Part shown: positions 1 to 64,000 of the stretch, piece after piece
Position numbering within the stretch: position 1 is the stretch's first letter
How the letters are laid out: the number at the start of each line of letters is the position of its first letter
NCBI GenBank assembly: GCA_028283825.1
Contig: JAPWJW010000003.1
Coordinates: 1,612,501-1,676,500 of the forward strand
Length of the DNA: 64,000 nucleotides
Direction of reading: 5' to 3'
From: Azospirillaceae bacterium
GTDB lineage: Bacteria > Pseudomonadota > Alphaproteobacteria > Azospirillales > Azospirillaceae
Notes under the pieces: model-generated
Told to the model about the DNA's origin: nothing
Databases searched by the model: none
Seen by the model: the letters and a program-made list of their open reading frames with translations, nothing else
Position numbers and translations under genes: made by a program

Positions 1-20
1 GCCGTGAAGTGGCACTGATT

Positions 21-70
21 ATATAAGCCAAGGGCGGCATCCCCTACGGGATGCCGCCCTTGGCTTATAT
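21..70. repeat. Long perfect inverted repeat (23-bp arms, 4-nt loop)
   Basis: Arms at 21-43 and 48-70 are perfectly complementary around the loop CTAC. The core stem (GGCGGCATCCC with its complement) resembles the terminator hairpins at 34101 and 34858. Neither side has the T-run of a classical intrinsic terminator. It may end an upstream transcript lying left of the window, or extrude as a cruciform. Confidence 0.7.
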
Positions 71-75
71 GGTTC

Positions 76-188
76 CCTCAGGCGCCGGGCGCCGGCATCC
101 GCCGACTTGGCTCATCCTCAGTTTCCAGTCCGCTACGCTCCCCGGAAACTTCCGGCGGCCCCGGTCGGGGCCTTGTCGCTTCGCTCCG
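76..188 (-). repeat. Multi-hairpin intergenic element, copy 1
   Basis: It begins CCTCAGGCGCC and carries, in reverse orientation, the GGAT-loop stem (H4), the TTTCC/GGAAA stem (H3) and the GGCCCCG-GT-CGGGGCC stem (H2). It ends with the GGAGCG-AGCGACAAGG variant instead of the CAGCGGC hairpin (H1). Strand here means that the H1-to-H5 order reads on minus. Confidence 0.75.
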
Positions 189-214
189 AAGCTTATCCAG
201 ATCGCACATAGACG

Positions 215-248
215 AAGGGCCGGCGGATCGCTCCACCGGCCCTTTTTT
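215..248 (+). terminator. Rho-independent terminator-like hairpin
   Basis: Stem AAGGGCCGG (215-223) pairs with CCGGCCCTT (236-244) and runs into a T-tract (243-248). It would stop transcription arriving from the left of the window on the plus strand, before the convergent clpB gene. No gene is seen between 1 and 413. That stretch holds only this hairpin, the 21-70 inverted repeat and two copies of the dispersed element. Confidence 0.65.
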
Positions 249-258
249 ACTGAACCCC

Positions 259-402
259 AGCGGCATGAGACATCTCATGCCGCTGTAGGACGCGACCGCG
301 TCCGCCGGAGCGAGCACCGCAGGGCGGAGCGAGGAAGCCAAGGCCACGGATGTGGCCGCCCGGCGCCTGAGGGTGGCCTTTGATCGGTTACGATCAAAGG
401 CC
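259..402 (+). repeat. Multi-hairpin intergenic element, copy 2
   Basis: Order on plus: H1 (259-269/274-284, loop ACAT), GTAG, H2 (GGACGCG-AC-CGCGTCC), a variant centre (GAGCACCGCAGGGCGGA) replacing H3, H4 (GGCCAC-GGAT-GTGGCC), CCTGAGG, then H5 (375-386/391-402, perfect 12-bp stem containing TTTGATCG). It ends about 11 nt from the clpB stop codon. Copy 6 has the same variant centre. Confidence 0.8.
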
Positions 403-413
403 AACAACTATCA

Positions 414-3056
414 TCAATGCACCGTGGGCGGCTGGCCCCACAGGCTTTCGCCGGCGGGCGGGGTCTGCAGGACCTCACCGTTCAGCACCAGGCCCTCAGG
501 TCCGGCGGAGACCGAGATGGTCTGGCCGTCATTGATGCGCCCCTCCAGGATGCGGGTGGCCAGCGGGTTCTGCAGTTCCCGCTGGATCACCCGCTTCAGC
601 GGCCGAGCGCCGTAAGCCGGGTCGTAGCCGGCATCGGCCAGCCAGCGCAAGGCCGCCTCGTCCAGTTCCAGGGTCATGCCCCGGTCCGCCAGCATGCGCC
701 GCAGGCGGCCCAGCTGGATATCGACGATGCCGGTCATGTGCGGCCGCGACAGCCGGTTGAAGATGAGGATTTCATCCAGCCGGTTCAGGAACTCCGGCCG
801 GAATGAGGCCCGCACCACCTCCAGCACATGGGCGTGCGCCGTGGCGATGGCCGCGGCATCCGCCCCGTCGGGCAGGTTGGCCAGGGCCTCAGACCCCAGG
901 TTGGAGGTCATGATGATCAGGGTGTTGCGGAAGTCCACCGTGCGGCCCTGGCCGTCGGTCAGGCGGCCATCGTCCAGCACCTGCAGCAGCACGTTGAAGA
1001 CGTCGGGGTGGGCCTTCTCCACCTCATCGAACAGCACGACCTGGTAGGGCCGGCGGCGCACCGCCTCGGTCAGCGCCCCGCCTTCCTCATAACCGACATA
1101 ACCCGGGGGGGCGCCGATCATGCGGGCGACGGAGTGCTTCTCCATGTATTCCGACATGTCGAGGCGGACCATCGCCGTCTCGTCATCGAACAGGAATTCG
1201 GCCAAGGCCTTGGTCAGTTCCGTCTTGCCCACGCCCGTGGGCCCGAGGAACAGGAAACTGCCGATGGGGCGGTTGGGGTCCTGCAAGCCGGCACGGGCCC
1301 GGCGCACGGCGTTGGAGACGGCGACCAGCGCCTCATCCTGCCCGACCACCCGGCCATGCAGCTTTTCCTCCATGCGCAGCAGCTTCTCGCGCTCACCGGT
1401 CAGCATCTTGTCCACGGGGATGCCGGTCCAGCGGCTGACGACGCTGGCGATGTCGCTGTCGCGCACTTCCTCATTCAGCATGCGGTTGCCGCCGGCCTCC
1501 TCGGCCGCCTTCAGCTGCCGTTCCAGCTCGGGCACGACGCCGTAGGTCAACTCACCCGCCCGCGCCCAGTTGCCGGTGCGCTGCGCGTGCTCCAGCTCCG
1601 CCCGCGTGTGCTCCAGCTGTTCCTTCAGCTTCTGGGCGCCGGTCAGGGTGTCCTTCTCCGCCTGCCACTGGGCCGTCAGCTGGCCGGACTGTTCCTCCAG
1701 GTCGGCCAGTTCGGTTTCCAGCTTCAGCAGCCGGTCCTTGGAGCCCTGGTCGGTCTCGCGCTTCAGCGCCTCACGCTCGATCTTCAGGCGGATGATCTGG
1801 CGGTCCAGCTCATCAATCTGTTCGGGCTTGCTGTCCACCACCATGCGCAGCCGGCTGGCCGCCTCGTCCACCAGGTCGATGGCCTTGTCGGGCAGGAAAC
1901 GATCGGTGATGTAGCGGTTGGACAGGGTGGCGGCGGCCACGATGGCGCCGTCGGTGATGCGCACGCCGTGGTGCAGCTCATACTTCTCCTTCAGGCCGCG
2001 CAGGATGGAGATGGTGTCCTCCACCGTCGGCTCCGAGACAAACACGGGCTGGAAGCGACGGGCCAGGGCCGCGTCCTTCTCGATATACTTGCGGTATTCG
2101 TCCAGGGTGGTGGCGCCGACGCAGTGCAGCTCACCCCGCGCCAGGGCGGGTTTCAGCATGTTGGACGCGTCCATGGCGCCGTCCGCCTTGCCCGCCCCCA
2201 CCAGGGTGTGCAGCTCATCGACGAAGACGATGACCTCACCCGCCGCGGACTGGATTTCCTGCAGCACGGCCTTCAGCCGTTCCTCGAACTCACCCCGGAA
2301 CTTGGCGCCGGCCACCAGGCCCGCCAGGTCCAGCGCCAGCAGGCGCTTGTTCTTCAGGCCTTCGGGCACGTCGCCGTTGATGATGCGCTGGGCCAACCCT
2401 TCCACGATGGCGGTCTTGCCCACGCCGGGCTCACCGATCAGGACGGGGTTGTTCTTGGTGCGGCGGGCCAGCACCTGGATGGTGCGGCGGATTTCCTCAT
2501 CCCGGCCGATGACGGGGTCGAGCTTGCCGTCGCGCGCCGCCTGGGTCAGGTCGCGGGCGTATTTCTTCAGGGCGTCGTAGCTCTGCTCCGCCGACGCGCT
2601 GTCGGCGGTGCGGCCCTTGCGCAGGGCGTTGATGGCCTGGTTCAGGGTCTGCGGCTTGGCGCCCGCCTCGGCCAGCACCTTGGCGGCGCTGGTGCCCTCG
2701 GCCATGGTCAGCGCCAACAGCAGGCGTTCGGCCGTAACGAAGCTGTCGCCGGCCTTCTGGGCCAGTTGCAGGGCACTGTCGAACACCTTGGCCAATTCGC
2801 GGCTGAGGCTGATCTGGCCGGCACCCGGGCCGGAAACCTGGGGCTGCTTGGCCAACGCCGCCTCCACCCCCGCCAGGGCGCGGGCCGGATCGGCGCCGGA
2901 GGAACGCAGCAGGTTGGCCGCCAGGCCTTCGCTGTCGTCCAGCAGCACTTTCAGAAGATGATCGGGTGTCAGGCTCTGGTGGCCGCCGCGCAGGGCCAAC
3001 GTCTGCGCCGCCTGCACGAAGCCACGGCTGCGCTCGGTGAACTTCTCGAAGTCCAT
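414..3056 (-). CDS. clpB: ATP-dependent disaggregase ClpB (Hsp100)
   Basis: This is the cytosolic Hsp100 that resolubilises aggregated proteins together with DnaK/DnaJ/GrpE. The 880-residue product has the full ClpB architecture: a Clp N-domain (about 1-145), AAA1 with Walker A GEPGVGKT at 208-215, a coiled-coil middle domain (about 405-525) that separates ClpB from ClpA, and AAA2 with Walker A GPTGVGKT at 605-612 and pore loop GYVGYEEGG at 652-660. The length is normal for the family. The ATG at 3056 precedes a canonical [10 protein letters not shown] start. Upstream at 3153-3181 lies a heat-shock-type promoter motif shared with htpG. The gene stands alone. A dispersed repeat copy follows its stop codon. 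Confidence 0.98.
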
Positions 3057-3152
3057 TCCTGTAAAGCTCCCTAATGTCGGCCGTAACGTCCGCCAGGCAG
3101 CCCGTTCCAGCCATGATCCACGACAATGTGCGATCCGAAGGATGCACCAGCG

Positions 3153-3181
3153 ATATGGGGGCGGCGCGTTTTCCCCGCAAG
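3153..3181 (-). promoter_or_regulatory. Candidate heat-shock (sigma-32/RpoH) promoter of clpB
   Basis: On minus, CTTGCG (3181-3176) is followed after 15 nt by CCCCATAT (3160-3153), matching the sigma-32 -10 consensus CCCCATNT; the -35 keeps CTTG. Measured as CTTGCG-N18-CATATCG, it has exactly the same spacing and ends as the motif upstream of htpG. The motif lies about 100 nt upstream of the clpB start. Confidence 0.6.
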
Positions 3182-3275
3182 GGGGGAGACGACACTATGG
3201 TCGTAGGCCCCGCCCGAGAGGTAAGGCCTTGGCCCGCATTGACAAAGGCCCGGCCCCATCCCTTACAGTGATCCC

Positions 3276-4043
3276 ATGAACGCCACCGTTTCCATCCTGC
3301 ACTATTACCCCGTCAAGGGGCTGTCCGCCCAGGGGCTGGAGACGGTGGTGCTGACACCCGGCCAGGGGCTGCCGCACGACCGGCGTTTCGCCATCACCCA
3401 CGGCGCCAGCACCTTTGACCCGCTGGCCCCCACCTGGCGGCCCAAAAGCAATTTCCTGGCCCTGGTGCGGGATGAGCGGCTGGCCACCCTGGACGCCCGT
3501 TACGACCCCGACAGCTGCGCCCTGATGCTGCTGCGCGGGGCCAAGCCGGTGTCGCGCGGGCGCATCGACACGCCCACCGGCCGCCTGCTGATCGAACAGT
3601 TCCTGGCGGCCTACATGAAGGACGCGGCGGTGCCGCCGCCCTACAAGCTGATCGAAGCGCCGGGCCACATGTTCAGCGACATCGAGGAAAAGGCGGTGTC
3701 GCTGATCAACCTGGCCAGTGCCAAGGACCTGGAGCGGGTGGTGCAGGCGCCGGTGGACCCGCGCCGCTTCCGCGGCAACCTGCTGCTGGCCGACCTGCCC
3801 CCCTGGGCGGAGGCGCAATGGGTGGGCAAGCACCTGCGGGTGGGCGAAACCCGGCTGGAAGTGTTCAAGAACATCCGCCGCTGCGCCGCGACCGAGGTGA
3901 ACCCGGTGACGGGGGAGCGGGACATGGCCGTGGTGAAGTCGCTGATGAACGGTTATGGCCACGTCAATTGCGGCGTCTACGCCCGTGTCATCGAAGGCGG
4001 CACGGTAAAGCCGGGCGACACAGTGACGGTACTGGACACCTGA
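3276..4043 (+). CDS. MOSC domain-containing protein
   Basis: MOSC proteins bind molybdenum cofactor or carry sulfur from a conserved cysteine. The best-known members are the mARC/YcbX-type reductases and the MoCo sulfurase C-terminal domain. This 255-residue protein has an N-terminal MOSC beta-barrel region (about 1-100, beginning VSILHYYPVKGLSA) and a MOSC core (about 110-250) with the cysteine in the NIRRCAATEVNP stretch. There is no ferredoxin domain, so it is shorter than E. coli YcbX. The ATG start gives the usual family N-terminus. It is divergent from clpB and convergent with the dehydrogenase gene. The substrate cannot be told from sequence. Confidence 0.85.
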   Translation: MNATVSILHYYPVKGLSAQGLETVVLTPGQGLPHDRRFAITHGASTFDPLAPTWRPKSNFLALVRDERLATLDARYDPDSCALMLLRGAKPVSRGRIDTPTGRLLIEQFLAAYMKDAAVPPPYKLIEAPGHMFSDIEEKAVSLINLASAKDLERVVQAPVDPRRFRGNLLLADLPPWAEAQWVGKHLRVGETRLEVFKNIRRCAATEVNPVTGERDMAVVKSLMNGYGHVNCGVYARVIEGGTVKPGDTVTVLDT

Positions 4044-4059
4044 GCCCGAGGGCCGGCCG

Positions 4060-5049
4060 TCACCGGTAGACGTCGGTGTAGAGCTGGGCTGGATCCGGCT
4101 CAGGGCTGGTGACCGCGAAGTCCACGGCATGCGCGACGACCGCCTTCACACGCGCGTCGATCACCTTCACCTCGCCCTGGGCGGACCAATCGTTCAACAG
4201 GCGCGCCAGGACACGATCAATGGGATCGTTTTTGGTCTTCATCTTCTGAACCTCGTCCTTCGTCCGGTACTGGGCGGGATCCGACATCGAGTGCCCGCGA
4301 TAGCGGTAGGTGAGCATTTCCAGGATGAACGGCCCCTCGCCGGCGCGCGCCCTATCCACCGCGCGTTTGCCGGCCTCATGGACCGCGCGCACGTCCATGG
4401 CGTCCACCTGCTCGCCGGGAATGCCGAATGACGCGCCCCTTTCGGAAAGATTGGTGGTGGCCGACGCCCGCTCCACGCTGGTGCCCATGCCGTAGCGGTT
4501 GTTCTCGATGACGTAGACCACCGGCAGGCGGTGGATTTTCGCCATGTTGAAGGACTCATAGACCTGGCCCTGGTTCGCCGCCCCGTCACCGAAATAGGTC
4601 AGGCATACCCGGTCGTTTCCGCGATAGCGGTTGGCAAACGCCAGGCCGGTGCCGATCGACACCTGGGCGCCGACGATGCCGTGGCCACCATAGAAGCCAA
4701 GGTCGGCGGCGAACATGTGCATGGAGCCGCCCTTGCCGCCCGATATGCCCGACGCCCGGCCGGTCAACTCGGCCATGACGACGGTCGGTGCGATGCCCAG
4801 GGCCAGCATGTGGCCGTGGGCACGGTAGGCGGTGATGACCTGGTCCCCCGTCTCGATCGCCATCTGCATGCCGACGACGACGGCCTCTTGACCGATATAG
4901 AGGTGGCAAAAACCGCCGATGAGGCCCTGGCCGTAGAGCTGGCCGGCCCGTTCCTCAAACCGGCGGATCAGCACCATCTGTTCGTAAGCATGCAGGTCTT
5001 CCTCCCTGCGGAAGACGGCTTTGGTTTCGGCCCGCGCTTTCTCGTCCAT
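4060..5049 (-). CDS. pdhA: Pyruvate dehydrogenase E1 component, alpha subunit (orphan copy)
   Basis: This is a thiamine-diphosphate-dependent E1 alpha subunit of a 2-oxo acid dehydrogenase complex, which decarboxylates pyruvate (or a related oxo acid). The 329 residues show the family hallmarks: IRRFEE near the N-terminus, the TPP/Mg motif beginning GDGAANQG and ending in ENN, a phosphorylation-loop-like YRYRGHSMSDPA, and the C-terminal DPAQLYTDVYR typical of alphaproteobacterial PdhA. No E1 beta, E2 or E3 gene is adjacent, so it must pair with a beta subunit encoded elsewhere. Acetoin or branched-chain E1 alpha are alternatives, but the C-terminus favours PdhA. A 15-bp tandem repeat lies just upstream of the start. 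Confidence 0.85.
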   Translation of the reverse strand: MDEKARAETKAVFRREEDLHAYEQMVLIRRFEERAGQLYGQGLIGGFCHLYIGQEAVVVGMQMAIETGDQVITAYRAHGHMLALGIAPTVVMAELTGRASGISGGKGGSMHMFAADLGFYGGHGIVGAQVSIGTGLAFANRYRGNDRVCLTYFGDGAANQGQVYESFNMAKIHRLPVVYVIENNRYGMGTSVERASATTNLSERGASFGIPGEQVDAMDVRAVHEAGKRAVDRARAGEGPFILEMLTYRYRGHSMSDPAQYRTKDEVQKMKTKNDPIDRVLARLLNDWSAQGEVKVIDARVKAVVAHAVDFAVTSPEPDPAQLYTDVYR

Positions 5050-5378
5050 GGCCCACGATCATCCTTCCAATTGCCGGGTTCCCAATTGCTGGGTTCGCTG
5101 TTCTTGGGACGGCACCATAAGACAAGGCGGACACGACGCCGGTCTGGCCTTTGGCAAGGCGTGCTTGCACCCACGCAAGTGTGGGATCGGGCCGAGGGCG
5201 GTTCGGCAAGGTGGCGCGACGGGGGTGGCGGTAATGGGAAATATATGCGGCCCCGCGCGGCCACGCCGCGAACTGGGGGAAGTTTTTCCCCTTGATGCCC
5301 CTTACGATGGCCCCCTATGAAGCGTGAACAGCCGGCGCCGCCCCGTTCACTGGCGGGTGCAATGAGAAGGACGGGGGC
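5050..5378. other. Divergent intergenic region, pdhA / S10 peptidase
   Basis: This 329-bp spacer separates two divergent genes. It contains the tandem 15-mer at 5067-5096 and a small hairpin GGGGAA-GTTT-TTCCCC near 5277-5292. No convincing ORF is present. Confidence 0.5.
5067..5096. repeat. Two tandem 15-bp repeats upstream of pdhA
   Basis: CCAATTGCCGGGTTC (5067-5081) is followed directly by CCAATTGCTGGGTTC (5082-5096), with 14 of 15 bases identical. Each unit holds the palindrome CAATTG. The pair starts 17 bp upstream of the pdhA start codon, so it could be a paired regulator site or a simple duplication. Confidence 0.7.
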
Positions 5379-6950
5379 ATGAGACATTCGGGCTATGGGC
5401 GCAAGGTCTGGGCCGGCGCGATGATGACGGCGGCCGCGGCCATCCTGGCCACGGGCATTGGGGCCGTGGGCGCCAGCGCGCAGGAACTGACCCAGGTGCC
5501 GCCGTTCTCGATCAATGACCTGATGGCGCTGAAGCCGGCCTCGCCCGTGCCCTATGTCGCGGTCGCCGCCCCCCGCCCGGCCCATGTGGTCAGCACCAGG
5601 CACAAGGGCCGCTTCGACGGGCAAGCCATCCAATACACCGCCACGGTGGGCGAGACCTTCATTCCCGGCGATGACAATAAGGACGCCGAAGCGGCGATGG
5701 TGACCATCGCCTATGTGCGGGACGGCGTGCGCGACCCCGCCCACCGGCCCGTCGCCTTCATCTTCAATGGCGGCCCCGGCGCCTCATCCACGCCGTTGCA
5801 AGGGGGCCTGGCGCCGCGCATTCCCGACAAGTCCGACATCGATTCAGGCCGGTACATCGACAACCCGGACAGCGTACTGGATGCCGTCGACCTGGTGTTC
5901 ATCGACCCGATCGGCACGGGCTTTTCCCGCGCGCTGTCGGGCAAGCCCGTCGAGCAATACTGGAGCACGCGGGGCGACGCGCAGTCGGTCCGCTATTTCA
6001 TCCAGACCTGGCTGCGGGAGCACCACCGCGAAACCTCCCCCCGCTACATCGTCGGTGAAAGCTACGGTACCGCCCGCGCCGGACACATCGCCGAGATCGG
6101 CGAGGATTTGAACCTGGATGGCATCGTCCTGATTTCCTCCACCGGCAGCCCGGGCGGCGAAGACCTGGACGCGGCCACGCGCTTCCCCACCTTCGCCACC
6201 GCCGCCGCCTTCCATGGCAAGGGGCGGGACGCGGGCAAGGACGCCCGCCAGGTATTCGACGACAACGTCCGTTTCGCCGAGGGCCCCTACCTGGCGGCCC
6301 TGGTCAAGGGCGACCGTTTGTCCGCCGAGGAGCGCGACGCCATGGCGGGCGAGATCGCCGACCGGCTGGGGCTACCGAAGGATTTCATCCTGGCGCACAA
6401 TTTGCGGCCGGAAAATTACGACTTCATGCTGAACCTGCTGAAGGCGGAAGGGCAGCGCACCGGCCAGTTGGATGCCCGCGCCAAGGGCGATCTGGAAACG
6501 TACGCCAAACGCAACCCACCCTACGACGACCCGTCGATGAGCCTGGGCGCCAAGGGCACGCCCAACACACCGACATCGCCCGCGTCCAACGAGGTCGAGA
6601 AGGCCTTCCTGGCCCATGAACTGGGGTATGAAAGCGACGAGGGCTATTTCGGCCTGAACCTGAAGATGCTGTTCAACTTCAAGCACGACGTCGATTTCAA
6701 CTGGCGCCCGATGGACGCGATTTCCAAGCTGATGCACACCCAGGCCAAGCTGCGGCTGCTGCTGACCGGTGGGCTGTACGACATCACCACCCCCTTCCAT
6801 ACGGCGGAATACAACCTCAGCCACGCCGACGTCCCCCGCGACCGCACCACCGTGCGGGGGCTGGAGTCCGGCCATGAGGTCTATGGCGGCAAGAACATCG
6901 TGGTGTTCAACCAGATCCTGCGCGACTTCGTCAGGCCTGCGGAGCACTGA
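5379..6950 (+). CDS. Secreted S10-family serine carboxypeptidase-like protein
   Basis: This is a predicted exported serine peptidase of the S10 (carboxypeptidase Y-like) alpha/beta-hydrolase family. An N-terminal signal peptide (about 1-34, cut after GASAQ) precedes the catalytic domain. The GGPG oxyanion-hole motif is at 131-134, the nucleophile Ser228 lies in VGESYGT, and the likely Asp468 (GLYD) and His499 (ESGHE) complete the triad. The length of 523 aa is normal for bacterial S10-like proteins. A Shine-Dalgarno-like AGGACGGGGG precedes the ATG. It is divergent from pdhA. The substrate is unknown, and bacterial members are often simply annotated peptidase S10. Confidence 0.9.
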   Translation: MRHSGYGRKVWAGAMMTAAAAILATGIGAVGASAQELTQVPPFSINDLMALKPASPVPYVAVAAPRPAHVVSTRHKGRFDGQAIQYTATVGETFIPGDDNKDAEAAMVTIAYVRDGVRDPAHRPVAFIFNGGPGASSTPLQGGLAPRIPDKSDIDSGRYIDNPDSVLDAVDLVFIDPIGTGFSRALSGKPVEQYWSTRGDAQSVRYFIQTWLREHHRETSPRYIVGESYGTARAGHIAEIGEDLNLDGIVLISSTGSPGGEDLDAATRFPTFATAAAFHGKGRDAGKDARQVFDDNVRFAEGPYLAALVKGDRLSAEERDAMAGEIADRLGLPKDFILAHNLRPENYDFMLNLLKAEGQRTGQLDARAKGDLETYAKRNPPYDDPSMSLGAKGTPNTPTSPASNEVEKAFLAHELGYESDEGYFGLNLKMLFNFKHDVDFNWRPMDAISKLMHTQAKLRLLLTGGLYDITTPFHTAEYNLSHADVPRDRTTVRGLESGHEVYGGKNIVVFNQILRDFVRPAEH

Positions 6951-6977
6951 CCCCTATACGTGCGGCCTTGGCTGGCG

Positions 6978-7349
6978 CTACACCCCCAGCAGCGCCGCCA
7001 ACTTCTTCGGCGCCACCGCCTGGTAGCTTTCCCGCATCCAGGCCGCCAGCAGATCCAGCGGCACGTCGTCGCCGGCATCGAAGGTGGCGGTGACCCAGCC
7101 GGCGCGGCCCAGGCCGTAGCCCGTGGCGGCGACGTTGGGCATGTCCAGGGCGAAGGGGCCGGAGCGGGGCAGCTTCACCGTCACGCTCAACCGTCCCCCG
7201 CCCGCGTCACCGTCGCCATGGCCGCGGCCCAGGAAGACGAAGATCTTCTGCCGGACCTTCACCACCGTCTCCCCCCAGGGCTGGTCCTCCCAGGCCTCGG
7301 GATAGGCCAGGGCTTGCGCCAGAAGGACGGCGGCGGGGTCGGCGGTCAT
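6978..7349 (-). CDS. MmcQ/YjbR family protein
   Basis: This small (123 aa) MmcQ/YjbR-like protein has a CyaY-like fold and is often annotated as DNA-binding; its function is unproven. Conserved features include the PWGETVVKVRQKIFVFLG stretch and the C-terminal MRESYQAVAPKK region. The start ATG at 7349 overlaps the TGA of the upstream M48 protease gene as ATGA, so it is probably translationally coupled to it. A longer upstream reading is rejected because that part has no family similarity. Confidence 0.8.
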   Translation of the reverse strand: MTADPAAVLLAQALAYPEAWEDQPWGETVVKVRQKIFVFLGRGHGDGDAGGGRLSVTVKLPRSGPFALDMPNVAATGYGLGRAGWVTATFDAGDDVPLDLLAAWMRESYQAVAPKKLAALLGV

Positions 7350-8656
7350 GGTTTCGGCGCCTCGGTGGTCGCGTCCGGCACAGGGGCGGCTGGTGCCATC
7401 GCCGGGTTTTCCGCCTTCCAAAGCATGGCGCGCAGGATGCGGTTGTAGCCGGAGGGATGGTCGTAGAAGACGATCTCCTCCCACGCGGCGGGTTTCAGCT
7501 TGCGGTATTCCGCCAGTTTCAAGGTCACCTGGGCGAAACCGTCGGGCTCACGCGCCAGGTTCAGGCCGAAGGCGTCGGCCTCCGCCTCCTGCGTGCGGGT
7601 GACCGTGTTCACGACCGGCGTCAACACGAAGAAGTAGGCGGAAAACAGCAGCATGACCAGGGGCAGGCCGGTCACGTCGGCAAGGCCGGTGACGCCCCAG
7701 CGCCCACCCGCCGTCAGGCGCGCGAAGGCCCAATCGACCACGACGTAGCCCACCAGGATGATGAGCGTGAAATAGGCCAGGATGACGGCCATGTGGTTCA
7801 ACACGTAGTGCCCCATCTCATGCCCCATGACGGCCTTGACCTCGGCCTGGGTGCAGCGCTGCAACAAGGTGTCGGTCAGGGAGATGCGGGTGGTGCCCAG
7901 CAGGCCGCTGACGTTGGCGCTGATCTTGTTGGACTGGCGCGAGGCGTTGAACTCATAGACGTCAGTGGCCGGCACCTCATTGGACCGGGCCATGGACAGG
8001 ATGGCCTCGCGCACCGGGCCGGGCCGCATCGTTTCGTACTTGTTGAACAGGGGCATGACGAACACCGGCCCCAGCACGAGGATGACCGCCATGCCGGCCA
8101 TGGTCACGGCCGTGGCCCATATCCACCAGCGCTGTCCCGCCGCGCGCACCAGGCGGTAGATGCCCCAGGCCAGCAGGGACAGGGCCACCGTGTCGAGGGC
8201 GAGCGAGATCATCTGATCCCCGAGCCACTCGCCGAATCCCTGGTTCATCAGCCCGTACTGCCGTTCCCGGAACCAGGCGGCATAGATGGTCAGCGGCAGG
8301 CTGAGGACATAACTGATGATGCAATAGAGGGCGACGAACAGCGGCGTGGCGAACCGCCCGAAACGGTCCACCACCGCGCGCAGCCGCCGCCCCCATCCAC
8401 CGCCCAGGAACAGGGCCGCCACCACCACGCCCATGAGGAACTGCCACAGCTGCAGCCAGTAGCCGCCCTCGAAATAGGCGTCGGACTTGGCGCGCGCCTC
8501 AGCCGGCACGCTGTCCATATAGGCTTGCGTCGCCGCCACCGGATCGAAGTCAGCAGCGTGCGCCGCCGCCGACAGCAGCAGCGCGCCGGCCACACCGGCG
8601 GTCATGGCCAGCGCCCCACGGCGCAGCCCGTCATTGCCCCGAAGTCCCATGCCCAT
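7346..8656 (-). CDS. M48 family (Ste24-like) membrane zinc metalloprotease
   Basis: This integral-membrane zinc endopeptidase resembles CAAX prenyl protease 1 (Ste24). Relative to the ATG at 8656 it has an N-terminal signal/membrane segment, then several transmembrane helices, and the zinc motif HEMGH at about 279-283. A downstream EAEADAFGL supplies the third ligand. The YAAWFRERQYGLMNQGFGEW stretch is typical of the bacterial Ste24 group. A TTG ten codons upstream keeps the frame open, but the ATG is preceded by a purine-rich GGATGGGG and is preferred. The 3' end overlaps the YjbR-like gene by 4 nt. Bacteria do not prenylate CAAX proteins, so a role in membrane protein quality control is an inference. 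Confidence 0.9.
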   Translation of the reverse strand: MGMGLRGNDGLRRGALAMTAGVAGALLLSAAAHAADFDPVAATQAYMDSVPAEARAKSDAYFEGGYWLQLWQFLMGVVVAALFLGGGWGRRLRAVVDRFGRFATPLFVALYCIISYVLSLPLTIYAAWFRERQYGLMNQGFGEWLGDQMISLALDTVALSLLAWGIYRLVRAAGQRWWIWATAVTMAGMAVILVLGPVFVMPLFNKYETMRPGPVREAILSMARSNEVPATDVYEFNASRQSNKISANVSGLLGTTRISLTDTLLQRCTQAEVKAVMGHEMGHYVLNHMAVILAYFTLIILVGYVVVDWAFARLTAGGRWGVTGLADVTGLPLVMLLFSAYFFVLTPVVNTVTRTQEAEADAFGLNLAREPDGFAQVTLKLAEYRKLKPAAWEEIVFYDHPSGYNRILRAMLWKAENPAMAPAAPVPDATTEAPKP

Positions 8657-8734
8657 GCCCCATCCGATGCCCGGTTTATTAACCAAGAGCTTACGCGCAG
8701 CGGGGCCGCCTGGACAGGGCCAGTTGCACAGGCG

Positions 8735-9088
8735 CTACAGCACCTTGGGCAGGCGTGATTCCGGGGTGGGCGGGGCCAGATCTTCATACAGCGCTTGGGC
8801 TTCCGGTGCCGGGCCCCGGCGGGTGCCCAGCGCCAGCACCTTGATGACGCGGATGTGGTTGCCCAGGGGGAAGGTCAGCACGTCGCCCGGCCGCACGGTA
8901 TGGTGCGCCTTGGTGATGGCGGTGCCGGCGCAGCGGATGGCGCCGGAGCCGCACAGCTTGGCCGCCAGGCTGCGCGACTTCAGGAAACGGGCGTACCACA
9001 GCCACTTGTCCAGGCGCAGGCGGCCCTGGGCCAGGTCGGCCGCGTCCTCGTCGTCCCTGTCCTTCAGGTCGTTGTCCTTAGCGCTCAT
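8735..9088 (-). CDS. S4 domain RNA-binding protein (Hsp15-like)
   Basis: This 117-residue protein has a single S4 RNA-binding domain (about 22-85) with the motif RLDKWLWYARFLKSRSLAAK. It resembles Hsp15, which recognises stalled 50S subunits carrying peptidyl-tRNA. The N-terminus is charged (many Asp and Lys) and the C-terminus proline-rich. The start ATG at 9088 overlaps the TGA of the helicase gene as ATGA, implying coupled translation. The helicase/S4 pair suggests shared work on RNA. E. coli Hsp15 is hslR, but orthology is not certain, so no symbol is given. Confidence 0.85.
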   Translation of the reverse strand: MSAKDNDLKDRDDEDAADLAQGRLRLDKWLWYARFLKSRSLAAKLCGSGAIRCAGTAITKAHHTVRPGDVLTFPLGNHIRVIKVLALGTRRGPAPEAQALYEDLAPPTPESRLPKVL

Positions 9089-11742
9089 GGCGCCTCCACC
9101 AGGGTTCTCAGGATGCTGAACGGGTTGTCGGGTGATGGTGGACGTGCCGCCGGCTGGGCGCCTTTCGCCACCGACCGGGGGCCGGATTCAGGCCGCACCT
9201 TGGGCCGGCGGCGCACCCAGTGGTCGATGTGCGTCGGGGCGGCGGGCGGCGGGTCCGATCCTTCCGGCACGGGCGGCGGCTTGAGGGTGGAGCGGACGCG
9301 GCGCCAGCCCAGGGCGGCCATGACGCCCGGCATTTCCTCCCGGGGGCAGCCCAGGCCGGGCGCCAGATCATCCACAGCTGTCAGCGGGCCGGCCTTGGCC
9401 CGTTCCGCCAGCGTCTTTTCCAGGCGGTCCACCATGTCCACCCGCACGGCGCGGGGGCCAAGCGGGATGAAGCCGATGGCGGCCAGGAAATCGGCCGGCG
9501 CACCGGTCCCGGGGACGGAGACGCGGCCGGGCGGCGGCACGACGACGGGAACACCGCCGCGCGCGACCGACCACAGCAGGGCGCGCAAGCCCACCGCCGC
9601 CGGCCGGGTCAGGGCCGCCAGGAACACTTGGCTGAAGCCTAAGCGCAGGCCCAGGGCGGCCAGGCGGCGCCGGTCGTCCTTGGTCAATGCCGCGATCAGC
9701 GGGTCCAACGGCACGCGCGGCAGGCCACCCAGCGCCTCGGCCACCTGGAAGGCGATGCCGCGGGCCGCCCCCGACAGGCCATCCTCCTGGGCGGCCGCCC
9801 GCAAGGCCATGAGCGGGGCCAGCACGCGGCCGACATGGGCATCGACCCAGCGGGCCAGGCGGGCCCGCACCGGCTCACGCTGGCCGGTCTGCAGGAAATC
9901 GTCGCCCACCAGGCGCACCAGGGGGGCCAGCGGCGTGGGGCCGGGCGCCAACTGGCCGACGACCGCGCCCTCCCAATGGAAGGTGCCGGCGCCCGCGTCC
10001 AGGGTGATGGCGGCGTCGGCCGCGCCCTCGAACGCGCGTACCCGCTGGGCGATGACATCGGAGAGAGCACGACGGGCGGCGGTGGTGATGGCCCGGGCGT
10101 CGGCCGCCGGCACGTCGGCGTCCAGTTCGAAGGTGACACCGCGCAGGCTGCCCACCGGGTGGCCTTCCACCAGCACGCGGCCGTCGCGGTCCACCGCCCC
10201 CATCAGGTCGCGCCCGTCGGCCAGCCGCTTGACCAAACCGGCGGAGCGCTTGTCGACGAAGCGCTGGGTCAGGCGCTCATGCAGGGCGTCGGACAGCCGG
10301 TCCTCGATGGCGCGGGTGCGTTCCTGCCAATGCCGGCCATCGTCCAGCCAGCCGGGGCGGTGGGAGATGTAGGTCCAGGTGCGGATATGGGCGATGCGCG
10401 ACACCAGGGTGTCGATGTCGCCCTCCCCCCGGTCCAGGCGGCTGACCTGGGCCGCCACCCAGTCCAGCGGCAGGGTGCCGGCGGGGCCGTCGCGCAGGTA
10501 ACGGAAGATCTGCGACAGCAGGCGGGTGTGGGCGTCGGACAGCACCTTGCGGAAGTCGGGGATCTGGCACACCTCCCACAACAGGCGCACGGCCAGCGGG
10601 TTGTTGGCCAGGCGCATGAGGTCGGCGTCGTTGGCCAGGGCCAGCAAGGCCAGGTGGTCGTCCGCCTCGCGCGCGCGGATCAGCACCGGCGAGGGCGGCC
10701 GCTCCTCCAGCGCGCGCAGCAAGGCCTGGGGGCTGCGGAAATCCAGGTCGACGTTGCGCCACATCAGGGTCTTCAACGTCTCGAACTTATGGTTTTCCAC
10801 CGCGTCGATCAGTTCGGGATCCAGCGTCGGCGCCTCATCCGTGGTGCCGAAGGTGCCGTCGGTCAGGTGGCGGCCGGCGCGACCGGCAATCTGCGCCACC
10901 TCGGGTGCCCGCAGGCGGCGCGGCTGGTGGCCGTCGAACTTGGACAGGCGGGCGAAGGCGACATGGTCCACATCCATGTTCAGGCCCATGCCGATGGCAT
11001 CGGTCGCCACCAGGTAGTCCACCGCCCCTTCCTGGTACAACTGCACCTGGGCGTTGCGGGTACGGGGGCTGAGGGCGCCCAGCACCACCGCCGTGCCGCC
11101 GCGCGTGCGGCGCAGCAGTTCCGCCAGGCCGTAGACGTCGGATGCGGAGAACGCCACCACGGCAGCGCGGGGCGGCAGCTTGGTCAGCTTCTTGTGCCCG
11201 CTGTAGGTCAGGCTGGAGAAGCGGGGCCGCGACACGAACTCCGCCCGGGGGATCAGCTTTTGCAGCAGGGGCCGGATGGTGTCGGAGCCCAGGAACATCG
11301 TCTCTTCCGTGCCGCGCGCGTGCAGCAGGCGGTCGGTGAAGATGTGGCCGCGCTCGGGATCGCCGGCCAGCTGGATCTCATCCACCGCCAGGAACTGCAC
11401 CACATGGTCCAGCGGCATGGATTCCACGGTGCAGATCCAATAGCGGGCGCCGGGGGGGATGATCTTCTCCTCCCCCGTCACCAGGGCCACCTGGGCCGCC
11501 CCCTTGGACCGCACCACCTTGTCGTAGTTCTCCCGCGCCAGCAGGCGCAGGGGGAAGCCCATCATGCCGCTGGCATGCGCCAGCATGCGCTCCATCGCCA
11601 GATAGGTCTTGCCGGTGTTGGTGGGGCCCAGCACCGCCACCACCCGGCCGCCGGGCAGGGCGCCCACGCTGTCGGCCGCCCGCTTTTGCGCCACGGGGCT
11701 GTGCACAGGCTGGGTCATCGACGGGCGGGAACGATCACTCAT
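9085..11742 (-). CDS. SUV3-like DExH RNA helicase
   Basis: This superfamily-2 helicase is related to mitochondrial SUV3, which feeds RNA to exoribonucleases. The 885-residue protein from the ATG at 11742 has Walker A GPTNTGKT at about 39-46, a DEIQ box at 121-124 (the SUV3 form of DExH), and helicase motif VI in the QIAGRAGR region. A long alphaproteobacterial C-terminal part follows. An upstream in-frame extension to 12126 is rejected because it has no helicase similarity and crosses the divergent gene. The gene overlaps the downstream S4-protein gene by 4 nt (ATGA). Alphaproteobacteria commonly have this gene. Confidence 0.88.
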   Translation of the reverse strand: MSDRSRPSMTQPVHSPVAQKRAADSVGALPGGRVVAVLGPTNTGKTYLAMERMLAHASGMMGFPLRLLARENYDKVVRSKGAAQVALVTGEEKIIPPGARYWICTVESMPLDHVVQFLAVDEIQLAGDPERGHIFTDRLLHARGTEETMFLGSDTIRPLLQKLIPRAEFVSRPRFSSLTYSGHKKLTKLPPRAAVVAFSASDVYGLAELLRRTRGGTAVVLGALSPRTRNAQVQLYQEGAVDYLVATDAIGMGLNMDVDHVAFARLSKFDGHQPRRLRAPEVAQIAGRAGRHLTDGTFGTTDEAPTLDPELIDAVENHKFETLKTLMWRNVDLDFRSPQALLRALEERPPSPVLIRAREADDHLALLALANDADLMRLANNPLAVRLLWEVCQIPDFRKVLSDAHTRLLSQIFRYLRDGPAGTLPLDWVAAQVSRLDRGEGDIDTLVSRIAHIRTWTYISHRPGWLDDGRHWQERTRAIEDRLSDALHERLTQRFVDKRSAGLVKRLADGRDLMGAVDRDGRVLVEGHPVGSLRGVTFELDADVPAADARAITTAARRALSDVIAQRVRAFEGAADAAITLDAGAGTFHWEGAVVGQLAPGPTPLAPLVRLVGDDFLQTGQREPVRARLARWVDAHVGRVLAPLMALRAAAQEDGLSGAARGIAFQVAEALGGLPRVPLDPLIAALTKDDRRRLAALGLRLGFSQVFLAALTRPAAVGLRALLWSVARGGVPVVVPPPGRVSVPGTGAPADFLAAIGFIPLGPRAVRVDMVDRLEKTLAERAKAGPLTAVDDLAPGLGCPREEMPGVMAALGWRRVRSTLKPPPVPEGSDPPPAAPTHIDHWVRRRPKVRPESGPRSVAKGAQPAARPPSPDNPFSILRTLVEAP

Positions 11743-11974
11743 GGCATTCAGTGTTGGGGCAAGCCCGTCGCATTGCAAGTGGCCCCCCGGGATTGCACGG
11801 GACCGGCCCTGGAAAAAACGCGCCGCGGAGAGGACATAAAGCGGGGGCATCCTTATATAGTGCGTCGTCCGAACAAGCACGCCCCAGCCGGGCTTGCGAC
11901 GATGGGCCCGCTTGTTTCCAGTCCCACATGCCGTATCACCCCCATTCATCGTCTTCTGCCGCAGAGTATCTGGA

Positions 11975-13369
11975 ATGCCCGTCCGCCCCCGCCTCGCCGC
12001 CCTGTCGCTGCTGTCGCTTTCCCTCATGTCGGCCACGGCGCTGGCGGCCCCCGTCACGCAGGAGGGGGCGGAGCGGCTGGCCCGGCTGGCGGAACAGCAT
12101 CTGACCCAGCCGGCCAACCCCAACAAGAGCGACAGCCTGCGCCTGACCCTGAACGGCCACGCCAGTGCGGCGCGCGAGGGCGACCACTACCGCCTGAGCC
12201 TGCCGGGGGCGCAGCTGCACCTGGGCAGCGGGTCGGTGCTGGACCTGGGCACCCTGGTGCTGGCGGTGACGCCCACCGCCGACGGGCACTGGGACGCCAC
12301 CGGCGCCCTGCCCAGCCCCATGGGCGTGTTCGACGACCAGGGCATGCGCATCGGTGAGGTGCGGCTGGGCAGCCAAAGCCTGCGCGCCCGCTGGACGCCC
12401 GACTTCCAGACGGTGGACCTGCTGGACGCCAAGGCGGGCGACATCCGCTTCATCCCCCGCCCCGGCCATGGCGCCGTGCAGATGGATAACCTGACGGTGC
12501 ATTTCGTGCCCGACGACGAGGGGCACGGGCGCTGGAGCGGCCCCGTGCGGCTGGAGGTCAACAAGCTGCTGACCCAGACACCCGACGGGGCGGAGGACAC
12601 CCGCCTGCTGCGCGGCCTGCTGTCGGTGGATTTGAGCGATTTCGACGTCACCCAGGGCGCCCTGCTGCGCGTCGGCGGCGGCACGGAGACAGGGCCCAGC
12701 GCCAACGGCCTGGTGTCGCGGGTGAAGGGCACCTTCAGCCTGGACGGCTATGCCGGCCACGATGACGAGGGCAAGGCCTATTCCCTGAAAAGCCTGAACC
12801 TGACCGTCACCGGCGACAAGATGGACGGCGACCACGGCATCCTGGCGGTGGACTACAGCCACCGCGGCCTGTCCAAGCCCGGCACCCCTGGCCAGGCCAA
12901 CACCATCCCGGAGACGGGCGACCTGCACCTGAAGATCACCGACCTGCCCGCCCGCACCCTGGCGGCGCAGGACTGGAACACCCTGCCGCCGGACGCCAAG
13001 CACCGCAACCGCGCCATCAAGGAACGCACGGTCGCGGCCATGGACCAGGCCGGCAGCCACCTGACCATCGACCGCCTGGACTTCCAGGCGCCGGACGCCG
13101 CCCTGGTGGGCCATGCCGCCCTGGTGTTCGACGCCGTCACCCCCCGCGGCCTGACCGGCAATCTGGCCCTGATGATGCACGGGCTGGACCATCTGCCGGC
13201 CACCGGCGTGGGCAACGGCACCATGCTGGCCTTCTTCGCCCTGCAATCGCTGGGCGCGCCGGATGAGAAGGGCCGCCGCTTCGACCTGGATTTCCACCCC
13301 GACGGCCATGTGAAGCTGAACGGCAACGACGTCACCCTGCTGATGTCCGGGCTTTCCAAGTTCCCCTGA
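11975..13369 (+). CDS. Exported protein of unknown function
   Basis: I do not recognise a family with confidence. From the ATG at 11975 the product is 464 residues with a clear signal peptide ending near TALAAPV. The body is rich in beta-strand-like repeating stretches of the form 'LDLGTLVLAVTP' and 'GDIRFIPRPG', with no cysteine or obvious catalytic motif. The pattern recalls periplasmic DUF2125/DUF945-type proteins of proteobacteria, but that is an impression from composition only. It is divergent from the helicase gene and followed by the htpG promoter region. Confidence 0.7.
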   Translation: MPVRPRLAALSLLSLSLMSATALAAPVTQEGAERLARLAEQHLTQPANPNKSDSLRLTLNGHASAAREGDHYRLSLPGAQLHLGSGSVLDLGTLVLAVTPTADGHWDATGALPSPMGVFDDQGMRIGEVRLGSQSLRARWTPDFQTVDLLDAKAGDIRFIPRPGHGAVQMDNLTVHFVPDDEGHGRWSGPVRLEVNKLLTQTPDGAEDTRLLRGLLSVDLSDFDVTQGALLRVGGGTETGPSANGLVSRVKGTFSLDGYAGHDDEGKAYSLKSLNLTVTGDKMDGDHGILAVDYSHRGLSKPGTPGQANTIPETGDLHLKITDLPARTLAAQDWNTLPPDAKHRNRAIKERTVAAMDQAGSHLTIDRLDFQAPDAALVGHAALVFDAVTPRGLTGNLALMMHGLDHLPATGVGNGTMLAFFALQSLGAPDEKGRRFDLDFHPDGHVKLNGNDVTLLMSGLSKFP

Positions 13370-13416
13370 CCGGCACCCCGTCCCGCCCGATTCCGGTGCC
13401 TGCCCCTATGGAGGGG

Positions 13417-13447
13417 CTTGCGTCGGCCGCGCCCGCCCCTCATATCG
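13417..13447 (+). promoter_or_regulatory. Candidate heat-shock (sigma-32/RpoH) promoter of htpG
   Basis: CTTGCG at 13417-13422 and CATATCG at 13441-13447 are separated by 18 nt. The -10-like part reads CCCCTCATAT. The same hexamer, spacing and downstream heptamer occur upstream of clpB. It lies about 105 nt upstream of the htpG start. Confidence 0.6.
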
Positions 13448-13553
13448 GGGCGCGTCGGCTGGTTCCCGCATCGTCGGACCGGCCCGTCGTATCACCCAGC
13501 GGCCGCCGCAACGACGGCGACGCCGCGATGCCTTAAGAGGACGGGACACGCCC

Positions 13554-15446
13554 ATGAGTGAGGAAAAACTCAGCTTCCAGGCCGAGGTTTCACGGCTGCT
13601 GGATATCGTCACGCACTCGCTGTATTCGGAGAAGGAGGTCTTCCTGCGGGAATTGATCTCCAACGCCTCGGACGCGTGCGACAAGCTGCGCTATGCCGCG
13701 CTGACGCAGGCGGACCTGACGGCCGGCGACGCCGCCTTCCGCATCACCCTGACGCCCGACACCGCCGCCCGCACCCTGACCGTCGCCGACAACGGCATCG
13801 GCATGAACCGGGACGAACTGATCGAGAACCTGGGCACCATCGCCCGGTCCGGTACCGCCAACTTCATGGCCGCCTTGTCGCAGAAGGCCGAGACGGAAAA
13901 GGCCGGCGAGAAGGACGTGTCGCTGATCGGCCAGTTCGGCATGGGTTTCTATGCCGCCTTCATGGTGGCCAGCGAGGTCGAGGTCTATTCCCGCAAGGCG
14001 GGGGACGCGACCGGCTGGCGCTGGGCGTCGGACGGCAAGGGCGCCTTCACCGTGGGCGAGACCGACCAGGCGCCGGCGCGCGGCACCCGCATCGTCCTGC
14101 ACCTGCGTGACGGCGAGGACGACTACCTGCAGACCTACCGCCTGCAAACCATCGTCAAGAAGTACAGCGACCACATCAGCATCCCGGTGCTGGTCGGCGA
14201 TGATGAAAAGCCGGCCAACGCCGCCTCCGCCCTGTGGACCCGGCCGAAGAACGAGATCACGGCGGAGCAGTACAAGGAATTCTACCACCACGTCGGCCAT
14301 GGCTTCGACGATCCGTGGCTGACCCTGCACTGGCGGGCGGAAGGCGTGCTGGAATACACCAGCCTGCTGTTCATCCCCGAGACCAAGCCCTTCGACCTGT
14401 TCGAGCCGGAGCGCAAGCACCAGGTGAAGCTGTACGTCCGTCGCGTGTTCATCACCGAGGGACCGGAAGGCCTGATCCCGCCCTACCTGCGCTTCCTGCG
14501 TGGCGTGGTGGACAGCGAGGACCTGCCGCTGAACGTCAGCCGCGAGATGCTGCAGCACAACCCCATGCTGGCCAAGATGCGCACCGGCATCGCCAAGCGC
14601 GTGCTGGGTGACCTGGCGCGCAAGGCGGGCGATGAGGAAGCCAAGGCTGACTACGCCCGCTTCTGGGGGAACTTCGGCGCCGTGCTGAAGGAAGGCCTGT
14701 ATGAGGAACGCGAGCAGCGCGACACCCTGCTGAAGCTGCTGCGCGCCAACAGCACGCAGGGCGATGAGCTGGTCAGCCTGGAAGAGTATGTCGGCCGCAT
14801 GAAGCCGGGCCAGGACGCCATCTATTACATCACCGGCGAGGACAAGGCCGCCCTGGCCCGCAGCCCGCACCTGGAAGGCTTCCGCGCCAAGGGTGTGGAG
14901 GTGCTGTTCCTGACCGACGCGGTGGATGAGTTCTGGCTGCAGTCCGTCACCGAATACCAGGGCAAGGCCTTCAAGTCCGTCACCCGCGGCGGTGCCGACC
15001 TGAACGCCATCCAGGCCGAGGACAAGGCCGACGAGGCCCCCAAGGCACCGGAGGACAGCGTCGCCGACCTGGTGGCCCTGGCCAAGCTGACCCTGGGCGA
15101 CGCGGTCAAGGACGTGCGCACGTCCGAACGCCTGCGCGAAAGTGCCGTCTGCCTGGTGGCGGACGAGGGCGACATGGACATCCACCTGGAGCGCATGCTG
15201 AAGGCCCACAAGCGGCTGGACGAAAGCGCCAAGCGCATCCTGGAGGTCAACCCCGGCCACCCGCTGATCCGCCGCCTGGCCGACCTGGCCAAGACCAACG
15301 GCGCCGGTGGTGCGCAAGGAGAGGCCCTGGCCGACGCCGCCTGGCTGCTGCTGGACCAGGCCCGCATCCTGGAGGGCGAGTCCCTGCCGGATCCGGTTGC
15401 CTTCGCCCGCCGCCTGGCGACCTTCGTGGAGAAGGGGCTGGCCTGA
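13554..15446 (+). CDS. htpG: Molecular chaperone HtpG (Hsp90)
   Basis: This is the bacterial Hsp90, a dimeric cytosolic chaperone that acts with DnaK on client folding. The 630-residue protein starts MSEEKLSFQAEVSRLLDIV. It contains the GHKL ATPase motifs ELISNASDACDKLRY (N-box), DNGIGMNRDEL (G1) and GQFGMGFYAAF (G2) within the first 135 residues, then the middle domain with NVSREMLQ and a C-terminal dimerisation domain. Length and order are canonical. A candidate sigma-32 promoter precedes it. A dispersed repeat and a strong terminator follow, so it appears monocistronic. Confidence 0.98.
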   Translation: MSEEKLSFQAEVSRLLDIVTHSLYSEKEVFLRELISNASDACDKLRYAALTQADLTAGDAAFRITLTPDTAARTLTVADNGIGMNRDELIENLGTIARSGTANFMAALSQKAETEKAGEKDVSLIGQFGMGFYAAFMVASEVEVYSRKAGDATGWRWASDGKGAFTVGETDQAPARGTRIVLHLRDGEDDYLQTYRLQTIVKKYSDHISIPVLVGDDEKPANAASALWTRPKNEITAEQYKEFYHHVGHGFDDPWLTLHWRAEGVLEYTSLLFIPETKPFDLFEPERKHQVKLYVRRVFITEGPEGLIPPYLRFLRGVVDSEDLPLNVSREMLQHNPMLAKMRTGIAKRVLGDLARKAGDEEAKADYARFWGNFGAVLKEGLYEEREQRDTLLKLLRANSTQGDELVSLEEYVGRMKPGQDAIYYITGEDKAALARSPHLEGFRAKGVEVLFLTDAVDEFWLQSVTEYQGKAFKSVTRGGADLNAIQAEDKADEAPKAPEDSVADLVALAKLTLGDAVKDVRTSERLRESAVCLVADEGDMDIHLERMLKAHKRLDESAKRILEVNPGHPLIRRLADLAKTNGAGGAQGEALADAAWLLLDQARILEGESLPDPVAFARRLATFVEKGLA

Positions 15447-15454
15447 GCGCCGCC

Positions 15455-15613
15455 AGCGGCACGAATTATTGATTCGTGCCGCTGTAGGCTGCGACCGCGG
15501 CCGCCGCAGCTTTCCGGGGAGCATAGCGGACTGGAAAGCGAGGAAGCCCAAGCCCGCGGATGCGGGCGCCCGGCGATTGAGGGGCGGTATTTGAGCGGTC
15601 ACGGTCAAAGACC
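15455..15613 (+). repeat. Multi-hairpin intergenic element, copy 3
   Basis: It starts 8 nt after the htpG stop. H1 arms are 15455-15466 and 15472-15483. GTAG, H2 (GGCTGCG-AC-CGCGGCC), H3 (GCTTTCC with GGAAAGC), H4 (GCCCGC-GGAT-GCGGGC) and a degenerate H5 with two mismatches follow. The rest of the 530-bp gap to the next gene holds the terminator at 15646-15686 and no convincing ORF. Confidence 0.85.
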
Positions 15614-15645
15614 GCGCGTATAGGCCCTGATATTCAAGTGCCGTT

Positions 15646-15686
15646 CATGCCCCGCGCGGAACCCCCGCGCGGGGCATGGCGTTTTT
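15646..15686 (+). terminator. Intrinsic terminator downstream of htpG
   Basis: A 14-bp GC-rich stem (15646-15659 with 15665-15678, loop AACCC) is followed by GGCGTTTTT. It is the expected end of the htpG transcript. Confidence 0.8.
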
Positions 15687-15976
15687 GCAACGGATATCCC
15701 TTCCGACGGTGCCCGGGCGCCACAGGCAACGGTTTCGCCCTTTTCTTGCCGCGAACAGGTGGCATAGTCCGCAACCGGTCGGACATCATGTCGGACCGCA
15801 TTCCGATGCGGCAGCACAGGGGGGCACCCTTGCCGTCGTTTATCAAGGTCCCGGGCATCCGAATGCCGGGAACAGGGTTGTTTTGCCACGCGGGGATTTG
15901 CATGGGGTTGTCGACCGGGGCCATCGCCCCCACCACCCGACAGAATGACGGCCAACGGAACAGTGGCCGGCCGGAG

Positions 15977-17911
15977 ATGCGCTCCGGCGCATCGGGCGCC
16001 GCCCTGCTGCTGGCCACCATCCTGCTGCTGTCGCCCCTGGCGGCACAGGCACGGGACGTGGGCGACCTGCTGAAGGACCGCTTCCCGGTGCCGGAGCATT
16101 CCGAGCCCAATCCCGACGACACCGACCAGACGGTGCTGGGCCGGTTCTACCGCGGGCGCGGCGAGAAGCCCCTGTGGGTGGAGCATGGCGAGGCCAACGC
16201 TGGCGCGCGCGCGGCGCTGACGGCCCTGGCCCACGCCGATGAGGACGGCCTGAACCCCAACGACTATACCGCCGCAGCCCTGACCACCCAATCAACCCAC
16301 CTGGACAATGCCGACGCGCAGGCGGCGTTCGAGGGCGGGCTGACCCTGGCCCTGCTGCACTATGCCAGCGACGTGTCGGTCGGCCGCATCATCCCCGGTC
16401 TGGCCGATCCCGAACTGGTGATCGAGCGGCCGGACTTCGACCGCGCCCAATGGCTGGCGGGCATCGCCACCGCCGGCGACGTGGCGGACGTGCTGGCCAA
16501 GCTTCCGCCCCATCGGCCGGAATACGCCGCGCTGAAGGCGGGCCTGGCCCATTACCGCCAGGTCAAGGCCGCCGGCGGCTGGCCCACCATTCCGCCGGCC
16601 CCCAAGGCACCCCCGGCACCACCGCCGGCCCCCGCCGCCGACGGCGCGCCGGCAGCGCCCAAGACGCCGGACAAGACCGCTGATTCCCTGAAGCCCGGCA
16701 TGACCGACCCGCGCGTGCCGGCGCTGCGCGCCCGCCTGGTCGCGACCGGGGAGGCGAAGCCCCTGCCCAATCCGCTGCCCAAGGGCACCAACCCCGAGGT
16801 CTACGACGACGCGCTGGCGGCGGCGGTGAAGGACTTCCAGCGGCGCCAGGGGCAGGAGCCCGACGGCGCCATCGGCAAGCGCACGCTGGTGGAATTGAAC
16901 GCCACGGTGGACCAGCGCATCAACCAGATCATCGCCAACATGGAACGCTGGCGGTGGGAGCGTGAGCCGGCCGACCAGCCCTATCTGGTGGTGAACTTGG
17001 CCGACTACACCCTGTCGCTGATGCGCGGCATGGACGTGCTGCAGACCATGCGCGTGGTGGTGGGCGCGCCCTTCGCCCGCACGCCGGTCTTCACCGGCAA
17101 CATGAGCTATATGGAGCTGAACCCCTATTGGTACGTGCCCACCAAGATCGCGAAGGAAGAGATTCTGCCCAAGCAGAAGAAGGACCACAGCTATCTGGTG
17201 AAAAGCCACTACACCCTGCTGTCGGACTGGACGTCGGACGCGGTGATCGTGGACCCCAGCACCATCAACTGGGCGACGGTGACGGAACGCAGCTTCCATT
17301 GGCGGGTGCGGCAGGAGGCGGGCAACGACAACTCGCTGGGCCGCATCAAGTTCATGTTCCCCAACAAGTTCGACGTCTATCTGCACGACACGCCGTCCAA
17401 GCGGCTGTTCGACCGGGCGGTACGATCGTTCAGCCACGGCTGCATCCGGGTGCAGGACCCGCCCGGCCTGGCCCTGGCCATCCTGGCCCTGACCAACACC
17501 ACCGGCTGGCCGGAGGAGAAGCTGCGCGCCGAAATCGGCGGCGACAGCCTGAAGCACCAGACGATTCGCCTGAAGAATCGGCTGCCGGTGCACATCACCT
17601 ACATCACCGCCGTCACCGACCCCGACGGCAGCGTCGATTTCCGTAACGACGTCTACGGCCGCGACGCCCGCGTGCTGGCGGCCCTGAACGGCCCCCGCCC
17701 GCACAAGCCGCCGGCGCCCCCGCCGGCCGTGCCGCCCGCAGCCCCCACCGCCGGCAGCGCACCCAACGCCGCCCCGGTGCCGGCCACCGCGGCGGAAAAA
17801 CCCGCTGCGTCGCCAACGCCTTCGGCGCCGACCGGCGCGCCGACACCGCACCAGGAACCGCCGGCCGCAAAGACGCCGGCACCGGCCGCCCCCGACACGG
17901 CCAACCGCTGA
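15977..17911 (+). CDS. L,D-transpeptidase (YcbB/LdtD-like)
   Basis: This periplasmic L,D-transpeptidase makes 3-3 cross-links in peptidoglycan or anchors proteins to it. From the ATG at 15977 (644 aa) it has a signal peptide ending at AAQARD, an N-terminal region like the YcbB scaffold, a Pro/Ala-rich spacer, and a peptidoglycan-binding-like helix bundle (VKDFQRRQGQEPDGAIGKRT). The YkuD catalytic domain has its nucleophile Cys489 in SHGCIRV. A Pro/Ala tail of about 80 residues ends the protein. A start at 15902 has a better Shine-Dalgarno (GGGGA) and would lengthen the n-region. The M15/DUF882 endopeptidase gene follows, as in E. coli ycbB-ycbK. Confidence 0.92.
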   Translation: MRSGASGAALLLATILLLSPLAAQARDVGDLLKDRFPVPEHSEPNPDDTDQTVLGRFYRGRGEKPLWVEHGEANAGARAALTALAHADEDGLNPNDYTAAALTTQSTHLDNADAQAAFEGGLTLALLHYASDVSVGRIIPGLADPELVIERPDFDRAQWLAGIATAGDVADVLAKLPPHRPEYAALKAGLAHYRQVKAAGGWPTIPPAPKAPPAPPPAPAADGAPAAPKTPDKTADSLKPGMTDPRVPALRARLVATGEAKPLPNPLPKGTNPEVYDDALAAAVKDFQRRQGQEPDGAIGKRTLVELNATVDQRINQIIANMERWRWEREPADQPYLVVNLADYTLSLMRGMDVLQTMRVVVGAPFARTPVFTGNMSYMELNPYWYVPTKIAKEEILPKQKKDHSYLVKSHYTLLSDWTSDAVIVDPSTINWATVTERSFHWRVRQEAGNDNSLGRIKFMFPNKFDVYLHDTPSKRLFDRAVRSFSHGCIRVQDPPGLALAILALTNTTGWPEEKLRAEIGGDSLKHQTIRLKNRLPVHITYITAVTDPDGSVDFRNDVYGRDARVLAALNGPRPHKPPAPPPAVPPAAPTAGSAPNAAPVPATAAEKPAASPTPSAPTGAPTPHQEPPAAKTPAPAAPDTANR

Positions 17912-18140
17912 GTCATCCGCCGCGTCAACGGGCGCCGTCACAAAGGGCGGCGCCCGTAATCGTTTCGGGACCGGTTGCAAAGGCGGAACGCTTAGGCGCC
18001 GCCTGGTTGGTGCACTGCGACAAACACGATTTTGCCGCATTTCAGGCTTGCTTATTCATACCCCGTTGTCACAGACTGCAGCCCAGCCCTGCCAATGACG
18101 CGGGGCTGTGGTTGGTTTTGAGTAGATGGGGATATCCGGA

Positions 18141-18908
18141 ATGCACGACCGGCACGACGCGGTGCGATTGCCCGCACCTGCCCGCGACGCGGTTTCTGCC
18201 TCTGAGGCATCTTCCGTCACCACCACCCCTTCCCTGGTTCCGGCAGCTGTTGCCACCCGTCGCGGCCTGCTGGCGGGCTTCGCCAAGCTGGCGGCCGGTG
18301 CCGCCCTGGTCGGCGGCATCGCCGATCCGCTGCCGGCCCTGGCCAAGGCGGTCACCAAGCATCACGCCGCCAAGGTCGGCCACGGCCACAGCGCTGATCG
18401 CGGCAACCTGATGCACGGCGACATGTCGACGGCGCGCGCCATGGCCCGCCCGCTGTCCGACAACCGCCGCGCCCTGACCTTCGCCCACCTGCACACCGGT
18501 GAGAAGCTGCACGTCACCTACTGGTCGGATGGCAAGTACCTGCCCACCGCCCTGCATGACGTCAACGCCATCCTGCGCGACTGGCGGACCAATGAGACCA
18601 CCACCATGGACCCCAAGCTGCTGGACCTGATGTTCCAGATGCAGCGGCAGTTGCGCACCACCGACCCCATCCAGGTCATCTGCGGCTATCGCTGCGCCAA
18701 GACCAACGCCATGCTGGCCGCCCGCACCGAGGGTGTCGCCACCCACAGCATGCACATGGAAGGCAAGGCGATAGACCTGGACCTGGCCAACAAGCCCCTG
18801 GCCCGCATCCGCCAGGTCGCCCTAGACCTGAAGCTGGGCGGCGTCGGTTATTACCCCAAGTCCAACTTCGTCCACGTCGACACCGGCCGCGTCCGCCAGT
18901 GGGCGTAA
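18141..18908 (+). CDS. DUF882 / M15 family murein endopeptidase (YcbK/MepK-like)
   Basis: This zinc-dependent peptidoglycan hydrolase belongs to the DUF882/YcbK group. E. coli MepK cleaves 3-3 cross-links made by L,D-transpeptidases. A twin-arginine-type signal (ATRRGLLAGFAKLAAGAALVGG) sits near residue 40, preceded by an unusually long n-region. The metal motif HMEGKAIDLDL gives His205 and Asp212, and FVHVD gives His245. The start at 18141 has GGGGA 8 nt upstream; a start at 18126 is possible. Its place directly after the L,D-transpeptidase gene matches a maker/remodeller pair for 3-3 links. The 3' end YYPKSNFVHVDTGRVRQW is canonical. Confidence 0.9.
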   Translation: MHDRHDAVRLPAPARDAVSASEASSVTTTPSLVPAAVATRRGLLAGFAKLAAGAALVGGIADPLPALAKAVTKHHAAKVGHGHSADRGNLMHGDMSTARAMARPLSDNRRALTFAHLHTGEKLHVTYWSDGKYLPTALHDVNAILRDWRTNETTTMDPKLLDLMFQMQRQLRTTDPIQVICGYRCAKTNAMLAARTEGVATHSMHMEGKAIDLDLANKPLARIRQVALDLKLGGVGYYPKSNFVHVDTGRVRQWA

Positions 18909-19038
18909 AAGGGCGGGCGTGAAGGTATCGGCCTGATAGGCCCCCGCCCCTTCCATCATCTCCTTCCATAGGCGGGCTTGCCGCCGCCGTTCCTGCCATG
19001 GGACAACCGTATCCACAACCAAGGGGGAGTGGATGGGG

Positions 19039-19479
19039 ATGCGTCGTTTCGCGTGCGCGGCCATGGCGGCCGGGGTCGTTTGCCTTGCCGCGACCGCCTG
19101 GGGCGCCGATGCCCCTCCGGCCTTCACCGGCCGCGACCTCAGCGGCACCTATGCCTGCACCGGCAAGGACGGGCACGAGGGCGCCTACACCTCCACCGTG
19201 ACGCTGGAGAGGGACAAGGCGCAGTCCCACGGGCACCGCGCCGGCTATCATTTCAGGATGAAGGTGCCGAACTACGGCACCTATCGCGGCGTGGCGACGG
19301 CCGACGGCAACGTCATGGCCATCACCTTCGCGCACGAGGATCCGGCGACGCAGGACTATGGCACCGGCATCGCCCACGTGACGAAGACGGCGGACGGCAA
19401 GGTGCGCTTCGACAAGTTCTACTACGAGGAAGCCTACAAGGGCGGAAACACCGGCACGGAAAGCTGTGTGCGGAACTGA
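19039..19479 (+). CDS. Small exported protein of unknown function
   Basis: This is a 146-residue secreted protein with signal peptide MRRFACAAMAAGVVCLAATAWGA. The mature part of about 123 residues begins with FTGRDLSGTYACTGKDGHEG and is rich in Gly, Tyr and Thr. Two cysteines (in YACTG and the C-terminal SCVRN) could form a disulfide. Its strand pattern could be a small lipocalin-like barrel, but I recognise no family. The second ATG (19039) has GGAG 9 nt upstream and is preferred over the ATG at 19033. It is convergent with dctA across a terminator. Confidence 0.7.
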   Translation: MRRFACAAMAAGVVCLAATAWGADAPPAFTGRDLSGTYACTGKDGHEGAYTSTVTLERDKAQSHGHRAGYHFRMKVPNYGTYRGVATADGNVMAITFAHEDPATQDYGTGIAHVTKTADGKVRFDKFYYEEAYKGGNTGTESCVRN

Positions 19480-19534
19480 GTTTTTTCCGCCTCAAACGCC
19501 GGGGCGGCCCATGACACTTTGATCGGCCCATGCA

Positions 19535-19564
19535 AAAAGGCCCCGGATCAGCTGATCCGGGGCC
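19535..19564 (-). terminator. Intrinsic terminator of dctA
   Basis: Positions 19539-19564 form a perfect 26-bp palindrome (GGCCCCGGATCAG and its complement). On the minus strand it is followed by TTTTT (19538-19534), the expected end of the dctA message 27 nt after its stop codon. Confidence 0.85.
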
Positions 19565-19590
19565 CTTCGCCATTACAACGGGGGCAGATA

Positions 19591-20865
19591 TCAGGCCGCC
19601 GTCGGCCCGTGCGCCAATTCGCTGCGCATCTTGTCCACGTCCAGTTCCTTTTCCCACTTGCTGATGGCGATGGTGGCGACACCGTTGCCCACCAGATTGG
19701 TCAGGGCGCGGCATTCGCTCATGAACCGGTCGATGCCCACCAGCAGGGTCAGCGAGACGATGGGGATGTCCGGCACCACCGCCAGCGTGGCCGCCAGGGT
19801 GATGAAACCGGCACCCGTGACGCCGCTGGCCCCCTTGGAGGTCAGCATGGCCACCAGCAGGATGGTGACCAGGTGGGTGAAGGTCAGGTGGGTATTGGTC
19901 GCCTGGGCCAGGAACAGGGTGGCCAGGGTCATGTAGATGTTGGTGCCGTCCAGGTTGAAGCTGTAGCCCGACGGGATGACCAGGCCCACCACCGGACGGG
20001 CGCAGCCCAGGCGTTCCATCTTTTCCATCATCTGCGGCAGCACCGTCTCGGACGAGGAGGTGCCGAGCACGATCAGCAGTTCCGCCTTGATGTAGTTGAG
20101 GAAGCGCAGGATGGAGAAGCCGCACAGCCAGCCGACGATGCCCAGCACGACCAGCACGAACAGCAGGCTGGTCAGGTAGAAGCTGCCGATCAGCATGCCC
20201 AGGTTGATCAGGGCGGCGACGCCGTACTTGCCGATGGTGAAGGCCATGGCACCGAAGGCGCCGATGGGGGCCAGGCGCACCACCATGTGGATGATGCGGA
20301 AGAAGATCTTCGACAGGCGCTCGATGACCGCCGTGGCCGGCTTGCCGTAGTCACCCAGGTGGGCGATGGCGAAGCCGGTGAGGATGGCGACCAGCAGCAC
20401 CTGCAGCAGGTCGCCGCCGGACAGCGCGCTCAGGTAGGTGTCGGGGATGATGCCCAGGATATGGTCGGCCACGTTGTCCTTGGCGGCCTTGTCCACGTAT
20501 GTGGCGACCGCCTTGGGGTCCAGGGTCTTGGGGTCGACGTTCATGCCATCGCCGGGGCGGATGACCTCACCCACGATCAGGCCGATGATCAGCGCGAAGG
20601 TGGAGATCACCTCGAAATACAGCAGCGCCTTGCCGCCGACGCGGCCCACCTTCTTCATGTCGGTCATGGCGGAGATGCCGCTGACCACCGTGCAGAAGAT
20701 GACGGGCGCGATCATCATCTTCACCAGCTTGATGAAGCCGTCGCCCAGGGGCTTCAATGACGTGCCGAAGGCCGGCCAGACATAGCCGACGATGATGCCC
20801 AGGATGATCGCGACGATCACTTGGAAATAGAGGACGGAATACCAAGGCTTCTTAACGTGTTCCAT
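19591..20865 (-). CDS. dctA: C4-dicarboxylate transporter DctA
   Basis: This cation-coupled symporter of the DAACS family takes up succinate, fumarate and malate. The 424-residue protein starts [20 protein letters not shown], identical in style to characterised DctA. It has eight or so membrane segments, the serine-rich re-entrant loop ([18 protein letters not shown]), the [12 protein letters not shown] motif and the [20 protein letters not shown]-type loop that bind substrate and cation. Shine-Dalgarno GGGAGAG precedes the ATG at 20865. No dctBD pair is adjacent, and the nearby histidine kinase is of another type. A strong terminator follows. Confidence 0.96.
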
Positions 20866-21100
20866 GGGCACTCTCCCTTCAGCCCCCTTATGTCGAGAGG
20901 CGTGTTGCCGGACCCCACCGATGCCCCCGGAGGTCCGCGGCCGGGAATCCCGGGCCTTAGGTGCGACAAAAAAGCAATCAGCGCGGGAGATCAAGGCTTA
21001 AGGCGTTGTCCCGGCATCATGCTTTCATGAAATATTTTGAGCGACGCATTCGGCACACGGGTGGCGGCAGGCAGCACACGTGTGCAGGATGGGGGGCCGA

Positions 21101-21619
21101 TCAGAAGACGGTCAGCTGCGGCGGCGCCGTCTTCAGCAGATGTTCCAGATGCTGCACCACCTCTTCCATGTCCCCCCGCACCCGGTCCAGCTCGTCAGCC
21201 GTCTTGTCGTCGATGCCCGCCTCCAACAGCATCATGTCGTAGTCGGCCAGCACCTTGGTGAAGGCCTCGCGCTCATGCTGCAGGATCTCATAGGCCCCCA
21301 GCGCGTGCACCAGCAGCTGCGGCGGGTTGCGGAAAAAGGCCAGACTGACGCGGGTGAAGGCGGCGATGGAGCGCAGGCGCATGCGGGTCAGCCACGATTT
21401 CAACTCACGCGGGGCGTCGTTGGGCTTGCTGTCGGCCTTGTCGCCGATGGTGAAAATCATCGCCTGGATTTCGTGATAGACGCTGCGCGCCTTCTTGTAA
21501 TCCGGGAAGGATTGGGCCGGCCGGGCAGACATCTGTTCGAAGGTGGTCACGGTCGATGCCAGCGACCCCGCCAGTTGCCGCAGCAGCGCCGCGACGTTGA
21601 CCTCCTTCTTCATACGCAT
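21101..21619 (-). CDS. Conserved helical protein of unknown function
   Basis: I do not recognise a family. The 172-residue product from ATG 21619 (AGAGGG 8 nt upstream) is soluble and almost entirely helical by eye, with no signal peptide. It contains Arg-rich stretches such as LTRMRLRSIAAFTRV and an acidic C-terminal helix DELDRVRGDMEEVVQHLEHL. It begins 38 nt after the stop of the upstream histidine kinase on the same strand, so the two may be co-transcribed. It could then act with the kinase, but nothing in the sequence proves that. A GTG start at 21640 is possible. Confidence 0.65.
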   Translation of the reverse strand: MRMKKEVNVAALLRQLAGSLASTVTTFEQMSARPAQSFPDYKKARSVYHEIQAMIFTIGDKADSKPNDAPRELKSWLTRMRLRSIAAFTRVSLAFFRNPPQLLVHALGAYEILQHEREAFTKVLADYDMMLLEAGIDDKTADELDRVRGDMEEVVQHLEHLLKTAPPQLTVF

Positions 21620-21657
21620 CGCACTTGCCCTCTGGTCCACGGCTGTCCTGCCGAAGC

Positions 21658-23916
21658 TTAGCGTGCGGCCTCTCTCACGGCCAGGGTATCAGGCGTATGG
21701 GGTAAGCCCTCCGGGTGGGTCGCCGCGTCCGGCGAGGCCAGGTCGGGCAGCACCAGGGTGAAGCGGGTGCCGCCGCCCACATCGCTGGCCGCCGCCACCG
21801 CGCCGCGCAGGCGATGGGTGACCAGGTTGTAGACGATGTTCAGCCCCAGGCCGGTGCCGCCCGCCCCCCGCCGGGTGGTGAAAAAAGGATCGAAGATGCG
21901 GGGCAGGATATTGGCCGGGATGCCGCGCCCGTCATCCTGATAGACGATTTCCGCCCCGTCGCCGGCATGCAGGTCGGGGGAATCCAGGCCCAGCAGGGCC
22001 CCCACATGGTGCAGGCGGCGGACGGTGATGGTGATGTGGCCGCGGGCGCCGGCATCGAAGGCATGCAGGATGGAGTTGGAGACGAAATTGGTCAGCACCT
22101 GGGCCAGCAGCCCGGGATAGGTCTCCAGCTCCACAATACCGGCGCAGCGCACCTCCGCCACGTGGCCGTGCCGGCGCAGGTTGGGCCCCAGGCTGGCCAG
22201 CACCTCTTCCAGATAGGCGCCCAGTTCCACCCGCCGCCGTTCCTCGGAACTCTGGTCCGCCGAGACCTGCTTGAAGCTTTGGATCAGGCTGGCGGCGCGG
22301 CCGATGTTGGACAGCATCAGGCGGGCGGATTCCTTCAGCTCGCCCATGAAATCGGCCAGGTCGCTGCGGCGCAGGCGCCCGTCGCGCACCAGATGGTCCA
22401 TGGCCGCCACCCGTTCCGACACATGCGACGCCGTCGTCAGGGTGACGCCGATGGGGGTGTTGATCTCATGCGCCACGCCGGCCACCAGCTGGCCCAGCGA
22501 GGCCAGCTTTTCCGCCTGGACCAGGGCATCCTGCGACCGCTTCAGCTTGTCCAGGCTGTCGCTCAGCTCCGCTGTGCGGGTGCGCACGCGGTCTTCCAGT
22601 TCGTCGTTGGCGCGGCGCAGCGCGCCCTCGCTGGCCTGCAGCGCGTGTTCACGCTGCTCCCGGTCCTTGCCGATGCGGTAGGCGACGCCGAAGGTCAGCA
22701 GCACCAGGCCGACGGAGTTGGGGGCGTACAGCGCCGCCTCCGTCCAGATGCCGACCGGCAGGATGCCGGCGGCGCGCAACGACCACACCACCGCCACGCC
22801 CAGGATGGGCAGGAAGCCCAGCAGGAAGAAGCGGGCGTTGATGGACCGGCGGAAATCACGCACCGCCGCGATCAGGGCCAGCGCCGACCCCACCAGGGCC
22901 AGCAGTTGCGCCACCCCCGACCCCCGCACCGGATCCACGTAATGCAGCGGCGTGTCCAGCACCATCAGGCCGGTCAACAGCATCAGCAGCCGGGCGATCC
23001 AGGGCTGCCGCCGCCGCAAATCCAGGAACTGCACCGCGAAGACCTGGCCGATGGCCACCGGCAGGGTGCCCACCACCTCTCGATAATAATGGCTGGCCAG
23101 GTCGGCCGGCAGGTGTTCCCAGGGATAACCCAGCTGGCCGTAGATGTAGGCCAGGGTGATCAAGGCGTAGAACAGCAGGGTCACGCCCACCTCCACCCCC
23201 GCCATCACCACCAGGGCGAACTGATAGGCGGCGGCGATGATCAGCACGCCGAAGGTCAGGCCGTGCAGCAGGATGTCCCGCCGGTCGACCAGGCCCTGGG
23301 CGTCGCTGGTGCGCAGGTACAGGGCGAAGGAGGCGAAGTAATGCTCCACCCGCACATACAGGACCGTCCGGCCCGGCGGCAGCGACAGGCTGAAGACGGG
23401 ATAGCGGTGGGGGATGTCCGTGCCGCGCTGGGCCGCCCCCTCCGCCACGTGGCGCTGTTCCGCCGGCCCCTCGGGCGACAGGCCGTCGCCCGGGAACACA
23501 TAGAGATCCAGGGCATGGTAATAGGGATAAGGGAAAACCAGCAGGCGCGGGAGTGCTGCGTCCGTGGGGTTGTCCAACGTGATGCGCGCCCAATAGGCGG
23601 AGCGGGTGCGGGCGAAGCCGGGCGTCTCCCGCGTGGCGGGGGTGAAGCGCTGGGCCGCCGGCCCGGCCATTACGTCGGCCAGGGTCAACGACCGGCTGGG
23701 ATCCTCCAGCAATTCCAGATGGCCGCCCAGGGACAGGTTCGGACCGTCGACCACCACCTGGCCGGCCGTTTCAGCCCGGGCGGAGGACGGCGAAACAAAG
23801 GCCGCGCAGACCAGTGCCAGGCAGAGAAACGCCAGGGCGCGCAGCAGCGCCGGCGGCCGCCACCCATCCCCGCCGCCATCCCCGGCCCAACCGCCAATAC
23901 CCGCCGCGCCCATCAT
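21658..23916 (-). CDS. Sensor histidine kinase with 7TMR-DISM sensor
   Basis: This is a two-component sensor kinase. Residues 22-47 form a signal segment. About 55-205 resemble the extracellular 7TMR-DISMED2 carbohydrate-binding-like domain (including YWARITLDNPTD). About 213-410 contain the seven-helix 7TMR-DISM membrane unit. A coiled coil (415-470) leads to the HisKA dimerisation domain with His483 in GVAHEINTP, and the HATPase_c domain has its N-box (NFVSNSILHA), DDGRGIP and GTGLGLNIV. Hybrid receiver domains are absent. No response regulator is adjacent. The downstream small helical gene follows after 38 nt. It is divergent from a second histidine kinase. Confidence 0.9.
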   Translation of the reverse strand: MMGAAGIGGWAGDGGGDGWRPPALLRALAFLCLALVCAAFVSPSSARAETAGQVVVDGPNLSLGGHLELLEDPSRSLTLADVMAGPAAQRFTPATRETPGFARTRSAYWARITLDNPTDAALPRLLVFPYPYYHALDLYVFPGDGLSPEGPAEQRHVAEGAAQRGTDIPHRYPVFSLSLPPGRTVLYVRVEHYFASFALYLRTSDAQGLVDRRDILLHGLTFGVLIIAAAYQFALVVMAGVEVGVTLLFYALITLAYIYGQLGYPWEHLPADLASHYYREVVGTLPVAIGQVFAVQFLDLRRRQPWIARLLMLLTGLMVLDTPLHYVDPVRGSGVAQLLALVGSALALIAAVRDFRRSINARFFLLGFLPILGVAVVWSLRAAGILPVGIWTEAALYAPNSVGLVLLTFGVAYRIGKDREQREHALQASEGALRRANDELEDRVRTRTAELSDSLDKLKRSQDALVQAEKLASLGQLVAGVAHEINTPIGVTLTTASHVSERVAAMDHLVRDGRLRRSDLADFMGELKESARLMLSNIGRAASLIQSFKQVSADQSSEERRRVELGAYLEEVLASLGPNLRRHGHVAEVRCAGIVELETYPGLLAQVLTNFVSNSILHAFDAGARGHITITVRRLHHVGALLGLDSPDLHAGDGAEIVYQDDGRGIPANILPRIFDPFFTTRRGAGGTGLGLNIVYNLVTHRLRGAVAAASDVGGGTRFTLVLPDLASPDAATHPEGLPHTPDTLAVREAAR

Positions 23917-24140
23917 TTGCCCGATTCAGTAATTCGCCGCCAACCATGCCCTATCTGCCAGGGAAAGGCACGCCTTGCGTGTCTTTATGCCCATCGCCAC
24001 GCGCGATCCGGCACTATTGCCGGTTGCACCAACGCGACAACCTGCCTTGGCCGTCAATTGCCACGTCTACCCCCTGCGTGATAAGCGTCCCAAACGGGCA
24101 TGAACCCATGATGGACCTTTGGGCCTAAGGGGATACGGGG

Positions 24141-26054
24141 ATGAGATGGCTGACGGAGCGGTTGAAAGCCATCGGTCCCGGACGGCTGATCAATATCTCG
24201 CTGGCCGCCGGCATCGCCCTGTCATTGGTCTTCGTGCATGCCGAGTTCACCCGCGCCCTGACCGCCCGCCGGGCCGAGATCAGCCAGCATATGGACACGG
24301 AGGCTGTGTCCCTGGACGAACAGTTCGCCGCCATCGCCGGCCGCCTCAACCGCCTGCGGGCCTGGGCGCAGCTGGTGCTGCAGGAACCGTCAAGTCCGGG
24401 GGCCATTCCGGGGGCGCCGCCCGCCGCGGTCGCCGATTTCCTGAATACGGTGGCCCAGGCCAAGGACCGCGACGTCGTGGTGCTGGACCAGGCCGGCACG
24501 GAGACCACGGCGTTGCTGGCCTTCCCGGACCAGGCACTGGCCGTGCATGAGGGCCTGGCCCGCCCCGACCGCGCCCGCTGGCAGACGGACGTGGCGATGG
24601 CGCTGGGGCTGGCCCAGCAGTTGGCCCTGGACCTGAAGACGCAAGCCGGGCTGTCGCGGGGATATTTCATCGGCTCTTCCGGCCTGGCGGTGGTGGCGCC
24701 CCGGTTCGCGGCCGACAATGCCAACGACCTGATGGCCGACCTCTACAAACGGCCGGTCTATCGCCTGTCCACCCAGGCGGCCAACCCGACGGGGGCCGTG
24801 ACCTGGACCGACCCATCGGCGGCCACCGTGGCCGTCCCCATCGATTACCAGGGCCGCTTCCTGGGGGTGATCGCCTTCGACCTTACCTTGGCCGCCCTCC
24901 CCGGGGCCGACCAGGCTCCGGCGGAGGCCGCCGACACCGGCACGCGGCTGCTGGTGGGGCCGGACGACCAGGTGCTGCGCGCCTTCGGCACCCCGCCCGC
25001 CGACCTGTTCCAGGAGGGACGGCCGACGCCGGCGGGCGTGGCGGCCCTGTTGAACCGGAACCGCGCCACGACCGAACATGCCGGATACGTCATCACCACC
25101 CGGCCCCTGGCCAACACCCCCTGGCGCCTGGTGCACATCACCCCCCGCGCCGCCCTGACCTGGTCGCTGGTGGTGCACACCGCCGGGTCCATGGCCGGGT
25201 TCTCCAGCGTGCTGCTGGCCGTGGTGCTTTTGTTCAACATCGTGGTGCGGCGCATGGTGCGCTCGCAGGAGCGGTCGACGGCGGCGGAGCGCGAGGCCCG
25301 TGCGGCCACCGAACACGCCCTGGCCGAACTGCGCGCCGCCCATGACGAGCTGGACTTCCTGAACCGGGAGAAGACGCGCTTCTTCTCCCTGATCTCCCAC
25401 GATCTGCGCGGGCCGTTCAACGTGCTGCTGGGCATGACCCGGGAACTGGCGGACTACGGCACCCGCATGGCGCCGGCCGACGTGGCGGACTTCGCCGCCT
25501 CCGTCCACCAGAGCGCGCTGACCGCCCACACCCTGCTGGATAATCTGCTGAACTGGTCGCGGGTGCAGATGTCGGGCACGCCCTTCACCCCGTCAGTCAT
25601 GCCGCTGGGCGAGGTGGTGGCGGCCGCCATCCACGATTTGGGCCCCACGGCCGAGGCCAAGGGCATCCGCGTGCTGGACGCCTCGGGCGACCGCCACATC
25701 CTGGCCGACCGCACCATGGTGCTGGCCATCCTGCGCAACCTGCTGGCCAACGCCATCAAGTTCAGCCACCCCAACCAGGGCGTCCAGATCACCTCGCGCG
25801 CGCTGGGCGACCGGCTGGAGATCGCGGTGTCGGACCGGGGCATCGGCATGGCCCCGGAACAGCTGGACCAATTGTACCGGCGCGAGGCGCAGGACAGCCG
25901 CCCCGGCACGATGGGCGAGGTCGGCACCGGCCTGGGCCTGACCCTGGTGCGCGACCTGGTGGCCCGCCACGGCGGCGTGCTGGCGCTGGACAGCACACCC
26001 GGCCTGGGCACCACCGTCAGCTTCACCGTGCCGCTGGCGGCGGCCCCGCGCTGA
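24141..26054 (+). CDS. Membrane sensor histidine kinase with large periplasmic domain
   Basis: This 637-residue sensor kinase has a membrane helix (16-34), a periplasmic region of about 310 residues that looks like a double-Cache-type sensor, a second membrane helix (about 345-368), a coiled coil, and HisKA with His420 in SHDLRGPFN. The HATPase domain has NLLANAIKFSH, SDRGIGM and GTGLGLTLV. The H-box (SHDLRGP) is the form found in many kinases of the HPK1/4 groups. No HAMP domain is obvious. It stands divergently to another kinase without a response regulator nearby, so partners must lie elsewhere. A dispersed repeat begins 13 nt after the stop. Confidence 0.9.
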   Translation: MRWLTERLKAIGPGRLINISLAAGIALSLVFVHAEFTRALTARRAEISQHMDTEAVSLDEQFAAIAGRLNRLRAWAQLVLQEPSSPGAIPGAPPAAVADFLNTVAQAKDRDVVVLDQAGTETTALLAFPDQALAVHEGLARPDRARWQTDVAMALGLAQQLALDLKTQAGLSRGYFIGSSGLAVVAPRFAADNANDLMADLYKRPVYRLSTQAANPTGAVTWTDPSAATVAVPIDYQGRFLGVIAFDLTLAALPGADQAPAEAADTGTRLLVGPDDQVLRAFGTPPADLFQEGRPTPAGVAALLNRNRATTEHAGYVITTRPLANTPWRLVHITPRAALTWSLVVHTAGSMAGFSSVLLAVVLLFNIVVRRMVRSQERSTAAEREARAATEHALAELRAAHDELDFLNREKTRFFSLISHDLRGPFNVLLGMTRELADYGTRMAPADVADFAASVHQSALTAHTLLDNLLNWSRVQMSGTPFTPSVMPLGEVVAAAIHDLGPTAEAKGIRVLDASGDRHILADRTMVLAILRNLLANAIKFSHPNQGVQITSRALGDRLEIAVSDRGIGMAPEQLDQLYRREAQDSRPGTMGEVGTGLGLTLVRDLVARHGGVLALDSTPGLGTTVSFTVPLAAAPR

Positions 26055-26067
26055 CGCGCTATATGCC

Positions 26068-26226
26068 AGCGGCACAAGCTTCTGACTTGTGCCGCTGTAG
26101 GCTGCGACCGCAGCCACCGGAGGTTTCCGGGGAGCGAAAGCGGACTGGAAACCGAGGATCAGCCCAGCCGGCGGATGCCGGCGCCCGGCGCCTGAGGGGG
26201 TCTTTGATCGGCCACGATCAAAGACC
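26068..26226 (+). repeat. Multi-hairpin intergenic element, copy 4 (most complete)
   Basis: All five hairpins are present: H1 (26068-26078/26086-26096), GTAG, H2 (GGCTGCG-AC-CGCAGCC, perfect), H3 (GGTTTCC/GGAAACC), H4 (GCCGGC-GGAT-GCCGGC) and H5 (26199-26210/26215-26226, perfect 12 bp). It fills the space between the convergent kinase and arsC-like genes and is the best reference copy. Confidence 0.9.
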
Positions 26227-26233
26227 GCGCGTA

Positions 26234-26581
26234 TCAGAGTACTTCCGCCAGGCGCTCCACCGGGCGGCAGAGGACGGCGCCCTTGGGGCTGCGGGCGATG
26301 GGGCGCTCGATCAGGATGGGATGGGCTGCCATCAGGTCCAGCAGGGCGTCGTCGCTGAAGCCGCCCGCCGGTTCGCCCACCAGCAGCTCATCATTGCCGC
26401 GGCGGCGCAGGATGTCGGCGGGACGCGCCTTCATGGCAGCCAGCATGTCCGCCAAGGCGGCACGGTCCGGCGGGGTCTTCAGATATTCCACCACCGTCAC
26501 CGCGTGCCCGCCGGCCTGAAGGTCGGCCAGGGCACGGCGCGAGGTGGAGCATTTCGGGTTGTGCCACAGGGTGACGGTCAT
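26234..26581 (-). CDS. ArsC/YfgD-family (glutaredoxin-dependent arsenate reductase-like) protein
   Basis: This 115-residue thioredoxin-fold protein of the ArsC family is annotated in relatives as arsenate reductase (glutaredoxin). The N-terminal TLWHNPKCSTSRRAL carries the conserved catalytic cysteine (Cys10). Other family segments are VVEYLKTPP, the LLVGEP region and HPILIERPIA near 90-100. No arsenic operon genes are adjacent, so arsenate as substrate is unproven; the YfgD/Spx-like side of the family is equally possible. An in-frame extension upstream to 26725 is rejected, as it lacks similarity and runs past the natural MTVTLWHNP start. Confidence 0.85.
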   Translation of the reverse strand: MTVTLWHNPKCSTSRRALADLQAGGHAVTVVEYLKTPPDRAALADMLAAMKARPADILRRRGNDELLVGEPAGGFSDDALLDLMAAHPILIERPIARSPKGAVLCRPVERLAEVL

Positions 26582-26746
26582 AATGGGGCCTTGGTTCCGG
26601 TTCAGATCAGACGGCGGCCACCATAGCGGGGCCGCCATACCCGCGCCAAGCATGGTACAGAACCCCAGTGTAACGTGACGTTTTCGTCCTTCCACCCCGG
26701 GCCCGGCCTGGACTATCACTGCCATCGGTTAGTGTTGAGGTGAGAC

Positions 26747-29700
26747 ATGTGCGGCATTGCGGGTTTCCTGGGTAATCGCAACTGGACCCGGACGGCGGAT
26801 CTGTCCTGGCTGAAGGCCGTGGCCGACGGGCTGGCCGCGGCACCGCCCAGCGACCCCACCGCCATCGATGCGGCGCTGGACGGCCTGGTGGCGCGCTTCA
26901 CCGACCTCATGTCTTTCCCCACCCACATGGCGGTGGTGGCGGAGCCGCAGGGGCCCGCGGCATTGCTGACCACCGTGGCCGACCGCATCGACGCGCTGGA
27001 GGCGGCCCTGCGCAGCGGTGCCGCCGCCCGCGACGCGGCGGTGGAACGCACGGCCGAGCGCCTGCGCGACTATGCCTGGCAGCTGCGGACGGAGGTGCTG
27101 GGCAACATCGGCCGCACCCTAGCGCTGCTGCCCGAGGGTGCCAAGGCCCCCCGGCCGCAGCAGGCCGTGGCCTGGGCCGCCGAGCAGGTGCTGGAGAACC
27201 TGGACCGGCTGGAGGTGCGCGGCCGCGACAGCGCCGGCATCGCCCTGCAGATCACCATAGCCCACCGCTTCACCCTGGACGACCTGCCGGCGGCCCTGCG
27301 CGCGCAAGCCGCCGAGCGCCTGGCCGTGGGCGACCGGCATGAGGGGCTGGCCCTGCACGTCCTGGCCGACGGCCGCACCACCGTGCGCTTCACCTACAAG
27401 GTGGCGACCCTGATCGGCCGCCTGGGCGACAACGGCGCCTTCCTGCGCGGCCGCATGCGGGCCGACGGGGTGCTGTGGGCCGTGGCGGCGCACGCGGCGG
27501 GCTTCAGCGCCATCGCCCATACCCGCTGGGCCTCGCACGGGGCCATCAGCCTGCCCAACTGCCACCCCATGAACGCGCGCCTGGCGAACGAGGCCGCGGC
27601 GGGTCCCAATGCCACCAGCTTGGCACCCGACGCTGACATCATGGTGGCGCTGAACGGCGACATCGACAATTACCGGGCGCTGACCGAAAGCGCCATCGCG
27701 GGCACCGGCCACACCCTGCCGGCGGAGGTGACCACCGACACCAAGGTCATCCCCGTGCTGTTCCGCCTGGAGGGCGAGGGCGGCGGCAACGCCGGCCGTT
27801 TCCTGACCACCATGCGCCGCCTGGAAGGGTCCATGGCCGTCATCCTGCAGCACCCGGCCGATCCGGAGCGGCTGCAGATCGGCCAGAAGGGCAGCGGGCA
27901 GAGCCTGTTCGTGGCCGAGGTGGCCGATGGCCTGATCGTGGCGTCGGAGAATTACGGCCTGGCGCCCCGATCCCGGCGGTCCGTCCCCCTGGCGCAGGTG
28001 GAGCGCGGCGGCCTGGCCGTCACCCTGTCGGTGGCCGAGGGCGAGCCGGCCCTGGCCGCGCGCATGATCGACGACGGCACCACCGCCCCGCTGAAGGCCG
28101 ATCCGATCGAGATCTTCTCCCGCGACATCTTCCGCGGCCGCCACGACCATTTCTTCGAGAAAGAGGTGCACGAGGCGCCATCCAGCGTGCGCAAGACCCT
28201 GGCCGGCCGCTATCGCCGCCAGGACCGCCGCGTCAGTTTCGACCTGGTGGCCAGCGGCGGCGACACCGGCCCCTGGGCGGGCCTGCGCGCCCGCCTGGTC
28301 GACACCACCAAGCCGCCCGTCCGCCGCATCCTGGTGACGGGCCAGGGTACGGCCGCCATCGCCGCCATGGGTATCGAGCACCTGATCCGCCTGGCGCTGG
28401 ACCGGTCGTCCGTCACCGTCACCAGCGCCAAGGCGTCGGAACTGTCCACCAACCTGGACGGCAAGGTGCTGGACGACACCCTGGTCATCGCCATCAGCCA
28501 GAGCGGTACCACCACCGACACCAACCGCACGGTGGACCTGGCGCGGGCGGCCGGCGCCTGGATCCACGCCATCGTCAACCGCCGCAACAGCCCCCTGGTG
28601 CGCAAGTCGGACAGCCACCTGTTCACCAGCGACGGCCGCGACATCGAGATGGCGGTGGCCTCCACCAAGGCGTTCTACAGCCAGGTGGCGGCGGGCAAGC
28701 TGACGGCGCTCTGCCTGGCCGACGCCCTGGGCACCCTGCCCCCCCAGCAGATCCATGACGAGATGGTGGCGCTGGAATCCCTGCCCCAGCGCATCCAGGA
28801 GGTGCTGGACGACGAAGGCGCGATCGCCGCCTGCGCCAAGGCCTACGCCCCGCGCAACCGCTATTGGGCGGTGGTGGGCAACGGCGCCAACAAGGTGGCG
28901 GCGGAAGAGATCCGCATCAAGCTGTCGGAGCTTTGCTACAAGTCCATCCCGGTGGATTACACCGAGGACAAGAAGCACATCGACCTGTCGACCGAGCCCT
29001 TGACCCTGGTGGTGGCCAACGACCTGCCGCCGCTGCTGGCGCAGGACACCGCCAAGGAAGTGGCCATCTTCAAGGCCCACAACGGCAAGCCCATCGTCTT
29101 CGCCGCCAAGGGCGAGACCTGCTTCGCCCCCTATGCCGAGGCGGTGGTGCACCTGCCCTCGGCCGGCGCCGGCCTGGACTTCATCATGGCGACGGTGGCG
29201 GGCCACCTCTGGGGCTTCCACGCGGCCCTGGCCATCGACGCCGAATCCCGCCCCTTCCGGGAAGTGGCGGCCACGCTGGACCAGGCGCTGGCCGACCCCA
29301 ACCGGCCGGTGACGCCGGTGGCCACCAGCCTGGCGGCCATCATCGACCGCATCGCCGACGGCCAGCTGGACGCGGCATTGCCCGCCTCCTACACCGCGCG
29401 CCTGGCCAAGCTGACCTCCGCCCTGCCCATGCTGGACACGCCGGGCGGCAAGCAGGAGCGCACGGCCATCATCAACCGCGGCCTGGACCTGCTGCGCCTG
29501 GTGTTCGAGGAGACGTCGCGCCCCATCGACACCATCCGCCACCAGGCCAAGACCGTCACCGTGGGCATCAGCCGCCCGGGTCGCGAGATCAGCCCCCTGC
29601 TGCTGGCCGCATTGGCCGATCTGGGGGCCGCCCCGTCCGACCTGGCGGAACCGGAACGCCAGCTGCTGATCGCCCTGTCCACCCTGGTGATCGGGGTGGA

Positions 29701-30172
29701 GGGCGGCGTGCGCTACCGCCTGGCGGGCGACGGCGCGGACGGCACGCCCCTGCTGCTGGCCGCCGAGCGCAGCGGCCGGTCCAAGGGGGCGGCCTCGCGC
29801 CATGACAGCCCGGCGGCGGCCACCGGCGGCAAGCGCCGCGCCCTGCGCCTGGGCCGGGGCATGCTGTCGGCCGGCGCCAGCGGCGATGAGACGTCGGTGT
29901 TGCTGCCCCTGATGCGGGAGCCGAACTGGGCGCCGGATGGCCTGCTGCTGCTGCACCTGGCCCTGGTCAGCCAGGCGTCGCTGCAACAGAAGGCCGCCAT
30001 CCTGAAGGACCTGCGCCTGTACGAGGATCTGTTCGACGCCTACCATGAGACGGAGCAGGGCGCCGAGGCGGGCAACCAGAACGGGGACGGTGGTTTCGCC
30101 GCCTTCCTGGAAAAGCTGACGCCGCGCGACCTGGTGCTGTCCACCGCGGCGCAACTGGTGCGGGGAAGCTGA
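26747..30172 (+). CDS. Enlarged GlmS-like glutamine amidotransferase / double-SIS protein
   Basis: This is a divergent relative of glucosamine-6-phosphate synthase (GlmS, fructose-6-P + Gln). At 1141 aa it is nearly twice the usual 600. The N-terminal nucleophile Cys2 (MCGIAGFLG) is kept, but about 130 residues are inserted before the RGRDSAGI motif (158-165). Normal class-II amidotransferase motifs follow: AHTRWASHG (257-265), NGDIDNY (303-309) and TDTKVIP (330-336). SIS1 spans about 525-665 with SQSGTTTDT (584-592) and VASTKAF (637-643). SIS2 spans about 700-850. A C-terminal extension of about 290 residues has no recognised domain. A normal glmS probably exists elsewhere; the true substrate is unknown. 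Confidence 0.8.
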   Translation: MCGIAGFLGNRNWTRTADLSWLKAVADGLAAAPPSDPTAIDAALDGLVARFTDLMSFPTHMAVVAEPQGPAALLTTVADRIDALEAALRSGAAARDAAVERTAERLRDYAWQLRTEVLGNIGRTLALLPEGAKAPRPQQAVAWAAEQVLENLDRLEVRGRDSAGIALQITIAHRFTLDDLPAALRAQAAERLAVGDRHEGLALHVLADGRTTVRFTYKVATLIGRLGDNGAFLRGRMRADGVLWAVAAHAAGFSAIAHTRWASHGAISLPNCHPMNARLANEAAAGPNATSLAPDADIMVALNGDIDNYRALTESAIAGTGHTLPAEVTTDTKVIPVLFRLEGEGGGNAGRFLTTMRRLEGSMAVILQHPADPERLQIGQKGSGQSLFVAEVADGLIVASENYGLAPRSRRSVPLAQVERGGLAVTLSVAEGEPALAARMIDDGTTAPLKADPIEIFSRDIFRGRHDHFFEKEVHEAPSSVRKTLAGRYRRQDRRVSFDLVASGGDTGPWAGLRARLVDTTKPPVRRILVTGQGTAAIAAMGIEHLIRLALDRSSVTVTSAKASELSTNLDGKVLDDTLVIAISQSGTTTDTNRTVDLARAAGAWIHAIVNRRNSPLVRKSDSHLFTSDGRDIEMAVASTKAFYSQVAAGKLTALCLADALGTLPPQQIHDEMVALESLPQRIQEVLDDEGAIAACAKAYAPRNRYWAVVGNGANKVAAEEIRIKLSELCYKSIPVDYTEDKKHIDLSTEPLTLVVANDLPPLLAQDTAKEVAIFKAHNGKPIVFAAKGETCFAPYAEAVVHLPSAGAGLDFIMATVAGHLWGFHAALAIDAESRPFREVAATLDQALADPNRPVTPVATSLAAIIDRIADGQLDAALPASYTARLAKLTSALPMLDTPGGKQERTAIINRGLDLLRLVFEETSRPIDTIRHQAKTVTVGISRPGREISPLLLAALADLGAAPSDLAEPERQLLIALSTLVIGVEGGVRYRLAGDGADGTPLLLAAERSGRSKGAASRHDSPAAATGGKRRALRLGRGMLSAGASGDETSVLLPLMREPNWAPDGLLLLHLALVSQASLQQKAAILKDLRLYEDLFDAYHETEQGAEAGNQNGDGGFAAFLEKLTPRDLVLSTAAQLVRGS

Positions 30173-30274
30173 CCACCCTGGGTGCCCGCTTGGTCGCAGA
30201 CCCTGGTCTGGGGGCCCAAACATTTGGCGGGCATGCTATCCTCGCCATCGGCACATGAGGAAGGCGGACGGCAA

Positions 30275-30985
30275 GTGACGGGACAACGGCAGACGGAACG
30301 CCTGGCGGGCAAGACGGCGGTGGTGACGGGTGCCGCGGACGGCCTGGGCCGCGCCATCGCGGTGGCGCTGGCGCGCGAAGGTGCCGACATGGTGCTGCAC
30401 CATCTGCTGCCCGACGAGGCCGCCGCCGCGACGGAAACCGCGCGCCAGGTCCAGTCCCTGGGCCGCACCGGCGTGGTGGTGCAGGCCGACATCACCCGAT
30501 CCTCCGGCGCCTACACCCTGGCGGCGGCGGCGGTGGCGGCCTTCGATCACATCGACATCCTGGTGAACAACGCCGGCTTCCGCCTGATGCTGCCGTTCGA
30601 CGAGATGACGCAGGAACTGTTCGACGCCACCATGGCGGCCAACATGGGCAGCACCTTCCTGATGGTGCGCCACCTGCTGCCCCTGATGCAGAAGCGGGGC
30701 TATGGCCGCATCGTCACCACGGTGGACACCGCCGCCATGGAAGGGGCGCGCGGCATGACGGCCTATGGCGCCGCCGCGTCCGCCCTGCTGGGTTTCACCC
30801 GCAGCCTGGTGCATGAACTGGGCGACAACGACATCGCCGCCAACTGCGTCAGCCCCGCCCAGGTGCCGGCGCACGGGATCACGGGCGGTGAGGAGGATTG
30901 GGAAAACGTCACGCCGGCCTACGTCTTCCTGGCCAGCGACGACGGCTACGCCATGGTCGGCCAATGCCTGCGGCCTAGTCCGTAA
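30275..30985 (+). CDS. SDR-family oxidoreductase-like protein with degenerate active site
   Basis: This short-chain dehydrogenase/reductase fold has the NAD(P) motif TGAADGLGRA near residue 17, NNAG, and the helix-4 Asn in MAANMGSTFL. The catalytic positions look altered. The usual YxxxK reads YGAAA, so Lys is missing. The serine of the IVNISS strand reads IVTTVDT. The C-terminal VDGG is replaced by a short CLRPSP end. It may therefore be non-catalytic or use another mechanism. A GTG start at 30275 gives a normal SDR N-terminus (236 aa); an ATG at 30233 is possible. It lies about 100 nt after the GlmS-like gene on the same strand. Confidence 0.75.
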   Translation: MTGQRQTERLAGKTAVVTGAADGLGRAIAVALAREGADMVLHHLLPDEAAAATETARQVQSLGRTGVVVQADITRSSGAYTLAAAAVAAFDHIDILVNNAGFRLMLPFDEMTQELFDATMAANMGSTFLMVRHLLPLMQKRGYGRIVTTVDTAAMEGARGMTAYGAAASALLGFTRSLVHELGDNDIAANCVSPAQVPAHGITGGEEDWENVTPAYVFLASDDGYAMVGQCLRPSP

Positions 30986-30992
30986 CGTTTGC

Positions 30993-31118
30993 CCTCAGGC
31001 GCCGGGCGGGCCCATCCGGGCCCTTGGCTGATCCTCGATTTCCAGTCCGCTTCGCTCCCCGGAAATCTCCGGCGGATGCGGTCGCGTCCTACAGCGGCAT
31101 GAGTATCTCATGCCGCTG
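30993..31118 (-). repeat. Multi-hairpin intergenic element, copy 5
   Basis: It starts CCTCAGGCGCC 7 nt after the SDR stop. It contains H4 (GGGCCC-GGAT-GGGCCC), H3 (GATTTCC/GGAAATC), H2, GTAG, and H1 (31092-31103/31107-31118) when read on minus. It lacks H5. It ends 15 nt before the phhA stop, so it fills a convergent junction. Confidence 0.85.
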
Positions 31119-31133
31119 GTGCGCCCCAACCAG

Positions 31134-31988
31134 TTACTCAAAAACCCTATCGCCGGGCTGCGCCTGGTCGGCCGGCAGGTCGGGCAGGGTCGCCAGCTTG
31201 GCATAGAGGGGGCCGAAGTCCTGGGCCGTGGCCTGGAACAGCTGGTCGAAGCTGTCCAGCACGAAGTAGGTCTGCTGGTAGTCGTCGATGCGGTAGCGGG
31301 TGCGCATCACCCGTTCCAGGTCGAAACCGACGCGCAAGGGTTCGGGGCTGTCGATGCAATACTGCGTCTCCCCGCGTGACGACAGCATGCCGGCGCCATA
31401 GGCGCGCAGGCCCGACGCCGTGTTGATCAGGCCGAATTCCACCATGTACCAGTACAGCCGCGCCAGGCGTTCCAGGTCGCCGGCATCCTTGGCCTCGGCC
31501 CCCTTGGCGCCGTAGGCCTGGAGGTAGTTGGCGAATACCGGATGCATCAGCAGCGGCACATGGCCGAAGAAGTCATGGAACACGTCCGGTTCCACCAGGT
31601 AGTCCATCTCATCCGCGCGGCGGATCCAGTTGGTGACGGGAAAGCGCCGGGCGGCCAGGTGCCCGAAGAACACGTCGTTGGGCAGCAGGCCCGGCACCGC
31701 CACCAGGGTCCAGCCGGTGGCCCGGGACAGGACATCGCTGGCGCGGTCGAAACGCGGGATGCCGTCGCCGGCGTCCAGGCGGGCCAGGCTGTCCATGAAC
31801 TCCGGCGCGGCATAGCGCGGCAGCAAGGCGGATTGCTGGCCGTACAGCACCCGCCAGCGGGCGTGCTCCTCCGCCGTCAGGTTTTCCCAGTTCTGGGGCA
31901 CGGTGTAGTCCGCCGCCATGGCGCTGTAATCGCCCCGCAGGGGGGTATCGGACTTGCCGGTGGTGTTGACGGGTACGGCGCTGTTCAT
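31134..31988 (-). CDS. phhA: Phenylalanine 4-monooxygenase
   Basis: This is the non-haem iron, tetrahydropterin-dependent hydroxylase that turns L-phenylalanine into L-tyrosine. The 284-residue single-domain protein lacks the regulatory ACT domain of animal enzymes. Iron ligands fall at His138 and His143 (FHDFFGHVPL) and Glu184 (MVEFGLI), the same numbers as in the Chromobacterium violaceum enzyme. It sits next to an Lrp/AsnC regulator and hppD, which together channel Phe to homogentisate. No pterin dehydratase (phhB) gene is adjacent. Upstream (31989-32168) is a relatively AT-rich leader with two ACCATTTT direct repeats, possibly regulatory. Confidence 0.96.
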   Translation of the reverse strand: MNSAVPVNTTGKSDTPLRGDYSAMAADYTVPQNWENLTAEEHARWRVLYGQQSALLPRYAAPEFMDSLARLDAGDGIPRFDRASDVLSRATGWTLVAVPGLLPNDVFFGHLAARRFPVTNWIRRADEMDYLVEPDVFHDFFGHVPLLMHPVFANYLQAYGAKGAEAKDAGDLERLARLYWYMVEFGLINTASGLRAYGAGMLSSRGETQYCIDSPEPLRVGFDLERVMRTRYRIDDYQQTYFVLDSFDQLFQATAQDFGPLYAKLATLPDLPADQAQPGDRVFE

Positions 31989-32168
31989 GGGCCCGGTTCT
32001 CCCTGATTTTAGGGGCCGGGAACACCGGCCTTATCCGGGAACCATTTTATCGCCGAACTGGCACCATTTTCTTGCGATCATGCCCCACAGCGCCCAGCCG
32101 CTGACAACTTCATGCCGTAGCGGATCTCGATCCAGCAATCTTATGCCGCCTGAAATATTCACATGCGT

Positions 32169-32318
32169 GACCTTTGATCGTGACCGATCAAAGGTCCCCT
32201 CAATCGCCGGGCGCTGGCATCCGCCAGCTTGGCTATCCTCGTTCCGCCCTGCGGTGCTCACTCCGGGGCCAGCCGTCGCCGGCCTCCAGCGGCACGAGAC
32301 TAAGTCTCGCGCTGCTGG
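32169..32318 (-). repeat. Multi-hairpin intergenic element, copy 6
   Basis: Reading on minus: an altered H1 (32286-32301/32303-32318), a degenerate H2, the same variant centre as copy 2 (GAGCACCGCAGGGCGGA), H4 (GCTGGC-GGAT-GCCAGC), then H5 (32169-32180/32185-32196; GACC/GGTC outer pairs). It ends 2 nt from the Lrp-gene stop codon and fills most of the phhA-lrp gap. Confidence 0.8.
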
Positions 32319-32320
32319 TT

Positions 32321-32812
32321 TCAGTCGCGCGCCAGGTCGGCGGCGGACGGCAGCGGCACGGCGGTGGAGTGCTTGACCACGTCCAGCACGAAGCTGGAGC
32401 GCACGTCCTTCACCCCCGGAATCTGCAGCAGCCTTTTCATCGACACCTCGGCGAAGGCCTCCAGGTCCGTCACCACCACCTGCACCAGGTAATCCATGGT
32501 GCCGGTCATGACGAAGCAGGACACCACCTCGGGTATCTGGCTGACCAGGCGGCGGAACACGGCGTCGCCTTCCGCGTTCTGGTCGATCTTGACCTCGACG
32601 AAGGCGACCACGCCCAGGCCCAGGCGGCGGCGGTCCAGGATGGCGGCGTAGCCCTGGATGTAGCCCTGGTCCTCCAGATCCTTCACCCGGCGCAGACAGG
32701 GGGACGGCGACAGGCCCACCGCCTCCGCCAGATCCACATTGGAAAGGCGCCCGTTGCGCTGCAGCGTATCCAGGATGCGCAGATCTGCCGCATCCAGCGA
32801 CGATTTACCCAT
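32321..32812 (-). CDS. Lrp/AsnC family transcriptional regulator (likely of Phe/Tyr catabolism)
   Basis: This DNA-binding regulator has an AsnC-type winged HTH (about 1-60, starting LDAADLRILDTLQRNGRLSNVDLAEAVGLS) and a C-terminal RAM effector domain (about 70-150). The length of 163 aa is typical. It lies between phhA and hppD and is divergent from hppD. The 136-bp shared spacer holds a perfect 6-bp dyad (32837-32854), a good candidate operator for autoregulation and hppD control. The likely effector is an aromatic amino acid, by context only. Confidence 0.93.
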   Translation of the reverse strand: MGKSSLDAADLRILDTLQRNGRLSNVDLAEAVGLSPSPCLRRVKDLEDQGYIQGYAAILDRRRLGLGVVAFVEVKIDQNAEGDAVFRRLVSQIPEVVSCFVMTGTMDYLVQVVVTDLEAFAEVSMKRLLQIPGVKDVRSSFVLDVVKHSTAVPLPSAADLARD

Positions 32813-32836
32813 TGTGATGCCGCCTTAATAAATTCC

Positions 32837-32854
32837 TGAGCACAACATTGCTCA
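32837..32854. promoter_or_regulatory. Dyad operator candidate between the Lrp gene and hppD
   Basis: TGAGCA-CAACAT-TGCTCA is a perfect 6-bp inverted repeat with a 6-bp AT-richer centre. The size and layout resemble Lrp/AsnC sites. It lies 25 bp from the regulator start and about 95 bp from the hppD start. Confidence 0.55.
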
Positions 32855-32948
32855 ATCTTGGCCAAACGCGGCAGACTTCGCAAGGAAATGCCGGGTCGCC
32901 GGGCGTATCATGAGGCAAATGACGCTTCTAACAGGGAGAGCGACCCGC

Positions 32949-34076
<1,128 letters not shown>

Positions 34077-34100
34077 GTTTTGCCGTCGGCGTAAAGACCA

Positions 34101-34133
34101 AGGGCGGCATCCTCGCGGGTGCCGCCCTTTTTT
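34101..34133 (+). terminator. Intrinsic terminator of hppD
   Basis: A 12-bp stem AGGGCGGCATCC / GGGTGCCGCCCT with loop TCGC is followed by TTTTTT. It is nearly the same hairpin as at 34858 and as the core of the 21-70 inverted repeat. Confidence 0.9.
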
Positions 34134-34151
34134 CTGGCCGTATCGACAATG

Positions 34152-34192
34152 TTGACACGCCCCACCATGGGGATAACGTATCGTAGTCGATA
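34152..34192 (+). promoter_or_regulatory. mazEF promoter and autoregulatory dyad
   Basis: A perfect -35 TTGACA (34152-34157) is followed 16-18 nt later by a weak -10 (TAACGT or ACGTAT). The inverted repeat TATCG-TAGT-CGATA (34179-34192) sits between promoter and Shine-Dalgarno, where a MazE/MazF operator is expected. Confidence 0.5.
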
Positions 34193-34209
34193 TGGCAGGA
34201 GGCGATCCC

Positions 34210-34452
34210 GTGCGTGTGACCGTGAAGAAATGGGGCAACAGCGCGTCCGTCCGCATCCCGGTGGCGATCATGGAGGCGGTGGGCCTGGAGATCGACGCCA
34301 CGGTCGATATCCGCGAAGACGGCAACCGCATCGTGATCGAGCCCGTCGCCAAGGACACGGATGACCTGGCCGACCTGGTTGCCGGCATCACCCCGGAAAA
34401 CCTTCATGCCGAGGCCGACTTCGGCCCAGCGACCGGCAATGAGGCCCTGTGA
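34210..34452 (+). CDS. mazE: MazE-type antitoxin (AbrB/SpoVT fold)
   Basis: This is the antitoxin of a type II toxin-antitoxin module; it binds DNA by an AbrB-like swapped-hairpin domain and neutralises MazF. The N-terminal VTVKKWGNSASVRIPVAIMEA is the classic MazE signature; the C-terminal part is acidic and toxin-binding. The GTG at 34210 is chosen because a perfect AGGAGG (34197-34202) lies 7 nt upstream; the in-frame ATG at 34192 lies before that site. The product is 80 aa. Its TGA abuts the mazF ATG, so the two are co-translated. Confidence 0.93.
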   Translation: MRVTVKKWGNSASVRIPVAIMEAVGLEIDATVDIREDGNRIVIEPVAKDTDDLADLVAGITPENLHAEADFGPATGNEAL

Positions 34453-34785
34453 ATGAGCTACGTCCCGGACGCCGGGGACGTGGTGTGGCTGCAATTCAAC
34501 CCGCAGGCGGGGCACGAACAGGCCGGCCACCGCCCGGCCGTGGTGCTGAGCCCGGCAAGCTATAACAGGCGAACGGGCCTGATGCTGTGTTGCCCGATGA
34601 CGACGCAGATCAAAGGCTATCCCTTCGAGGTCGTGCTCGGCCCGGACAGGACCCAAGCCGTGTTGGCCGACCAGGTCAAAAGCCTGGATTGGCAGGTCCG
34701 GCAGGCGCAGTTCAAAGGAAAGATCGGCGCGGCGGAACTGTCCGAAATCCGCCGGAAGGCGACCGCCCTGATCGGCAAGCCGTGA
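34453..34785 (+). CDS. mazF: MazF-type endoribonuclease toxin
   Basis: This sequence-specific endoribonuclease toxin has a CcdB/PemK fold. The 110-residue protein starts MSYVPDAGDVVWLQFNPQAGHEQAGHRPAVVLSP in the usual way, with the GHRPAVVLS strand that carries catalytic Arg, and ends with the helix ELSEIRRKATALIG. Start and stop of mazE and mazF abut (TGA|ATG). A terminator follows at 34858. The module stands convergent with higBA. RNA cleavage specificity cannot be predicted. Confidence 0.95.
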   Translation: MSYVPDAGDVVWLQFNPQAGHEQAGHRPAVVLSPASYNRRTGLMLCCPMTTQIKGYPFEVVLGPDRTQAVLADQVKSLDWQVRQAQFKGKIGAAELSEIRRKATALIGKP

Positions 34786-34857
34786 TCACGCGCAGGCAAC
34801 TTCCATGCCCTGTTTATCAGGGGCGCCGGGCACGAGTCTGTTCCGGCAGAAAAACGC

Positions 34858-34890
34858 AGGGCGACATCCGCGACGGGTGCCGCCCTTTTT
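34858..34890 (+). terminator. Intrinsic terminator of mazEF
   Basis: Stem AGGGCGACATCC / GGGTGCCGCCCT has one mismatch and one G-T pair and is followed by TTTTT. It lies between the convergent mazEF and higBA modules and is the same hairpin type as after hppD. Confidence 0.85.
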
Positions 34891-34907
34891 GTTTTGTCCG
34901 GTTCGCA

Positions 34908-35207
34908 TCAGGCCGAAAGCTGAAGCTCCTGGATCGGTACGTCCTTTAGTGCCGCCCGGGCGTCATGTATCGACACCGCATTCTGCAGGTTCATCCAGAA
35001 TTCGGGGGTCGTATTAAGCGCGACGGAGAACCGCACCGCGGTCTCTGGCGTTATGTTCGCACTCTCATTCACGATGTTGCTGACATGCTTCCGGGTCAGC
35101 CCCGTCGCTTCAGCCAATTTCGTGATGCTAATTCCCCTGGGCTCCAGATAGTGGGCCTGGAGAATACGCCCCGGCGCGGTCGGACGACGCTCGCGTCTAG
35201 CCATCAT
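34908..35207 (-). CDS. higA: HigA-family antitoxin (XRE-type)
   Basis: This is the antitoxin of the HigBA type II module. It has a helix-turn-helix of the HigA/VapI group with ISITKLAEATGLTRKHVSNIVNE and the family end segment TPEFWMNLQNAVSIHDAR, at the normal length (99 aa). It follows the toxin gene, the reversed order typical of higBA, with a 38-nt gap. It probably represses its own promoter upstream of higB, where inverted repeats are seen. Confidence 0.93.
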   Translation of the reverse strand: MMARRERRPTAPGRILQAHYLEPRGISITKLAEATGLTRKHVSNIVNESANITPETAVRFSVALNTTPEFWMNLQNAVSIHDARAALKDVPIQELQLSA

Positions 35208-35245
35208 GGCGCTTCGCCTTACGCATGGTCACTGCCCTGGGTGGG

Positions 35246-35521
35246 TCAGTGATAGTCCTCAAAATCGACGTCGAAGACCTCTGGCGGCTTCCACTTGAAC
35301 GTAATGCAGTAATTGCCATTCACATGCATGCTGTAGGTTCCCCGCCTATCGCCTGACAGTTCATGGAAATCCTTCACGCCAGTGAAATCCTTCAGGTCGG
35401 TCGCGGCATCGAGGTGATCTAAAATCAGAATGGCGGCGCTGTGGTAACGGGGCCCGATCTTGGCCGTTCTGCCTGTGTCGAACAGCTCTTGCAGGCCTTT
35501 GCTCTTGAAGCCCGTGATCAC
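35246..35521 (-). CDS. higB: HigB/RelE-family toxin
   Basis: This ribosome-dependent mRNA interferase of the RelE/HigB superfamily contains GFKSKGLQELFDTGRTAKI, the RRGTYSMHVNGNYCITFKW core and the C-terminal DVDFEDYH, all typical of HigB. The GTG at 35521 gives the usual 91-92-residue length. A GTG at 35557 (103 aa) keeps the frame open and cannot be excluded, since neither has a good Shine-Dalgarno. It is the first gene of the higBA unit on minus. Confidence 0.9.
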   Translation of the reverse strand: MITGFKSKGLQELFDTGRTAKIGPRYHSAAILILDHLDAATDLKDFTGVKDFHELSGDRRGTYSMHVNGNYCITFKWKPPEVFDVDFEDYH

Positions 35522-35552
35522 AGCGGCACCCAGCGATTTCGCATCACCGGAA

Positions 35553-35593
35553 GTCACTGTAACCCATTTGGTGACGAAACCACAATGGTTACA
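35553..35593. promoter_or_regulatory. Inverted-repeat region upstream of higB (HigA operator candidate)
   Basis: TGTAACCCATT (35558-35568) and AATGGTTACA (35584-35593) form an imperfect inverted repeat. An overlapping GTCAC...GTGAC pair is at 35553-35557/35571-35575. The position is right for autorepression by HigA. Confidence 0.5.
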
Positions 35594-35615
35594 TCACACA
35601 GTCCGTCCGGTCAGC

Positions 35616-36458
35616 TTAAGGCCCCTCGAACGCCCGGTCGTGATCCAGGCTGGGCACCATGCCGCGCGCCTCATCCACCTTGGACAGGTCCAGGTCGGCG
35701 ACCAGGACGCCCGGCGCCTCGCCGCCGGCGTCGGCCACCACCTCGCCCCAGGGGCTGATGATCAGGGCGTGGCCATAGGTGGCGCGGCCGCCGTCGTGGA
35801 CGCCCACCTGCGCCGGGGCCAGGACCCAGCAGCCGGTCTCGATGGCGCGGGCGCGCAGCAGGACGTGCCAGTGGGCGCGGCCCGTGGGCACGGTGAAGGC
35901 CGAGGGCACGGTGATGATGCGGGTGCCCGCCTTGGCCAGGGCGCGGAACAGGTGGGGGAAACGCAGATCGTAACAGACGGTCAGGCCCAGGCCGCCCCAG
36001 GGCGTGTCCACCACGCGCGCGGTGTCACCGGGGCGGAAGGTGGCGCTTTCGCGGTACCGCTCCCCATTCGGCAGTTCCACATCGAACATGTGGAGCTTGT
36101 CGTAATGGGCCAGCACCTGGCCCGCCGGGTCGATGACGAAGCAGCGGTTGGCGGCGCGGCCGTCCTCCGTCAGGCAGGCCAGGGTGCCGGTCATCAGCCA
36201 CAGGCCGGTGTCGGCCGCCAGTTCGCGGAAACGGGTGAGCGCCGGGTGCGCTTCCTCGGCATAGGCGCCGGCCAGCACGCGGTCGCGGCCCTGGACCATG
36301 CGGGCCACGTTTTCCGGCAGGGTCGCCAGTTGCGCGCCCTGGTCCCGGGCCTGGCGCAGCAGGTCGGCCGCCGCGTCCAGGTTGGCCGCGATCTCCGGCC
36401 CGGCGGTCATTTGCAGGACCGCCGCGCGCACCGTGCCGGTGAAGGCTTCCCCCGCCAT
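35616..36458 (-). CDS. Carbon-nitrogen hydrolase (Nit1/Nit2-type nitrilase family)
   Basis: This nitrilase-superfamily amidase has the catalytic triad Glu49 (LPENV), Lys121 (YDKLHMFD) and Cys162 (VCYDLRFP). The motifs FDVELPNGERYRES and RAIETGCWVLAPAQVG are those of the Nit1/Nit2 branch. Members are deaminated-glutathione amidase or omega-amidase, so this is a likely metabolite-repair enzyme. The 280-residue length is normal. The ATG at 36458 starts 5 nt after the grxC stop, so the two genes form one unit, a common alphaproteobacterial pairing. In-frame extension upstream is rejected. Confidence 0.93.
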   Translation of the reverse strand: MAGEAFTGTVRAAVLQMTAGPEIAANLDAAADLLRQARDQGAQLATLPENVARMVQGRDRVLAGAYAEEAHPALTRFRELAADTGLWLMTGTLACLTEDGRAANRCFVIDPAGQVLAHYDKLHMFDVELPNGERYRESATFRPGDTARVVDTPWGGLGLTVCYDLRFPHLFRALAKAGTRIITVPSAFTVPTGRAHWHVLLRARAIETGCWVLAPAQVGVHDGGRATYGHALIISPWGEVVADAGGEAPGVLVADLDLSKVDEARGMVPSLDHDRAFEGP

Positions 36459-36463
36459 GGCCG

Positions 36464-36736
36464 TCAGGCCGCGCCGGCGGACAGGCCCAGCTTGGCATCC
36501 AGCCGGCCGGCGCGGTCCAAGGCGTGGATGTCGTCGCAACCGCCCAGGCCTTCATCATCCACGAAGATCTGCGGCACGGTGGTGCGGCCGTCGGCGCGCT
36601 GGATCATCTCCGGCTTGCGGCCGGGGTTGGCGATGACGTCGATCTCCTCATACGCCACACCTTTGGCATCCAGCAGCCGCTTGGCGCGGTGGCAGTAGGG
36701 GCAATAGGGGCTGCTGTAGATTTCAACGCGGGGCAT
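36464..36736 (-). CDS. grxC: Glutaredoxin 3 (GrxC)
   Basis: This small (90 aa) dithiol glutaredoxin has active site CPYC (Cys12, Cys15) in EIYSSPYCPYCHRAK. It also has the GSH-binding TTVPQIFVDDE and GGCDDIHALD motifs, typical of the GrxC/Grx3 class. It reduces protein disulfides with glutathione. The ATG at 36736 gives the conserved MPRVEIYSS start. It sits between comF (upstream, 129-bp gap) and the nitrilase gene (5-nt gap) on the same strand. The nitrilase-GrxC link fits glutathione metabolism. Confidence 0.96.
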   Translation of the reverse strand: MPRVEIYSSPYCPYCHRAKRLLDAKGVAYEEIDVIANPGRKPEMIQRADGRTTVPQIFVDDEGLGGCDDIHALDRAGRLDAKLGLSAGAA

Positions 36737-36865
36737 GGACCCGAACTCCCTGGAAGACATTTGGACGACCATAACCGGTCGGGAAGGACATGGTTCAGAT
36801 ATTGGCGCAATCGGCCGCGCGCGCCAAGGTTGGGTGCGCAACCCAGCCCCGAATTTAGAGTGCCT

Positions 36866-37651
36866 CTAAATCGGTTCGGCCCGCAGCACCCGGGCCACGG
36901 TCAGCACATCCACCCGTGCCGCACCGGCGCGCAGCAGGACGCGGGCGCATTCCGCCACCGTGGATCCGGTGGTGTAGACATCGTCCACCAGCACCACCCG
37001 GCGATCCCGCACCACCCGCCCCGGCCTCAACGCGAAGGCGCCGGCCACGTTGCGGGCCCGTCCCTCACGCGACAGCGTGCCCTGGGTCGGCGTGCGGCGG
37101 CGGCGCACCAGCAGGTCGGGCACGGCCCTGACCCCCGCCAGGCGGCCCAGACGCAAGGCCAGCAGGGCCGCCTGGTTGTAGCGGCGGGCGAACAGGCGCC
37201 AGCGGTGCAGCGGCACCGGCACGATCACGTCGGCATCGGCCAGCATGTCGGCCCCCGCCCGCGCCATCCACCCGGCCAGCAGGCCCGTGGCCTCCGTCCT
37301 GTCCCCATGCTTGAAACCCAGGATCAGGGGGCGGCTGGCGTCGTCATACAACAGCGCGGCGCGCAAGCTGGCGAACACCGGCGGGGCCGCCACGCAGATG
37401 GCGCACAGGGCGTCCGGCCCCATGTCGTGGGGGAACGGGCGCCCGCAACAGGCGCATTGGGGGGCGGCGATGAAACTGAGTCCGCGCCAGCAGGTGCCGC
37501 ACAGCGCGCCGGCGCTGCCGGCCGTGCCGCCACAGCCCAGGCAACGTGGCGGCAGCACCAGGTCCAGCATCTGGCCCAGCACGTGACCGCCGGCGCCCCG
37601 CGCCGCTGTCGCCCACCGTGTCACCGGACCGGATCGGGTTTCACCGTCCAT
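36866..37651 (-). CDS. comF: ComF family protein (zinc ribbon plus phosphoribosyltransferase domain)
   Basis: This ComF/GntX-type protein is linked to DNA uptake and single-strand handling in competent bacteria. The 261 residues hold an N-terminal double zinc ribbon (CLGCGG, CGTC, CACC, CAIC; about 36-86) and a C-terminal PRTase-like domain with VIVPVPLHRWRLFARRYNQA and the PRPP-loop-like VVLVDDVYTTGSTVAEC (about 215-232). Both are standard for the family. It is divergent from the methyltransferase gene. Whether this organism is competent is unknown. Confidence 0.93.
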   Translation of the reverse strand: MDGETRSGPVTRWATAARGAGGHVLGQMLDLVLPPRCLGCGGTAGSAGALCGTCWRGLSFIAAPQCACCGRPFPHDMGPDALCAICVAAPPVFASLRAALLYDDASRPLILGFKHGDRTEATGLLAGWMARAGADMLADADVIVPVPLHRWRLFARRYNQAALLALRLGRLAGVRAVPDLLVRRRRTPTQGTLSREGRARNVAGAFALRPGRVVRDRRVVLVDDVYTTGSTVAECARVLLRAGAARVDVLTVARVLRAEPI

Positions 37652-37753
37652 GCGTGTACATCCCCACCGAGGTGCGCGTCATGATAACCCAGCGGGGCCG
37701 TGCTTTCGGAAAATTCCTGTTGCCACCGGCACGGAACGTTCTATACCGGCCCG

Positions 37754-38677
37754 ATGAGCGACGCCGACAGCATGACCGTCTTCGACCGACGCCGTGTGCG
37801 GGCCCATCGGGACCGCGCCGCGGCCGGCTGGGACGGTTTCGATTTCCTGAAGCGGGAAGTGGTCACCCGGCTGGTGGACCGGCTGGGCGACATCAAGCGC
37901 GACTTCCGCGTGGCCCTGGATTTGGGCTGCCACGGCGGTGAGGTGGCACAGGCCCTGGCGGCCATCCCCAGCATCGCCCATGTGGTGGCGACCGACCTGT
38001 CCCCGCGCTTCGCGGCGGAGGCGGCAAAACGCACCCCCGGCCTGCCCACCGTGGCAGCGGATGAGGAATTCCTGCCCTTCGCGGAAGGCAGCTTCGACCT
38101 GGTGGTCAGCGCCCTCAGCCTGCATTGGGTGAACGACCTGCCCGGCGCCCTGATCCAGATCCGCCGGGCGCTGAAGCCCGACGGCCTGTTCCTGGGCGCC
38201 ATCCTGGGCGGTGAGACGCTGTTCGAACTGCGCCGCAGCCTGATGGAGGCGGAGATGGCGCTGCTGGGCGGCCTGTCGCCCCGCGTCAGCCCCATGGCGG
38301 AGGTGCGCGACGCCGGCGCCCTGCTGCAACGCGCCGGTTTCGCCCTGCCGGTGGTGGACAGCGACATGCTGACCGTCAGCTATCCCCACGCCTTCCGCCT
38401 GATCCAGGACCTGCGCGGCATGGGCGAGACCAACGCCGTGCGCGACGCCCGCCGCGCCATGAGCCCCAGCGCCCTGTTCACCAACGCGGCCGAACGCTAC
38501 CAGTACCTGTACCCCGACGGCGAACAGGGTGTCGCCGCCAGTTTCCAGGTGCTGTACATGGCCGGCTGGGCGCCCGACGCCAGCCAGCAGCAGCCCCTGC
38601 GCCGGGGCAGCGCCCAGTTGCGCCTGGCCGATGCCCTGGGCACGCAAGAGATCAACCCGCTGCGCGACAGGAATTGA
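37754..38677 (+). CDS. SAM-dependent methyltransferase-like protein (NDUFAF5/BioC-like)
   Basis: This class I methyltransferase fold has motif I VALDLGCHGGEVAQAL, VVATDLS and the post-I FDLVVSALSLHWVNDLPGAL. The overall pattern, starting with MTVFDRRRVRAHRDRAA, matches the alphaproteobacterial group related to mitochondrial NDUFAF5 (a complex I assembly hydroxylase) and BioC. The 307-residue length fits. The ATG at 37754 is chosen by family start; the open frame extends 18 codons upstream. It is divergent from comF. Function in complex I assembly or biotin synthesis is inference. Confidence 0.85.
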   Translation: MSDADSMTVFDRRRVRAHRDRAAAGWDGFDFLKREVVTRLVDRLGDIKRDFRVALDLGCHGGEVAQALAAIPSIAHVVATDLSPRFAAEAAKRTPGLPTVAADEEFLPFAEGSFDLVVSALSLHWVNDLPGALIQIRRALKPDGLFLGAILGGETLFELRRSLMEAEMALLGGLSPRVSPMAEVRDAGALLQRAGFALPVVDSDMLTVSYPHAFRLIQDLRGMGETNAVRDARRAMSPSALFTNAAERYQYLYPDGEQGVAASFQVLYMAGWAPDASQQQPLRRGSAQLRLADALGTQEINPLRDRN

Positions 38678-38689
38678 TCTGGCATGCAC

Positions 38690-38726
38690 CGACAGCGGCT
38701 TGAGGTAGAGCCTCAAGCCGCTGTCG
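38690..38726. terminator. 16-bp perfect hairpin between convergent genes
   Basis: Arms 38690-38705 and 38711-38726 with loop TAGAG pair perfectly. The core AGCGGCTTGAGG recalls H1 of the dispersed element (AGCGGCATGAGG), but no other hairpins follow. There is no T-run. It sits 12 nt after the methyltransferase stop and 6 nt from the amidohydrolase stop. Confidence 0.65.
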
Positions 38727-38732
38727 TCGTGC

Positions 38733-40631
38733 CTATTGGGGCGATACCTGGAACACCCGGGCGCCGTTGACCCAGGTCTCCAGGACCTTGATCTCCGCGA
38801 TGCGTTTCTCCTCATGGGTGCAAGGGTCGCTGTCCAGGATCACCAGGTCCGCCAGCTTCCCCGCCTCCAGCGAACCGACATACTGGTCGGCATGGCACTG
38901 CCAGGCGGCATCGATGGTCTGCGCCTTCAGGGCAGCTTCCACGGTGATGCATTCCGTCTCGTTCAGCACCATACCGTCGTGGTCCATGATGCGGGTGACC
39001 GCCGTCTGGATCCGGCGCAGCGGCTCCAACGGGCTGACGGTGTAGTCGCTGTGCAGCGAGAAGCGCAGGCCCGCTTCCTCCACCGATTTGCAGCGGTCCA
39101 GCAGATTGGCGCGAGCGTCACCCAGCAGTTCCTTGAGCACCCAGCCCCATTCCGCCACATGCTGGATGAGGAAGGACGGCACCACCTGCAACTCCACCAT
39201 CCGCGTGATCTGGTCGTTATTCAGGATGGAGCAGTGCTCCACCCGGTTGCGGCGGACATCGTTGCCGGGATGCTTGTCGTTCGATGCCTGATAAGCCGTC
39301 AGGATGTTGTCGATCGCCGCGTCGCCGTTGGCGTGGGTGATGACCTGCCAGCCCAGGCCGTTGGCGGTGGCGACCAGGTCGGACAGGGCGCTGGCGGGCA
39401 GGTTCTCGTTGCCCCGCGTGTCCAGGCCCAGATAGTCCCGCTCCGTCCACGCGATGGCCTTCTGGGTGTAAGGCTGGCGCTGCAAGCCGGTGACGCCCTG
39501 GTTGGATCCATCGGCGAACAGCTTGATGGCCTGCTGCAGGAACATGGGGTCGCTGACATCGGGCTCGGCCCACTGCACCTCATGCGCGCCCTTATCGCCC
39601 AACTGGTACTGGTTGACATAGAGCGCGCTGGCGAAGCGGGGACGGGCCGTGAAGATAGACACCGTTTCGATGGCGATCTTTTCCTGGGCGGCGCTGCCCA
39701 GGGCGATGCCCAGCGCCGCCTCGTTCACCATGGTGTTGCCGTTGGTCACCGCCGTGTACAGGATCTCCGCCAGGTTCAGGCCCAGCGTCTTCGCATCCTC
39801 CGGAAAACCCGTGTGGTTGGCGGACAGGGCCGCCAGGACGTATTTCTGGGCCGGGTATTCGATGAAGATGCCGGAGGTGAGGCCGGTATCCACATCGCCA
39901 TCGAAGAAGGTGGCGATCTTGCCGCCCTTCAGCAGGGGCGGATTGGTTGCAGGAATGCCGGCCATCTTCAGGACCCGGCGGTTGGCATAGGTGGTGTGGC
40001 CCGATCCCGACGCGATGTAGATCGGGTTCTGCTTGTCCGGATCGTCGGTTCCGAACAACTCATCCAGGTCGTTGATCGTGATGTTGCGCCAGCCGTCCGA
40101 CAGGCGGGATGAATCGAAACCGGTGGCGACGATCCAGTCGTCCAGCGACGGGGCCGACTGGATGGCCTGGCGCAACTTATCCGTGACCGATTTGAAGGTG
40201 TAGTCCTCCCCCGGCACGGGCCCCAAGCCCAGGCCCGGCGCCAGCAGGGCGCTGGCCACCACGTGCATGTGGGGGTCGACGAAGCCCGGCAGCAAGGTCC
40301 GGCCAGCCAGGTCAATCTCCTGCGCACCGGGCGCCAGGACACGCATCGCCTCCAGGGTGCCGACGCCCAGGATTTCCTTGCCCTTGATCACCAGGGCATC
40401 GACCGTGGGCAGATCGTTGCGCATGGTCCGGATGGTGCCGTTGTGGAACAGCCGGGCCGGCGCGCCGGGCGGCTCCGGCGCCGGGGCCGTTCGCAGCACG
40501 GGGTAATCCTGCTGGATCGGCGTCAGGGCATCTATCAGGTCTTGGCGGAGGTCGTCGGACGATTTGTTGGCGATGGAGGCCATCGCGACCTGGACGACAT
40601 CGAAACGGGAACACGCGCAATTGGGCAGCAT
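38733..40631 (-). CDS. Amidohydrolase family protein (YtcJ-like, amidohydro_3)
   Basis: This metal-dependent hydrolase of the amidohydrolase-3 group resembles YtcJ/LAF3-type proteins. Features are the RLFHNGTIRTM start of the beta-sandwich, the HxH metal motif in VDPHMHVVAS (about 122), an internal THANGDAAID motif, HSDYTVSPLEP and the C-terminal GSLEAGKLADLVILD. The length is 632 aa. The start ATG at 40631 has AGAGG upstream. There is no signal peptide. Substrates of this family are diverse (N-substituted amides, hydantoins, cyclic imides), so none is proposed. The gene and its AT-rich upstream (40632-40757) look somewhat lower in GC than neighbours. Confidence 0.9.
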   Translation of the reverse strand: MLPNCACSRFDVVQVAMASIANKSSDDLRQDLIDALTPIQQDYPVLRTAPAPEPPGAPARLFHNGTIRTMRNDLPTVDALVIKGKEILGVGTLEAMRVLAPGAQEIDLAGRTLLPGFVDPHMHVVASALLAPGLGLGPVPGEDYTFKSVTDKLRQAIQSAPSLDDWIVATGFDSSRLSDGWRNITINDLDELFGTDDPDKQNPIYIASGSGHTTYANRRVLKMAGIPATNPPLLKGGKIATFFDGDVDTGLTSGIFIEYPAQKYVLAALSANHTGFPEDAKTLGLNLAEILYTAVTNGNTMVNEAALGIALGSAAQEKIAIETVSIFTARPRFASALYVNQYQLGDKGAHEVQWAEPDVSDPMFLQQAIKLFADGSNQGVTGLQRQPYTQKAIAWTERDYLGLDTRGNENLPASALSDLVATANGLGWQVITHANGDAAIDNILTAYQASNDKHPGNDVRRNRVEHCSILNNDQITRMVELQVVPSFLIQHVAEWGWVLKELLGDARANLLDRCKSVEEAGLRFSLHSDYTVSPLEPLRRIQTAVTRIMDHDGMVLNETECITVEAALKAQTIDAAWQCHADQYVGSLEAGKLADLVILDSDPCTHEEKRIAEIKVLETWVNGARVFQVSPQ

Positions 40632-40757
40632 CCTAAACCTCTTTGGGATTTGTTATGGATGGATTGCCCTTATGAGTAACACTGCGGCTGGGTTTTAAAT
40701 TCTTAAAGTTTTATATTATTCAGTCACATATGCTACGAGTTGTGATTTTCACCACGC

Positions 40758-41210
40758 CTACAGCAGGTCGCGCAGCATGGCCACCAGCGGCACGTCGGCC
40801 GGGGGCATGGGATAGTCGGCCAGGCGTTCCGGCCGCGCCCAGGCCAGTACCTGGCCCTCCAGCGGCTGGGGCGTGCCCTGCCAGACGCGGCAGACGTAGA
40901 GCGGCATCAGCAGGTGGAAGGTCTCATAGCGGTGGCTGGCGAAGGTGAAGGGCGCCAGGCAGCTGGACCGGGTGTCGATGCCCAGTTCCTCCCGCAGTTC
41001 CCGCACCAACGCCACCTCCGGCGTCTCACCCGGATCGACCTTGCCGCCGGGGAACTCCCACAATCCCGCCAGCGACTTGCCCGGCGGCCGCTGGGCCAGC
41101 AACACCCGCCCGTCGGCATCCACCAGCGCCACGGCGGCGACCAGCAGGGTGGGCACGGGCGCCACCGGCTCCGCCTTGCCGTCCCAGCAGGGGGTCATCT
41201 CATCCGCCAT
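40758..41210 (-). CDS. mutT: 8-oxo-dGTP diphosphatase MutT
   Basis: This Nudix hydrolase removes oxidised dGTP from the nucleotide pool. From the ATG at 41210 it is 150 residues. The Nudix box runs from GGKVDPGE to REELGI, preceded by LLAQRPPGKSLAGLWEFPGG, the MutT-specific stretch. The C-terminal region EGQVLAWARPERLADYPMPPAD is also typical. The upstream in-frame extension encodes part of a dispersed repeat and is rejected. It follows argJ on the same strand; the repeat copy 7 lies between them. Confidence 0.94.
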   Translation of the reverse strand: MADEMTPCWDGKAEPVAPVPTLLVAAVALVDADGRVLLAQRPPGKSLAGLWEFPGGKVDPGETPEVALVRELREELGIDTRSSCLAPFTFASHRYETFHLLMPLYVCRVWQGTPQPLEGQVLAWARPERLADYPMPPADVPLVAMLRDLL

Positions 41211-41236
41211 GGTATGCCCTTTCCAAACTGAAATCC

Positions 41237-41363
41237 GCGGCATGAGGCTTTCCTCATGCCGCCGTAGGATGCGACCGCATCCGCCGGAAGTTTCCGGGGA
41301 GCGTAGCGGACTGGAAACTGAGGACAAGGCAAGCGGGCGGATGCCCGCGCCCGCCGCCTGAGG
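41237..41363 (+). repeat. Multi-hairpin intergenic element, copy 7
   Basis: H1 (41237-41247/41252-41262, loop CTTT), GTAG, H2 (GGATGCG-AC-CGCATCC, perfect), H3 (AGTTTCC/GGAAACT), H4 (GCGGGC-GGAT-GCCCGC), then CCTGAGG. H5 is absent. It separates argJ (stop at 41373) from mutT, both on minus, so it would lie inside an argJ-mutT transcript if one exists. Confidence 0.88.
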
Positions 41364-41372
41364 GAACCTCAA

Positions 41373-42605
41373 TTAACTTCTATAACTGCCGTTAATATCG
41401 ATATAGCCGTGGGTCAGGTCGCAGGTCCAGACCGTGGCCTTGCCCCGGCCCAGCCCCAGGTCGACCTGGATATCGATCTCCTGCCCCTTCATGTGGGCGG
41501 CCACCGGCGCCTCGTCATAGCCCGGGACCTCCATCCCGTTGGCGCAGATCTGCACGCCGCCGATGCTGATCACCAGCCGGTCGCGGTCGGCCTTCTCACC
41601 GGCGCGGCCCACGGCGGCGACGATGCGGCCCCAGTTGGCGTCCTCGCCCGCCACCGCCGTCTTCACCAGGGGGGAATTGGCGACGGTCAGGGCGATGCGC
41701 TTGGCGGCCTTGGCGCTGACCGCCCCTGTCACCGTCAGGGTGACGAACTTGGTCGCCCCCTCGCCGTCGCGCACGATCTGCTGGGCCAGGTCCAGGCAGA
41801 CGGCGTCCAGCGCCTTGGCGAAGGGGCGCAGGCGCGCGTCATTGATGTCGGTGATGGGGGCGTTGCCGGCCTGGCCGGTGGCCACCAGGATCACCGTGTC
41901 GCTGGTGGAGGTGTCGCCGTCCACCGTCACGCAGTTGAAGCTGAGGTCGGTGGCGCGCGACAGCAGCTTCTGCAGCACCGGGGCCGCGATGGCCGCGTCG
42001 GTGAACAGGAAGCCCAGCATGGTCGCCATGTCGGGTGCGATCATGCCGCTGCCCTTGGCGAAGCCGTTCAGGGTCACCGTCTTGCCGTCGATCTTGCAGC
42101 TGGCGACCGCCCCCTTGGGGAAGGTGTCGGTGGTCATGATGGCACGGGCGGCGGCGTCCCAGGCGCCGGCGTCCAGCCGGCCCCAGGCCTCACCCAGGTG
42201 CTGGGCGATCTTGTCGGCCGGCAGGGGCTGGCCGATGACGCCGGTGGAGGCGACGAACACCTCTTCCGGCTTGCAGCCCACCAGTTCGGCGGCCCTGGCC
42301 ACCGTCTGGGAGACCAGCGATTCGCCGGCCGCACCGGTGAAGGCGTTGGAGTTGCCGGAGTTCACCACCAGGGCGCGGGCGCTGCCGCCCGTCAGGCCGC
42401 GGCGGCACCAGTGCACGGGCGCGCTGGCCGTCAGGGAGCGGGTTAGCACGCCGGCCACCGTGGTGCCGGGCGCCAGTTCGGCCACCATCAGGTCGTCCCG
42501 GCCCTTGTAGCGGATGCCGCAGTTGTAGGCGGCCAGGCGGACGCCGGCCACGGGGGACAGGGTGGGGAAACCGGCGGGCGCCAGGGGGGAGACCTTGAGG
42601 GCCAT
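41373..42605 (-). CDS. argJ: Bifunctional ornithine acetyltransferase / N-acetylglutamate synthase ArgJ
   Basis: ArgJ transfers the acetyl group from N-acetylornithine to glutamate in the cyclic arginine pathway. The 410-residue precursor has the autocleavage motif KGSGMIAPDMA|TMLGF with nucleophile Thr195, the oxyanion region STGVIGQPL (120-128) and the C-terminal DLTHGYIDINGSY. The length is normal. Whether it is bifunctional or only an ornithine acetyltransferase cannot be read from sequence. It lies upstream of mutT on the same strand. The 284-bp region between the PPIase stop and the argJ start contains two large palindromic hairpins and a terminator. Confidence 0.97.
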   Translation of the reverse strand: MALKVSPLAPAGFPTLSPVAGVRLAAYNCGIRYKGRDDLMVAELAPGTTVAGVLTRSLTASAPVHWCRRGLTGGSARALVVNSGNSNAFTGAAGESLVSQTVARAAELVGCKPEEVFVASTGVIGQPLPADKIAQHLGEAWGRLDAGAWDAAARAIMTTDTFPKGAVASCKIDGKTVTLNGFAKGSGMIAPDMATMLGFLFTDAAIAAPVLQKLLSRATDLSFNCVTVDGDTSTSDTVILVATGQAGNAPITDINDARLRPFAKALDAVCLDLAQQIVRDGEGATKFVTLTVTGAVSAKAAKRIALTVANSPLVKTAVAGEDANWGRIVAAVGRAGEKADRDRLVISIGGVQICANGMEVPGYDEAPVAAHMKGQEIDIQVDLGLGRGKATVWTCDLTHGYIDINGSYRS

Positions 42606-42666
42606 GGGGATCGCTCCGGAAAAGGCGGCAAAACGCGCCGAAAATAGGCTGAAAATAGTGACAAAT

Positions 42667-42717
42667 TAGAGCGGAACGCGATCAGGTGGAATCACCTGAT
42701 CGTGTAAATCCGCTCTA
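42667..42717. repeat. Imperfect long hairpin upstream of argJ
   Basis: Outer arms TAGAGCGGA (42667-42675) and TCCGCTCTA (42709-42717) enclose inner arms CGATCAGGTG (42679-42688) and CACCTGATCG (42693-42702) with loop GAAT. It looks like the small palindromic intergenic elements common in alphaproteobacteria. Confidence 0.8.
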
Positions 42718-42728
42718 TCATGAACAGC

Positions 42729-42772
42729 TTAAGAGCAAGATGCGATCACGCGTGATCGCATCTTGCTCTTAA
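42729..42772. repeat. 44-bp perfect palindrome upstream of argJ
   Basis: Bases 42729-42750 are the exact reverse complement of 42751-42772, with no loop. The core GCGATCACGCGTGATCGC shares the GATC-containing arm style of the neighbouring hairpin 11 bp away. Confidence 0.9.
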
Positions 42773-42799
42773 TCGAAAAGGGCCGCCCTCAGGCCATGA

Positions 42800-42826
42800 A
42801 AAAGGGCGCGAAGCCCGCGCCCTTTT
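42800..42826 (-). terminator. Intrinsic terminator of the PPIase gene
   Basis: Stem AAAAGGGCGCG / CGCGCCCTTTT with a 5-nt loop carries T-runs on both strands; on minus the hairpin ends in TTTTT. It lies about 64 nt after the PPIase stop. Confidence 0.75.
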
Positions 42827-42840
42827 CACCAGAAATCCAC

Positions 42841-42875
42841 GCCGGCCGGCCCTCACGAGTGAGGGGCCGGCCGGC
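42841..42875. repeat. GC-rich hairpin just after the PPIase gene
   Basis: Arms GCCGGCCGGCC-CTCAC and GTGAG-GGGCCGGCCGGC pair with one bulged G around loop GA. It is a very stable structure 14 nt from the stop codon that may act with the T-tailed hairpin at 42800 as a double 3' end. Confidence 0.65.
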
Positions 42876-42889
42876 GCGCTTGATCGACC

Positions 42890-43822
42890 TTACTGCTTGG
42901 CCGGCGCCGCGGGGGCGGCGGCGGGGGCCGGCGGGGTCAGGGAGATGGCCTGCTTGCCGGTGATGTCGAAGGCCTCGACCTTGGCACCCTTGCGCAGGTC
43001 GGCGACGACCTGGGCGGCCAGATCCTGGGCCTCGGCCTGGGCGACCTGTTCCTTCACCTGCTCGAACGGCGGGGCCTGGCGCTTGCGGCGGTCCTCAACC
43101 TTGATCACGTGCCAGCCGAAGTCGGTCTTCACCGGGGTCTTGCTGACCTCGCCGGGCTTCATGGCGAAGGCGGCGTCGGCGAACGGGGCCACCATCTCGC
43201 TCTTCGAGAAGTAGCCGAGATCACCGGCCTGGGCGGCGGAGTTCTTGTCGATCTGCTGCTCGGAAGCCAGCTTGGCGAAATCGGCGCCGCCTTGGATCTG
43301 CTTGATCAGCGCGTCGGCCTCTTCCTTGGTCTTGACCAGGATGTGACGGGCGCGGACTTCGTCCTCGACCGGCAGGGCCTTGACCATCTCGTCATACTTC
43401 TTCTTCAGCAGGGCGTCGTTCATGCGCGCGTCGACCTGCTTGCGCACGTAGGCCTGCTCCACGAAACGCTCCTCGGCGCGCTTCAGGTCGGCCTTCACTT
43501 CCTTGCTGTCCTGCAGCTTGTCCTTGTAACCGGCGTCGGTCAGCAGCTTGGCGGTGATCAGGCTGTCCAGCACGCGCGGGTAGGCGTCGGACAGGTGGAC
43601 CTGCTGCTGCGTCTGGGCGGGCAGCTGCTGGTAGGCCTGCAGCACTTCCGAGCGATGGATTTCCTTGCCGTTGACCTTGGCGACCACGGGGTCGTCCACA
43701 GCCTGGGCGGGCGCACCGGCGGCAGGGGCCGCGGCCTTGGGGGCGTCGGCGGCCACGGCCACACCGGCCAGGGAACCAAAAGCCGCGGTCAGCAGCGCGG
43801 CACGCAACATCTTCACATACAT
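42890..43822 (-). CDS. Periplasmic parvulin-type peptidyl-prolyl cis-trans isomerase
   Basis: This exported foldase has a SurA-like N-terminal helical region (about 45-155) and a parvulin rotamase domain (about 165-260) with RARHILVKTKEEADA, GDLGYFSKSEMVAPFADAAFAM and FGWHVIKVEDRR. The signal peptide is MYVKMLRAALLTAAFGSLAGVAVA. The ATG at 43822 is chosen for GAGGAA upstream. The 310-residue length fits. The C-terminus is Ala/Pro-rich. It probably assists outer-membrane or secreted protein folding. It is divergent from secA, which fits a shared secretion theme. Confidence 0.93.
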   Translation of the reverse strand: MYVKMLRAALLTAAFGSLAGVAVAADAPKAAAPAAGAPAQAVDDPVVAKVNGKEIHRSEVLQAYQQLPAQTQQQVHLSDAYPRVLDSLITAKLLTDAGYKDKLQDSKEVKADLKRAEERFVEQAYVRKQVDARMNDALLKKKYDEMVKALPVEDEVRARHILVKTKEEADALIKQIQGGADFAKLASEQQIDKNSAAQAGDLGYFSKSEMVAPFADAAFAMKPGEVSKTPVKTDFGWHVIKVEDRRKRQAPPFEQVKEQVAQAEAQDLAAQVVADLRKGAKVEAFDITGKQAISLTPPAPAAAPAAPAKQ

Positions 43823-43929
43823 GGAGCTGAATTCCTCGAACATGGGCTGCATCAAGAACGGCGCGACGGGTAGGGACCAGGGACGGCCACGCCGTAGCAC
43901 TGCCGGGCCCTTCTTCGGCTGTCGCGCCA

Positions 43930-43958
43930 TAAAACACGGGGGCGGTCCCCATCGCAAG
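43930..43958 (-). promoter_or_regulatory. Candidate sigma-70 promoter of the PPIase gene
   Basis: On minus, TTGCGA (43958-43953), a 17-nt spacer, then TTTTAT (43935-43930). Each hexamer matches consensus at four of six positions. It predicts a leader of about 100 nt. Confidence 0.4.
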
Positions 43959-44168
43959 GCGAGAGAGAGGGCCGGACGCACGGTTGGGTGCACCGGTAAC
44001 GTGTCCAGTTGACGCACCGGCCGTGCCCACGACCGGCCGGCCACGGGCATCAAAGCGGTTGGAAAGCAAGCGGATCATGATATGGTCCCAGCCCGCGCGT
44101 GTGGGGGACTTTTTTTGAGCGGCGGGTGGGACCGGGGCGCGAACGGCGCCGGAAACGGCGGGGCTTCA

Positions 44169-44197
44169 TTGACCGCCGGGCCAGGACACCTTATCTC
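44169..44197 (+). promoter_or_regulatory. Candidate sigma-70 promoter of secA
   Basis: TTGACC (44169-44174), 17-nt spacer, TATCTC (44192-44197). A GC-rich hairpin (44212-44231) follows in the predicted leader. Confidence 0.4.
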
Positions 44198-44330
44198 AGG
44201 AACGCGCGTGAGGGCCCGCCCAAGCGGGCCCCTTCCGATCGGCCCCCTCCGCTCGGGAAAAGGCGGCCGGGGCGACCCGACCGCCAGCCCCAACGGTCGT
44301 ATTGTCATTTTCGTTTCCTTCGAGGTTTTC

Positions 44331-47091
<2,761 letters not shown>

Positions 47092-47130
47092 GGGTCCGGT
47101 CAGCCTGCACGCCGGCCCGCGGGGAGCGCC

Positions 47131-47391
47131 ATGCCGAACACCGAAGACATGTTGACGGACGATGAGTCCAACCGTGCGGCCCCGCCGGTCAACGAGGACA
47201 TCATCGACCGCCTGCGCCGCCGTGCCGAACGCGCGCGCGACCGCTATCCCGACCATGCCGGCGACCCCGGCACCCTGGTCGGCGGCCTGATCGAGGATTA
47301 CGAGGCCGCCGCCCTGGAGATCGAACGCCTGCGCGCCGCCCTCAAGGACATCGCGCGGCGTTCCCTGGCCGGCATGCGGCCGGAGATGTAG
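47131..47391 (+). CDS. Small protein of unknown function downstream of secA
   Basis: This 86-residue acidic/basic helical protein contains DIIDRLRRRAERARDRYPDH and a second helix LIEDYEAAALEIERLRAALKDIARR, which could form a short coiled coil. There is no signal peptide or membrane segment. GGGGAG lies 6 nt before the ATG and the gene starts 39 nt after the secA stop, ahead of a strong terminator, so it is probably co-transcribed with secA. I recognise no family. Confidence 0.65.
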   Translation: MPNTEDMLTDDESNRAAPPVNEDIIDRLRRRAERARDRYPDHAGDPGTLVGGLIEDYEAAALEIERLRAALKDIARRSLAGMRPEM

Positions 47392-47402
47392 GGCTCAACG
47401 GC

Positions 47403-47460
47403 CTGAGGAAAACAAAAAAGGCGGCCCCGTTTTGGGTGCCGCCTTTTTTGTTTTCCTCAG
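47403..47460. terminator. Strong bidirectional terminator after secA unit
   Basis: Perfect 23-nt arms at 47403-47425 and 47438-47460 enclose a 12-nt loop. The GC stem GGCGGC/GCCGCC is flanked by A6 and T6, so it works in both directions. The outer CTGAGG/CCTCAG bases merge with the start of repeat copy 8. Confidence 0.9.
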
Positions 47461-47565
47461 GCGCCGGCGGGCCATCCGGCCCTTGGCTGTCCTCGGTTTC
47501 CAGTCCGCCTGCGGCTCCCCGAAAACCTCCGGCGGCCCCAGTCGGGGCCTACTCGCTGCGCTCGG
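47455..47565 (-). repeat. Multi-hairpin intergenic element, copy 8
   Basis: It begins at CCTCAGGCGCC inside the terminator arm. It has H4 (GGGCC-GGAT-GGCCC), H3 (GGTTT/AAACC), H2 (GGCCCC...GGGGCC), GTAG, and the GAGCGCAGCGAG variant in place of H1. It ends 32 nt before the greB stop. Confidence 0.78.
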
Positions 47566-47597
47566 CTTTCTTTTTCCTCAAGCGCAATCGGGCGACC

Positions 47598-48134
47598 TCA
47601 GTCCGGATACCGTATCTCCAGGATTTCCACCTCTTCCGGGCCCTTGGGCGTGCGCACGATGACGACGTCACCCACCTTCGCCTTCATCAGGGCGCGCGCC
47701 ACCGGCGATACCCAGCTGATGCGGTTGCGGTCCATGTCGACCTCGTCCCGGCCGACGATGGTGACGGTCATGCGCCGGTCGTCCTCATCGGCATAAGTGA
47801 CGGTGGCGCCGAAGAAGACCTGGGAGCGGTTCTTCTGCAACTGCGGGTCCACCACCTCGGCACTTTCCACCCGCTTGGTCAGGAAGCGGATGCGGCGATC
47901 GATCTCACGCAGGCGTTTCTTGCCGTACAGGTAATCGCCGTTTTCCGACCGGTCGCCGTTGCCGGCGGCCCAGGACACCACCTCCACCACCTTGGGCCGT
48001 TCCACCCGCAGCAGGTGCTGGCGCTCGTCCCGCATGCGGGCGAAGCCTTCCGGCGTCATATAATTCTTGGCGCCCGCCGGCAGGGGCGGCAGGTCGTCCT
48101 CATCATCGTCGTCAAGATCGGGTTTGGTGTTCAT
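47598..48134 (-). CDS. greB: Transcription elongation factor GreB
   Basis: This secondary-channel factor stimulates RNA cleavage in backtracked RNA polymerase. The 178 residues include the N-terminal coiled coil (about 30-100; NYMTPEGFARMRDERQHL, GDRSENGDYLYGKKRLREIDRRIRFL, with the acidic tip) and the C-terminal FKBP-like domain (about 105-178; VFFGATVTYADEDD, SPVARALMKAKVGD). The GKKRLREIDRR stretch is the GreB form. An extra acidic leader (DLDDDDEDDLPPLP) of about 20 residues precedes the usual start. It is convergent with the secA unit across a terminator. Confidence 0.95.
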   Translation of the reverse strand: MNTKPDLDDDDEDDLPPLPAGAKNYMTPEGFARMRDERQHLLRVERPKVVEVVSWAAGNGDRSENGDYLYGKKRLREIDRRIRFLTKRVESAEVVDPQLQKNRSQVFFGATVTYADEDDRRMTVTIVGRDEVDMDRNRISWVSPVARALMKAKVGDVVIVRTPKGPEEVEILEIRYPD

Positions 48135-48186
48135 CGGCGACAGGCATACCCCAAGGTAAAACTCACCCTGGCCCTCTACTCCACCT

Positions 48187-48296
48187 GGAGCGTAGCGACA
48201 AGGCCGCGACCGCGGCCACCGCAGATTTCTGGGGAGCGTGAGCGGACTGGAAATCGAGGATAGCCCAAGGGCCGGATGGCCCGCCGGCGCCTGAGG
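48187..48296 (+). repeat. Multi-hairpin intergenic element, copy 9
   Basis: It starts GGAGCGTAGCGACAAGG (the non-H1 variant, as in copy 1). H2 (GGCCGCG-AC-CGCGGCC, perfect), H3 (GATTTC/GAAATC), H4 (GGGCC-GGAT-GGCCC) and CCTGAGG follow. It ends 10 nt from the chemoreceptor stop and begins about 52 nt upstream of greB. Confidence 0.8.
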
Positions 48297-48306
48297 CGAA
48301 CGAAAG

Positions 48307-50373
48307 CTACATCTCCCGCAGCGCCTTCATGAAGCCTTCCACCGCCTGGTTCAGGCGGCCGGCCTCGCGGCTCAGGCCGCCGGCGGTGCCCAGCACCTCG
48401 CCCGCGGCACTGCCGGCACTTTCGGTGGCGGCGGTCAGTGAGGTCAGGGTGCGGGTAACATGGCTGGTGCCGTCGGCCGCCTCCGCCACGTTGCGGGCGA
48501 TCTCACGGGTGGCGGCCCCCTGTTCCTCCACCGCGGCGGCGATGGCGGCGGCGACCTCGTTCACCTCGCGGATGGTGGCCTCGATGCGGGCCATGGCCTC
48601 AACACCCTGGCCCGTGCGCTGGCTGATGTCCTGGACGTACTGGGTGATCTCTTCCGTGGCCTTGGCGGTCTGGCCGGCCAGGGTCTTCACCTCTGACGCC
48701 ACCACGGCGAAGCCCTTGCCGGCGTCGCCCGCCCTGGCCGCCTCGATGGTGGCGTTCAGGGCCAGCAGGTTGGTCTGGCTGGCGATGTCGCTGATCAGGC
48801 CGACGACGGCGCTGATGCGGTCCGACGCCTCGGCCAGGCTGCCCATGGTGCCACCGGTGGCCGAGGCCTCCGCCACCGCGCGGGCGGCGATGCTTTTGGA
48901 CCGTTCGACCTGGCGGCCGACCTCATCCACCGAGGCCGCCAGTTCCTGGGCGGCGGCGGCCACTGTCTGCACGTTGTTGGAGGTCTGGCTGGCGGCGGCC
49001 TGCACGTCCTGCGCCTGGACGCTGGCGGTGCCGGTGTTGTCGGTCAGGGTACGGGCGCCGCCTTCCAGGTGATGGGCGGCACTGGTGACGGCCGTGGCCA
49101 CGCCCTGCACGTCGGTCTCGAACGCGGCGGCCAGGCGGGCCTGCCGCGTCACCACCGACCAGGTCATCATCGGGCCGACATACCGGCCGTCGGTGTCGCG
49201 CACCGCGGCCAGGCGCAGTTCCAGTTCCTCATCCTCGCCGGCGCCAACACCGACGGCCCCCTTCAGGGCCAGGCGGGTCTGCCACGGCAGGCGGGCGGGG
49301 TCCTTCACCACGGCGCGGATGTCGGCACCCGCGCCATGGAACAGGTCGATGCCGGCGCCCACCGCCGTGCCGCCCGGCAGCGGCCGGGGCAAGGGGGCGC
49401 CCAAGGTCTTCAGCGCGGCCTCGCTGGCGGCGTTGGCATAGGTGATGCGGAAGTCCTGGGCGGCGTCGGCCAGCAGGACGTTCAGCGGCATGTCGTCCAC
49501 CATCTGCTTCAGACGGAAGACGTCGGCCACCACGCCGCGCAGGGCACCGGCGGCGCGCAGCATGCGCCCGATCTCATCCCGGCGCTGGGTGGGGCGGATC
49601 TCCACCGTCGTGTCGTTATCGGCCAGGCGTTCCAGCAGGCGCGCCACCAGCAGGGTGGGACGGCCGACCCAGCGGCTGGCCAGCCACCAGGCGGCCAGGC
49701 CCAGCACCACGGCCAGCGCCACGCTGGCCACCAGGATGCTGGTCTTCAGGCGGTCCACCGCCTCGGCGAAGATGCGCTTCTGGATGCCGGTGTACAGCAC
49801 GCCGATGGTGTGGCCGGTGCCGTCCTTGATGGGGTCGTAGGCGGTGTAGTAGGGCACGCCCAGGATGTCGGCCTCACCCCGATAGGCTTCACCCTTGCCC
49901 ACCACCGTGTCGTAGACGGCGCCGCGGGCCAGGGGCGTGCCCACCGCGCGGGCGCCATCGGGCTTCATCACGTTGGTGGCGATGCGCATCATCTCGCCAT
50001 CCTTGGCGGCGAAGATGGTGGCGGTGCCGCCCACCAGGCGCTTCACCGTATCGACCGATTCCGTGTTGCCCTGCAAGTCGGTGTCGCCGGCGTAAAGCTG
50101 CCCGTCCTTCAGGCTATAACCCTTGCCGTAGCCCTCCAGCACGTGCCAGGCGACGCGCATGTTGGCGTCCTGCCGATCCTTGGCCAGTTCCATGGTGAAA
50201 CCCGCCAGCAGCACGTGGCTGATGCCCATGCTGACCACCGTCAGCAGCGTCACCGCACCCACGATCAGCAGGGCGATGCGGGTGGCAACCGACAGGTCGA
50301 ACAGGCGGCGGGCGGTACCGCTCCCATTTTCGGAGATGGCGGTGCCGCGGCCGGCGGACTGGGCTTGGAACAT
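48307..50373 (-). CDS. Methyl-accepting chemotaxis protein with Cache and PAS domains
   Basis: This is a transmembrane chemoreceptor. The 688 residues comprise a membrane helix (30-52), a periplasmic single-Cache-type domain (about 55-205, with [25 protein letters not shown] and [11 protein letters not shown]), a second helix (211-235), HAMP (236-285) and a cytoplasmic PAS-like segment (about 290-410). The signalling domain (about 420-688) has the conserved tip region [13 protein letters not shown] and [16 protein letters not shown]. Start ATG 50373 has GGAGAG upstream. No che operon is adjacent. The ligand is unknown, but this Cache type often senses small organic acids. Confidence 0.95.
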
Positions 50374-51077
50374 GGTCTTCACTCTCCAAAAAAAACAAAG
50401 TCCGCCGAACCGCGGGGACACGTGAGGGGCGTCGGCATGCAGGCACGACAAAAAGACGAAGCTGCCCAGGCGCTCCCCCTGGACACGATGCCCGCGGCCG
50501 AACGCCGCACACCCATCTTTCTGGATGACACCCTAAATATAGAACCTCTCAAATTAGATCCAGGGGACTCGGCATGCCATTTTCGAAGATTAGACCGTCG
50601 CAAGGACAATCCGCCCCTTAACAAGGCAACAACCTTTCCTTCACTACATGGGCGATCTTCGGGGCAATTGGTTAATCAGACGATAAACATATACATAAGT
50701 ATTGGTTATTGCCGCACCATGACTTGATATCGCGATATCATCTCTATTGAAGAAGTGGTTCACCCACCCAATTAAAGTCCACCAACATCCAATCAAAGCA
50801 CCAAGGTTGATGTATCAACCAAGATACGCCGGCCATTTGTGTAAAGTTTTCGCCATTAATAAATCGGCCTGACTTGCCGCCTATCCATGCCGCCGTCCTG
50901 GGACCACCGCCCTGAACGGCCCGGCGCCCCCCCGAAATGCGGCAAACGCGTGATAATGACGCCCCCACCATCGCGCCGGACGCGGCAATTGAACTGAGGG
51001 GGCGGCACAGGCACACTCCCCCACCGCATGAGAAGCGCCCAGCGTGGCGCCGGCACTACCAGAGTAGGAGTGGGCGT
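50374..51077. other. Long AT-rich divergent intergenic region
   Basis: This 704-bp region separates the chemoreceptor and the M1 aminopeptidase genes. The part from about 50525 to 50880 is far more AT-rich than the window average. It holds the 16-bp palindrome at 50725-50740 but no ORF with coding character. It may be a large control region or the remnant of imported DNA. Confidence 0.6.
50725..50740. promoter_or_regulatory. 16-bp perfect palindrome
   Basis: TGATATCGCGATATCA reads the same on both strands. It sits in the AT-rich spacer, about 350 bp from either gene, and could be a dimeric regulator's site. Confidence 0.4.
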
Positions 51078-53861
51078 ATGCCGTGTTCGTCGATGGGTTT
51101 TAGAGGTGCTGTCAAAACTGTTCTGACGGCGGCCCTTTCGGCGACTGCGGCGCTCTGTTTCGCCTCCCCACCTTGTCTTGCCGCCGACGGCCGCCTGCCG
51201 GCCAGCATTTCGCCCCTGCACTATGACCTGACCGTCATCCCCAATGTGGAGGCGCGGACCTTCGCGGGAGAGGTGCATATCGATATCGATGTCGCCACCG
51301 CCACGCCCGCCGTGGTGCTGAACACCGAAAGCCTGACGCTGGACCGCGTCACCATCGATGGCCAGCCCGCCACCAGCATCACCCCGGATACGGCGAACCA
51401 GACGACCACCCTGGGCACCGCCGCCCCGCTGGTGCCCGGCCACCACACGGTGGATATCGCCTATCGCGGCGTGATCGAGCAGACGGCGCGCGGCCTGTTC
51501 TCGCTGGACTACAGCGGCACCGATGCCAAGGGGGCGGCCACGCCCGCCCGCATGCTGCTGACCCAGTTCGAATCCGGCGACGCCCGCCGCTTCCTGCCCT
51601 GCTGGGACGAACCGTCGGACAAGGCGACCTTCAGCCTGTCGGTGATGGCGCCCCAGGGGCAGGCGGCCATATCCAACATGCCGGTGAAGACCGACGAGGT
51701 CCTGGCCGACGGCCGCCACCTGGTGCATTTCCAACCCACGCCGCGCATGTCCAGCTATCTGCTGTTCCTGGCCATCGGCGACCTGGAACGCGCCACCGCC
51801 CAGGCCGGCGACGTGGAGGTAGGCGTGGTGGTGCGGCGCGGATCGCTGGACAAGGCGCGCTTCGCCCTGGACACGGCGGTGGAGATCCTGGCGCGCTACA
51901 ACGACTATTTCGGCACGCCCTATCCCCTGCCCAAGCTGGACTTCATCGCCGCCCCCGGTGCCGGCGGCTTCGGCGCCATGGAGAACTGGGGCGCCATCAT
52001 GGCGTTCGAGAAGGACCTGCTGCTGGACCCCGGCCTGTCCAACGAGACCGCCCGCCAGCGCGTGTTCCAGGTGGTGGCGCATGAGATGGCGCACCAATGG
52101 TTCGGTGACCTGGTGACCATGGCCTGGTGGGACGACCTGTGGCTGAACGAGGGTTTCGCCTCATGGATGGAGGCCAAGGCCATGGCGGCCCTGCACCCCG
52201 ACTGGTCGCCCTGGCTGGTGGCCATGCCGGCGATGGAACGGGCCAAGCGCCTGGACGCCCGCGCCTCCACCCACCCGGTGGTGCAGCCCATCAATTCCGT
52301 GGCCGAGGCGGACGAGGCCTTCGACAACATCACCTATGACAAGGGCCAGGCCGTCATCCGCATGATCGAGGCCACGGCCGGCGAGGCCGTGTTCCGCGAC
52401 GGCGTGCGCCGCTACATCAAGCGCAACGCCTATGGCAACGCCACCACCCGCGACCTGTTCAAAGCGGTGGAGGAGGCGGGCGCCAAGGACGTGCTGCACA
52501 TCGCCACCGACTTCGTCACCAAGCCCGGCATCCCCCTGGTCAGTGCCGGCGCCGCCAGTTGCGGCGCGGGTGCCGCCGCCCCGGCGCCAACGGCGTCGAA
52601 GAAGCCCCACGCCAAGGCCGCCAAGGGCAAGAAGGCGGCCCCGGCCGCCACTCCCGCACCGGCCACCGGCGGCGGCAAGACCGAGGTGTCGCTGCGCCAG
52701 TCACGTTTCGCGACCGAGCCGGTGACCATCCCCGACCAGTACCATCTGCACGACCGGCTGTGGGACATCCCGGTGCCGCTGGCCACGGTCGGCGCCTCCG
52801 GCGGCTTGGGCAACGAGACGCACACCCTGCTGTCCGCCGCCACCGCCCAGGCGGCAGTGCCCGGCTGCGGCGCCCTGCTGGTCAATGCCGGCCAGACCGG
52901 ATACCTCCGCGTCGCCTATTCCGAGGCGGCGTTCCAGGCCCTGGTGGACCGCGTCGACCAGTTGCCGGCCATCGACCAGTTGGGCCTGATGTACGACAGC
53001 GCCGCCTTGGGCGAGGCCGGGCAGATGGCCATGACCGACAGCCTGGCCCTGATCCGCGCCCTGCGCCCGGATGCCGACGCCACCGTCTGGCAGCAGGCGG
53101 CCGATCACCTGCGCCAGGTGGACGGCTATTACGCCGGCCGGCCGGGCCAGGCGGCCTTCCGCGTCTTCGCCCGCGGCGTGCTGGCCCCCGTGCTGGCCGG
53201 CATCGGCTGGGACCCCCGGCCGGGCCAGGGCGACAAGGTGGAACTGGAGCGCGCGGCCCTGATCCTGGCGCTGGGCGCCTTCGACCACCCCGACACCCTG
53301 ACGGAGGCGGAGCGGCGCCTGGCGGCGGAGACCAGCGACCCCACCGCCCTGCCGGCCGGCATCCGCCTGCCGGTGCTGACCGTGGTGGCGCAGCACGCCG
53401 ACGCCGCCACCTTCAACCGGCTGCACGCCCTGGCCGCCGGCACCACCGACGCGCTGGCCCGCCGGCAGCTGTACATCCTGCTGGGATCGGTGCGCGACCC
53501 GGCGCTGGCGGAAAAGGCCTTGAACCTGAGCCTGACGGACGAGGTGGCGACCACCACCGCCCCCAACCTGATCCTGGCGGCGGCCGACGCCAACCCGGAC
53601 CAGGCCTGGCGCTTCATCGCCGCCCATGCCGACACAATCCAGGCCAAGCTGGACGCCATCCAGCGGTATGAGTTCTTCGCCAGCGTGGCGAAGCGCTCCA
53701 ACGACCCCGCCCGGGTGGATGATCTGAACGCCTATGCCGAGGCCCATGTACCGGCGGACGCGCGCAAGGGCATCACCCAGGCAGCCGCCGAGATCGCGTT
53801 CCGCGCCAAGATCGCCGACGGCCGCCTGCCCCAGGTGGACAGCTGGCTGGCATCGCATTAG
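51078..53861 (+). CDS. Exported M1 family aminopeptidase
   Basis: This zinc aminopeptidase (gluzincin) removes N-terminal residues from peptides. The 927-residue product from ATG 51078 (AGGAG upstream) has a signal peptide (about 1-36), the substrate motif GAMEN at 299-303, the zinc motif HEMAH at 335-339 with Glu358 in NEGF, and the transition-state Tyr420. Beyond the catalytic part a beta domain and an ERAP1-C-like helical domain complete the protein. An Ala/Lys/Pro-rich low-complexity stretch of about 40 residues (494-534) is inserted between them, which is unusual. Periplasmic or surface location is inferred. Confidence 0.95.
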   Translation: MPCSSMGFRGAVKTVLTAALSATAALCFASPPCLAADGRLPASISPLHYDLTVIPNVEARTFAGEVHIDIDVATATPAVVLNTESLTLDRVTIDGQPATSITPDTANQTTTLGTAAPLVPGHHTVDIAYRGVIEQTARGLFSLDYSGTDAKGAATPARMLLTQFESGDARRFLPCWDEPSDKATFSLSVMAPQGQAAISNMPVKTDEVLADGRHLVHFQPTPRMSSYLLFLAIGDLERATAQAGDVEVGVVVRRGSLDKARFALDTAVEILARYNDYFGTPYPLPKLDFIAAPGAGGFGAMENWGAIMAFEKDLLLDPGLSNETARQRVFQVVAHEMAHQWFGDLVTMAWWDDLWLNEGFASWMEAKAMAALHPDWSPWLVAMPAMERAKRLDARASTHPVVQPINSVAEADEAFDNITYDKGQAVIRMIEATAGEAVFRDGVRRYIKRNAYGNATTRDLFKAVEEAGAKDVLHIATDFVTKPGIPLVSAGAASCGAGAAAPAPTASKKPHAKAAKGKKAAPAATPAPATGGGKTEVSLRQSRFATEPVTIPDQYHLHDRLWDIPVPLATVGASGGLGNETHTLLSAATAQAAVPGCGALLVNAGQTGYLRVAYSEAAFQALVDRVDQLPAIDQLGLMYDSAALGEAGQMAMTDSLALIRALRPDADATVWQQAADHLRQVDGYYAGRPGQAAFRVFARGVLAPVLAGIGWDPRPGQGDKVELERAALILALGAFDHPDTLTEAERRLAAETSDPTALPAGIRLPVLTVVAQHADAATFNRLHALAAGTTDALARRQLYILLGSVRDPALAEKALNLSLTDEVATTTAPNLILAAADANPDQAWRFIAAHADTIQAKLDAIQRYEFFASVAKRSNDPARVDDLNAYAEAHVPADARKGITQAAAEIAFRAKIADGRLPQVDSWLASH

Positions 53862-54000
53862 CTCCCCGCCGGTTGCGGTAGCGCAATCTTGTGAAGGATA
53901 TGCTTTCTGATCCAACGCACCCGTGGCGCCCCGGCCCACACGGGCGTAAGCTTTCTGTCATGAGACAGGAGGCGCCCTTGGCCCGATGTACGGAGAACCC

Positions 54001-54324
54001 ATGCTGGTGGTGACGACGGAGAATGTCGCCGGCCATCGCGTCCTGGCGGTGAAAGGCCAGGTGTTCGGCGTGGTGGTGCGCAGCCGGGGTTTGGCCGGCA
54101 ACATCGTCGCCGCCCTGCGCACCCTGATCGGCGGCGAGATCCGCGAATACACCCAGATGCTGGAGGAAGGCCGCCGCCAGGCCATCGACCGCATGGTGGC
54201 CAATGCCGGCGCCATGGGCGCCAACGCCATCGTCATGATGCGGTTCGACAGCTCGGAAATCGGCCAGACCATGAGTGAGATCGTCGCCTACGGCACCGCC
54301 GTCGTCCTGGAACCCGTGACCTGA
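54001..54324 (+). CDS. YbjQ/UPF0145 family protein
   Basis: This 107-residue protein of the YbjQ family (pentameric in solved structures; function unknown) begins MLVVTTENVAGHRVLAVKGQVFGVVVRS. The region GEIREYTQMLEEGRRQAIDRM and the end GANAIVMMRFDSSEIGQTMSEIVAYGTAVVL are the family hallmarks. The ATG at 54001 has GGAGA 5-6 nt upstream. An ATG at 53986 would add five residues; an AGGAGG further up at about 53968 is too far away. Confidence 0.88.
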   Translation: MLVVTTENVAGHRVLAVKGQVFGVVVRSRGLAGNIVAALRTLIGGEIREYTQMLEEGRRQAIDRMVANAGAMGANAIVMMRFDSSEIGQTMSEIVAYGTAVVLEPVT

Positions 54325-54452
54325 AACCCGGAGACGCCTGACAAACAGAAGACCGGCACGCCTGCGCCTGGATGAGCATGAAACGCGGTCCCGCCCGACA
54401 TTCCGGGACATCCGCCGCCGGAATGGGGACCCTGACAGGGAGTTGAGCGCCC

Positions 54453-54821
54453 ATGTCCGTGTTGCACCTCCACCTCGCCCCCCGCGCCGCCGGCCGACCC
54501 GGCGCCGCCGCGACGCGCCAGCCGGCCTGCACCTGGCTACTGCTGGCCAGCGTCCTGGCCTTCGCCCTGGTCCTGGCTGCCTGGCTGGCGGAAATGGTTA
54601 CCGTCTTTCCCATCGGCATCCTGATCGGCACCGCCGCCCTGGCCGTGGCCGCGTGCGTGGAGCGGGTGCGCTACAAGCCCTTGCTGACCGCCCTTCCCGG
54701 CCCCGGCTGGCACGACACCGGCGAGCGCTTCACCGACCCCGCCACCGGCTTCGCCGTGGCCGTCTATTTCAACGCCGCCCGCATGGAACGCTGCTACGTG
54801 CGCCTGGGCCCGCCGGCCTGA
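54453..54821 (+). CDS. Small inner-membrane protein of unknown function
   Basis: The 122-residue product has a hydrophilic N-terminus (about 1-26), two adjacent membrane segments (about 27-45 and 50-68) and a C-terminal soluble part of about 50 residues ending with the sequence RMERCYVRLG. No known domain is recognised. CAGGGAG precedes the ATG. It lies 128 nt after the YbjQ gene on the same strand, so co-expression is possible. Confidence 0.65.
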   Translation: MSVLHLHLAPRAAGRPGAAATRQPACTWLLLASVLAFALVLAAWLAEMVTVFPIGILIGTAALAVAACVERVRYKPLLTALPGPGWHDTGERFTDPATGFAVAVYFNAARMERCYVRLGPPA

Positions 54822-54934
54822 ACGGCCCGCCCCGGACCGGGCGTTGCGCGGCCCCACCATAGGGTTTGCATTACCCCCGCCTTGCCTGTATGGTGCGCGC
54901 CGCGCCGCCGGGAACCCGGCGTGACGCCCGGCAT

Positions 54935-55011
<77 letters not shown>

Positions 55012-55036
55012 CCTTTCCCCTTTCAGAAATCGCAGA

Positions 55037-57217
55037 TCAACCGGCCCTCAGGGTTGCCAGGGCCGCACGCGCCTGGGCGATGGGTGCCTGCCAGTCGCCC
55101 GGCGTCGTCTGGCGGAACTGGCGCAGCGTGGGGTACCAGGGGGAATCGGCGCGGTGCAGCAGCCAGCGCCAGCAGCTGTCGAACCGGTTCAGCAGCCAGG
55201 CAGGCCGCCCCAGGGCGCCGGCCAGATGGACGACCGCCGTATCGACACCGATCACCAGATCCAGGTTGGCGATCAGGGCGGCGGTGTCGGCGAAATCGGT
55301 GGCATCCGGCATCAGGTCGATCAGGCCCAGCCCCGCCGGTGCGGCCGTCCCCTCCTTCTGCAGGCTGAAGAAAGACACGCCCGGCACCCCCGTCAGCGGC
55401 GCCAGCAGGCGCGGGTCCAGCGACCGGCGGCGGTCTGGAGCATTGCTGTGCGGATTGCCGGCCCAGACCAGGCCCACCCGCAGCCGGGGGCCATCGGGGC
55501 AGGCGGACGCCATGCGCGCCGCCCAAGCCGCGACATCGGCCGTGTCCGGTGCCAGGTAGGGGACGTTGGCCGGCACGGCGTCCAGCGTGGTCTGGAACGC
55601 CAGGGGCAGGCTCAACAAGGGGCAGTGCAGGTCAAAGGATGGCAACGGGTCGCCGGCGGCCACCACCTGGGCCACACCATCCAGGCCGCGCAGCAGGCGC
55701 ACCAGCGGCCGGTGCGCCTCCACCACCACACGGAAGCCGCGCGCCACCGCCAGCGGGGCGTAGCGGCAGAATTGCAGCGTGTCGCCTAAACCCTGTTCGG
55801 CGTGCAGCAGCAGCGTGCGGCCGGCCGCCGCCTCCCCCCGCCATTGCGGCTGGGAAAAGGCGCGCCGGGCATGGCCCATCTGGGTGGTGCGCCAGCGTTC
55901 CTCATACTCTCGCCAGCCTTGGGCGTAGTCGCCCATCAGCAGCCGGGTGAGGGACATGTTCCAGCGCACATCCGCCGAGGCATCGCCCGACGCCAGCGCC
56001 TGGTCGTAATGGGCCAGCGCCTCCGCCGGCCGGGCCAGGTCGGTCAGCAGCAGGCCGGCATTGCCGTGGGCCACGGCCATGCCGGGGGACAGGGCCAGGG
56101 CCTGGCGGTAATGGTCCAGCGCCGCCTCGAAGCGGCCGGCGGTCCGCAGGACGTTGGCCAGGGTGACATGGGCGTCGGCGCTGTCGGGCCGAAGACGCAC
56201 CGCCTGTTCCGCATGGTCCAGGGCGCCCTCCACATCCTTCTGCCCGGCCAGGGCGTCCGCCAGGTTGGCATGGGCATCGGCCAGGTCGGGTTGCAGGGCC
56301 AGGGCCTGGCGGATGGCGGCCACGGCCTCCGCCGGCCGGCCGCGCCGCTTCAGGACGGAGCCCAAATTGTTCAGCACGTCGGCCCGGTCCGGCGCCAACG
56401 TGTGGGCCTGGACCAGGCGGGCCTCCGCCTCCTCCAGCCTATCCAGGTCGTGCAGGGCCACGCCCAGGTTCGACAGGCTGTCGATGTGGCCAGGCGCCAG
56501 TTCCAGCGCCCGGCGGTAATGCGGCTCCGCCGCCGCCGGCCGGCCCTGGTCCAGCAGCAGGTTGGCCAGGTTGTAATGGCCGTCACGGTGGCCTGGGTCC
56601 AGGGCGATGGCCTGGCGGTAGGCGGCCTCGGCGGGGGCCGGCTGGCCCGCCGCGCGCAAGGCGTTGCCCAGGTTGAACGGAAAGGCGGCGCGGCCGGGCG
56701 CCAGCGCCATCGCCCGTTCGAAACAGGCCGCCGCCTCGGCCGCCTGGCCCAGGGCCAGCAGGACCGTGCCCAGGTTGCTGTGCGTGTTGGTGGCGTTGGG
56801 GTTCAGCGCCACCGCCCGGCGGTAGGCGTCCGCCGCCTCCGCCGGCCGGCCCTGGTCCCGCAGGACGTCGCCCATGCCGGCGTGGGCGGCGGCGACCGTG
56901 CCATCCAGGCCGAGGGCGCGGCGGAAGCAGGCCGCCGCCCCGTCCAGCTGCCGCTGGTCATGCAGGATGTTGCCCAGATTGGCGTAAAAGGCGGCCACGT
57001 CGCCCCGGACCGCGATGGCCTGGCGGATCAGGTCGGCCGCCGGGTCCAGGTGGCCCGCCTGATAGGCCACCATGCCCAGCAGGTGCAGGGCGTCGGCATG
57101 GCGGGGCTGAAGGGCCAGCACCTGGCGATACAGCCCTTCCGCCTGCGCCAGGCGGCCGGCGGCGTGGTGGCCGGTCGCCTGCTGGAACAGGGCGTCGTCC
57201 TGGCGATCGCGATCCAT
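55037..57217 (-). CDS. Tetratricopeptide-repeat protein with glycosyltransferase-like C-terminus
   Basis: The first roughly 440 residues are tandem 34-residue TPRs, about twelve copies with the consensus Axx..YRxALxLxPxxxxAxxNLG, giving a long superhelical scaffold. The C-terminal roughly 260 residues (from LLMGDYAQGWREYEERW) resemble the TPR-linked glycosyltransferase-41/9-like domain seen in alphaproteobacterial OGT-like proteins, with LRVGLVWAGNP, RRRSLD and NLDLVIGVDTAVVHLAGAL. The MDRDRQ start at 57217 has CAGG 8 nt upstream; ATG at 57235 adds six residues. Flagellin or surface glycan modification is a guess only. Confidence 0.87.
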   Translation of the reverse strand: MDRDRQDDALFQQATGHHAAGRLAQAEGLYRQVLALQPRHADALHLLGMVAYQAGHLDPAADLIRQAIAVRGDVAAFYANLGNILHDQRQLDGAAACFRRALGLDGTVAAAHAGMGDVLRDQGRPAEAADAYRRAVALNPNATNTHSNLGTVLLALGQAAEAAACFERAMALAPGRAAFPFNLGNALRAAGQPAPAEAAYRQAIALDPGHRDGHYNLANLLLDQGRPAAAEPHYRRALELAPGHIDSLSNLGVALHDLDRLEEAEARLVQAHTLAPDRADVLNNLGSVLKRRGRPAEAVAAIRQALALQPDLADAHANLADALAGQKDVEGALDHAEQAVRLRPDSADAHVTLANVLRTAGRFEAALDHYRQALALSPGMAVAHGNAGLLLTDLARPAEALAHYDQALASGDASADVRWNMSLTRLLMGDYAQGWREYEERWRTTQMGHARRAFSQPQWRGEAAAGRTLLLHAEQGLGDTLQFCRYAPLAVARGFRVVVEAHRPLVRLLRGLDGVAQVVAAGDPLPSFDLHCPLLSLPLAFQTTLDAVPANVPYLAPDTADVAAWAARMASACPDGPRLRVGLVWAGNPHSNAPDRRRSLDPRLLAPLTGVPGVSFFSLQKEGTAAPAGLGLIDLMPDATDFADTAALIANLDLVIGVDTAVVHLAGALGRPAWLLNRFDSCWRWLLHRADSPWYPTLRQFRQTTPGDWQAPIAQARAALATLRAG

Positions 57218-57418
57218 GGGGTAAGCCTGTTCCATCCGTTCAGATGGCGCCCATTAGAAGGCACCCGGACAGCAATGCAAAGAAGCGTCATGCGCACCGG
57301 CCCACCGGTCGGGCCGGCCCCCTCGACAGCCCCGCCCCGATGGGCCATGGTGCGGGCCCAGGGATGCCCGCTGCCCGTGCCGGCATCCGTTCCGTCCGTC
57401 ACGCTGAAGATGCCCGCC

Positions 57419-60397
57419 ATGGCCGATACGCCCGCCAACGCCATTCCCGTTCCCCCGGACGCGCCCACGCCCGTCACCGGCGTTCCGGCCCCGATGGGCG
57501 CCGTGAAAGAGACGCTGTACCTGGTGGACGGCTCGGGCTTCATCTTCCGGGCCTATCATGCCCTACCGCCCCTGAACCGGCCGGACGGCACGCCGGTCAA
57601 CGCCGTGTTGGGCTTCACCAACATGCTGATGAAGCTGTTGGCCGACGTGAAGGTGCGGTCGGTCGCCGTCATCTTCGACAGCAAGCGCGAGAATTTCCGC
57701 AACGCCATCTATGCCGAGTACAAGGCCCACCGGCCGCCGCCGCCGGAAGATCTGGTGCCGCAGTTCGCGCTGATCCGCGAGGCGGTGGACGCCTTCAACC
57801 TGCCCTGCCTGGCGCTGGAGGGGTATGAGGCCGACGACCTGATCGCCACGTACGCCCGCCTGGCGCGTGAGGCCGGCCGCGACTGCGTCATCGTCTCCTC
57901 CGACAAGGATCTGATGCAGCTGATCACCGACGGCGTCGGCCTGCTGGACCCGATGAAGAACAAGAGCATCGGCGCCGATGAGGTGATGGAGAAGTTCGGC
58001 GTCGCCCCCGACCGGGTGGTGGACGTGCAGGCCCTGGCCGGCGACAGCGTCGATAACGTGCCGGGCGTGCCCGGCATCGGCGTCAAGACCGCGGCCCAGC
58101 TGATCACCGAATACGGCGACCTGGACGGCCTGCTGGCCCGCGCGCATGAGATCAAGCAGCCCAAGCGGCGCGAGGCCCTGACCCTGCACGCCGAGATGGC
58201 GCGCATCTCGCGCCAGCTGGTGCGCCTGGACGCCCACGCCCCCGTGCCGGAACCCCTGGAAGCGTTGAAGGCGCGGGCGCCCGACCATGACAAGCTGGTG
58301 GCCTGGCTGCGCGAACAAGGCTTCCGTTCCGCCATCCAGAAGGTGGAGGGTGAGTTCCTGCGCGATGGCGGCACGCCCGCCGCCCCGGCCCTGACGCTGG
58401 AAGCGACGCCGGCCGCCGCCAAGGCGGGCGGCGAGCAGCGCACCGACGCCGTGCGCGCCGCCTTCAACAGCCGCTTCTACAGCACCGAGGTCGCCCCCAT
58501 CGGCGAGCCCACCATCCCCGCCCCCGCCGAGGTCAGCTACGAACTGGTGCGGGATGCGGCAGCACTGAAGCGCTGGGTGGACGCGGCCACACTGGCCGGC
58601 ACCGTGGCGGTCGATACCGAGACCGACGGCCTGTCGCCCAACACCGCCAAGCTGGTGGGCTTTTCCCTGTCCCACACGCCGGGCCGCGCCTGTTATGTGC
58701 CGGTGGGGCACATCAATCCCGACGCGCCCAAGGAACAGGCCGGCGGCTTCGATTTCGGCGAGGCCCCGCCCCCGCCGGAACAGATCGCGCTGGAAGACGC
58801 GCGCGCCCTGCTGGCGCCCCTGCTGGCCGATCCGTCGGTGCTGAAGGTCGGGCAAAACCTCAAGTTCGACCTGCGCGTCCTGGCCCGCCACGGCTTCGCC
58901 GAGAACGCGGCCGCCATCGCGCCGGTGGACGACACCATGCTGCTGTCCTACGCCCTGGGTGCGGGTGCCCACGGCCACGGCATGGATGAGCTGGCGCAGC
59001 GCCACCTGGGCCACACCTGCATCACCTTCGATGAGGTGACGGGCACCGGCAAGAACCGTATCACCTTCGACCGCGTGCCCCTGGACCGCGCCTGCGCCTA
59101 CGCGGCGGAGGACGCGGACATCACCCTGCGCCTGCACCAGGTGCTGAAGGCCGACGTGCTGCGCCGCCACCTGGTGACGGTGTATGAGACGCTGGACCGC
59201 CCCCTGACGCCGGTGGTGGCGACCATGGAGGATGCCGGCATCCTGGTGGACCGGGCCATGCTGGCCGAACTGTCGCGCGACTTCGCCGGCCGCCTGGCCA
59301 AGCTGGAGGAGGATATCCACCTGCTGGTGGGCCACCCCTTCAACGTCGCCAGCCCCAAGCAACTGGGCGAGGTGCTGTTCGATGAGATGGGCCTGCCCGG
59401 CGGCAAGAAGGGCAAGACCGGCGCCTATTCCACCGACAGTGGCGTGCTGGAGCCCCTGGCCGAACAGGGGGTGGAGGTGGCGCAGCGCGTGCTGGACCAC
59501 CGGCAGCTGGCCAAGCTGAAATCCACCTACACCGACGCGCTGCAACAGCAGATCGACCCGGTCACCGGCCGCGTCCACACCAGCTTCGCCCTGGCCGCCA
59601 CCGCCACCGGGCGCCTCAGTTCCACCGACCCCAACCTGCAGAACATCCCCATCCGCACGGAGGAGGGGCGCAAGATTCGCCGCGCCTTCATCGCACCCGA
59701 GGGCCATGTGCTGCTGTCGGTGGACTACAGCCAGATCGAACTGCGCCTGGTGGCGGAGATCGCCGACGTGCCGGCCTTGAAGCGGGCCTTCACCGAAGGC
59801 ATCGACATTCACGCCATGACGGCGAGCCAGGTGTTCGGCGTGCCGCTGGACCAGATGACGGGCGAGATTCGGCGCAAGGCCAAGGCCATCAACTTCGGCA
59901 TCATCTACGGCATCTCCGGCTTCGGCCTGGGCCGCCAGTTGGGCATCGGCCCCGGTGAGGCCGGGGCCTTCATCAAGCAGTATTTCGAACGCTTCCCCGA
60001 ACTGGCGGGATATTTCGAGCGGACCAAGGCCGAGGCCAAGGAGAAGGGCTACGTCACCACCCTGTTCGGTCGCCAGTGCTGGATCCAGGGCATCAAGGAA
60101 AGCAACGCCGCCCGCCGCGCCTTCGCCGAGCGCCAGGCCATCAACGCCCCCATCCAGGGTACCGCCGCCGACATCATCCGCCGCGCCATGGCCCGCATCC
60201 CGGCGGCACTGACGGGGGCCGGCCTGAAGGCCCGCATGCTGTTGCAGGTGCACGACGAACTGCTGTTCGAGGTGCCGGTGGCCGAGGTGGACGCGACCAT
60301 CCCCGTGGTGCGCGCGGTGATGGAGGGGGCGGCAAGCCTGAGCGTGCCCCTGGTGGCCGAGGCCGGCACGGGGCGGAGTTGGGGCGAGGCGCACTAG
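57419..60397 (+). CDS. polA: DNA polymerase I
   Basis: PolA removes RNA primers and fills gaps in replication and repair. About 992 residues carry the 5'-3' exonuclease domain (LYLVDGSGFIFRAYHALPPL; VSSDKDLMQL), a 3'-5' exonuclease domain with intact motif I (VAVDTETDGL), and the palm/fingers with DPNLQNIPIRT, the motif-A SVDYSQIELRL, the O-helix RRKAKAINFGIIYG and the motif-C HDELLFE. The open frame runs far upstream to 55802, but only the part from about 57419 is PolA-like. ATG 57419 (GAAG upstream) fits family starts; 57410 is an alternative. It is divergent from the TPR gene. Confidence 0.97.
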   Translation: MADTPANAIPVPPDAPTPVTGVPAPMGAVKETLYLVDGSGFIFRAYHALPPLNRPDGTPVNAVLGFTNMLMKLLADVKVRSVAVIFDSKRENFRNAIYAEYKAHRPPPPEDLVPQFALIREAVDAFNLPCLALEGYEADDLIATYARLAREAGRDCVIVSSDKDLMQLITDGVGLLDPMKNKSIGADEVMEKFGVAPDRVVDVQALAGDSVDNVPGVPGIGVKTAAQLITEYGDLDGLLARAHEIKQPKRREALTLHAEMARISRQLVRLDAHAPVPEPLEALKARAPDHDKLVAWLREQGFRSAIQKVEGEFLRDGGTPAAPALTLEATPAAAKAGGEQRTDAVRAAFNSRFYSTEVAPIGEPTIPAPAEVSYELVRDAAALKRWVDAATLAGTVAVDTETDGLSPNTAKLVGFSLSHTPGRACYVPVGHINPDAPKEQAGGFDFGEAPPPPEQIALEDARALLAPLLADPSVLKVGQNLKFDLRVLARHGFAENAAAIAPVDDTMLLSYALGAGAHGHGMDELAQRHLGHTCITFDEVTGTGKNRITFDRVPLDRACAYAAEDADITLRLHQVLKADVLRRHLVTVYETLDRPLTPVVATMEDAGILVDRAMLAELSRDFAGRLAKLEEDIHLLVGHPFNVASPKQLGEVLFDEMGLPGGKKGKTGAYSTDSGVLEPLAEQGVEVAQRVLDHRQLAKLKSTYTDALQQQIDPVTGRVHTSFALAATATGRLSSTDPNLQNIPIRTEEGRKIRRAFIAPEGHVLLSVDYSQIELRLVAEIADVPALKRAFTEGIDIHAMTASQVFGVPLDQMTGEIRRKAKAINFGIIYGISGFGLGRQLGIGPGEAGAFIKQYFERFPELAGYFERTKAEAKEKGYVTTLFGRQCWIQGIKESNAARRAFAERQAINAPIQGTAADIIRRAMARIPAALTGAGLKARMLLQVHDELLFEVPVAEVDATIPVVRAVMEGAASLSVPLVAEAGTGRSWGEAH

Positions 60398-60404
60398 GCG
60401 TCCG

Positions 60405-60499
60405 CCTCAGGCGCCGGCAGGCCCGTCCGCGCCTTTGGCTTGTCCTCGATTTCCGTCCGCTGCGCTCCCCGGAAATCTCCGCCGGACGCGGTCGCGTCC
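60405..60499 (-). repeat. Multi-hairpin intergenic element, copy 10 (short)
   Basis: It starts at CCTCAGGCGCC 7 nt after the polA stop. It has a loosely paired H4 (loop GGAC rather than GGAT), H3 (GATTTCC/GGAAATC) and a perfect H2 (GGACGCG-AC-CGCGTCC). It lacks H1, H5 and GTAG. It ends 34 nt before the thiE stop. Confidence 0.78.
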
Positions 60500-60533
60500 T
60501 GGAAAAAGAAGAAGCCGGCCGGCACTTGGCGCC

Positions 60534-61135
60534 TTAACCCCACGCCGCCAGCAGGTCACGGACGACAGTGCCCGGATCGTCCGCGCGCATGATTGTGCCC
60601 ATGACCGCCAGGCCGGCCGCCCCGGCGGCGCGCACCTCGGCGGCGTTGGCGGGGGTGATGCCGCCCAGGGCCAGGGCTCCCGGCAGATGGGGCAGCGCCT
60701 GGGGACCCAGGGCCGGGCCGTAGCCGGGTTTGGACGGCGTCTCATAAATGGGGCTGAGGGTGGCGTAGTCGGCACCGCCCAGCCCCTCGTCCGGATGGTG
60801 GCGCGACAACCCTACCAGGGCGCGAGCGCCTAAGCGGGCGCGGGCGGCGCGTACGTCGCCGTCGGCACCGAGGTGCACACCGTCACACAAGGCCGCCGCC
60901 GCCAGGTCGCCGTGCACCGTCAGCGTGGCACCGTAATGCCGGGCAATAGGGCGCAGGCGTTGCACCAGGTCCAGCCGCTCGGCCGGGGCCAGATCCTTCT
61001 CGCGCACACTGGCCCAGCGGCAGCCGGCGGCGAACACCCGGTCCAGCAACGTGGGCAGGGGCAACACCGCCTGGGACCGGTCGGTGATCACCAGCAGCGG
61101 CGGGTCCGGCAGGGCGAAAGGGGGGCGCGGCCGCA

Positions 61136-61136
<1 letters not shown>
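60534..61136 (-). CDS. thiE: Thiamine-phosphate synthase
   Basis: ThiE couples HMP-PP to thiazole phosphate to give thiamine monophosphate. The TIM-barrel product of 200 residues contains WASVREKDL, the DGVHLGADGD phosphate-loop, GLSRHH, ADYATLSPIYETPSKPGYGP and ALGGITPANAAEV, all typical. The length is slightly short. Its ATG shares one base with the stop of thiG (TGATG), so it is the third gene of the riboswitch-controlled unit. No thiC or thiD is in the window. Confidence 0.94.
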
Positions 61137-63305
<2,169 letters not shown>

Positions 63306-63312
63306 CGCGATC

Positions 63313-63394
63313 TCCCTTCGCCGGCATGATCCGGAGCAGGTTCCATGGGTGTGATCTCAGCCGCGTTGCCTGGTCAGTCAGGTGCGGCACCCCA
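63313..63394 (-). promoter_or_regulatory. TPP riboswitch (THI box)
   Basis: On minus, GGGGTGC at the 5' end, CTGAGA about 32 nt later, ACCC and GGAACCTG, GGATCATGCCGGCGAAGGGA reproduce the TPP aptamer. The final GGGAG is also the Shine-Dalgarno for the TTG start 7 nt downstream. Binding of thiamine pyrophosphate should therefore block translation directly, without a need for a separate expression platform. Confidence 0.93.
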
Positions 63395-63566
63395 GTCGAT
63401 GACCGCGACCATGGCCGACCCGGCTGCCTTATTCAAGGGTCTTGGACATGCGTCCGCCTCACGCCGCCATGCCCTGTGAGCGGCGACCTGCCCCATCGGA
63501 GGTTTGACAAGCACGGTGATTGTCTGGACTCTGCAAACACTGGAGTACAGCTATCAAGGTCAGCTC

Positions 63567-64000
63567 ATGTTTGCCGCCATCGGCCTGCTCGGTGTGTTCA
63601 TCTGCGTGTTCGGGTCGTTCGTGATCTTCGGCGGCAAGATCGGCATCATCATCGAGGCCTTGCCGGGTGAGTTCATGACCATCGGCGGGGCCGCCATCTG
63701 CGGCTTCATCGTTTCCAACAGCTCCCACGTCATCAAGCAATCGCTGAAGGACGTGAAGCGCATCTTCCCCGGCGCCAAGTTCCACAAGAAGGATTATATG
63801 GAGCTGCTATCGCTGCTCTATCAAATCCTGAAGACGATGAAGACCAAAGGCGTGCTGGCGATTGAACAGCACATCGAAAAGCCGATGGAAAGCAACATCT
63901 TCAATGCCTACCCGGCGATCATGAAGGACCCCTTCACGGTCAAGTTCATTTCCGATTACCTGCGCATGTTTTCCATCGGCGTGGATAACCCCCACGAACT
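63567..64000 (+). CDS. motA: Flagellar motor stator protein MotA (partial, cut by window edge)
   Basis: MotA is the membrane stator subunit that, with MotB, turns proton flow into flagellar torque. Only the first 144 residues are inside the window: MFAAIGLLGVFICVFGSFVI (first helix), a helix around GEFMTIGGAAICGFIV, then the cytoplasmic loop VIKQSLKDVKRIF and the MESNIFNAYPAIMKDPFTVKFISDYLRMF segment. AAGG lies 8-9 nt before the ATG. Upstream, TTGACA at 63505-63510 with a weak -10 could be its promoter. The gene continues past 64000. Confidence 0.95.
   Translation, partial: MFAAIGLLGVFICVFGSFVIFGGKIGIIIEALPGEFMTIGGAAICGFIVSNSSHVIKQSLKDVKRIFPGAKFHKKDYMELLSLLYQILKTMKTKGVLAIEQHIEKPMESNIFNAYPAIMKDPFTVKFISDYLRMFSIGVDNPHE

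What the first reader, a model, noticed from the sequence alone, without database searches (positions are those of the whole stretch)
26068..26226. Invariant GGAT tetraloop on a freely varying stem within the repeat
H4 has the same four-base loop in nine of ten copies (GGAC in copy 10), while most stem positions have changed in pairs. A conserved loop on a variable stem suggests that something reads the loop (protein, ribosome anti-Shine-Dalgarno-like pairing, or another RNA), or that it is the recognition site of a mobilising single-strand nuclease.
Basis: seen in the sequence. Interest (0 to 1): 0.6.

Follow-up and report, generated by a model that had tools for sequence, protein, structure and literature searches.

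The report
Mobile hairpin repeat with invariant loops
A small jumping DNA element that forms a chain of hairpins is present in hundreds of copies in this Nitrospirillum genome and in several other families of Alphaproteobacteria; it often sits exactly at the ends of genes, and its hairpin loops stay the same while the paired stems change freely, which suggests that the folded strand itself is what matters.

Summary
The H4 loop is GGAT in 9 of 10 window copies and GGAC in one. In 305 distinct copies from seven Nitrospirillum species it is GGAT in 80% and GGAC in 12%, with a nearly invariant C-G closing pair, on 49 different stem sequences that change in pairs. H4 is not special within the repeat: the H2 loop (GACN) and most unpaired positions are equally fixed. 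The repeat is the structured core of a MITE-like, REP-like family. Full-length copies end in TAC(C)...GGTA/GATA, carry 3-bp TNA duplications (15 of 18 in Azospirillum ramasamyi), avoid genes, and abut an exact stop codon in about a third of cases, this window copy included. The same core, usually with GGAY, occurs patchily in seven other alphaproteobacterial families. It is absent from Rfam and I found no description of it. The proposed single-strand nuclease (RAYT/IS200 type) is absent from the genome, as is CsrA; an anti-Shine-Dalgarno role is contradicted. Copies without terminal repeats keep the core, so more than TIR-based transposition maintains it. Who reads the loop, if anyone, and the autonomous transposase remain unknown.

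The parts
26068..26098 (+). H1 hairpin, part of the left terminal unit; expected TAC before CAGCGG is degraded to TGC (26065-26067 region) here
26100..26115 (+). H2 hairpin GGCTGC-GACC-GCAGCC; conserved GACN loop on a variable stem
26122..26153 (+). H3 hairpin (long type), G/U-tolerant, co-varying
26154..26158 (+). GAGGA, invariant unpaired linker
26162..26189 (+). H4 hairpin: basal GCC/GGC, internal loop, 6-bp stem, GGAT loop
26173..26176 (+). GGAT tetraloop of H4 (closing pair C26172-G26177)
26183..26198 (+). invariant tail GCCCGGCGCCTGAGGG
26199..26226 (+). H5 hairpin (optional in other copies), right terminal unit
26231..26236 (+). right end GTA directly abutting TCA = stop codon of the ArsC-like gene 26234-26725(-)
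75..190 (-). copy 1 (GGAT)
257..405 (+). copy 2 (GGAT; short middle module; H5 present)
15452..15616 (+). copy 3 (GGAT; H1 to H5; no element in six sibling species)
30992..31118 (-). copy 5 (GGAT)
32170..32318 (-). copy 6 (GGAT; short middle module)
41232..41364 (+). copy 7 (GGAT; slot occupied in all seven species)
47446..47563 (-). copy 8 (GGAT)
48187..48305 (+). copy 9 (GGAT; decayed remnants in three sibling species)
60403..60500 (-). copy 10 (GGAC)

Best explanation
H4 is one hairpin of the folded core of a class-wide family of non-autonomous mobile elements (MITE-like, REP-like). Shown: full-length units (H1 to H5) are short, non-coding, end in TAC(C)...GGTA/GATA and insert with a 3-bp T-N-A duplication, often exactly on a stop codon; they lie outside genes, next to gene ends, and turn over fast. 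Inferred: the core hairpins persist because the folded single strand (a cruciform or ssDNA during mobilisation, or its transcript) is needed to keep the element going. Only pairing is demanded of stem bases, so they drift in compensated pairs, while loop and junction bases are fixed because they are contacted by a trans-acting factor or needed for a defined turn (a C-closed G-N-A-Y loop). Rough split: loop read by a factor 0.45, loop purely structural 0.35, other 0.20.
For: Covariation with fixed loops. Same core and C-GGAY-G loop in other Azospirillaceae genera and in other alphaproteobacterial families. Clean 156-bp units with perfect TSDs in 15/18 A. ramasamyi copies. TSDs in Nitrospirillum 11/31 against 3.4 by shuffling, 0/2000 as high. 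Empty sites: G003 versus G006 and A. brasilense versus Azospirillum sp. TSH58. Exact stop-codon contact in 18/49 Nitrospirillum copies (p=5e-7) and 6/18 A. ramasamyi copies (p=0.006), against a 9.9% base rate. 0/139 copies in genes, convergent spacing enriched 4.4-fold. Fast turnover between species. Complementarity of stems is pointless for a factor that binds ordinary duplex DNA, so a folded strand is implied (inference).
Against: No autonomous transposase with these ends was found; the IS5-type elements in the same genomes have other ends. Copies lacking H1 and H5 keep the core almost as well (2.6% versus 1.3% deviation at fixed unpaired sites), so TIR-based transposition alone does not explain core conservation. 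In H2 and H4, G-T and A-C mismatches are equally frequent (38 versus 31, p=0.47), giving no sign of which strand folds; only H3 is biased to G-T (46 versus 15). No factor that reads the loop is known.
Confidence: 0.5

Rival explanations
1. The core is a functional RNA: transcribed from flanking genes or on its own, it works as a 3'-end structure (mRNA protection, attenuation) or small RNA whose loops contact a protein or RNA; insertion at stop codons is the harmless way to carry it.
For: RNA-grade covariation and strong fold (z -6.9). H3 favours G-U over A-C pairs on the + strand. Position next to gene ends. Core kept in copies without TIRs. Copy 7 slot kept in seven species.
Against: No orientation bias relative to tandem genes (41 versus 30, p=0.24). 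Most slots are not conserved between species, and remnants decay. No Rfam family. No U-tract follows H4 or H5, so not an ordinary intrinsic terminator. DNA-fold z-score is equally strong (-6.5).
Confidence: 0.25
2. The loop is conserved for structural reasons only: C-(GNAY)-G is a stable, fast-folding turn that nucleates a hairpin; nothing reads it.
For: Loop variants keep G1 (302/306) and A3 (304/307) while positions 2 and 4 vary; the C-G closing pair is fixed although the next pair is free. Family f44 uses GNA triloops.
Against: Junction and linker bases (GAGGA, GCCAAG, tail) are equally fixed and are not turns. H2 has a different fixed loop, GACN.
Confidence: 0.2
3. Paired changes are made by mutation, not selection: template switching within quasi-palindromes copies one arm onto the other, so stems look co-varying without any need to fold.
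For: Between close copies, compensated double changes are about as common as single breaks or G-U changes (50 versus 51 and 43), and 32 of 50 are double transversions without a G-U intermediate. The two IS110-split H4 halves differ by one compensated swap inside otherwise nearly identical flanks.
Against: It predicts loops and junctions drifting as fast as stems. Observed pairwise difference is about 0.26 in stems and 0.03-0.05 at fixed unpaired sites. It may contribute to how stems change, but does not explain fixed loops.
Confidence: 0.05

Closest known systems
MITEs of DDE insertion sequences (3-bp T-N-A duplications; from general knowledge, the IS5 family IS1031 group makes TNA duplications)
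   Same: Short, non-coding, inverted ends, 3-bp TNA duplication, many copies, internal-deletion derivatives, empty sites in relatives.
   Different: Ends (TACC) do not match the IS5-type elements found in the same genomes (GAGTC, GAGTGCG); the interior is a conserved multi-hairpin core seen in several families; no autonomous partner found.
REP/BIME elements with RAYT transposases (GTAG REPs, PMC3733652)
   Same: Hundreds of palindromic extragenic copies, gene-end and convergent bias, use as landing sites for IS elements (PMC1525189).
   Different: No RAYT/Y1 transposase in the genome; TSDs present; 100-160 nt multi-hairpin unit; loops fixed and stems free.
IS110-family landing sites in REPs (IS621; PMC11208160)
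   Same: An IS110-family element (PF01548, PF02371) is inserted at the same point, AGCCAAG just 5' of the H4 stem, in two different copies.
   Different: Here the repeat is only the target; bridge RNA matching was not tested.
attC sites of integrons
   Same: Structure kept, sequence free, a few fixed unpaired bases recognised in a folded strand (analogy from general knowledge).
   Different: Dispersed single copies, not cassette arrays; TSDs; integrase not tested.

Membership tests
MITE | short non-coding unit with terminal inverted repeats, many copies | tested here: met
   156-bp units with TACC...GATA/GGTA ends; hundreds of copies
MITE | target-site duplication | tested here: met
   15/18 in A. 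ramasamyi; 11/31 versus 3.4 expected in Nitrospirillum
MITE | autonomous transposon with the same ends | tested here: inconclusive
   none seen in the stretches read; IS5-type elements have other ends; the whole genome was not available as a file, so the search was not exhaustive
REP with RAYT | Y1 (RAYT/IS200) transposase in the genome | tested here: not met
   PF01797: 0 matches in G000, 5 of 14 controls positive
REP with RAYT | GTAG tag at the foot of the palindrome | tested here: inconclusive
   GTAG precedes H2 in H1-type copies, but CTAG/CAAG are common and other genera lack it
REP-like (general) | high-copy, extragenic, gene-end location | tested here: met
CsrA/RsmA target or sponge RNA | CsrA encoded in the genome | tested here: not met
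   PF02599: 0 matches, controls positive
Rfam structured RNAs | match above gathering score | tested here: not met
Intrinsic terminator | G+C hairpin followed by a U-tract | tested here: not met
   sequence after H4 and H5 read directly
attC | cassette arrays next to an integron integrase | not tested
   copies are dispersed singly; integrase not searched

The most novel reading that the evidence does not exclude
A previously undescribed, class-wide family of mobile elements that settles precisely on stop codons and whose propagation or host function depends on a folded strand read through fixed loops (GACN, GGAY) on sequence-free stems, by a factor not yet known.
Probability: 0.3. Interest if true: 0.85.

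Novelty: new variant of a known kind. Interest (0 to 1): 0.6.

Why it matters
Here stems are free and loops fixed in hundreds of copies per genome and across families. That gives an unusually large natural mutagenesis data set for a folded nucleic acid, a defined mobile unit with clean target duplications that often coincide with stop codons, and a landing site for an IS110-family element. If a factor reads the loops, it would be a new way of recognising a dispersed repeat; if none does, the work still explains a major repeat class of Azospirillaceae genomes.

Tried and rejected
RAYT/IS200 mobiliser: absent. CsrA sponge: absent. Shine-Dalgarno mimic: fourth base wrong. Kissing of H2 and H4 loops: no mutual information above shuffles. 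Known RNA family: none. Autonomous partner: the 1-kb unit in A. ramasamyi (L308) proved to be an IS5-type element nested in H1 with other ends; the 1.25-kb unit in G000 proved to be an IS110-family element inserted in the repeat; IS5-type elements of G000 have GAGTC ends. One stop-codon count used too loose a filter (222 mostly false units, no enrichment); it was redone with a strict filter, and only the 9.9% base rate and the A. ramasamyi p-value were kept. A strict stop-codon-only target is not claimed: many insertions lie at other TNA sites and one lies inside a predicted gene. Plasmid records: no match for the window copy. Literature searches found no description of the family; only open-licence papers are held.

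Full report
Observation. The ten repeats of the window were extracted and folded. Nine carry GGAT and one GGAC in the loop of H4. In the named copy H4 is 26162-26189, with the loop at 26173-26176. The window belongs to a Nitrospirillum genome (G000, 7.16 Mb; the genus follows from its siblings, all Nitrospirillum or filed as Azospirillum sp. B4). The core motif occurs about 385 times in G000 with a zero reversed-pattern control, and nhmmer finds 139 copies in 1.23 Mb of the same replicon. In 309 distinct copies from seven species the loop is GGAT 245, GGAC 37, others 23 of 305; the closing C-G pair is present in 297 of 307; there are 49 different 5' arms. On 38 diverse copies 98.5% of pair cells are paired, with 148 double-changed cells against 41.8+-4.7 in shuffles and at most 27 when slid. 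So the pattern is real and far above chance. The counts are of sequences, not independent events.

What is special. H4 is not alone: H2 has a fixed GACN loop, and GAGGA, GCCAAG and CGCCCGGCG..TGAGG are nearly invariant, whereas paired columns vary. The rule is that unpaired bases are fixed and paired bases are free. Loop variants keep G1 and A3.

Relatives. A covariance model finds the same core in other Azospirillaceae genera and, in a sample of 190 class members, in 10 genomes, including seven families other than the window's own (sequences). GGAY holds in nearly all of these; family f44 has a GNA triloop instead. In one search the automatic loop assignment is ambiguous for G+C-alternating stems, where the letters are still CGGATG.

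Mobility. In A. ramasamyi the units are 156 bp, mostly 99-100% identical, begin TACCGCC, end GATGATA, and 15 of 18 are flanked by identical TGA, TCA or TAA. In Nitrospirillum full-length copies 11 of 31 have identical flanking triplets, against 3.4 by shuffling. Two empty sites are clean: G003 versus G006 and A. brasilense versus TSH58, the latter at the end of an open frame. Turnover is fast: of the eight window slots that could be compared, only one is occupied in all seven species; others are without an element, hold remnants, or hold a different or inverted copy.

Position. None of 139 copies overlaps a predicted gene. Convergent spaces are enriched (odds ratio 4.4) and divergent ones avoided (0.125) (genes predicted by my own codon-usage script). 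18 of 49 full-length Nitrospirillum copies and 6 of 18 A. ramasamyi copies touch a stop codon exactly, against 9.9% of non-coding TNA sites in G000. The window copy's right end touches the stop of the ArsC-like gene at 26234. This may be target preference or purging of other insertions; the data do not separate them.

Mechanism. Because stems must be complementary but not of any sequence, a folded strand is the likely selected form. Which strand, and whether DNA or RNA, is open: G-T and A-C mismatches are balanced in H2 and H4 (38 versus 31, one poorly aligned pair left out), but G-T prevails in H3 (46 versus 15). There is no orientation bias at tandem genes (41 versus 30), which weighs against a one-strand 3'-UTR role. 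Copies without H1 and H5 keep the core nearly as well, so the core is maintained by something beyond TIR-based transposition. Close copies show many compensated double changes, 32 of 50 of them transversions, so arm-to-arm copying may speed stem change, but it cannot fix the loops.

Rejected readings. RAYT-type nuclease, CsrA, Shine-Dalgarno mimicry, kissing loops and Rfam families are excluded or contradicted. The mobiliser is unknown.

Verdict. Observation confirmed; interpretation partly supported. A new, class-wide variant of the MITE/REP kind with fixed loops on free stems.

Noticed in passing
G000 C3:1556179-1557430 and 1945932-1947183: A 1.25-kb IS110-family element (98.7% identical copies, one with a broken reading frame) inserted at the same point, AGCCAAG 5' of the H4 stem, in two different repeat copies.
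   Followed up: partly
L308 (A. ramasamyi C1:1447800-1450900): An IS5-type element (GAGTGCG ends, TTA duplication) nested in H1 of one unit.
   Followed up: yes
L324-L330 (G124, family f44): Distant version of the repeat, often in close tandem, with a 7-bp H4 stem and GNA triloop.
   Followed up: partly
G001 C4, slot orthologous to the G006 element at 137626-137729 of the joined stretch: Tandem expansion of the H2 unit (GTAAGCCCCGACTGG repeated about eight times).
   Followed up: no
window 257-405 and 32170-32318: Alternative middle module (GGAGCGAGCACCGCAGGGCGGAGCGAGGA) replacing the long H3; a third type, CGGACCGGGCCGGTCAGGCCCGTGAGCC, also exists on the replicon.
   Followed up: partly
L293 (A. 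ramasamyi): 48-bp unit made of the terminal parts only, flanked by TGA: internal-deletion derivative without the core.
   Followed up: no
window 63295-63404 (-): TPP riboswitch (Rfam RF00059, 61 bits).
   Followed up: no
window 54935-55011 (+): tRNA-Arg (CCG).
   Followed up: no
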